Part shown: positions 1 through 32,654 of the stretch, piece by piece
How the letters are laid out: every line of letters begins with the position of its first letter
How positions within the stretch are numbered: the first letter of the stretch is position 1
NCBI GenBank assembly: GCA_015068655.1
Contig: SVKC01000021.1
Location: 1-32,654 of the forward strand
DNA from: Oscillospiraceae bacterium
Lineage (GTDB): Bacteria > Bacillota > Clostridia > Monoglobales > Monoglobaceae
Direction of reading: 5' to 3'
Length of the DNA: 32,654 nucleotides
Program-made: the position numbers and the translations under genes
The notes under the pieces: model-generated
Databases searched by the model: none
What the model was told of the DNA's origin: nothing
The model's input: the letters and a program-made list of their open reading frames with translations, nothing else

Positions 1-126
1 AAGATTTCGGACAAGTAGTAATTAAGGGCAAATGAATCAGCCTGATTTCAGGTTGAAATCCAACTATTGATATTCATATTTTGCTTGAAAGGAATTTCCA
101 TTTACACAAAATTCGCCGAGGTGCCC
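1..126. mobile_element. Possible end of an IS256-type insertion sequence (partial)
   Basis: This stretch has no recognisable coding region. It adjoins the exact point where cotJC homology stops. Read on the minus strand inward from about 126, it starts GGGCACCTCGGCGAATTTTG and continues into GTGTAAA. Terminal repeats of IS256-family elements carry a similar AATTGTGTAAA-like core roughly 18 bases from the outer end, as I recall the family. The transposase, the other end and the target duplication would lie outside the window, so this is an inference from one junction and a short motif. Confidence 0.3.
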
Positions 127-236
127 AAACAATTGCCATCTGCACCACCGTATTGACTGACGATAAAGGCGGCGAGCTTGGGATTGGGATTTTTGATGTT
201 TATGGGGTACTGTAATTTTTTTTGATAATTCCACAT
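102..236 (-). pseudogene. cotJC: Truncated spore coat protein CotJC (manganese-catalase family), 5' fragment
   Basis: CotJC is a manganese-catalase-like protein of the inner spore coat, normally about 190-200 residues. Here an ATG at 236, preceded by a strong AAGGAGG site, opens a reading frame of only 44 codons. The first 34 residues (beginning MWNYQKKLQYPINIKNPNPK and running through SQYGGADG) match the conserved CotJC start. The expected continuation (normally E-L-x-x-x-x-R-Y-L-S-Q-R-Y) is replaced by an unrelated ten-residue tail ending at a TAA at 102-104. No later frame in the remaining 100 bases restores the homology. The gene is third in the cotJ operon, 14 bases after cotJB. The break looks like an insertion or rearrangement. 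An assembly error at a repeat is the main alternative. Confidence 0.75.
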
Positions 237-250
237 ATAGGTTTACCTCC

Positions 251-496
251 TTAATTATTCCAGGGCCAGGGGTCGTTTACCCAAGTCCATTCGGTGGTGC
301 TGTTGACATCTTCGGCTACAATGGGACCAAATTCTTTTGTGTATTTTTCCCTTAGCTCGGCACATTTGTCCGCCATACGCCTGAACATTTCAAGTGCCAT
401 TTTATCGCAGGGATGTGTGTCAAGATAAAGGTTCCATTCGTGTGCGGCAAAAGAGTATGCCATTATTTCTTTCATAAGATTCCGGCGTTCATTCAT
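251..496 (-). CDS. cotJB: Spore coat protein CotJB
   Basis: Small (81 aa) protein of the CotJB family, encoded with CotJA and CotJC in spore formers and incorporated into the spore coat. The family is recognised by the N-terminal motif region with 'IMAYSFAAHEWNLYLDTHP' and the C-terminal 'WPWNN'; the length is normal. The start codon overlaps the stop of cotJA in an ATGA arrangement, and a GGGAGG sequence inside cotJA serves as ribosome site, so translation is probably coupled. It is the middle gene of a minus-strand cotJA-cotJB-cotJC unit whose last gene is broken. The biochemical role of CotJB is not established. In Bacillus subtilis the operon is under mother-cell control by sigma-E. Confidence 0.9.
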   Translation of the reverse strand: MNERRNLMKEIMAYSFAAHEWNLYLDTHPCDKMALEMFRRMADKCAELREKYTKEFGPIVAEDVNSTTEWTWVNDPWPWNN

Positions 497-678
497 CTGT
501 CGAAAACCTCCCTCTTGTCGAGCGACTGATTGCCATAAACTCCCAGAGGTAAATCCAAAGTGGGGAATATAGTACCTCTTGAAAGCCCCATTTCAGGGCT
601 GTAAAGATTACGGTCGTTTGCAATTTGTACAGGTACATATGCATAACCTTCCGGTTGTTGATTCTGCATAATGTTCAT
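493..678 (-). CDS. cotJA: Spore coat-associated protein CotJA
   Basis: Short (61 aa) proline-rich protein matching CotJA. It has a variable N-terminus, then 'YAYVPVQ', then 'LYSPEMGLSRGTIFPTLDLP', which is the conserved family core, and 'LGVYG' near the end. CotJA is needed with CotJC for assembly of this coat layer in Bacillus. An AGGAAAGGA site lies upstream of the ATG at 678. A second in-frame ATG three codons later is possible. It is the first gene of the minus-strand cotJ operon and overlaps cotJB by four bases. A candidate sporulation-type promoter lies at 717-744. Its presence indicates that the organism, or its recent ancestor, forms endospores. Confidence 0.88.
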   Translation of the reverse strand: MNIMQNQQPEGYAYVPVQIANDRNLYSPEMGLSRGTIFPTLDLPLGVYGNQSLDKREVFDR

Positions 679-716
679 ATTGTTTCATTCCTTTCCTGAA
701 GCTTTTTGCCTCGGTA

Positions 717-744
717 TATTTTATGATTGAAATCGACAAAAAGT
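717..744 (-). promoter_or_regulatory. Candidate sporulation sigma (sigma-K/sigma-E type) promoter of cotJ
   Basis: On the minus strand CATAAAATA (717-725) fits the sigma-K -10 pattern CATANNNTA and is one base from the sigma-E form CATACAAT. An AC dinucleotide lies 17 bases upstream (743-744), as in the sigma-K -35. It is placed about 40 bases before cotJA. The -35 is weakly informative, so this is a suggestion only. Confidence 0.35.
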
Positions 745-781
745 TACAGCAAAAAAACAAATATTGTTGTTGCTTTTTGTA

Positions 782-809
782 TTGACAAAAAAATAAAAAG
801 TGGTAGAAT
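782..809 (+). promoter_or_regulatory. Sigma-A type promoter of the MATE transporter gene
   Basis: A perfect -35 TTGACA (782-787) and a near-consensus -10 TAGAAT (804-809) are separated by 16 bases, about 30 bases upstream of the transporter start at 840. Confidence 0.65.
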
Positions 810-839
810 TTAAATAGCACTTTTGTGGGAGGTCTTGGA

Positions 840-2195
840 ATGAAGATGGGTGTTGACCTTACGGAAGGTCCGATACTGAAAAAATTTGTGTTTTTTGCGA
901 TACCCGTGTTGCTCACAAGCCTGATGCAACAACTTTACAACTCGGCAGATATAATGATAATAGGCAAATTTGCTGACAAAACGGCTTTGGCGGCGGTGGG
1001 GGCAACGGCTGCCCTTACGAACCTGATTGTAAACTTGTTTGTCGGTTTTGCTGTGGGAAGCAATGTGCTTTGTGCGAGATGTTATGGAGCAAGTGACAAG
1101 CAGGGCTTGTCAAGAGCTTTGAATACGTCACTTTTGCTGGGGTTTGTACTGGGCTTTCCCCTAGCTCTTATTGGCTGTGTTGCTTCAGATTATTTTTTGA
1201 AGATTATGGGAACTCCGTCGGACGTAATAGAAAAAGCGTCCCTTTATATGAAAATTTTTTTCCTTGGTTCGCCTGCCTCACTTGTTTACAATTATGGTGC
1301 TGCGGTACTTCGGGCGGTGGGTGATACAAAGCGACCGCTCTACATCCTTGCGGCTTCGGGCTTGGTGAATGTGCTTTTGAATATTCTGTGTGTTGTCGGT
1401 TTTCATATGGATGTTGCAGGGGTTGCCATAGGAACTATTGCGGCTCAGTATGTGTCTGCTGTGGCTATTGTTGTGATTTTTATGAGAGCACAGGAGGAAC
1501 TGAAGCTTGATATACGAAAAATGAAAATATACAAAAATGAGCTGAAGCAGATTTCGGTTGTCGGTATTCCCGCCGGCATAAACAGTGCAATGTTCAGCTT
1601 GTCCAATGTTATACTCCAGTCAGCGGTGAACTCGTTTGGAAGTACTATTATGGCGGCGAACAGTGTTGCGTGCAATTACAGTAATTATGCATACATTTTT
1701 CTTGCAGCCGGGGAACAGGCGTGCACCAGCTTTGTAGGACAGAATATGGGTGCAAAAAAGTATAAGCGTTTAGGACGGATAGTTGCGGTTGCTCTTTGGG
1801 TTACGGGAGCTGCTATTTTGGTTTTTTCACTGGTAGTCGGTTGCAACGGTCGCTTCTTCCTGAGCCTGTTTACGGATGATTTGGCTGTTGTTGACAAGGG
1901 AATGGTTTATATTAATGTTGTTATCTTCCCATATATTATACTCATGCCCAGCATTGTTCTTGGTGGTGCTCTTCGCGGAATGGGATATGCACTTTCACAG
2001 ACTGTTATAAGTCTTGTGTTTATATGTTTTGTTAGAATTTTGTGGGTAATGTACATTCTGCCCCTTAACAATGTTTATGAAATGGTATTCATATCATATC
2101 CTGTGTCATGGATTTGTGCAGCCGTTGCGGCAACGGTTGTATATCTGTATGCAAAAAGAAAGCTTGTGGCTTCTTTGGAGAGTGATGAACAGTGA
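840..2195 (+). CDS. MATE family multidrug efflux transporter
   Basis: Membrane protein of 451 aa with about 12 hydrophobic segments, belonging to the MatE (MATE/DinF-NorM) family of Na+- or H+-coupled exporters of drugs and cationic metabolites. The N-terminal 'LTEGPILKKFVFFAIPVLLT' and the following 'LYNSADIMIIGKF' region are typical of the Clostridia/Bacteroides branch, as are 'GVAIGT' and 'MGAKKYKRL' further on. The ATG at 840 is preferred over a GTG at 825 because GGAGG at 828-832 sits seven bases before it, whereas that site would fall inside the gene if GTG were used. The gene has its own promoter at 782-809 and diverges from cotJ. Its 3' end overlaps the alkD remnant. The substrate cannot be predicted. 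Confidence 0.93.
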   Translation: MKMGVDLTEGPILKKFVFFAIPVLLTSLMQQLYNSADIMIIGKFADKTALAAVGATAALTNLIVNLFVGFAVGSNVLCARCYGASDKQGLSRALNTSLLLGFVLGFPLALIGCVASDYFLKIMGTPSDVIEKASLYMKIFFLGSPASLVYNYGAAVLRAVGDTKRPLYILAASGLVNVLLNILCVVGFHMDVAGVAIGTIAAQYVSAVAIVVIFMRAQEELKLDIRKMKIYKNELKQISVVGIPAGINSAMFSLSNVILQSAVNSFGSTIMAANSVACNYSNYAYIFLAAGEQACTSFVGQNMGAKKYKRLGRIVAVALWVTGAAILVFSLVVGCNGRFFLSLFTDDLAVVDKGMVYINVVIFPYIILMPSIVLGGALRGMGYALSQTVISLVFICFVRILWVMYILPLNNVYEMVFISYPVSWICAAVAATVVYLYAKRKLVASLESDEQ

Positions 2196-2421
2196 TAATC
2201 AGAGAAGAATTATCGGTGTGAGGTTGCCGATGTTGCGAAAGCATGCAAAAAGTATTTCGGGAACGGAAGATACAAGTAAGCATCTTTTGGAGCTTCCGCA
2301 TAAGTTTATTGAAGAAAAACGTTTGCCTTCCTGGGTGCACAACAAAACGATACAAAAGGCTGTGGAAAGCTATCGGATTGAGGCGGACAAAAAAGCAATT
2401 CTGAAAAGCTACAGAATATAG
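2185..2421 (+). pseudogene. Remnant of an AlkD-type DNA alkylation repair gene with two deletions
   Basis: A 78-codon frame starting inside the end of the MATE gene joins two distant parts of an AlkD-like HEAT-repeat DNA glycosylase, normally about 220-235 aa. Residues 9-41 (IIGVRLPMLRKHAK, then LLELPHKF) match the family's N-terminal third. Residues 42-78 (IEEKRLPSWVHNKTIQKAVE, then SYRI) match its last helix. The roughly 130 residues between, including the catalytic aspartate region, are absent, as are about 25-30 residues before IIGVR. The internal junction lies where the family has similar sequences (YYEENNL and YIEEKRL), suggesting deletion between short repeats. The frame is still open, so the loss may be recent. 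It cannot be an active glycosylase. The gene ends five bases from the convergent deacetylase gene, with no terminator seen. Confidence 0.75.
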
Positions 2422-2426
2422 CGGAT

Positions 2427-3323
2427 TTACTTGAGCAAGCTTGCGGCGGACTTTTGAGGTGTTCGGAGATAACGCTTCAGCATATAAAGCTCGTCAGGAT
2501 TCCTTGACAGATGGTTCATACCGCTGGCACAGGAAAGGGAGGCTTTGAAGCCCATTTCTCTTATAATATCATAGGAAGCTTCGCTTACACTTCCAAAGGG
2601 GTACGTGAAGGTTGTGGGGGTGTAGCCTGTGTTGCTTTTGAAAGCATCCTGAAGCCTTCCCAAATCCGAGGTGAGAACTGCCTTGTATTCATCAAGGCTC
2701 TCGCTTTTTTTCTTTTTTGTACCGTTTCTTCCTTTGTCGGTTGTGTGAAGGTTGTACGAATGATTCTGAAATTCAATACATCCCGACTCCATCATTGTTT
2801 TGACGTCATTCCATGTAACATGAGAATAAGCCGGGTTCTGGTCAGGAGACTTTGTGTAAAGGTCGGTGTAATAACCGATAATTGAAACTACGGCTTTGTA
2901 GTTATACTTTTGAAGAAGAGGAAAGGCATAGGCACAATTGTTGAAGTAACCGTCATCAAATGTAAGAACAACGGGTTTTTCCGGAAGGTCGCCCTTGCCT
3001 TCGGTATAATTTATCAAATCCTGCATTACAACCGCAGTATAGCCGTTTTCGGAAAGGAATTGAAGGTCCTTTTCAAAGGCTGCTTCTGAAATTATGTAGT
3101 CACCATGAGCATTGCTGCTCCTGAATATATTGTGGTACATAAGGATAGGGACATCGACGGACTCTTTTTTTGAGTCGAGCCACGCTGTGTCTTCGCCTGA
3201 TGTTTCAACGGCATCGGCAGGTGTAGCAATGTTCCCGTGAAAGTGTATAATACCGATACTTGCGGCTGTGATTACAAAGATTGCAAAATAGCAGATAAGT
3301 GTTTTCATTTTTATTACGAACAT
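2427..3323 (-). CDS. Polysaccharide deacetylase family protein (secreted or membrane-anchored)
   Basis: NodB-homology (carbohydrate esterase 4) protein of 298 aa, expected to remove acetyl groups from peptidoglycan or another surface glycan outside the cell. Residues 7-28 form a hydrophobic N-terminal anchor or signal. 'VPILMYHNI' (58-66) opens the domain. TFDDGY (121-126) gives the catalytic base and a metal-binding aspartate (D123, D124). H188 and H193 in NHSYNLH are the likely metal histidines, although the spacing is H-x4-H rather than the common H-x3-H. FTYPFG (239-244) is the third motif. A GAAAGGA site supports the start at 3323; a second ATG five codons in is possible. It follows the metA/CpXC unit on the same strand but is separated by a strong terminator, so it needs its own promoter, which I did not find. 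Confidence 0.9.
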   Translation of the reverse strand: MFVIKMKTLICYFAIFVITAASIGIIHFHGNIATPADAVETSGEDTAWLDSKKESVDVPILMYHNIFRSSNAHGDYIISEAAFEKDLQFLSENGYTAVVMQDLINYTEGKGDLPEKPVVLTFDDGYFNNCAYAFPLLQKYNYKAVVSIIGYYTDLYTKSPDQNPAYSHVTWNDVKTMMESGCIEFQNHSYNLHTTDKGRNGTKKKKSESLDEYKAVLTSDLGRLQDAFKSNTGYTPTTFTYPFGSVSEASYDIIREMGFKASLSCASGMNHLSRNPDELYMLKRYLRTPQKSAASLLK

Positions 3324-3340
3324 ATTTATCGTCCTTTCTC

Positions 3341-3380
3341 AAAAAAAATCCCTTCCATAAAAGTATATGGAGGGGATTTT
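3341..3380 (-). terminator. Rho-independent terminator after the metA/CpXC unit
   Basis: Inverted repeat AAAATCCC(T)TCCATA / TATGGA(G)GGGATTTT with a six-base loop. On the minus strand it ends in a run of eight T (3341-3348), 17 bases beyond the CpXC gene and just before the deacetylase start. Confidence 0.85.
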
Positions 3381-3396
3381 GAATTTATGTCCGTAT

Positions 3397-4029
3397 TCAG
3401 TTGTTTTCGAAGCCGCTTTGAAGAGCACCGATTGCCCAAAGGCGGTTGACCTCGGATATATCGTTGTATTTTTCGGCTGTTGCCTTGAACTGGTTTGCAA
3501 TTGCGTTGTAGGTTTCCGGGGATAGGGTTGCACGGCAGTTCTCGGCGTTTTCTGTTATTATGAAAAACAAAAGGCTGTTGTCATCGGGGTTCTTCCCGCC
3601 GTAATAGATACCGAGTATCTTTGAACCCGGACGTTCGTCCTCAAACTGGTCCTCAAGCATAATTTTATATAGCTCCGTAACCTTATCGTCAATGCCGTCC
3701 TCAATGAGAGCGAGCTTCTCAACAAACTCGTTGATGGAGCGGACAATTCTCAGGGTATAGCCGTCAACAGTCATATTTGAATCGCTGTTTTCTTTTTCGT
3801 CCGCAAGAAGAGCAACGATGTATTTGTTTTCTTCATCTGTATAGGTGCAGTCATAAGCCACAAGAATTTCTTCACCGCATTCACGGCAACTGAATTTGAA
3901 AATATCACGGTTGAAAATCTTTTCCTTCAGCTCGGGAGAGCTTTTTGCATCAATTGCGGTATAAATTTCAAAGCTGCTGTCTTCAAAGCAGGCAGGACAA
4001 TTCACTGTTATTGTTTTTTTCTGTGTCAT
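3397..4029 (-). CDS. CpXC domain protein
   Basis: Protein of 210 aa with the N-terminal CpXC domain, a putative metal-binding module of unknown function found mainly in Firmicutes. The defining CPAC motif is at residues 11-14 and a second pair is in SCRECGEE (C48, C51); together they probably bind one zinc. The rest is soluble and acidic, with no membrane segment or signal. The gene begins 12 bases after metA on the same strand and is followed by a terminator, so the two are very likely co-transcribed from the metA promoter. Whether the protein has anything to do with methionine synthesis is unknown; the linkage is only positional. Confidence 0.8.
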   Translation of the reverse strand: MTQKKTITVNCPACFEDSSFEIYTAIDAKSSPELKEKIFNRDIFKFSCRECGEEILVAYDCTYTDEENKYIVALLADEKENSDSNMTVDGYTLRIVRSINEFVEKLALIEDGIDDKVTELYKIMLEDQFEDERPGSKILGIYYGGKNPDDNSLLFFIITENAENCRATLSPETYNAIANQFKATAEKYNDISEVNRLWAIGALQSGFENN

Positions 4030-4041
4030 ATGCAGTCTTCC

Positions 4042-4965
4042 TTATTTTATGGTTTTGATGTCGTATGGCGTTGTCTGGTAAACAAAGTAGTTCAGCCAGT
4101 TGGAATAGAGCAGATTTGCGTGAGCACGCCAGCTTACAACAGGGGTCTTTGTCGGGTCATCATTTGGAAAGTAGTTTGCAGGGACTTTTATGGGGAGTCC
4201 CTTTGCAACATCACGGTCATATTCTTTTTTCAATGTATCCCAATCATATTCCGAGTGTCCGGTAATGAAAAAACGACGCTCGTTTTTGTCTGTTATGATA
4301 TACACACCTGTTTCATCTGATTTTGCAAGAATATCAAGAGCAGGAACCTTGAGAATATCTTCTTCACGAACCTCAGTGTGACGGGATTGGGGAACATAAA
4401 AGACATCATCAAAGCCGCGGAGAAGGATTTTGTGTTTTTTGCCGGGTTCAACCTTGTGCGGAAATACCCCAAACACTTTTTCGGAAACGGGATATTTCGG
4501 CACTCCATAATGATAGTAAAGAGCAGCCTGAGCACCCCAACATATGTGGAAGGTGGAGGTGACATTTGTTTTTGACCACTCCATAATTTCACAAAGCTCT
4601 TCCCAGTAATCAACTTCTTCAAAGTCCATTTTTTCAACGGGGGCTCCTGTGATTATCATTCCGTCAAACTTGTTCTCCTTTATGTCATCAAAGGTCTTGT
4701 AGAATGTCTCAATATGGCTTTTTGATGTGTTTTTTGATTCGTGGGTTTTTGTATTTATGAACTGAACATTGATTTGCAGAGGCGTGTTCCCCAGAACTCT
4801 CAAAAGCTGGGTTTCTGTCTCGATTTTTGTGGGCATAAGGTTGAGTACCACTATTTCAAGGGGTCGGATGTCCTGAGTGAGAGCACGGGTTTCTGTTATA
4901 ACAAATATATTTTCGTTGTTAAGTATTTCGATTGCGGGTAAAGAGTCTGAAACCTTGATTGGCAT
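4042..4965 (-). CDS. metA: Homoserine O-acetyltransferase (MetA family)
   Basis: Full-length (307 aa) MetA-family enzyme, the first committed step of methionine synthesis, acylating homoserine. Catalytic Cys142 is in [10 protein letters not shown], and the His-Glu partners are H237 and E239 in TGHSEYD. Position 111 is glutamate (TGAPVE), the residue associated with acetyl-CoA use in Bacillus-type MetA. Succinyl-CoA enzymes such as that of E. coli have glycine there. O-acetylhomoserine is therefore the expected product, although the family is often labelled O-succinyltransferase. An AGGAGGGTGAT site lies seven bases upstream and a consensus-like promoter is at 5008-5036. I saw no SAM riboswitch or T-box in the short leader. 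The CpXC gene follows 12 bases downstream. Confidence 0.96.
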
Positions 4966-5007
4966 AATATCACCCTCCTACGGTTAAAATAAAATTGATT
5001 AAAATTA

Positions 5008-5036
5008 AGTATACCATATATAAAAGAATTTATCAA
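5008..5036 (-). promoter_or_regulatory. Sigma-A type promoter of metA
   Basis: On the minus strand TTGATA (5031-5036) and TATACT (5008-5013) are separated by exactly 17 bases, about 40 bases before the metA start. Confidence 0.65.
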
Positions 5037-5063
5037 CAAAAATTTTCAAAGGAGCGAAAACAT

Positions 5064-5726
5064 ATGTCAGAGGAGAAGAAAAAAGCTGAGGAAATGACTC
5101 AAATTGAGGAAATGGGCGGAGTGTTGGTAAAAAGCAAAAAAATGAATATATATTGCCTGAGTATTGTTGGACAGATTGAGGGACATTCAAATCTCCCTCC
5201 TGATACCAAAACAACAAAATATGAACACGTTATTCCAAAGCTTGTGGAAGTGGAGCAGGATGACGGGATTGACGGACTTTTGATTATGCTCAATACTGTC
5301 GGTGGTGATGTTGAAGCGGGGCTTGCTATTTCGGAAATGATAGCAAGTATGAAAAAGCCTACCGTATCCATTGTCCTCGGCGGCGGGCACAGCATAGGCG
5401 TTCCTCTTGCAGTTTCGGCGAAGCATTCGTTTATTGTGCCGTCAGCCACAATGACAATTCATCCCATACGCACAAGCGGAGTGATTATAGGAGTTCATCA
5501 AACCTTTGAATATCTCTCCAGAGTTCAGGAACGTATATGTGATTTTGTCCAAAGAAATTCGAAAATTTCGTCGGATGATTTTCTGAGGATTATGCTGGAA
5601 ACGGAGAATATTGCAAACGATGTGGGAACAGTTCTTTTTGGCGAAGAGGCGGTTTCCTGTGGATTGATTGATTCTGTGGGCGGACTTGGCGATGCCCTTG
5701 AGACATTGCATAATATGAAGGGGTAG
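5064..5726 (+). CDS. tepA: TepA/ClpP-like serine protease (translocation-enhancing protein family)
   Basis: Cytoplasmic ClpP-fold protein of 220 aa related to Bacillus TepA (YmfB), described as a germination/translocation-linked peptidase. After a charged N-terminus (1-25), the fold is seen in '[20 protein letters not shown]' (71-90), a substrate-groove strand also found in Clp[13 protein letters not shown] holds the likely nucleophile S110, and MTIHPIR holds the likely catalytic H133. It probably acts on small proteins or peptides and may form rings like ClpP, but lacks an obvious ClpX/ClpC partner motif. The ATG at 5064 is chosen over an upstream frame extension because AAAGGAG lies nine bases before it. 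It diverges from metA and ends at a strong bidirectional terminator, so it is monocistronic. Confidence 0.88.
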
Positions 5727-5737
5727 AGGATGAACAA

Positions 5738-5803
5738 AAACCCCGCCTATGCTTATCTGCTGAAAACAATTCCTTAGATAAGCACAGGCGGGGTTGGGTT
5801 TTT
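5738..5803. terminator. Bidirectional terminator between tepA and the beta-lactamase-fold hydrolase gene
   Basis: Long stem: CCCCGCCTATGCTTATCT pairs with AGATAAGCACAGGCGGGG (one mismatch) around a central loop. It is followed by GGGTTTTT on the plus strand and preceded by AAAAA, giving a T-run on the minus strand, so it can serve both convergent genes. Confidence 0.9.
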
Positions 5804-5869
5804 AATAGCATTCATTTTGTTTAATGCAACAGCCGCTAAGAAAGTAATGATATGCCGGGCTTCAATGTA

Positions 5870-7054
5870 TCAATCGAGACAGGAATACAAGGCGTTTCGC
5901 ATTTCTGTTTGGATTCTTACGTCCCAGTTGTGAATATGCTGGAAGTATGTCATGGAAAGCTGATTCTTGGTGTCAACCATAGAAAATGCACCTGCAGCCC
6001 CATCCCAGCCAAATTCGCCTATGGGACTGAGCGATCCGCTTCTTGTCGGGTCAAGGTGTGTACGTACCCCCAGACCGTAGCCGTAACCCGGTCTCAACAA
6101 GTAAAAATCATCAATTTGCTTGCCGGTCAAATGATTTGTTTTCATAAGCTCAACAGTAGCGGATGACAAAATTCTGTTGCCGTTTTTGCCTATACCACCG
6201 CAGGAGAGAGCATCAAGAAACAACGCATAATCATCAGCACAGGAGGTGAGACCTGCACCGCCGCTTTGGTACTCGTCGGAAAGAATATAGGCACATTCAA
6301 GGGGAAGGCGTTTGGGCAGTTTGTTTTCGTCGTGTATGTATCTTGCGGCCATTCTTGAAAGAGTTTTTTCGTCCTTGGGCAAGCCGAAAAAGGTATTTGA
6401 CATACCGAGAGGTTCAAAAATATTTTCTTTCATATATTCACCAAATGTTTTTCCTGACCAGACTTCTATCAATGCTCCAAGAACATCATGGCAAAGACTG
6501 TATCTGAATCTTGTTCCCGGTTCAAATCCGAGCACGGTTTGGGAAATTGCCCCAACAAGCTCGCGAGTAGAGGTTTGACCTTTTGAAAGGGCGTCCTTGA
6601 TGCCTTTTGCATTCAAATCGTAATCAAGACCTGCTCCCATTGTGAACAAGTCTTTGATTGTAATGGGATTTTTTGCATAGCCGTTTTCGGTCAGGGTGAT
6701 GTTTTCCCCTGATGTACTTCCTGTTGTAATTTCTTTTGCGTTGGTGTTTTCAGTAAAATCGGACGAGATTCTCATTTTTTCGAATTCGGGCAAATACTTT
6801 GAAACACAATCATCCATAAGATATTTGCCTTGTTCAAAAAGCTGCAGAGCACAAGTGCAGGTGAGCATTTTTGTCATAGAAAAAATAAGATAAAGTTCAT
6901 CCCCTGTCATTCTTTTGTTGTTTTCTATATCGCTCATACCTGCAAAATACCTGAATACCATTTCGTGTTCTTTGTATACTATGCAGTCAACGCCGGGAAC
7001 ATGGTATTTTTCAAGCAATACATCCATATAATTTTTGAGTTTGGTAAAATTCAT
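5870..7054 (-). CDS. Beta-lactamase-fold serine hydrolase (class C / EstB-like)
   Basis: Protein of 394 aa of the beta-lactamase/PBP-related family (Pfam Beta-lactamase). The nucleophile motif S59-M-T-K62 is in IFSMTKML, and Y185 in RYSLCHD is the likely second motif (Y-x-x instead of Y-x-N). GEFGWDGAAG replaces the H/K-T-G loop of true lactamases, as in many esterases of this fold. There is no signal peptide or membrane segment, so it probably acts inside the cell on an ester or small amide and is unlikely to give beta-lactam resistance. Residues about 98-130, rich in Thr, Asn and Ser, look like a loop insertion. A GAAAGGA site precedes the ATG. It lies downstream of clpC on the same strand, 296 bases away, and ends at the bidirectional terminator. 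Confidence 0.88.
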   Translation of the reverse strand: MNFTKLKNYMDVLLEKYHVPGVDCIVYKEHEMVFRYFAGMSDIENNKRMTGDELYLIFSMTKMLTCTCALQLFEQGKYLMDDCVSKYLPEFEKMRISSDFTENTNAKEITTGSTSGENITLTENGYAKNPITIKDLFTMGAGLDYDLNAKGIKDALSKGQTSTRELVGAISQTVLGFEPGTRFRYSLCHDVLGALIEVWSGKTFGEYMKENIFEPLGMSNTFFGLPKDEKTLSRMAARYIHDENKLPKRLPLECAYILSDEYQSGGAGLTSCADDYALFLDALSCGGIGKNGNRILSSATVELMKTNHLTGKQIDDFYLLRPGYGYGLGVRTHLDPTRSGSLSPIGEFGWDGAAGAFSMVDTKNQLSMTYFQHIHNWDVRIQTEMRNALYSCLD

Positions 7055-7078
7055 TTTCTTTTATCCTTTCAAATGATT

Positions 7079-7105
7079 ATTATAAATATCACATTTTGAA
7101 TTCAA
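7079..7105 (-). promoter_or_regulatory. Candidate promoter of the beta-lactamase-fold hydrolase gene
   Basis: Minus strand TTGAAT (7100-7105) and a perfect -10 TATAAT (7079-7084) with a short 15-base spacer, about 25 bases before the start codon. The spacer is below the usual 16-18, so this is tentative. Confidence 0.35.
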
Positions 7106-7229
7106 CATTATTTGTGACAAATATAGTATAAGTTATTTTGGAAGGATATGCAAGAGAAATTTTTAATATTTTACATTGTAATGGAAGAGGTTTTGAAATA
7201 TTTCAATGGGATTGGTGTTGATACTCTTA

Positions 7230-7277
7230 TTGGATTTTCAGACTGTTTCGGTGACTGCGAAAAGTCTGAAAATCCAA
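7230..7277. repeat. Long hairpin-forming inverted repeat between clpC and the hydrolase gene
   Basis: TTGGATTTTCAGACT (7230-7244) is the exact reverse complement of 7263-7277. Inside, TTTCG (7246-7250) pairs with CGAAA (7258-7262), extending the stem past a single bulged G to a seven-base loop. There is no T-run on either side, so it is not a standard terminator, although it lies 74 bases beyond the clpC stop. The remaining sequence of the 7055-7350 gap shows no convincing gene. Confidence 0.8.
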
Positions 7278-7350
7278 ACTGGGTTAATTGTGCGTGGTCG
7301 CCTGAATATCTTGATATTCTCTATTGGTAGTGGAACAAGGTTGTGATTCC

Positions 7351-9816
7351 TTACTGGAGGGAAACAACAAAACTTTCGTCAACATAATCAATTTTGATAT
7401 TGCTGCCGTTTGGAATTTCACCAAGAAGCATTTTTTCTGCAATCATATCCTCAATATCGTTTTGAATTGCACGACGGAGGGGACGGGCACCGAAAACAGG
7501 GTCAAAGCCCACATCTGCAATCCGTTCAATAGATGCATCCGCAAATTCCGCAGTAATGCCGTTTGACATAAGTCTGTCCTTGAGTACATCCAGCATTTTT
7601 TGCGTAATATACTTTATGTCCTCACGGGAAAGCTGACGGAATACAATTGTATCGTCAATTCTGTTGAGGAACTCGGGACGGAAGGCTCTTTTGAGTTCTC
7701 CCATAACATCGGACTTGATTTTGTTGTAATCACGCTCGCTGTCATCAGGGGAGGTGGAGAAACCGAGAGACTTGCTTTCGGTAATCATTCTTGCGCCAAG
7801 GTTGGACGTCATAATAATTACAGTATTGCGGAAGTCAACTCGTCTTCCCTGAGAATCGGTGAGGATACCATCTTCAAGAATTTGCAGAAGGATATTGAAA
7901 ACGTCAGGATGTGCCTTTTCGATTTCGTCAAAAAGTATAACAGAATAAGGCTTTCTTCTGACCTTTTCGGTGAGCTGTCCGCCCTCATCGTAGCCAACGT
8001 ATCCGGGAGGTGAGCCAACAAGCCGTGATACGGCGTGCTTTTCCATATACTCCGACATATCAATTCGGATAATGGAGTCCTCATCGCCGAACATTGCTTC
8101 GGAGAGCGCCTTTGAAAGCTCGGTTTTTCCGACACCTGTGGGACCGAGGAAGATGAATGAGCCAATGGGGCGTTTCGGGTCCTTCAACCCTACTCTTCCA
8201 CGACGGATTGCCTTTGCAACTGCAGTAACGGCTTCGTTTTGTCCGATAACCCTTTTGTGCAGTTCTTCCTCGAGACGGAGAAGCCGCTGACTTTCGCCTT
8301 CTTCAATGGCTCTTACGGGAACACCTGTCCAGGAGGAAACTATTTCGGCTATTTCGTTTGGCGTAACCTCAACGGCTTCGTTTCGGCTTTCCTGCTCACG
8401 TGCTTTTTTCTCTGCCTTGAGATTTTCGGAAAGTATTCTTTCTTCGTCACGAAGCTTTGCGGCTTTTTCGTATTCCTGAGCGGCTATTGCAGCTTCTTTT
8501 TCCTTGCGCAGACTTTCGATTTTGTCTTCCTTTTCTTTGACATCAGGTGGGGTGGTAAGTGTCTTTATGCGTATTCTCGATGCCGCTTCGTCAATGAGGT
8601 CAATTGCCTTGTCGGGAAGAAAACGGTCGGGAATATAGCGTATTGACATTTTTACAGCAGCCTCAATAGCTTCGTCTGTTATAGTAACACGGTGGTGAGC
8701 TTCATACTTGTCACGGATTCCCTTGAGAATTTCAATGCTCTCCTCTGTGTTGGGCTCGTCAAGAACAATAGACTGAAAACGGCGTTCAAGGGCGGAATCC
8801 TTTTCGATATGTTTTCTGTATTCTTCGAGAGTGGTTGCACCGATAATTTGAATTTCACCTCTTGCGAGAGCCGGTTTCAGGATATTTGCGGCATCAATGG
8901 CACCTTCTGCGGCACCTGCCCCGATTATGGTGTGGATTTCGTCAATAAAGAGAATAATATTCCCTGCCTTGTGGATTTCCTCCATAACGCTTTTCAGACG
9001 TTCTTCAAATTCACCTCTGTATTTTGCACCTGCCACCATTGATGAAAGGTCGAGCGTAATAACCTTTTTGTCCTTGAGTATTTCAGGAACGAGTCCCTGA
9101 ACAATTTTCTGTGCCAAGCCTTCGGCAACGGCGGTTTTTCCGACACCGGGTTCACCGATAAGACAAGGGTTGTTCTTTGTTCTGCGACTGAGAATCTGGA
9201 TTACTCTTTCAATAACCTTGTCACGGCCGATAATCGGGTCAAGCTTCAACTCCCGTGCCATTCGGGTCAGGTCTCTGCCAAACTTGTCAAGGGTGGGTGT
9301 TTTTTCGTTTTTAACCTTTTTTGATGTCTGATGCATGGCATCGGGAGAAGGTCCTTCGTCGTAGATTTCGCCAAAGTTGTTTTCCTGCATAAGTCGTATT
9401 ATATCGGAATAGAGTTTGCCGGGGTTAAGGTCGAGGTCGGCAATTATGCGGAGAGCAAGACTTTCGGATTCACGAAGCAGTGAAATGAGAAGATGTTCTG
9501 TTCCTATATAATTGTGATTCAGCCTTCTTGCTTCGGAATAACTGTGTTCAAGAACACTTTTTGTCCGGGGTGTGAAACCTATGGAGCTTGCGTGAAGAGG
9601 CTGGTCGCTACCTACAAAGAATTCAATCTTTCCCACAACCCTGCTTTCGGTAATTCCATTATCCGCAAGAACTTTTGCGGCAACACCGTTGCCCTCTCTC
9701 ACAAGACCCAGAAGAAGATGCTCTGTGCCTACATAGTTGTGTCCCATATCCATTGCGGCTTTTGCCGAAAGATTAATGGCTGTTTTTGCGCGTTCTGTCA
9801 GTTTTTGTTCAAACAT
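7351..9816 (-). CDS. clpC: ATP-dependent Clp protease ATP-binding subunit ClpC
   Basis: Complete Hsp100 unfoldase of 821 aa that feeds proteins to the ClpP peptidase in protein quality control. It has two Clp-N repeats (about 1-75 and 76-145) and a first AAA+ domain with Walker A GEPGVGKT (221-228) and Walker B LFIDEIH. A coiled middle domain with a UVR-like segment ([12 protein letters not shown]) marks it as ClpC rather than ClpA or ClpB. The second AAA+ domain carries [18 protein letters not shown] precedes the start. It is the last gene of ctsR-mcsA-mcsB-clpC, 24 bases after mcsB. In this family McsB-phosphorylated arginines mark substrates for ClpC. Expression should be controlled by CtsR through the operator at 11848-11864. 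Confidence 0.97.
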
Positions 9817-9840
9817 ATAAAATCAATCCTTTCTGAATTG

Positions 9841-10833
9841 TTATTTCAAGTTTTCGCATATCAGCTCCGCACGTTTCAAATCACGTTCAAGAGCTGTTGA
9901 AATGTTATGGTTTTTGACCAAGGTCGCAGGCAGCGTGTCATAAAAGACCTTGCTCAAAGACTCAAGGTTTATGTTTTTGATTATTCCCAGATTTATGCCC
10001 CATCTTACATCCGAAAAAAGATTCATTGCTTCTTTGGAGGAAAGAATTCTTGCATTTGTCAGAATTCCGTAGGAACGCATAATTTTGTCTTCAAAATGGA
10101 ATTTGTTCCGGGAATAAAGACTTCTTCCGGCTTCACGTTCCTTTTCGATTATGTCATTCACGAGACGGGAAAGCTTTTCGAGAATTTCTTCCTCTGATGA
10201 GCCCAGTGTAACCTGATTTGAAATCTGATAAATATTGCCGTATGCACGGCTGCCTTCGCCATAAAGACCGCGAACGGTTATTCCGAGCTTTGAAAGGGAG
10301 CGGATTATTCCTTCCATTCTGCCAAGCTCGGTGAGTGCGGGAAGATGCATCATAACCGAAGCACGCATACCTGTTCCTACATTGGTGGGACAGCAGGTGA
10401 GATAGCCGAAAGTGGGATGGAATCCAAAGTCAACAGATTTTTCCAGAAGGTCATCAAGACGGTTGGCTTTTTCAAAACATAAGTCAAGGTCAAAACCGGG
10501 GGTCATAGCCTGAATACGTATATGGTCCTCTTCGTTCAGCATAATACATTCGGTACAATCGCTGTTTGTGAGAATTCCGCATTTTTTTTTGTTTTCAATC
10601 ATATCGGGACTGGTAAGGTGACATTCCGAAAGTGCCTGACGCTCTACGGGAGACATTGCTGAAAAGTCAATGAATGTCATATCGGGAAGAGCAGCTCTCG
10701 TTTTTTCCATAACCATAAACTGGTCTTTTTCTGACATTTTTGTGCCGAAGGGTATGTTGCGTATGTTTCTTGCGAGGCGAACCCTTGATGACAGTACAAT
10801 GTCCCCTGATGGACCAAATTTTGTGTACCACAT
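9841..10833 (-). CDS. mcsB: Protein arginine kinase McsB
   Basis: Protein of 330 aa of the phosphagen-kinase fold. McsB transfers phosphate from ATP to arginines on damaged proteins and on CtsR, tagging them for ClpCP. Diagnostic stretches are 'IVLSSRVRLARN' (12-23), the catalytic acidic loop 'LNEEDHIR', 'CPTNVGTGMRASVMMHLP' and 'GLYGEGSRAYGNIYQISNQ' for nucleotide binding. Its length is typically slightly under the Bacillus protein (363 aa). The start lies three bases beyond the mcsA stop with GAGAGGAG as ribosome site inside mcsA, so the pair is translationally coupled. McsA is its activator. Confidence 0.96.
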   Translation of the reverse strand: MWYTKFGPSGDIVLSSRVRLARNIRNIPFGTKMSEKDQFMVMEKTRAALPDMTFIDFSAMSPVERQALSECHLTSPDMIENKKKCGILTNSDCTECIMLNEEDHIRIQAMTPGFDLDLCFEKANRLDDLLEKSVDFGFHPTFGYLTCCPTNVGTGMRASVMMHLPALTELGRMEGIIRSLSKLGITVRGLYGEGSRAYGNIYQISNQVTLGSSEEEILEKLSRLVNDIIEKEREAGRSLYSRNKFHFEDKIMRSYGILTNARILSSKEAMNLFSDVRWGINLGIIKNINLESLSKVFYDTLPATLVKNHNISTALERDLKRAELICENLK

Positions 10834-10836
10834 AAA

Positions 10837-11364
10837 TTATTTCTCCTCTCTGTCTTGATTTTCACGAAGCTCTTTTATCCGGTCACGGAGAACGGCGGCT
10901 TCTTCAAAGTTTTGTTCAAGAATTGCACGACTAAGCTTTGTTTCAAGCTTGTCAATTTGCTCTCTGAGCCTGATGAATTTTCCTGAACGTGAAGGGGTTT
11001 TTCCGTTGTGATGCGTACTTCCGTGAATTTGCTTCAAAGGGCGGAGGAGGTAGTCTGCAAATACTGTGTAACAGTTGCTGCAGCCGGGTTTTCCTTGCCT
11101 CAAGAATTCGGAGGTACTCATTCCGCATATGTCACATTTCTTTGGCGATGAAAGATTTTGTGCCTTTGACATAGCAAGCTGAGGGCTGTTCCAGAAACCG
11201 CTGAAAAGACTGTCGAATTCCTGTTCAAGACTTTTGTTGAAATCGAAAAGCTCCTGGTTTTCATTTGCACAGTCACGGCAGAGATACATTTCGGTTTTTG
11301 TTCCGTTGATTACCTGTGTAATATGAGTTGTTGCTTCGTTTACCTTGCATTTTTGACACTTCAT
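10837..11364 (-). CDS. mcsA: McsA, zinc-binding activator of McsB
   Basis: Protein of 175 aa with four CxxC pairs (C3/C6, C29/C32, C77/C80, C95/C98) that form two zinc modules, and a C-terminal UVR motif (about 136-171, with NFEEAAVLRDRIKEL). McsA activates the arginine kinase McsB and takes part in relieving CtsR repression under heat and oxidative stress. A basic linker with TPSRSGK joins the two parts. AAGGAG lies seven bases before the ATG. It sits 15 bases after ctsR and three before mcsB in the classical Firmicute stress operon. Confidence 0.95.
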   Translation of the reverse strand: MKCQKCKVNEATTHITQVINGTKTEMYLCRDCANENQELFDFNKSLEQEFDSLFSGFWNSPQLAMSKAQNLSSPKKCDICGMSTSEFLRQGKPGCSNCYTVFADYLLRPLKQIHGSTHHNGKTPSRSGKFIRLREQIDKLETKLSRAILEQNFEEAAVLRDRIKELRENQDREEK

Positions 11365-11379
11365 AGTTTTTCAACTCCT

Positions 11380-11823
11380 TCAGACAAGATTAATAAGAAT
11401 GTTTTTGAGCATTTTTGCACGAACGATGTCTCTTTCAGGTCGCTGTATAATAAGCGAGCTGTCGCTGAGTGCTGCCATAATTATTTTTGCCTCCTTGTGG
11501 CTGATTAAGTCGGAATTGTACAGCTCCTGAAGTACAGCGGTGGAGCTGGAGGCGGAAATGTGATTTCCTATGGTTTCAATTATGTGGAGAATGTAGTTTT
11601 CGTTTTCGGGAGCGGTACGGGTTATTCTTATATAACCGCCGCCGCCTCTGCGGCTTTCAACGCTGTAACCTCTTTCCGGGGAAAAGCGTGTGGAAATAAC
11701 ATAGTTTATCTGTGACGGAACACAGTTAAAACGGTTGGCAAGCTCGTTGCGTTGAAGCTCCACTTCTCTGTTTTCCGCAAGCATCTCTTTTATAAACTCT
11801 TCTATTATATTACTGAGTTTCAA
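11380..11823 (-). CDS. ctsR: Transcriptional repressor CtsR
   Basis: Repressor of class III heat-shock genes, 147 aa. The N-terminal winged helix-turn-helix covers about 1-70 with 'NRFNCVPSQINYVISTRF' and the wing RRGGGGYIRI (58-67), whose glycine loop is the reported heat sensor in Bacillus. The C-terminal half dimerises and is the target of McsB/ClpC. The start is a TTG at 11823, supported by GAGGTGAT five bases upstream and by alignment of 'LSNIIEEFIKEML' with known CtsR N-termini. It is first in ctsR-mcsA-mcsB-clpC and should repress its own operon through the operator just upstream. Confidence 0.96.
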   Translation of the reverse strand: MKLSNIIEEFIKEMLAENREVELQRNELANRFNCVPSQINYVISTRFSPERGYSVESRRGGGGYIRITRTAPENENYILHIIETIGNHISASSSTAVLQELYNSDLISHKEAKIIMAALSDSSLIIQRPERDIVRAKMLKNILINLV

Positions 11824-11847
11824 CTTGTATCACCTCTATTTTTTGAC

Positions 11848-11864
11848 TTTGACTTTCTTTGACC
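11848..11864 (-). promoter_or_regulatory. CtsR operator (perfect heptad repeat)
   Basis: On the minus strand GGTCAAAGAAAGTCAAA matches the CtsR consensus RGTCAAA-NAN-RGTCAAA at every fixed base. It lies immediately downstream of the -10 of the ctsR promoter, where binding would block transcription start. A further TTTGAC half-site abuts it at 11842-11847. Confidence 0.92.
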
Positions 11865-11873
11865 TTTGAGTTT

Positions 11874-11901
11874 ATTATATCACTTTTAAGGGATTTGTCA
11901 A
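11874..11901 (-). promoter_or_regulatory. Sigma-A promoter of the ctsR operon
   Basis: Perfect -35 TTGACA (11896-11901) and perfect -10 TATAAT (11874-11879) on the minus strand with a 16-base spacer. The CtsR operator lies 10 bases downstream. Confidence 0.85.
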
Positions 11902-11917
11902 TAGGTTTTTTAAAAAA

Positions 11918-11934
11918 GGTCAGGAAAGGTCAAA
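11918..11934 (+). promoter_or_regulatory. Second, imperfect CtsR-like box upstream of the promoter
   Basis: GGTCAGGAAAGGTCAAA on the plus strand matches the CtsR heptad repeat except for two bases in the first half (GG for AA). It lies just upstream of the -35 of the ctsR promoter, in the 76-base gap between the lysR stop at 11941 and the main operator. Confidence 0.5.
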
Positions 11935-11940
11935 AAGTTT

Positions 11941-12825
11941 TTATACGTTTTTTTGGTGTATCATTTGGAGAAATGCTTCGGCAGGAAGGGAAAGGGGGTA
12001 GTTTTTCAAATAGGCATAGCCAATGTGTCTTGGGGGAAGTGCGGGCTTGAGGTTCATTTTGCGAATAGAGCCTTTTTGGAGCTCTTCTCCTGCAAACTCC
12101 TCAATGACACATGAAACACCGAGCTGAATTGAAGCAAAGCGTATGAGAAGGTCGTGAGCCGCAAATTCAATCTGGGGTTTCAGTTCAATGCCTTTTTCTA
12201 AAAAGCTTTCATTCAAAAAACGTCTGGAATTTGAATTTGTTTCAAGAAGAATGAGAGGTTCTTTTGCAATCTCTTCCCAGGAGTAGCTTTTTTGTGTGGA
12301 ATACTTTGAACCGCACACAAAAATATCGTGTATTTCAAGACATGGCTCAATAGAAAGCTCCGGGTCGGCTGCAGGAAGGTTCACGAAGGCTATTTCTGCG
12401 TTGCCGTCTTTGACAGACTGCAAGTTGCGTGATGAATAGGAATTCAGCATTTCAATTCTGATAGCCGGATATTCGGCGTGAAACTTTTCTATATAAGGAA
12501 GAAGAAAGTGTGTTGTAATTGTGTCTGCGGCGGCAATAACAAGTGTACCGCTGTCCAGATGATGAAGACGTGCAAGCAATGTTTCGCCCTGTTCAAGAGC
12601 CTGCATTGCACTTTCTACCTTCTGGAAAAGAAGCTTGCCTTCGTTTGTCAGCGTAACACCTTTCCGTGAACGTACAAAGAGCTGTGTGTCAAGCTCCTTT
12701 TCAAGCTGATGTATACACTGGGATATAGCCGACTGAGAGACATAAAGATTCTTTGCCGCGGTGGAAAAGGATGCAAACCGTGCTGTTTCATAAAAAATTT
12801 TATAATAATCAAGCTTTGCCTTCAT
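11941..12825 (-). CDS. LysR family transcriptional regulator
   Basis: Regulator of 294 aa. The N-terminal winged helix-turn-helix (about 1-60) contains 'FSTAAKNLYVSQSAISQCIH' and 'FVRSRKGVTLTNEG', typical of LysR proteins. The rest is a two-lobed effector-binding domain ('GTLVIAAADTITTHFLLPYI' in the first lobe), with no close match to a named family member that I can recognise. The ATG at 12825 is chosen because AAGGAG lies six bases upstream; an upstream GTG at 12843 would place that site inside the gene. It diverges from the CofE-like gene, and a palindrome between them (12849-12870) is the likely binding site, so control of that neighbour is the obvious hypothesis. Confidence 0.92.
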   Translation of the reverse strand: MKAKLDYYKIFYETARFASFSTAAKNLYVSQSAISQCIHQLEKELDTQLFVRSRKGVTLTNEGKLLFQKVESAMQALEQGETLLARLHHLDSGTLVIAAADTITTHFLLPYIEKFHAEYPAIRIEMLNSYSSRNLQSVKDGNAEIAFVNLPAADPELSIEPCLEIHDIFVCGSKYSTQKSYSWEEIAKEPLILLETNSNSRRFLNESFLEKGIELKPQIEFAAHDLLIRFASIQLGVSCVIEEFAGEELQKGSIRKMNLKPALPPRHIGYAYLKNYPLSLPAEAFLQMIHQKNV

Positions 12826-12848
12826 ATAAGCTCTCCTTATCACTGTTC

Positions 12849-12870
12849 TAAGTATTATCTGCTTTACTTA
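12849..12870. promoter_or_regulatory. Candidate LysR-type operator
   Basis: Inverted repeat TAAGTA-N10-TACTTA (12849-12854 and 12865-12870) in the divergent lysR/CofE-like intergenic region. It overlaps the -35 of the CofE-like promoter (12863-12868), in keeping with the palindromic T-N11-A sites used by LysR proteins. Confidence 0.5.
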
Positions 12871-12891
12871 TGCTTGCAAATGTATTATAAT
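12863..12891 (+). promoter_or_regulatory. Sigma-A promoter of the CofE-like gene
   Basis: TTTACT (12863-12868) and a perfect TATAAT (12886-12891) are 17 bases apart, about 40 bases before the start at 12932. Confidence 0.65.
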
Positions 12892-12931
12892 AGCTTTGAT
12901 GAAAAAAGTCAATAATCAGGAGGCTATTTTT

Positions 12932-14122
12932 ATGGAAAGAAGAACCGGTACTATTTCAAGAGGTATACGTTGCCCTATTTTTCGTGAGGGTGACGATATT
13001 GCAACTATAACCGTAAACAGTGTTATTGAAGCGGCAGAGGCAGAAGGCTTTGAACTTCGTGACAGAGATGTTGTTGCCATTACCGAATCTGTTGTGGCAC
13101 GTACACAGGGAAATTATGCATCTGTTGATGCTATTGCGAAGGATGTGAAGGAAAAGCTCGGCGGAGAAACTGTCGGTGTTATTTTCCCCATTCTCAGCCG
13201 CAACCGTTTTGCGGTATGTCTTCGTGGTATTGCAAAGGGTGCAAAAAAGGTTGTTCTTATGCTCAATTATCCCAGCGATGAGGTTGGAAATGCTCTTGTT
13301 TCTCTTGACCAGCTTGACGAGGCAGGAATAAATCCTTATTCAGACGTGCTGACAGAAGAAAAATATCGTGAGCTTTTCGGCGAAAATCCTCACCCCTTCA
13401 CAGGTGTGGATTATATCAGGTATTACGGCGACCTTATTCGCTCATGCGGTGCAGAGGCAGAGATTATTCTTGCCAATGATCCCAGAGTTATACTGAAATA
13501 TACAGAAAATGTTCTCAACTGTGATATTCACAGCCGTGCACGCACAAAGCGTATTCTTCTTGCGGCAGGTGCCAAGAGGGTTGCGGGTCTTGATGACATT
13601 CTCACGTCATCGGTTGACGGAAGCGGATATAATTCAAAATACGGTCTTCTCGGTTCAAACAAGTCTACCGAAGATATAATCAAGCTGTTCCCCAATGAGT
13701 GTTTCGATATGGTTGAAGATATTCAGAAGCAGTTTATGGAACGTACAGGAAAGCATATTGAAGTTATGGTATATGGTGACGGTGCTTTCAAGGACCCTAT
13801 GGGAAAAATCTGGGAGCTTGCTGATCCGGTTGTGTCACCTGCTTACACCAAGGGGCTTGAAGGAACTCCCAATGAGCTTAAACTCAAGTATCTTGCGGAT
13901 AACGATTTTGCTGAGCTCAAGGGTGAGGAACTGAAAAAGGCAATTGAAGGCGCTATCCGCAAGAAGGATGGAGACCTTGTGGGAAATATGGCATCTCAGG
14001 GAACAACACCCAGACGTATTACGGACCTTATAGGTTCGCTTTGTGACCTTACCAGTGGTTCAGGGGACAAGGGTACTCCTATTGTTCTTGTTCAGGGATA
14101 TTTTGACAACCTCACTGACTAA
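12932..14122 (+). CDS. CofE-like protein (F420-0:gamma-glutamyl ligase domain)
   Basis: Soluble protein of 396 aa whose N-terminal half resembles coenzyme F420-0:L-glutamate ligase (CofE). The clues are '[17 protein letters not shown]', then '[20 protein letters not shown]', the metal/GTP-site pattern of that family. The later '[20 protein letters not shown]' also looks like a conserved active-site stretch. True CofE enzymes are about 250 aa; this longer form occurs in Clostridia that are not known to make F420, so the real substrate is uncertain. It may add an amino acid to another acid. AGGAGG eight bases before the ATG at 12932 fixes the start over an in-frame codon at 12896. It is monocistronic, with its own promoter and terminator, and divergent from a LysR regulator. 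Confidence 0.8.
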
Positions 14123-14144
14123 TAATAAGCAAATAATAAGCAAA

Positions 14145-14183
14145 AAACTAGCCGCAGTCCAAAATCGGACTGCGGCAATTTCT
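14145..14183. terminator. Bidirectional terminator between the CofE-like gene and rqcH
   Basis: Perfect 10-bp stem GCCGCAGTCC (14151-14160) / GGACTGCGGC (14167-14176) with a six-base loop. A T-rich tail follows on the plus strand and six A precede it, giving a T-run for the minus-strand rqcH transcript. Confidence 0.9.
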
Positions 14184-14185
14184 TT

Positions 14186-15946
14186 CTATTCAGATTTTAA
14201 TTGTTCAACAAGCTTTTCATCGGGAGTAACATAAACCGTGTAGTTGGTTTCATAAATTACGAATCCGGGTTTTGAGCCGTTTGGTTTTCTTATGTTTTTT
14301 ATCAACGTGTAATCTACGGGAACACCTGTTGCGGTACGTGCCTTGCTGAAATATGCCGCAATTGTTGCAGCCTCGACCAGCGTGTTGTCGGGTACTTCGC
14401 CCGTGCCGTTTGTGCGGATTACAACGTGTGAGCCCGGAATAATTTTTGTGTGCAGCCACATATCGGTGGAGTAAGCTGTACGGATTGTCAGTTCATCGTT
14501 TTGGAGGTTGTTTCTGCCTACCAGAATTGTGTAGCCCTCTGAAGATATGAATTTCATAGGCTTTGATTTTTTCAGGGCTTTTTTCTTTTTTGAGCCTGAT
14601 GAAGGAATATAACCCTGAAGGGTGAGCTCTTCGCGGATTTCGGTAATATCATCATAGCTTGCGGCTCTGCTGACAGAATCAAGAACTGTTTCAAGATAAG
14701 CCTTTTCTTCGGTAGCTTCGTGAAGCTGGAGCAATGAGTGCTCTTCTGCAGTTTTTGCTTTGGTATACAGCTTGTAATATCGTTGAGCATTTTTTGAGGG
14801 AGAAAGCTCGGGCTTCAAGGGAATTGATATATCCTCGCACATTTCAGAGTAATAATTCTGAACCGTAATGCTTTCCGAGCCTGCTTCGATGCGGTAAAGA
14901 TTTGCGGTGAGCAGGTCGCCGTATATTTTGTAACGGTCTCTGTTTTTTGATTTTTCGAGAATTTCCTGATGTATTGCGATTTTTTTGTCACAGCGTTCGA
15001 TATTGTTATTGATTATTTTCACTGTTCCGGCAGACCTTTGAACAATGCGGTCATGCATATCGCGTGATGCGAAAAATTCTTCAACAGAATAACTTATTGA
15101 GTCACAGTCAATAATCTTTCCCAAACCATCATATTGAGAAAGGTGTACACAGGAGAAGGAAAGAGGTTTTCCTGTGTCAGCATCCTTCACAACCGATGGA
15201 TATTCCTTGTTTTCCGAAAAAGACGTAAAAAAATCCGTGAGGTGCTTTGCAAATGTTGTGGTATCAATATCGCAGACAAAGACCTTTGTGTTTCCTGAAA
15301 AACGGAAAACTATTTCCCGAGCCAGAAGAGGACTCATACCCACAAATTCGGAAACAAGAAACTTGTCAATGAGCGTATCGTCCGGAAGTCCTTGGAGCCT
15401 GTTTTTGATATTTCCTTCGGTTGCTGACAAGGGCTCGGTTTTGTCCTGTTCGGGAGGAAGCTCATAAAAAAGTCCCGGAAGAACCTGACGGACAGCACTG
15501 GTCGTAAAATCAATGTGTTTGATACTGTCAATGATTTTCCCGTCCTTTTGTATGAGGATAATGTTGCTGTGTCTGCCCATAACCTCAATTATCAGGCTTT
15601 TTTGAGTCAGGTCGCCCATTTCGGTATAACATTCAATGTCTATTTTCACCACACGGTCAAAGCCTTGCTGACTTATTGCAGAAATCTTTCCGCCGGTCAG
15701 ATGCTTTCTCAATATCATACAAAAAAGCGGAGCGTTTGCGGGGTTTTGCCTTGAACGCTCGGTCAGGTGAATTCTCGGGTTTGATGTTGCGGCAGAAAGA
15801 AGCAAGCGGTACGTCCCGTCAAAGGTGCGGACAGAAACAGTTATTTCGTCCTTCTCCGGCTGATAAATCTTGTCTATTTTTCCGTTTGTAAGCAGATTGC
15901 TTAGTTCACTCACAATGCTGTGAGTAACAAATCCGTCAAAAGCCAT
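14186..15946 (-). CDS. rqcH: Ribosome quality control factor RqcH (NFACT family; 'fibronectin-binding protein')
   Basis: NFACT protein of 586 aa, homologous to Rqc2 and Bacillus RqcH (YloA). It binds stalled 50S subunits and adds C-terminal alanine tails to unfinished chains for degradation. The NFACT-N domain is at the start (MAFDGFVTHSIVSEL, and 'MILRKHLTGGKI' near 80). Helix-hairpin-helix and coiled-coil segments follow. NFACT-R near the C-terminus carries the characteristic 'DMWLHTKIIPGSHVVI'. Older annotations call this fibronectin-binding. The ATG at 15946 with AGAGGAAA upstream is preferred over a 22-codon longer frame because it aligns with family N-termini. It has its own promoter (16001-16029), diverges from yicC as yloA does in related genomes, and ends at the shared terminator. 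Confidence 0.94.
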   Translation of the reverse strand: MAFDGFVTHSIVSELSNLLTNGKIDKIYQPEKDEITVSVRTFDGTYRLLLSAATSNPRIHLTERSRQNPANAPLFCMILRKHLTGGKISAISQQGFDRVVKIDIECYTEMGDLTQKSLIIEVMGRHSNIILIQKDGKIIDSIKHIDFTTSAVRQVLPGLFYELPPEQDKTEPLSATEGNIKNRLQGLPDDTLIDKFLVSEFVGMSPLLAREIVFRFSGNTKVFVCDIDTTTFAKHLTDFFTSFSENKEYPSVVKDADTGKPLSFSCVHLSQYDGLGKIIDCDSISYSVEEFFASRDMHDRIVQRSAGTVKIINNNIERCDKKIAIHQEILEKSKNRDRYKIYGDLLTANLYRIEAGSESITVQNYYSEMCEDISIPLKPELSPSKNAQRYYKLYTKAKTAEEHSLLQLHEATEEKAYLETVLDSVSRAASYDDITEIREELTLQGYIPSSGSKKKKALKKSKPMKFISSEGYTILVGRNNLQNDELTIRTAYSTDMWLHTKIIPGSHVVIRTNGTGEVPDNTLVEAATIAAYFSKARTATGVPVDYTLIKNIRKPNGSKPGFVIYETNYTVYVTPDEKLVEQLKSE

Positions 15947-16000
15947 AATTTTTTCCTCTGTTTGATAGATATTGGAACAAAAATAGTCCCTTTTTTTATC

Positions 16001-16029
16001 AGTATACACCAAAAGTAAAAAAATTTCAA
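16001..16029 (-). promoter_or_regulatory. Sigma-A promoter of rqcH
   Basis: Minus strand TTGAAA (16024-16029) and TATACT (16001-16006) separated by 17 bases, with a TG just before the -10. About 55 bases upstream of the rqcH start. Confidence 0.65.
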
Positions 16030-16037
16030 ATATTTAT

Positions 16038-16066
16038 TTGATTTTTTTGGAATTGTGTGATATAAT
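16038..16066 (+). promoter_or_regulatory. Sigma-A promoter of the yicC-remA-gmk... gene run
   Basis: TTGATT (16038-16043) and a perfect TATAAT (16061-16066) separated by 17 bases, with the extended -10 form TGATATAAT. It lies 48 bases before the yicC start and is the only strong promoter seen for the 16-kb plus-strand run. Confidence 0.75.
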
Positions 16067-16114
16067 TACAAAGTTAAAATATCTGATGCCATCTGTGGCA
16101 TGGGAGGAATGAAA

Positions 16115-16990
16115 ATGCTGAAAAGTATGACAGGCTTCGGACGAGCTGAAAAAGCTGTTGATCAGTTTAACATAAAGGTTAATCTGAAATCGGTGAATCA
16201 CAGGTATCTTGACCTTGCGGTAAGAGTTCCGAAGTATTATTACTTTGTTGAAGACAAGATTCGTCAGGTTGCCTCGAAGTATATTTCCAGAGGAAAGATC
16301 GAGGTTTTTGTTTCGGTCGAACGCATTGAAGGCTCGGACAAAAGTATTACTCTTGACAAAGAGGTTGCAGGAAGTTATATCAATGCGCTGAAGGCCATGA
16401 GCGAGTTTGGACTTGAGGACGATGTGAAAATTTCCACCCTTGCGCAGTATCACGATATATTCAAAATTGAAACTGATGAAGCTGATGAGGAATACATTAC
16501 TGGTTTGATTACCGGAGTTTTTGAGGAAGCTGCCGAGGACTTTGTGAAAACAAGGGAGACCGAAGGCAAAAATATGGAAGCGGATATTTGTACGCATCTT
16601 GACAACCTTGAAAAAAATCTTCGTGCTGTTGAAGAAAGGTATCCTGAGATTGTTGCTGAATATCGTGCACGTCTTGAAAAGAAAATAAATGAAGTTCTTG
16701 CGGATGTGAATATTGAGGAAACAAGAATTATTACGGAAGCGGCAATTTTTGCGGAGCGTACCGACATAGGCGAGGAAACTGTGAGACTTCAAAGCCACAT
16801 AAACGAATTCCGCAAGGCTGTGAAAACAAGCCAGCCAATTGGAAAGAAGCTTGACTTTATGATTCAGGAAATGAACCGAGAAACAAACACAATGGGCTCA
16901 AAAGCCAATGATGTTGAGATTTCAAAGATAATTGTTGATATGAAGTCGGAAATAGAGAAAATAAGGGAACAGATTCAGAACATTGAATAG
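16115..16990 (+). CDS. YicC/YloC family endoribonuclease
   Basis: Protein of 291 aa of the YicC/YloC family, shown in other bacteria to be an endoribonuclease involved in RNA turnover. The N-terminal '[12 protein letters not shown]' is the family signature. The C-terminal DUF1732 region contains '[20 protein letters not shown]' and ends with '[20 protein letters not shown]', as usual. GGGAGGA six bases before the ATG at 16115 decides the start against an in-frame ATG at 16100, which would put that site inside the gene. It is the first gene of the housekeeping run and is followed 43 bases on by remA, the same order as yloC-remA-gmk-rpoZ in Bacillus. Confidence 0.93.
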
Positions 16991-17033
16991 ATTCCTGAAT
17001 TTAAAGGCTCATCCGGGCGGAAAGGTGGATTTT

Positions 17034-17318
17034 ATGAAGCTTATAAACATTGGATTCGGAAATATAGTATCAGGTGACAGGGTTGTGGCAATTGTGAGTC
17101 CTGAGTCTGCACCCATAAAGCGAATCGTTCAGGAGGCAAGAGACAAAGGTCTTCTTATTGATGCATCCTGCGGACGACGTACCAGAGCTGTTATAATCAC
17201 GGACAGCGACCATATTATTCTTTCGGCAATCCAGACAGAAACAATTGCAGGACGTGCAGCTGTCAAGGAAGAAATTACGGACACCAAGGATGAAGGAGAG
17301 ATTGAGAATGAAGAATAA
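17034..17318 (+). CDS. remA: RemA family DNA-binding regulator (DUF370)
   Basis: Protein of 94 aa. RemA activates extracellular matrix genes and osmoprotection genes in Bacillus by binding clustered direct repeats as a ring-like oligomer. The match is strong from the start: '[20 protein letters not shown]', then SAPIKR, then the arginine-rich GRRTRAVI (47-54) implicated in DNA binding. The last 14 residues form an acidic tail ([13 protein letters not shown]) beyond the roughly 87-aa norm. GGAAAGGTGG precedes the ATG at 17034, which aligns with the family start; a longer frame from 16983 is not needed. The gmk start overlaps its end by 11 bases. Targets in this organism are unknown. Confidence 0.93.
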
Positions 17319-17883
17319 GGGCTTGCTGATTGTTCTGTCAGGTCCTTCAGGAGTAGGAAAGGGCACAATCTGTGAAAAGCTTGTAGGTGCGAGAGACGAT
17401 ATTTCCGTTTCGGTTTCTGTCACCACACGAAAGCCGAGAGTTATTGACAAGGAAGGCGTGACCTACTTTTTCAGATCAAGGTCTGAATTCGAAGAAATGA
17501 TAAAGGCGAACAAATTCCTTGAATGGGCTGAATATAGTGGAAATTATTACGGAACGCCTGTTGAGCTTATTGATGAAAAGCTTGAAAGAGGCGAGGATGT
17601 GATTCTTGAAATTGAGGTTCAGGGAGCACTGAAGGTTCTCGGAAAGAGAAAGGATGCTCTGTCGGTTTTTGTTGCACCTCCTGATGAGGAAGCTCTTTAT
17701 GCAAGGCTCAGAAATCGGGGAACCGAAACTGAGGAACAGATTGAAAAACGTATTAAGGCGGCAGAAGAAGAATTGAAACACAAGAATAAATATGATTACA
17801 TTGTTGTCAATGATGTTCTTGAGGATGCCGTTGTCGAGATAGAAAGAATTATAAAAAATGAGAAGGAGAAAGATGCAAAATGA
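17308..17883 (+). CDS. gmk: Guanylate kinase
   Basis: Enzyme of 191 aa converting GMP and ATP to GDP and ADP, essential for GTP supply and for recycling in stringent-response control. The P-loop [11 protein letters not shown] is near residues 9-19. The GMP-binding region '[20 protein letters not shown]' and '[15 protein letters not shown]' are textbook, as is '[13 protein letters not shown]'. The ATG at 17308 has AAGGAGAG about nine bases upstream and lies inside the end of remA. It overlaps rpoZ by four bases (ATGA), so remA, gmk and rpoZ are probably translationally coupled. Confidence 0.97.
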
Positions 17884-18170
17884 TGATTTATCCCCCTATT
17901 GCAGAACTTGTGGAAAAGACAGGAAGCAGATATGCTTTGGTAATTGAAGCCGCAAAGAGAACAAGACAGCTTGTTGATGGCGCGCCCAGACTTTCAGAGG
18001 TTGATACCTCAAAGGATGTTACTGTTGCGGTAAACGAAATCTATGAGGGCAAAATTGAGGCAATTGAGAAAATAAGAGTTGCTGATGTCGGCGGACTTGA
18101 TGAGCCTATTGATTTTGTTGTGGAAGAAACAGGGGCTGACGAAGAGGACACTCAGGAAGACCTTGCATAG
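17880..18170 (+). CDS. rpoZ: DNA-directed RNA polymerase omega subunit
   Basis: Small RNA polymerase subunit of 96 aa that helps assembly and stability by folding beta'. The family core 'IYPPIAELVEKTGSRYALVI' followed by 'EAAKRTRQL' is clear. The C-terminal tail is acidic and variable (EETGADEEDTQEDLA). The first ATG at 17880 overlaps the gmk stop; AAGGAG lies about 11 bases upstream. A second ATG immediately after is possible. A weak hairpin with a T-rich tail follows, before priA. In Bacillus coaBC lies at this point; it is absent here. Confidence 0.94.
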   Translation: MMIYPPIAELVEKTGSRYALVIEAAKRTRQLVDGAPRLSEVDTSKDVTVAVNEIYEGKIEAIEKIRVADVGGLDEPIDFVVEETGADEEDTQEDLA

Positions 18171-18186
18171 AAACGGAAATTTTTTG

Positions 18187-18219
18187 GGACTGCTCTTTTT
18201 GAAGTAGTCCTTTGTTTTT
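18187..18219 (+). terminator. Hairpin with T-rich tail between rpoZ and priA (terminator or attenuator)
   Basis: GGACTGCT (18187-18194) pairs with AGTAGTCC (one G-T pair) across an eight-base loop, followed by TTTGTTTTT. The stem is short, so partial read-through into priA is likely. Confidence 0.6.
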
Positions 18220-18248
18220 AAAGAGAAAAAGCTTGGAAAGAGAGAATT

Positions 18249-20486
18249 ATGGTTGCTCAGGTGGTTTTGAATAACAAGGAACAGAATATTGACAAGGTTT
18301 TTGATTATGCTGTTCCCGAAGGACTTTCGGGAAGAGTGTCTGTTGGTGTGCGTGTTTCTGTGCCTTTTGGTTGGGGGAACCGCCGTGTTGAAGGAATTGT
18401 AGTGAGTATTTCGGAAGCCAGTGAATACAAAAATCTCAAAGAAATTGCTGCAGTAATCGGGAATGTACCTGTGTGTGACCCTGAAATACTGGAGCTTTGT
18501 CTCTGGGTCAGCAGAAAGTATTTCTGTTCCCTTTATCAGGCGATAAAGCTGGCAACTCCGCCGGGAATGAGCTCGGGTGTTCGTGAAAAAAGCGTAAAAA
18601 CCGCAACCTTGAAGCTCGGAAGAGAAGCCGCCTTCGGTATTGCGGGGGTTCTTCGTGACAAGGGGGCTGTGGCTCAGGCAAAGATTCTGGAAGCACTTCT
18701 GATGTGTGAAACCTTGCCTTTTGCCAAGCTTGTCCGTGAAAAGGGCGGAACATATGATGCCATAAGAGCTTTGGAGAAAAAAGGGTATATTACCATTGAG
18801 ACAGAGCAGATTGAGAGAACGGTTTATGATGAGAAAAAGTATGAAAAAACTGTGGCTTACAAGCCGACCCCTGAACAAAAAACAGTAATCGAGCATCTCG
18901 AAAAGGTGATTGAAGAAGAAAAAAAAGAAAAAATTCTTTTGCGAGGCGTAACGGGAAGCGGAAAGACAGAGGTTTTTCTTCAGGCTATTGAAAAAGTAAT
19001 AGAAAAAGGCAAAAATGCCATAATGCTTGTTCCTGAAATATCCCTTACACCACAGATGGTACAGCGTTTTGTCTCACGCTTCGGCAACAAGGTTGCGGTT
19101 ATTCACAGTGCACTATCGAATGGCGAGCGTTTTGACCAGTGGAACAAAATCAGGAACGGAGAGGTTAAGGTCGTTGTCGGTGCACGGTCAGCAATTTTTG
19201 CACCATTCGGGAATATCGGCATTATAATTCTTGATGAGGAGCACGAAAACAGCTACAAGTCCGAAACAAGTCCGAGGTATCACGCTATTGATGTTGCAGA
19301 AAAGAGAGCGGAGCTTGAAAATTGCGTACTCCTTCTTGCGTCAGCAACGCCGTCTGTTTCGGAGTATTACAGAGCAAAAACGGGTGAGTATACTCTTTTT
19401 GAAATGACAAAGAGATATAATGAAGGAAAAATGCCTGAGGTTGATATAGTTGATATGCGCGGTGAGTTGTTCGGCAAGAAGAATATGTCTCCCATCAGCG
19501 AAAAGCTGCAATGTGAAATACAAAAGAATCTGGAAATTGGACAGAAAACTATTTTGTTCTTGAACAGACGAGGCTATTCCACCTTTGTTTCCTGCCGTGA
19601 GTGCGGTGAGGTGGTGAATTGCCCTGATTGCAGTATCGCAATGACTTATCACAAGGGAAAGGACTTGCTTTCCTGTCATTATTGCGGTTATACACAGCGA
19701 AATGTTACAGAGTGTCCGAGCTGCGGCTCGTCTTATGTGAAATATTTCGGGACGGGGACACAGAAAATTGAGGAGGAGCTTCTGCGGATTTTTCCATCTG
19801 CAAGAGTGCTCAGAATGGATACAGATACTACCTCCCAAAAGGGCGGTCATGAAAGAATTCTTGAAGAATTTTCAAAAGGCGGAGCGGACATACTGTTGGG
19901 AACACAGATGGTTACGAAGGGCTTGGATTTCCACGACGTAACGCTGGTTGGGGTTCTTGCGGCAGACACATCTCTTGCAGTTGATGATTTCAGAGCAAAT
20001 GAAAGGGGTTTTTCACTGTTCACTCAAGTTTGCGGCAGGGCAGGCAGAGGTGATATTGCAGGTCGTGCAGTTATCCAGACTTATCAGCCGCAGAACTCAA
20101 CCATACAGCTCGCGAGAAACCACGATTACACAGCTTTTTATGAAAATGAGATAATACAAAGAAAAAGGTTGAATTATCCGCCGTTTTGTGACATAATATA
20201 TATAATGGCGACAGGTGAGAATGAAGATGAAGTTAAAACTGTTGCAGAGGAAATGGGAAAACGCTTTGACAGCCTTATGAGAAAAGATAAAAATATCTTT
20301 TCAAAAGTCGGTCCTGCCCCTGCACCTATTGCAAAAATAAAAAACAGCTACAGATACCGCATCCTTTTGAAATGCAAGGATGCAAATGCGGCTCACGGAT
20401 TTTTGCGTGAGATTTATGAAGAGCATGAAAAGGGAAGGTCGGGAGTTTTCCTGACTATTGACATAAACCCCGTAAGTATGTATTAA
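18249..20486 (+). CDS. priA: Primosomal protein N' (replication restart helicase PriA)
   Basis: Helicase of 745 aa that recognises stalled forks and loads the replicative helicase. The N-terminal 3'-OH/fork-binding domain starts 'AQVVLNNKEQNIDKVFDYAV'. Superfamily 2 motifs follow: Walker A GVTGSGKTE, Walker B ILDEEHENSYK, and 'SATPS' (motif III). The zinc-binding insertion contains CRECGEVVNCPDC, then CHYCG and CPSCG, that is eight cysteines in four pairs. 'GTQMVTKGLDF' and 'QVCGRAGRG' are the later helicase motifs. A GAAAGAGAG site precedes the ATG. Length and all key residues are intact. Confidence 0.97.
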   Translation: MVAQVVLNNKEQNIDKVFDYAVPEGLSGRVSVGVRVSVPFGWGNRRVEGIVVSISEASEYKNLKEIAAVIGNVPVCDPEILELCLWVSRKYFCSLYQAIKLATPPGMSSGVREKSVKTATLKLGREAAFGIAGVLRDKGAVAQAKILEALLMCETLPFAKLVREKGGTYDAIRALEKKGYITIETEQIERTVYDEKKYEKTVAYKPTPEQKTVIEHLEKVIEEEKKEKILLRGVTGSGKTEVFLQAIEKVIEKGKNAIMLVPEISLTPQMVQRFVSRFGNKVAVIHSALSNGERFDQWNKIRNGEVKVVVGARSAIFAPFGNIGIIILDEEHENSYKSETSPRYHAIDVAEKRAELENCVLLLASATPSVSEYYRAKTGEYTLFEMTKRYNEGKMPEVDIVDMRGELFGKKNMSPISEKLQCEIQKNLEIGQKTILFLNRRGYSTFVSCRECGEVVNCPDCSIAMTYHKGKDLLSCHYCGYTQRNVTECPSCGSSYVKYFGTGTQKIEEELLRIFPSARVLRMDTDTTSQKGGHERILEEFSKGGADILLGTQMVTKGLDFHDVTLVGVLAADTSLAVDDFRANERGFSLFTQVCGRAGRGDIAGRAVIQTYQPQNSTIQLARNHDYTAFYENEIIQRKRLNYPPFCDIIYIMATGENEDEVKTVAEEMGKRFDSLMRKDKNIFSKVGPAPAPIAKIKNSYRYRILLKCKDANAAHGFLREIYEEHEKGRSGVFLTIDINPVSMY

Positions 20487-20516
20487 AAAGAACACAAGAA
20501 GAAAGGTTAGATTGTT

Positions 20517-20975
20517 ATGGCAATAAGAAATATAGTGAAGGTTGGAGACGATGTTCTCACAAAAAAATGTCGTCCTGTGGAAAAATTTGACGAAAGACTT
20601 AATGAGCTTGTAGAGGACTTGTTTGAAACTCTTTATGCTTCGGGTGGTGCGGGTCTTGCGGCACCTCAGGTGGGAGTTTTGAGGCGAGTTGCTGTTATTG
20701 ACATAGACGAAAACCCAATTGAGCTGGTTAACCCCGAAATAATAGAAGTGAGTGGGGAACAGACAGGTGCGGAAGGCTGTCTCAGCAATCCCGGAAAATA
20801 CGGAATTGTTACACGTCCTCAGTGCGTGAAATTGAAGGCTCAGGACCGTCACGGAGAGTGGCACGAATATTTGGGTACAGACCTTCTTGCGAGAGCTTTC
20901 TTGCATGAGACAGAGCATCTTGACGGAATGATGTTTATGAGACTGGTTGAGGAATGGGTCGAAGTTGAACAGTAG
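20517..20975 (+). CDS. def: Peptide deformylase
   Basis: Metalloenzyme of 152 aa that removes the N-formyl group from new proteins. All three motifs are present: GGAGLAAPQVG (43-53), EGCLS (86-90, metal ligand C88) and HETEH (130-134, ligands H130 and H134, catalytic E131). The last differs slightly from the usual H-E-x-D-H. It lies between priA and fmt, the enzyme that adds the formyl group, as in many bacteria. An AGAAAGG site is upstream of the ATG. Confidence 0.96.
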   Translation: MAIRNIVKVGDDVLTKKCRPVEKFDERLNELVEDLFETLYASGGAGLAAPQVGVLRRVAVIDIDENPIELVNPEIIEVSGEQTGAEGCLSNPGKYGIVTRPQCVKLKAQDRHGEWHEYLGTDLLARAFLHETEHLDGMMFMRLVEEWVEVEQ

Positions 20976-21002
20976 GAAGTGTAACGGTCAGGAGATGGAA
21001 AT

Positions 21003-21932
21003 ATGAGAATTTTGTTTATGGGTACACCGGATTTTGCAGTTCCGTGTTTGGAGGTACTTGTCAATTCAAAGCATAAGGTTGTTGGGGCTGTAACCCAGCC
21101 GGACAAGCCGGTGGGAAGAGGACACAAGCTTACGCCGCCGCCTGTAAAAAAGTGTGCGGTCGAAAAGGGAATTGATGTTTTTCAGCCTGAGACGTTAAAG
21201 AATTTTGCGTTCAGGGAGGAGCTTGAACGGCTTGCACCGGAGCTGATTATTGTTGTTGCATATGGGAAAATACTTCCCGAGTATATATTGAATTATCCAA
21301 AATATGGGTGCATAAACATTCATGCATCCCTTCTTCCAAAGTATCGTGGCGCAGGTCCAATACAGTGGTCTGTTGTGAACGGTGAGAAGAAGACGGGTAT
21401 CACATCTATGTTGATGGAAAAGGGTCTTGATACGGGCGATATGCTTTTGAAATGCGAAACGGAAATAGGCGAATACGAAACAGCCGACGAGCTTCACGAC
21501 AGGCTTATGGTTATGGGTGCAGAGCTTCTCGAAAAAACAGTGGAGTGTGTGGAAAACGGAACCTTGAAGCCTGAAAAACAGAATGATGATGAAGCAACAT
21601 ATGCACCGATGATTTCAAAAGAAACGGCAAAAATTGATTGGGAAAAGCCGTCAAAAGAAATTATCTGCCTGATTTGCGGAATGAATTCGTGGCCTGTTGC
21701 ACACACTGTTTATGAAGAAGAGCCTTTGAAAATATACAGAGCGACAGCAGGAAAAGCCGCAAAAGGAAAGGTGGGCGAAATTCTTTGTGCCGACGAGAAT
21801 GGCATTGAAATTCTCTGCGGTGACGGATGTACTGTTGTTGCCACGGAGGTTCAGTTCTCCGGCTCAAAGAGAATGAAGGTTCGGGATTACCTGAACGGTC
21901 ACAAAATAACCGTTGGTGAAATTCTGAGCTGA
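21003..21932 (+). CDS. fmt: Methionyl-tRNA formyltransferase
   Basis: Enzyme of 309 aa that formylates initiator Met-tRNA with 10-formyl-tetrahydrofolate. The N-terminal Rossmann domain begins 'MRILFMGTPDFAVPCLEVL'. Catalytic N105 and H107 are in CINIHASLLPKYRGAGPI, and D143 is in GLDTGDM. The C-terminal tRNA-binding domain (about 205-309) is complete, with 'FSGSKRMKVRDYLNGHK'. AGGAGATG precedes the ATG. It is 27 bases after def and 23 before the metallopeptidase gene. Confidence 0.97.
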   Translation: MRILFMGTPDFAVPCLEVLVNSKHKVVGAVTQPDKPVGRGHKLTPPPVKKCAVEKGIDVFQPETLKNFAFREELERLAPELIIVVAYGKILPEYILNYPKYGCINIHASLLPKYRGAGPIQWSVVNGEKKTGITSMLMEKGLDTGDMLLKCETEIGEYETADELHDRLMVMGAELLEKTVECVENGTLKPEKQNDDEATYAPMISKETAKIDWEKPSKEIICLICGMNSWPVAHTVYEEEPLKIYRATAGKAAKGKVGEILCADENGIEILCGDGCTVVATEVQFSGSKRMKVRDYLNGHKITVGEILS

Positions 21933-21955
21933 CAAAAAAGAAAGGAAGATTGAAA

Positions 21956-22663
21956 ATGTTTGGTCTCGGATATTTTTACGGAATTGATATGACATATATT
22001 ATTCTTGTAATGCCTGCTCTCATTTTTGCAATGTATGCACAGATGAAGGTTAATTCCACTTACGGCAAGTACAGTACAATAGGAAACCGACATGGTTATA
22101 CGGGGGCAGAGGTAGCAAGAAAAATACTTGATATGAATGGTCTTCAAAATGTAATTGTTGAGCGTGTGGCGGGAAAGCTGACCGACCATTATGACCCAAG
22201 AACGAATGTGGTGAGACTTTCGGATTCCACGTACGGAAGTACGTCGGTTGCGGCAATAGGTGTTGCAGCACACGAGGTGGGGCACGCAGTTCAGCATGCT
22301 CGCGGTTATGCTCCAATCAAGGTTCGGAATGCAATTGTTCCCGTGGTTCAGATTGCGTCCTATGCGGCGTGGCCGTTGGCGATTTTTGGCGTTATACTCA
22401 GCTTTGACAGCCTTGCAAATTTCGGCGTTATTCTTTTTGGGCTTGTGGTGCTTTTTCAGCTTATAACACTACCCGTTGAATTCAATGCATCCTCAAGGGC
22501 TGTGAAAACTCTTGACACCCACAATATTCTGGAGGGTGAGGAGCTGGCGGCATCCAAAAAGGTTCTTAGTGCGGCAGCTATGACTTATGTGGCATCGGCG
22601 GCTGTAGCAATTGCAAACCTTCTGAGACTTCTCAGCATAGTCGGAGGAAGACGGAGAGATTAG
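21956..22663 (+). CDS. Membrane zinc metallopeptidase (YugP family)
   Basis: Integral membrane protein of 235 aa with the neutral zinc metallopeptidase domain of YugP (Pfam Zn_peptidase_2). One transmembrane segment lies near 14-30 and two or three more in 125-170 and 205-228. The active-site motif H106-E-V-G-H110 is in AAHEVGHAVQHARGY. DHYDPRTNVVRLS upstream is a conserved part of this family. The substrate is unknown; membrane protein turnover is plausible. The ATG at 21956 has AAAGGAAG seven bases before it and is preferred over a TTG at 21950. It stands between fmt and rsmB, a placement I recall from other Clostridia but not Bacillus. Confidence 0.88.
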   Translation: MFGLGYFYGIDMTYIILVMPALIFAMYAQMKVNSTYGKYSTIGNRHGYTGAEVARKILDMNGLQNVIVERVAGKLTDHYDPRTNVVRLSDSTYGSTSVAAIGVAAHEVGHAVQHARGYAPIKVRNAIVPVVQIASYAAWPLAIFGVILSFDSLANFGVILFGLVVLFQLITLPVEFNASSRAVKTLDTHNILEGEELAASKKVLSAAAMTYVASAAVAIANLLRLLSIVGGRRRD

Positions 22664-22682
22664 GAAAGGTCGGAAGTGACTT

Positions 22683-23966
22683 ATGACCGCAAGAGAAACA
22701 GCGCTCAAAGCGCTTTATGATATAGAGGTGAACGGCACATATACAAACGCTGCTCTTTCAAAAGCTCTTGAAAACAAGAGTATGACAGGTGCAGACCGTG
22801 GTCTTGTTACAGAGATAATATACGGTGTTACGGCAAACAAAAGTGCTGTTGACTTTATTATTTCAAAGTATTCAAAGTTGAAACTGAAAAAAATGACACC
22901 ATGGGTTCTCAATATTCTCAGAATGGGTGTTTTTCAGTTATATTATATGGACAGAATTCCTGCAAGTGCGGCGTGCAATGAGGCGGTGAAGCTTGCAAAC
23001 AGATATTCCCACAGGTCGGGAGCGGGCTTTGTGAACGGCGTTTTGCGTGCTTTTTCCAGAGAGGCGGAAGATTTTGATTTTCCCAGAGGTAATTCTGCGT
23101 GTGAATATCTTTCATTGAAATACTCGTATCCGGAATGGCTGACAGAAAAATTAATCAATGAATACGGCGAAGCTTGCTGTGAATCAATTTTTGAGGAAAG
23201 CAGAAAGGCTCACGGAGTTTATATCAGGGTTAATACCTTGAAGAATACGGCTGATGAGCTGATGGAAATACTAAAAAAAGAAAGTATTGAGTGTGAGAAG
23301 ACAGAGGTAGAAAATTGCCTGCTTGTGAAAGGTCGCATCAGCGTTGAACAGTCTTTGGCGTATACGGAGGGGCGTTATTCTCTTCAAAATATTTCGTCTC
23401 AACGTGCTGTATGCACACTTTCACCTCAAAAGGGTGAAACGATTGTGGATATGTGTGCAGCACCTGGCGGAAAAAGCTGCGCTATGGCAGAACAAATGGA
23501 AAATGAGGGAAAAATTTTTTCCTTTGATATATTTGAACACAAGGTGAAGCTTATTGAAAAATCCGCAGAGAGACTTGGAATAGACATAATTTCGGCAAAG
23601 GTTTCAGACGGGACAAAACTGAATGATGAGCTTTTGGAATGTGCTGACCGTGTTCTTGCGGATGTTCCCTGTTCGGGCTTCGGAGTTTTACATAAAAAGC
23701 CTGACATAAAGTGGAAACGTTCTTTGGAGGATGTTCAGGAGCTTTGTGCTATTCAGCGTGAGATTCTGAATACTGCGGCACGTTATCTGAAAAAGGGAGG
23801 AACTCTGGTGTACAGCACCTGTACGATTCTGCCCGAGGAAAACCGTATGCAAAGAGAGTGGTTTCTTGACAACCACAAGGAATTCAGTCTTGTGGCAGAG
23901 GAACAGATTCTTACCGGTATGGACGGCGAAAGCGGTTTTTATATTTGCAAAATGTTGAAGGGATAA
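22683..23966 (+). CDS. rsmB: 16S rRNA (cytosine-967 C5)-methyltransferase RsmB
   Basis: Methyltransferase of 427 aa (Sun/Fmu) acting on C967 of 16S rRNA. Residues 1-135 are a NusB-like RNA-binding domain ('ARETALKALYDIEVNGTYTN'). The SAM-binding motif CAAPGGKS is at 258-265. The two catalytic cysteines are C330 in ADVPCSGFG (nucleophile region) and C380 in VYSTCTI. Length and motifs are complete. It is 19 bases after the metallopeptidase gene and nine before rlmN, another rRNA methyltransferase. Confidence 0.96.
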   Translation: MTARETALKALYDIEVNGTYTNAALSKALENKSMTGADRGLVTEIIYGVTANKSAVDFIISKYSKLKLKKMTPWVLNILRMGVFQLYYMDRIPASAACNEAVKLANRYSHRSGAGFVNGVLRAFSREAEDFDFPRGNSACEYLSLKYSYPEWLTEKLINEYGEACCESIFEESRKAHGVYIRVNTLKNTADELMEILKKESIECEKTEVENCLLVKGRISVEQSLAYTEGRYSLQNISSQRAVCTLSPQKGETIVDMCAAPGGKSCAMAEQMENEGKIFSFDIFEHKVKLIEKSAERLGIDIISAKVSDGTKLNDELLECADRVLADVPCSGFGVLHKKPDIKWKRSLEDVQELCAIQREILNTAARYLKKGGTLVYSTCTILPEENRMQREWFLDNHKEFSLVAEEQILTGMDGESGFYICKMLKG

Positions 23967-23975
23967 AGCTACGTT

Positions 23976-25013
23976 ATGAAAATTAATCTTATGGATTTTT
24001 CCTGCGAGGAGCTGAAAAAGCTTGCAACAGAGCTGGGACAGCCTGCATTTCGGGGGAAACAGCTTTATGAATGGATTTACAAGGGCGCAGAAAGCTTTGA
24101 CGATATGACAAATATCTCAAAGGAGTTCAGGCAGAAGCTTGATGAGATTGCTGTAATAGGAAATGCAAAAATATCTGAAAAATATGTTTCAAAGATTGAC
24201 GAAACACGCAAGTATCTGTTAGAATTAGATGATGGGAACTTTATTGAGTCGGTTCTGATGAAATATGAGTACGGCTACACAATCTGTGTTTCATCGCAGG
24301 TGGGCTGCAAAATGGGCTGCAGGTTCTGTGCATCTACTCTCAACGGCTGGAGCAGAAATCTGTCACCGGGAGAAATTCTTTCTCAGGTGCTTTGTGTGCA
24401 GAAGGATTTGGGACAGCGGATTTCGAATATTGTTATGATGGGTATAGGAGAGCCTCTTGATAACTTTGACAATGTTCTGAAGTTTGTTGAGCTGGTCAAT
24501 GCTCCGGGTGGGCTCAATATAGGACAAAGACATATTTCGATTTCAACCTGCGGTCTTGCGGATAAAATCAGGATTCTTGCCGAAAAAAATCTCCAGATAA
24601 CCCTTCTCATATCCCTTCACGCACCTGATGATGAGAGAAGATCGGGGATTATGCCCGTGAACAATCGATTCAATATAAGTGAGCTTATGTCAGCCTGTGA
24701 TTATTATATTGAAAAAAGCGGAAGAAGAATTTCTTTTGAGTATACACTTATTTCAGGCGTAAACGATAATCTTGAAGAAGCTGATGTTCTTGCGGGGCTG
24801 TTGCGGGGCAAGCTTTGTCACGTAAATCTCATTCCTGTCAACAAGGTGAAGGAAACAGGCTTTGACAAGAGCAGCCGAAAGAGAGTTGACGAATTCAGAA
24901 ACAGACTTGAAAAGCGAGGTATTTCTGCAACTGTCCGGCGTGAGATGGGTAGTGATATTAATGCGGCGTGCGGTCAGCTCAGAAACAGAAAATCAAATAT
25001 TCCGACGGAATGA
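23976..25013 (+). CDS. rlmN: Dual-specificity 23S rRNA A2503 / tRNA A37 C2-methyltransferase RlmN
   Basis: Radical SAM enzyme of 345 aa that methylates C2 of A2503 in 23S rRNA and A37 in some tRNAs. The iron-sulfur cluster cysteines are C111, C115 and C118 (CKMGCRFC). The methyl-carrying cysteine is probably C332 in NAACGQL near the C-terminus. 'GIGEPLDN' and '[12 protein letters not shown]' are further family motifs. The ribosome site is weak (GAAGGGA, well upstream of the ATG), so translation may depend on the preceding rsmB. It ends 56 bases before the phosphatase start. Confidence 0.97.
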
Positions 25014-25069
25014 AACTTTCGTCTTACATAAAAATGAACCCGATATCCGGGCAGAAAGGCTATGGTAAT

Positions 25070-25843
25070 ATGGTGGTAAAAGTATGCGGTATGACCGATA
25101 TAGGAAAGCGGCGTGAGCTGAATGAAGACAGCTTTGAAATACGTGGCTTTGAAAACGGCACACCCCTCGGTGTGTGTATTCTGGCAGACGGTATGGGCGG
25201 TCATAATGCAGGTGAGGTTGCCAGCAGTATGGCGGCAAAGGCTGTTGCTGATGAGCTGTGTGAGAGCTTTGATGAGGAAGACAGCAAAAAAATAATAAAA
25301 AATATGGCATCTGCAATTGACTATGCTAATGCAACGGTTTTTGAAAAATCCCTTTCAAGCCGTGAACACGCAGGAATGGGAACAACTCTTGTTGCGGCTT
25401 ATGTGAAGGATGCAAGTATTCGGTTTGCTAACATAGGTGACAGCCGGGCATATGTAGCCAACAATGAAAGCATATGCAAGATAACAGTTGATCATTCGGT
25501 AGTTGAGGAAATGGTTCAACGTGGAGCAATTACCCGTGAGGAAGCCAGAGTGCATCCTGACAAGAATATAATTACAAGGGCTTTGGGCACTGAAAACTAT
25601 GTGGATGCTGATTTTTATGATTACAGTGCTTCTGCCGGTGAAACGGTTGTTCTTTGCAGTGACGGACTTACGGAAACGGTGTCCGAAGAGGAAATCCGCG
25701 AAATTGTCACAGCTGATGAAGATGTATGTGAGATAGTAAAAAAACTTATTGACAAAGCTAATGAAAACGGCGGTTTGGACAACATAACGATTGTTGTAAT
25801 CCGTTTTGAAAAGGAGGAGAAATCAGATGACGCTGATAGGTAA
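25070..25843 (+). CDS. prpC: PP2C-family Ser/Thr protein phosphatase (PrpC/Stp)
   Basis: Metal-dependent phosphatase of 257 aa that reverses phosphorylation by the adjacent PASTA kinase. Metal ligands are in RRELNEDSF (D20) and LADGMGGHNAG (D40, G41). 'NIGDSRAYV', 'LCSDGLTE' and 'DNITIVVIRF' complete the PPM motif set. I place the start at 25070, giving a length close to the Bacillus PrpC, with AGAAAGG ten bases upstream; an in-frame ATG at 25034 is possible. The kinase start lies inside its 3' end (17-base overlap), so the two are coupled. Confidence 0.94.
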   Translation: MVVKVCGMTDIGKRRELNEDSFEIRGFENGTPLGVCILADGMGGHNAGEVASSMAAKAVADELCESFDEEDSKKIIKNMASAIDYANATVFEKSLSSREHAGMGTTLVAAYVKDASIRFANIGDSRAYVANNESICKITVDHSVVEEMVQRGAITREEARVHPDKNIITRALGTENYVDADFYDYSASAGETVVLCSDGLTETVSEEEIREIVTADEDVCEIVKKLIDKANENGGLDNITIVVIRFEKEEKSDDADR

Positions 25844-27743
25844 TGTTCTCGCCGGAAGGTATGAAATACTTGAAGAAATCGGTAGCGGAGGTATGGCGGT
25901 TGTATACAAGGCAAGATGCCAACTGCTCAACAGATATGTGGCAGTGAAGGTTTTGCGTCCTGACCTCCAGAATGATGCGGAGTTCGTTCGCAGATTCAAT
26001 GTGGAAGCACAGGCGGCGGCAAGCCTCACTCACCCGAATATTGTATCTATTTTTGATGTGGGTGTTGAAAATGGACTCCATTATATCGTAATGGAATATG
26101 TTGAGGGTGAAACCCTGAAAAAGTATATTGAGAAGAAAGGTGTTCTTCCCTGGCGTGAGGCTGTGGATTATGTAATTCAGATTGCAAGAGGTCTTGACCA
26201 GGCACACAAGAATTCCATTGTACATCGTGATATAAAGCCTCACAATATTATTATGACCTCTGACGGGGTTATGAAGGTTACGGACTTTGGTATTGCAAGA
26301 GCAAATATGCAGTCAACTGTCACTTGTGAGGATACGGCTATTGGCTCGGTGCATTATATTTCTCCGGAACAGGCAAGAGGCGGTTATACCGATGAAAGGT
26401 CGGATATTTATTCTCTCGGTGTTGTTCTTTATGAAATGCTGACGGGAAAGCTTCCTTTTGACAATGAAAGACCAGTTACGGTTGCAATTATGCATCTCCA
26501 GTCAGAACCGGTGCTCCCAAGAGAGTATAATATCAGTATTCCGCTGACTCTTGAGAATGTTGTGATGAAGGCTATGGCGAAGGATGTAGCATCCAGATAC
26601 AAGAACACATCTGAAATGATTGCCGATCTCACAGCAGTGCTCAACGACCCTGAGAGAACTGTTGTAAGCGAGCAGACAGAAGAACAGCCGGATGCGGACA
26701 GTACCTTGATAATGCCTGCTGTGAAGCTTGACGGTGCGGATGGAAAAACGGAAGAGCTCTCCGGAAAAGAAGCGGGTGAAGAGAAAATCAGGGAGGAAAA
26801 GAATAATATGGCAGAAAGGAAAAATCGTATTTCACAAAATGAAATTGACAAGAAGAAAGAGAAAAAGGTTATTTCTTTCGCAATTGCGAGTGCGGCGGCA
26901 ATAATCATTGTTATTGTTCTTGCGTTTATGTGGGTAAGCGGATTTTTCGGTACTGATTCAAGCAAGATTGTTATACCGAGCCTGGAAGGGATGCTCTATG
27001 AAGAGGCTGTGGAAAAGTATGTCAAAAATGCAGATGAAAGCCTCGGCTACGGTTTTAATATTATAAAGGGTGATAACGTTGTCAGCGACAAGGAAAAAGG
27101 TACAATTGTTTCCCAATCTCCCAAAGCAGGAAGCAAGCAGGAGAAGAAAGATATAATAATGATTACCGTTGAAATCAGCGAAGGCAAAGAAGATATACGT
27201 CTTGAGAATTATACAAAATATCGTGACGAACGTGAAGTAGAGATTGCGTTAAAGAAGCTTGGTCTCAGGGTTGATTTTGTTGAGGAATACAGCGAAGATA
27301 TTCCGAAAGGCTCAATCATCCGACAGGATCCTTCTTCGGGCTCTTATGTGCGCCCGGGGGATGAGGTTGTGCTTTATATAAGCAAGGGACCTGAAAAGAC
27401 TGAGGAAGAAGAGAAGGAAAAGGAAACCGAAAAAACTGACGATACAAAAAAAGAAGAAGAAAAGCAGGAACCTGACAAAACAGAGTCTGAAAAAACACCT
27501 GATGAAAAGACAAATGAAGGTGAAAAGGTGCAAAAAAAGAGTTCAACTCTAACCTTGTACGGTCCAAAAGACAAGGAAAGTGCTGTTGTTCAGGTTAATG
27601 TAAACGGCAGAACTGTATACAGCAAAAAGCTCCTTAAAGGCGAAAGCGATGTTGTAAGGCTTGAAGGCACAACAAATTCGGTTGATGTTGAGATTCTTCA
27701 TGACGGTGTATCTCAGCAGAAGGGAACTGTAAGACTTCACTAA
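25827..27743 (+). CDS. prkC: Transmembrane PASTA Ser/Thr protein kinase (PrkC/Stk)
   Basis: Kinase of 638 aa sensing cell-wall fragments and controlling growth, wall synthesis or germination. The kinase domain (10-275) has GSGGMA (19-24), K41, E60, HRDIKPHN (133-140, catalytic D135) and DFG (153-155); the activation loop carries threonines near 164-170. An acidic and basic linker leads to one membrane helix (349-371). Outside the cell are only two PASTA repeats (about 378-454 and 455-522), versus three in Bacillus PrkC. A Glu/Lys/Thr-rich spacer (523-571) and a compact C-terminal region (572-638) with no recognised family follow. GGAGG ten bases before 25827 decides the start. The preceding gene is its phosphatase. 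Confidence 0.95.
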   Translation: MTLIGNVLAGRYEILEEIGSGGMAVVYKARCQLLNRYVAVKVLRPDLQNDAEFVRRFNVEAQAAASLTHPNIVSIFDVGVENGLHYIVMEYVEGETLKKYIEKKGVLPWREAVDYVIQIARGLDQAHKNSIVHRDIKPHNIIMTSDGVMKVTDFGIARANMQSTVTCEDTAIGSVHYISPEQARGGYTDERSDIYSLGVVLYEMLTGKLPFDNERPVTVAIMHLQSEPVLPREYNISIPLTLENVVMKAMAKDVASRYKNTSEMIADLTAVLNDPERTVVSEQTEEQPDADSTLIMPAVKLDGADGKTEELSGKEAGEEKIREEKNNMAERKNRISQNEIDKKKEKKVISFAIASAAAIIIVIVLAFMWVSGFFGTDSSKIVIPSLEGMLYEEAVEKYVKNADESLGYGFNIIKGDNVVSDKEKGTIVSQSPKAGSKQEKKDIIMITVEISEGKEDIRLENYTKYRDEREVEIALKKLGLRVDFVEEYSEDIPKGSIIRQDPSSGSYVRPGDEVVLYISKGPEKTEEEEKEKETEKTDDTKKEEEKQEPDKTESEKTPDEKTNEGEKVQKKSSTLTLYGPKDKESAVVQVNVNGRTVYSKKLLKGESDVVRLEGTTNSVDVEILHDGVSQQKGTVRLH

Positions 27744-27753
27744 GAGGTGAATA

Positions 27754-28629
27754 ATGGGTATTTTTGAAGGCGTTATTACAAAGGGAATCGGCGGATTTTA
27801 TTATGTGAATACCGAAGAAGGCTTGTTTGAATGCCGTGCGAGAGGAATTTTCAGGAAGCGGGGCTTTGCCCCGCTTGTGGGTGATTGTGTTGTTATTGAA
27901 ACAAGTGACAGTTCTCACGGCGTGATAAACGAAGTAAGAGAGCGGAAAAACTCTCTTATTCGTCCTGCGGTAGCAAATGTTACGCGTATGGCTGTGGTAG
28001 TCGCTGTGTCAAGCCCTGTGCCAAATCCGTATATTCTGGACAAGCTCATCGCATCAGCTGAATTTGCAAAGCTGAAAATTGCCGTGTGCTTCAACAAGTC
28101 CGACCTTGGTGGTTCGGAGGATTTGGTGGAAGCATACAAAAATGCAGGCTTTGAGGTTGTTGTGACAAGTGCGGCTGAAAATATCGGGATTGACGAACTC
28201 AAAAATTTTCTTGCGAACGAAATAACCGTCTTTGCAGGTAATTCAGGTGTGGGTAAATCCAGCTTGATTAATCGCCTGATGGAACGTGATATGTTTGAAA
28301 CGGGGACCGTGAGCGAAAAACTGGAACGTGGAAGACATACAACGAGACATTCCGAGCTTGCACCACTACCCTTTGGAGGATATATTATAGATACGCCCGG
28401 GTTCAGCTCCTTTGATGTGAATACTATTCCTTTGGAGGGACTTTCGGATATGTTCAGAGAGTTCGGAAACGTTGAAGGCGGTTGCCGCTTTCCTGATTGC
28501 AGTCACAGAACCGAACCTGATTGTTGCATTATTAATGCTGTGAGGGACGGAAAAATTGCTGTGAGCAGACACGAAAGTTATGTTCAGCTGTATAACGAAA
28601 TCAAGACAGCAAAAGAAAATATATACTAA
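27754..28629 (+). CDS. rsgA: Ribosome small subunit-dependent GTPase RsgA
   Basis: Circularly permuted GTPase of 291 aa (YloQ/CpgA) that checks late 30S assembly. The N-terminal OB domain covers 1-70. The GTPase motifs occur in permuted order: G4 NKSD (114-117), then G1 GNSGVGKS (162-169), then G3 DTPG (213-216). The zinc site uses C244, C249, H251 and C257 in GGCRFPDCSHRTEPDC. AGAGGTGA precedes the ATG. It lies 10 bases after the kinase; in Bacillus this GTPase is a PrkC substrate, and the gene order is conserved. Confidence 0.96.
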   Translation: MGIFEGVITKGIGGFYYVNTEEGLFECRARGIFRKRGFAPLVGDCVVIETSDSSHGVINEVRERKNSLIRPAVANVTRMAVVVAVSSPVPNPYILDKLIASAEFAKLKIAVCFNKSDLGGSEDLVEAYKNAGFEVVVTSAAENIGIDELKNFLANEITVFAGNSGVGKSSLINRLMERDMFETGTVSEKLERGRHTTRHSELAPLPFGGYIIDTPGFSSFDVNTIPLEGLSDMFREFGNVEGGCRFPDCSHRTEPDCCIINAVRDGKIAVSRHESYVQLYNEIKTAKENIY

Positions 28630-28644
28630 AAGAGGAAACATATT

Positions 28645-29304
28645 ATGAATGAAATAAAAATAGCACCATCTATTCTGGCGGCTAATCCTGCGAAGATGGG
28701 TGATGAACTCAAAAAAATTGAAGATGCCGGTGCAGATTATGTCCATATAGATATTATGGATGCTCATTTTGTGCCGAATCTTGCTTTTTCTCCTGCAATG
28801 GTGAAGGCTTTCAAACCGCTGTGCAAGCTTCCTTTCGATGTGCACCTGATGATTACCGACCCAAAAAAGTACATACCGGTTTTTGCAGAAGCGGGAGCGG
28901 ATATTATAACGGTACATCAGGAGGTTACGGAAGACCTTGGGGAAATGGCTGACTTTATTCATCAATTCGGTGTGAAAGCCGGTATTTCTGTAAAACCCGG
29001 AACACCTGTTGAAGTTCTTGAGGGTTATATTGACACATTTGATTTGGTGCTTATTATGACAGTTGAGCCGGGCTTTGGGGGACAGTCTTATATTGAGGCA
29101 ATGAACGAAAAAATTGCAAAGGCAAGACAGATGATTGAGAAAACGGGAAAAGCTATTGAGCTTGAAATTGACGGAGGAGTTACGCCTGCCAATGTGGCTA
29201 CTCCAGTGTCATATGGTGCAAATGTAGCTGTGGCAGGCTCGGCTGTTTTCAATGCTGCTGATGCGGCGGCGGTTATTTCGGAAATGAGGGCAAATGCAAG
29301 GTGA
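28645..29304 (+). CDS. rpe: Ribulose-phosphate 3-epimerase
   Basis: TIM-barrel enzyme of 219 aa interconverting ribulose 5-phosphate and xylulose 5-phosphate in the pentose phosphate pathway. 'IAPSILAANPAKMGDEL' opens the barrel. 'YVHIDIMDAHFVPNLAFSP' carries the metal-binding His-Asp pair, and 'FDVHLMI', 'MTVEPGFGGQ' and 'LEIDGGV' are the later strand motifs. An alanine replaces the common glycine in MDAHFVPN, which should not matter. It follows rsgA by 15 bases and overlaps the thiN start by four. Confidence 0.97.
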   Translation: MNEIKIAPSILAANPAKMGDELKKIEDAGADYVHIDIMDAHFVPNLAFSPAMVKAFKPLCKLPFDVHLMITDPKKYIPVFAEAGADIITVHQEVTEDLGEMADFIHQFGVKAGISVKPGTPVEVLEGYIDTFDLVLIMTVEPGFGGQSYIEAMNEKIAKARQMIEKTGKAIELEIDGGVTPANVATPVSYGANVAVAGSAVFNAADAAAVISEMRANAR

Positions 29305-29924
29305 AGTGTTATATTTTTTGTTCGTCAAAAATTGAAAACTATGAATATTTGAAAAGCTTTGATTTTGTATCAGGGCTTGTAATTTGTGCAGACGGCGGAT
29401 ATTCTCATGCCAAAAAGCTTGGACTTGTGCCTGATTTGTGGATTGGTGACGGAGATTCTCTGGTTTCTAAAAATGTTGTTGCAAAGGAAATAATGACTTT
29501 TCCTGTACAGAAGGATAATACCGACACCGACCTTGCGGTTATGGAGGCATTGGCACGGGGCTGTGAGGAAATAATAATTCTCGGCGCTCTGGGAGGTCGG
29601 CTTGACCATGAGTTTTCACATTTTTGCTTGCTTAAAAAAATTATGGAGCACGGAGCAAAAGGTTTTTTGATTAACGAAAACAATGAAATAACAATGGAAA
29701 ACAAAAGCTTCACTGTTTTTCCGAATGGAAGGAAATATATCTCGTTCTTTCCGTTTGGGGGAGACGTGAAGAATTTTTCAGTCAAAGGTCTTTGTTATGA
29801 GGCTGAAAATATGAATCTGGTTTGCGGCGAGGTACAGGCGAGCAGCAATTGCTTCGATGGAGAAAAATGTGGTGAGATTTCCTTCGAATCAGGAAACATC
29901 CTCGTTGTCAGGTCGGATGATTAA
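29301..29924 (+). CDS. thiN: Thiamine pyrophosphokinase
   Basis: Enzyme of 207 aa making thiamine diphosphate from thiamine and ATP. Motifs are ADGG (30-33), PDLWIGDGDS (44-53, with the metal-binding aspartates), KDNTDTDLA (71-79) and GALGGRLDH (95-103); these are the standard catalytic-domain set. The start is a GTG overlapping the rpe stop (GTGA), which suggests coupling; AGG immediately upstream lies too close to act as a normal ribosome site. The C-terminal thiamine-binding part is complete. Position after rpe matches yloS/thiN in Bacillus. Confidence 0.93.
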   Translation: MKCYIFCSSKIENYEYLKSFDFVSGLVICADGGYSHAKKLGLVPDLWIGDGDSLVSKNVVAKEIMTFPVQKDNTDTDLAVMEALARGCEEIIILGALGGRLDHEFSHFCLLKKIMEHGAKGFLINENNEITMENKSFTVFPNGRKYISFFPFGGDVKNFSVKGLCYEAENMNLVCGEVQASSNCFDGEKCGEISFESGNILVVRSDD

Positions 29925-29938
29925 TCGGAGGTTTTTGA

Positions 29939-32287
29939 ATGAGAAGAGTACATTGCTTGATTCTTACTATTATATTTGCGGTCGGGATGCTTTCTTCTGT
30001 GGTTGTTATGGCAGAAGAGGTGCAGAAAACCGTAAAGGTCTATGATAATACAAAGTTTTTATCCGTCGGGGAAATAGGTTTGTCGGATGTTTTGTATGAG
30101 GGTGATTTGTCGGGTGCCGCAAACTACATTAATTACAAGGGGCTTGGCGGAATCATTGTGTTGTCGGATGATGTAAAACTGTCCGGTGGTATTACTCTCA
30201 ATGCGGTCAACAATTTGGCTTCATCAATAGTTGTTGACGGAGCGGTAACTATTGACCTGAACGGTTATTTTATTACCCAGTTTGCAGGCAGTGAACAGAA
30301 TGACAATGCTTTGATAATTGTTCCAAAGGGTAGTTCGTTGACTATTGTAGATTCCTCGGCAGACAAAAAGGGTGTTGTGGACGGAGTTCAGTATGCTGTT
30401 TCTGTTCAGGGCGGAAGTCTTGTTGTGGAAAACGGTATATTTTCAGCACAGTCTCAGGCAGGGATAATGGATGAAACAGAACTTCCTTTGTCGGTTACGG
30501 ACGGCGGAAGCCTTCGTATGACTGATGGTGTAATAAGATACAGCGGTACGCTGGATGACGGAAGACTTTATTACGGCACAACGGGAGCACTGTTTGTAGA
30601 TAGTGAAAGCAAGGCTGAAATATTCGGTGGAACGGTTTATGGAAGCGTTGAAGCGGAAAGCAAAGAGAATGTAAAGATTTTCGGCGGAAGCTTTCAGAGT
30701 GATGTTTCTGAGTTTTTGACTGATATATATGGTTTGAGCACAAAAGATGGTCTTTGGGTTGTTGGAGAGAAGCTTCCGGCGGTAGAAGAGGTTACGAACA
30801 ACGGAAGTGCAAAGGCTGATGTTTCGGCTGAGCTTGATGAAGACCGAGAAAGCATAAAAAAATATACTGTTCGTGCAACTTCAAGCGGTGATACAGTAAA
30901 AAAATCCGTCAAGCTCAACATTACAGATATTGTGAAAACGGCGGCATCCCTTCGCAATGTGCCTGATGTGGAAGTTGTTACAGACTTTGCAGCATTGACT
31001 TTTTCGAAGGAGTATATAAACGAGCTGTCGGATGAGGTTAATGGGGTTTGTTTAACTGTTGAAAAGAATTATATGCTTGATGCGAAGCTTCTTTCAAAGG
31101 CTGAAAAGGCAAGGTATGAGATAAGCTTTTCTTTACGCAACGAAAAGGGCGAAGCTGTTGTGTCGGGGCAAAAGGCTTCAGTGAACATTCTCCATTCCGG
31201 TGCACGACCTGATGACAGCATACAGCTTTTTTCCTGGGACGGAGAAATTCTTTCGCATATGAACAGTAATGTCGGTAAAGGAAGGATTCTTTGCGAAGCT
31301 GAAAGCGGTGAAAAAGTGGTAGTTTCGGAAGGTACGATTCTGCTTATTACTTCGCGTATGCTTGATATGCGTGGTGCTTTGTCCATAGTTTTCTATGCTA
31401 CGGTAAGCGGTATTGATATTTTGGATGTGAAAATGCTTTTCTGGGATTCACCTCAGGTAGAGTATACAGAAAAAACAGCACACAGAATAGTTTCATATAG
31501 TGGCAAGGATTCAAATGGTTATAGATTTGTGTATGAAAATATTGCCGCAAAGGATATGGGACAGGATATATATGCAAGATTGGTTGCGACCGATGCAACG
31601 GGGAGGAAAATATATACGGATAATCCTGAATATCCGTACAGCGTAACGGCTTATGCGGAGAATATGAACCGGGATGAAAAGTTGAGACCTTTGCTTGTTC
31701 GGCTTTTGAATTATGGAGCAGCGGCACAGGAGTATTTCGGTTCGGAGTATAGCCCTGTAAATCAGAATGAGTGGATGTCTGATGGCGACCGTGCTATGGA
31801 TTTTACGAAGGTGTATCTGAGCGATGCAAAAGCTTTGGCAGAGGAAAACACAAATGAAAAGTGTATTTCAAGAATTGCGGGCAAAACCCTGATTCTTGAA
31901 GGTGATATTACGCTGAATTATTATGTTTCTTCCGATGAAGAAGTTGATGAAACGGGGGTTTTGTTCTGGACTAAGGAAGCTTTTGCTGATACGGAAAAGC
32001 ATATTATGGGAACACAGTCCTCAGTTGTCAGGGATTACACAGAGAACGGCAAATACAAGGTGTTTTCGTTGAAGAATATCGCGGCAAGTGAAATATTCGA
32101 GCCTGTCTATGCCCGTGTCTATACAAAAAAGAATAATGTTTACAGGTACAGCGATATAGATTTGTACAGCGTGAAGGATTATGCAGCAAATCAAATAGAA
32201 AAGAATGACAATCCAAAATTGGTAAAGCTGCTTAGATGTTTGCTTCTTTACGGTGACGAGGCGGCAAAGTATTTTGGGGAAGACTAG
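29939..32287 (+). CDS. Large secreted protein with beta-helix-like region and duplicated C-terminal domain
   Basis: I do not recognise a named gene. The protein has 782 aa with a signal peptide (about 1-25, cleavage likely after VVVMA) and no later membrane segment, LPXTG or S-layer motif. Residues about 95-260 contain repeated short strands with GG turns (GSSLTIVDSS, GGSLVVENGIF, GGSLRMTDGVI, KAEIFGGTVYG, NVKIFGGSF), suggesting a right-handed beta-helix. The C-terminal part has two related copies (about 479-602 and 648-780), each with LFW, an 'NIAA' segment, YARL or YARV, and a helical end (LLNYGAAAQEYFG and LLLYGDEAAKYFG). That C-terminal type is, as I recall, common in Clostridia surface proteins of unknown function. 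CGGAGG eight bases before the ATG is strong. It lies 14 bases after thiN, so it may share its transcript, and ends convergent with the next gene. Confidence 0.85.
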   Translation: MRRVHCLILTIIFAVGMLSSVVVMAEEVQKTVKVYDNTKFLSVGEIGLSDVLYEGDLSGAANYINYKGLGGIIVLSDDVKLSGGITLNAVNNLASSIVVDGAVTIDLNGYFITQFAGSEQNDNALIIVPKGSSLTIVDSSADKKGVVDGVQYAVSVQGGSLVVENGIFSAQSQAGIMDETELPLSVTDGGSLRMTDGVIRYSGTLDDGRLYYGTTGALFVDSESKAEIFGGTVYGSVEAESKENVKIFGGSFQSDVSEFLTDIYGLSTKDGLWVVGEKLPAVEEVTNNGSAKADVSAELDEDRESIKKYTVRATSSGDTVKKSVKLNITDIVKTAASLRNVPDVEVVTDFAALTFSKEYINELSDEVNGVCLTVEKNYMLDAKLLSKAEKARYEISFSLRNEKGEAVVSGQKASVNILHSGARPDDSIQLFSWDGEILSHMNSNVGKGRILCEAESGEKVVVSEGTILLITSRMLDMRGALSIVFYATVSGIDILDVKMLFWDSPQVEYTEKTAHRIVSYSGKDSNGYRFVYENIAAKDMGQDIYARLVATDATGRKIYTDNPEYPYSVTAYAENMNRDEKLRPLLVRLLNYGAAAQEYFGSEYSPVNQNEWMSDGDRAMDFTKVYLSDAKALAEENTNEKCISRIAGKTLILEGDITLNYYVSSDEEVDETGVLFWTKEAFADTEKHIMGTQSSVVRDYTENGKYKVFSLKNIAASEIFEPVYARVYTKKNNVYRYSDIDLYSVKDYAANQIEKNDNPKLVKLLRCLLLYGDEAAKYFGED

Positions 32288-32654
32288 TCTTTTATGTCAG
32301 AGAGCTTTATTCTTATGCCATACCTGGTGATATGCTCAAGGATATGTGTTTCGGTGAGAATATTGGTTATATGATTGTTTTCGTCAATGACGTTTATGAT
32401 ACAGAAATAATCATAGCTCAAAAGCTTCAACAAAACGGAAGCGGATGCGGTTTCCGATGCACAGAAGGTTTTTGCGGGGAGAAGGGTTCTTTCTTTGAGT
32501 TTTGTGGGATTTTCGAGAATTTCACGAAGTGCTATGTGTGAAAGCAATTTTTGTTCTGTACTCAGATTCTGAAGAAGAAATGCAGAGACAAGGATGAGTG
32601 AAAAATTGAAGCCGCTCTGAAAAAACAAGCAAAAGGCTGTAACGAGAAGTGCGG
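32284..32654 (-). CDS. Partial CDS, possible SpoIVFB-like M50 peptidase C-terminus (5' end outside window)
   Basis: The minus-strand frame is open to the window edge, giving at least 123 residues, of which only the C-terminal part of a longer gene is visible. A hydrophobic stretch comes first (ALLVTAFCLFFQ through SLILVSAFLLQ), ending a membrane region. After a basic linker (REILENPTKLKERTL) a soluble domain contains YFCIINVIDENNHITNILTE and ends THILEHITRYGIRIKLSDI. This layout and the 'TE-x-H/ILE-x-I-x-x-YG' ending resemble the CBS-like tail of SpoIVFB-type site-2 proteases, but the catalytic HExxH part is not in the window. The stop codon shares CTAG with the stop of the convergent secreted protein gene. 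No internal start is claimed. Confidence 0.5.
   Translation of the reverse strand, partial: ALLVTAFCLFFQSGFNFSLILVSAFLLQNLSTEQKLLSHIALREILENPTKLKERTLLPAKTFCASETASASVLLKLLSYDYFCIINVIDENNHITNILTETHILEHITRYGIRIKLSDIKD

Follow-up and report, generated by a model that had tools for sequence, protein, structure and literature searches.

Fibrillar adhesins are described in a passage of PMC9210967 as an adhesive head, a repetitive stalk and a cell anchor, many of the anchors being unknown. A passage of PMC6712302 describes the Cthe_2159 domain as binding cellulose and polygalacturonic acid. We analyzed a gene for a multidomain protein that looks secreted, located near the end of the window (the whole analyzed stretch of DNA, 32,654 nt); no known adhesive, stalk or anchor domain was found in its product with Pfam and NCBIfam. 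Our preferred reading, tentative and at somewhat less than an even chance, is that its product is a surface protein, secreted and in contact with polysaccharide, which carries a C-terminal retention or binding pair, and that the gene is probably the last of the PASTA-kinase unit.

The first-pass annotation had placed a secreted-type ORF of 782 residues 14 bases past thiN. Both the ORF, which starts with ATG, and the 14-nt gap, counted from the thiN stop codon (29924), were confirmed (Table 1). The N-terminus of the protein was hydrophobic and ended in VVVMA/EE, and neither a lipobox-like match nor a transmembrane-like stretch further on was present in the protein; to judge by its sequence, it is probably secreted. 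Pfam yielded sub-threshold matches only, both for the whole protein and for its C-terminal copies, and NCBIfam and PDB sequence searches with the protein gave no match. No paralogue of the protein, and none of its middle domain, was encoded in its own genome.

Table 1. Features of the locus, in positions of the window.
Feature	Position	Strand	Basis
Gene for secreted-looking multidomain protein, 782 aa	29939..32287	+	orthologues in 8/9 same-genus genomes, own included
Ribosome-binding-like site GGAGG, 7 nt ahead of ATG	29927..29931	+	read directly
Signal-peptide-like segment, residues 1–25, cleavage site inferred	29939..30013	+	hydrophobic window in first 90 residues
Predicted right-handed beta-helix head, residues 28–273	30020..30757	+	AF2 model and VIA-align
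Predicted GAIN/ZU5-like middle domain, residues 280–468	30776..31342	+	VIA-align, weak Foldseek, genus alignment
C-terminal module copy 1, residues 473–603	31355..31747	+	profile, BLASTP, shuffles, model
Linker between copies, residues 604–648	31748..31882	+	low confidence in model
C-terminal module copy 2, residues 649–782	31883..32284	+	profile, BLASTP, shuffles, model
thiN, thiamine diphosphokinase, upstream neighbor	29301..29924	+	NCBIfam TIGR01378 over cut-off
rpe, ribulose-phosphate 3-epimerase	28645..29304	+	NCBIfam TIGR01163 over cut-off
rsgA	27754..28629	+	NCBIfam TIGR00157 over cut-off
PASTA-domain Ser/Thr kinase	25806..27743	+	NCBIfam NF033483 over cut-off
PP2C-type phosphatase	24968..25843	+	NCBIfam NF033484 over cut-off
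M50-type membrane peptidase, C-terminal part, convergent, cut by window end	32293..32607	-	tblastn

A beta-helix-like region had been claimed for the N-terminal part, and this fold is supported by the AF2 model of residues 27–476 (mean pLDDT 71.5, pTM 0.51) together with VIA-align, in which Z reached 11.5. The head, aligned over model residues 2–247, was best matched by Cthe_2159 (4phb; Z 11.5, rmsd 4.0, 176 aligned residues, 20% identity), and further matches included a phage tailspike (Z 11.1) and pectate lyase PelI (Z 10.4). Other beta-helices trailed Cthe_2159 by within about 1 Z unit; the modeled head is that of the right-handed parallel beta-helix fold and not of the Cthe_2159 family in particular. 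With Foldseek, no match of the same model was obtained at E ≤ 0.001. Queried with the complete protein, Pfam (E up to 10, within HMMER's filters) did not report PF14262.

The VIA-align matches of the middle domain fell on model residues 253–445. They comprised 9fqr_Hn (Z 9.8), GAIN domains (Z 7.5–8.9, a tentative fold match), including those of CD97, CELSR1 and BAI3 (Z 8.4–8.9), and 3kbu_D from a beta-spectrin/ankyrin complex entry (Z 8.0); ankyrin ZU5 was matched weakly (Foldseek, E ≥ 0.08). The domain had no sequence-family match and aligned throughout the genus orthologues.

Orthologues were found by protein search in eight of the nine genomes of the genus, the own genome included. The parts common to them were the middle domain and the C-terminal pair; a beta-helix head was present only in the protein of the window and in that of G004, which were weakly grouped in the thiN+rpe tree (support 69/48). 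Among the six headless orthologues, five were complete frames of 541–586 residues, and that of G003 was cut C-terminally by the contig. The earlier interpretation stands as regards the module, the beta-helix and the steady position of the gene, with the correction that the beta-helix is not a constant part of the protein (2/8 orthologues). This distribution bears on the reading of the protein as an enzyme, whose beta-helix would have polysaccharide lyase or related enzyme activity and would merely be delivered by the remainder. Structural matches of the head to pectate lyases, fucoidan lyase, mannuronan epimerases and tailspike depolymerases agree with such a role. However, six of the eight orthologues have the middle domain and the pair but no beta-helix, which means that the core function cannot lie in an activity of the head; also, no Pfam lyase family was matched at E up to 10. 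We consider the enzyme reading very improbable.

The two C-terminal copies claimed in the first-pass annotation were borne out, and the LFW, NIAA, YAR and LL-x-YG patterns were found in the sequence as described. The copies shared 34% identity over 134 columns (BLASTP, E 4e-07), their local alignment score was 112 against a shuffled mean of 30.4 (sd 5.5, maximum 59, 2000 shuffles), and the profile placed two copies of a module of about 130 aa at the borders given in Table 1. In the model of residues 462–782 (pLDDT 72.1, pTM 0.48), both halves had the same predicted architecture, an Ig-like beta sandwich followed by two helices, in line with the expected structural likeness. The linker had pLDDT < 50 at model residues 132–167, i.e., residues 593–628. 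The alignments behind this model and the N-terminal one held five sequences each.

Foldseek ranked tandem FnIII and Ig domains highest for the pair, at low TM-scores (about 0.2 on the query). With VIA-align, copy 1 was best matched by 3aqx, a laminarihexaose-bound beta-GRP domain (Z 8.7), and copy 2 by BhCBM56 (5t7a, Z 8.3). Both copies matched many Ig-like folds at Z of about 6.7–8.7, in a pair model of the above pTM and in a range where unrelated models often reach Z near 8; together with the low TM-scores, this makes the CBM matches of the pair weak. Pfam FnIII, Big or CBM families (E up to 10) were matched neither over the pair in the window protein nor in either copy alone. In the proteins scanned, every Pfam or NCBIfam model that passed its cut-off left the pair uncovered. 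FlgD_ig in L133 (23.1 of 27 bits), Phage_XkdX in L047 (15.2 of 23.5 bits), TIGR01638 in L051 and NF045980 in L052 (49.7 of 450 bits, residues 276–469, the pair beginning near 407) reached into the pair; all were below cut-off and were rejected as names for it. The columns best conserved across families were F, M, Y, Y, L-Y-G and Q; they look like fold core near the helices and not like an exposed sugar platform. The tryptophan of LFW was not retained in the rows of the family of G152.

The claim that the copies define a module was upheld, since profiles matched unrelated secreted-looking proteins in other Clostridia families. With a profile of genus copies (E ≤ 0.001), the module was detected in 5 of 196 genomes of the class, counting the own one. 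Within the family, a genus-copy profile matched 8 of 38 genomes; all eight belong to the own genus, and the module was absent from the genomes of the family's other genera in this profile search. With a profile of non-genus pairs (E ≤ 1e-5), the pair was found in 10 of the 16 genomes sampled from the G152 family; the highest number of matches in a genome was 11, of which two are fragments of a single pair. Across the phylum sample, only 2 of 398 genomes, counting the own one, were matched by the pair profile (E ≤ 1e-5); the module is thus patchy. When the genus module and the distant pairs were compared profile against profile, the probability was 99.2% and E 3e-19, which is a confirmation and not an independent test, because the distant rows had been found with the genus module. 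The copies needed three label changes both in the 80-copy tree and in the 36-copy tree (copies from 18 of 40 proteins), which suggests repeated duplication or divergence; the constraint of all second copies to one group was still not rejected (p-AU 0.077).

We examined 40 ORFs with the pair: seven genus orthologues and chosen loci, not every match. A stop codon was seen in 38 of them, one L124 ORF and that of L125 being cut by contig ends. The pair ended ≤5 residues from the stop in 33/38 ORFs, seven of the 33 being genus orthologues; outside the genus, it stood at the C-terminal end in 26/31. In the other five (L048, L050, two in L126, and L140), it was internal, and a lone module copy was found near the N-terminus in two G633 ORFs; a strictly C-terminal anchor was therefore rejected. 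A hydrophobic stretch within the first 90 residues was present in 32 of the 33 ORFs closed N-terminally by a stop, and no transmembrane-like stretch beyond residue 90 was found in any of the 40. Sortase-like strings occurred in four pair ORFs: in three of them far from the end, and in the fourth, L140, as an NPGTG string 46 residues ahead of the end, without a hydrophobic tail. One lipobox-like match was found in L136.

Pfam was applied to 24 of the 40 ORFs, counting P0001. Over Pfam cut-off, the pair was combined with heads of extracellular types (SASA esterase, transglutaminase, CHAP, CAP, LRR_5, ricin lectin, cohesin and F5/8C), as well as with metallo-beta-lactamase, GDSL lipase, MBG_2, Flg_new_2 and Big domains; matches to GH99 and to a pectate-lyase-like adhesive domain were below cut-off. 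SLH and dockerin domains had no match at E ≤ 0.001 in these 24 ORFs. Scans of viral_contigs by a few peptide patterns gave no relative, and none was found among plasmids. Phages, queried with the G152 pair only, gave one 33% match in an unannotated 'Bacteriophage sp.' record (MT838250), which is unverified and may be bacterial DNA; mobility by phage is unsupported, and a phage or plasmid origin was rejected on these searches.

The occurrence of the pair on diverse heads of extracellular type, mostly at the C-terminal end, favors a retention or binding role. Alternatively, the pair could be mainly a structural spacer or dimerization unit, similar to FnIII tandems and without a ligand of its own, while the heads bind. 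The tandem FnIII pairs among the top Foldseek matches and the core-like appearance of the columns conserved across families speak for a spacer. Spacers, however, are usually internal and vary in number, whereas the pair stands at the C-terminal end in most cases, and each of the 40 ORFs matches at least a part of both halves, although the search profile was itself built from pairs and the two lone copies are known. Taken together, we regard the spacer reading as rather unlikely, and return to the retention or binding pair below.

The gene order upstream was rsmB-rlmN-PP2C-PASTA kinase-rsgA-rpe-thiN, all over NCBIfam cut-offs. On the other side, the M50 fragment had 53% identity (tblastn, E 9e-34) with the M50 protein of G001, which carries Pfam PF02163. 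A sporadic position of the gene in relatives, which would speak against its tie to the unit, was not observed: rpe and thiN preceded it in all eight orthologous loci. The listed start lay between 8 nt inside the thiN end and 18 nt past thiN in seven of the eight loci; in L006, the overlap with thiN came to 71 nt, and a further ATG inside the frame lay 25 nt past thiN. The order PP2C-kinase-rsgA-rpe-thiN-gene was kept in all four relatives L057–L060 (the PP2C gene being cut by the locus edge in L057), which are 'Clostridia bacterium' MAGs from goat, water deer, roe deer and sheep gut.

In the ninth genome of the genus (G007), the gene was absent from this place, a convergent M50 gene lying about 45 nt past thiN, and no match to it was found elsewhere in the genome. 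In the thiN+rpe tree, built from nine genus and five outgroup genomes, G007 grouped with G006 (support 98/97). As G007 is nested beside G006, the gene was probably lost in G007, and its gain in only a part of the genus is less likely. The presence of thiN without the gene in G007 indicates that the tie to the unit is dispensable. In the family as a whole, thiN was detected in 35 of 38 genomes, and in 16 of 21 loci of the other genera it was followed by a forward open frame of about 160–220 codons.

Patterns of promoters and terminators were scanned over positions 27700–32654; such scans neither prove nor rule out an operon. On the + strand, the interval from 29644 to 30440 was free of promoter-like sites, and that from 29607 to 31352 was free of terminator-like ones. 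Weak promoter-like sites of this strand lay further up, one in rpe (29030, matching 11 of 12) and two in thiN (29550, 10 of 12; 29615, 9 of 12), so an internal promoter may exist; terminator-like sites were located at 29253, 29354 and 29595. Over the two strands together, promoter-like sites numbered 14, close to the shuffled rate of 9.9 (sd 3.5), and terminator-like sites 11 against 3.4 (sd 1.7).

It is possible, though we lean against it, that the gene merely hitchhikes after thiN under its own control, unconnected with the PASTA-kinase unit in function or regulation. The family's other genera, which lack the gene and have different ORFs after thiN, agree with this, as do G007, which kept thiN and M50 and probably lost the gene, and the promoter-like and terminator-like sites of the + strand listed above. 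Against it are the 14-nt gap with the ribosome-binding-like site, the stretches free of promoter-like and terminator-like sites on the + strand, the near-shuffled rate of promoter-like sites and the same place of the gene in all eight orthologous loci. Based on the gap and the motifs, co-transcription of the gene with the PASTA-kinase unit is plausible.

According to the preferred reading, the protein would be secreted and then stay associated with the cell surface in this genus of gut Clostridia. The beta-helix head, where present, would bind or process polysaccharide, the GAIN/ZU5-like domain would act as a spacer, and the C-terminal pair, each half an Ig-like sandwich plus helical hairpin, would retain the protein on the envelope or on a substrate glycan; the gene is probably transcribed last in the PP2C-PASTA kinase-rsgA-rpe-thiN unit. 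The polysaccharide part is favored by 3aqx, BhCBM56 and Cthe_2159 as the best structural matches. The layout of the domains, the duplication, the occurrence of the pair on unrelated heads and the constant place of the gene in the genus are observed, and the folds are predicted by models, whereas secretion, ligand, retention and co-transcription are inferred. The weak Z values, the core-like conserved columns, the internal and lone copies, the absence of the gene from G007, the promoter-like sites in thiN and rpe and the terminator-like sites of the + strand count against the preferred reading.

The own genome encoded 65 SLH domain matches, with the pair in one gene only, and the nine genus genomes had 15 to 74 SLH matches each and no sortase match. 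That the genome already has an SLH route and uses the pair once counts against the preferred reading. In G623, 11 pair matches and no SLH match were found, and G152 and G624 carried both. The pair is thus not a simple stand-in for SLH, least so in the own genus, which is rich in SLH. A farther-reaching version, in which the pair is an undescribed surface-retention system of gut Clostridia on a shared receptor that one genus has wired into its PASTA-kinase operon, seems to us distinctly unlikely. If true, it would provide unrelated enzymes and adhesins with an alternative to SLH domains, sortase tails and dockerins, the shared receptor would be an envelope glycan or an S-layer component, and cell-wall sensing would be coupled to protein display in one genus.

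Accessory modules that are shuffled among secreted proteins and have a widespread beta-sandwich fold are the known part of these results. The new part is the pair with its predicted Ig-like-plus-helical-hairpin architecture, for which the Pfam and NCBIfam copies searched contain no model; searches of the open-licence PMC library, judged by titles and the opening of abstracts, found no mention of the module. Modules on unrelated heads show how a bacterium targets a group of its secreted proteins to a single site, and if the pair binds an envelope or plant glycan, esterases, transglutaminases, lectins and adhesins would share this address. Since the pair is uncatalogued and one genome can carry it in about ten places, a profile of it would annotate many blank secreted proteins of gut Clostridia. 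The location behind the PASTA-kinase unit offers a simple genetic test for surface display tied to cell-wall sensing.

Among the described systems, Cthe_2159-type proteins (PF14262; 4phb) share with the window protein a beta-helix in a Clostridia protein and are the best structural match of its head, whereas this head has no PF14262 match and is joined to a middle domain and a C-terminal pair. FnIII and Ig-like tandems and the glucan-binding CBMs (3aqx, which we take to be CBM39-like, and CBM56, 5t7a) resemble the pair in the modeled beta sandwich of each copy; the copies add two C-terminal helices, and the likeness is that of a common fold, from which a relationship is possible. The middle domain may share its fold with GAIN/ZU5-UPA domains, to judge by the GAIN alignments and the weak match to ankyrin ZU5. 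The autoproteolysis-type motif of GAIN domains, H-(L/F)-(S/T), was not seen at the end of the middle domain. Neither a PF00395 SLH domain nor an LPXTG-type tail is present in the window protein, in which it differs from SLH- and sortase-anchored proteins; it resembles them in being secreted-looking and modular, with extracellular heads and a common unit that is mostly C-terminal.

The gene immediately following the orthologue of the 782-aa protein gene was the convergent membrane peptidase (M50) gene in our window and at loci L003, L004, L006, L007, and L008. At L057, the locus of the same-genus genome G004, two genes separate the orthologue from M50 (see table).

Features at loci other than the window
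Locus	Coordinates	Feature
L057 (G004)	within 7471-10502	SPASM-type radical SAM protein, weak PqqD match
L057 (G004)	within 7471-10502	Orn/Lys/Arg decarboxylase-like protein
L009	G015:C4:52175-52441	35% match to beta-helix residues 77-171 (E 8e-6)
L123 (MT838250.1)	4056-4781	relative of the C-terminal module pair, 33% identical

The beta-helix match at L009 falls in a 1321-aa open frame of G015, a genome of a different genus within the same family. Genome G633 encoded single copies of the C-terminal module at two loci (L102 and L111), each close to the N-terminus. The MLFW motif of the L102 copy was of the window-genus type, unlike the form in the pairs of the other family (that of G152); the region downstream of this lone copy looks LamG-like by eye. 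The scaffold carrying L123, an unverified record from human faeces labelled 'Bacteriophage sp.', may represent bacterial rather than phage DNA.

Regarding known routes of surface attachment, no sortase match was identified in any of the nine genomes of the genus, the window's own genome, G000, included. SLH-domain matches numbered 65 in G000 (1.78 Mb) and from 15 to 74 per genome across all nine.
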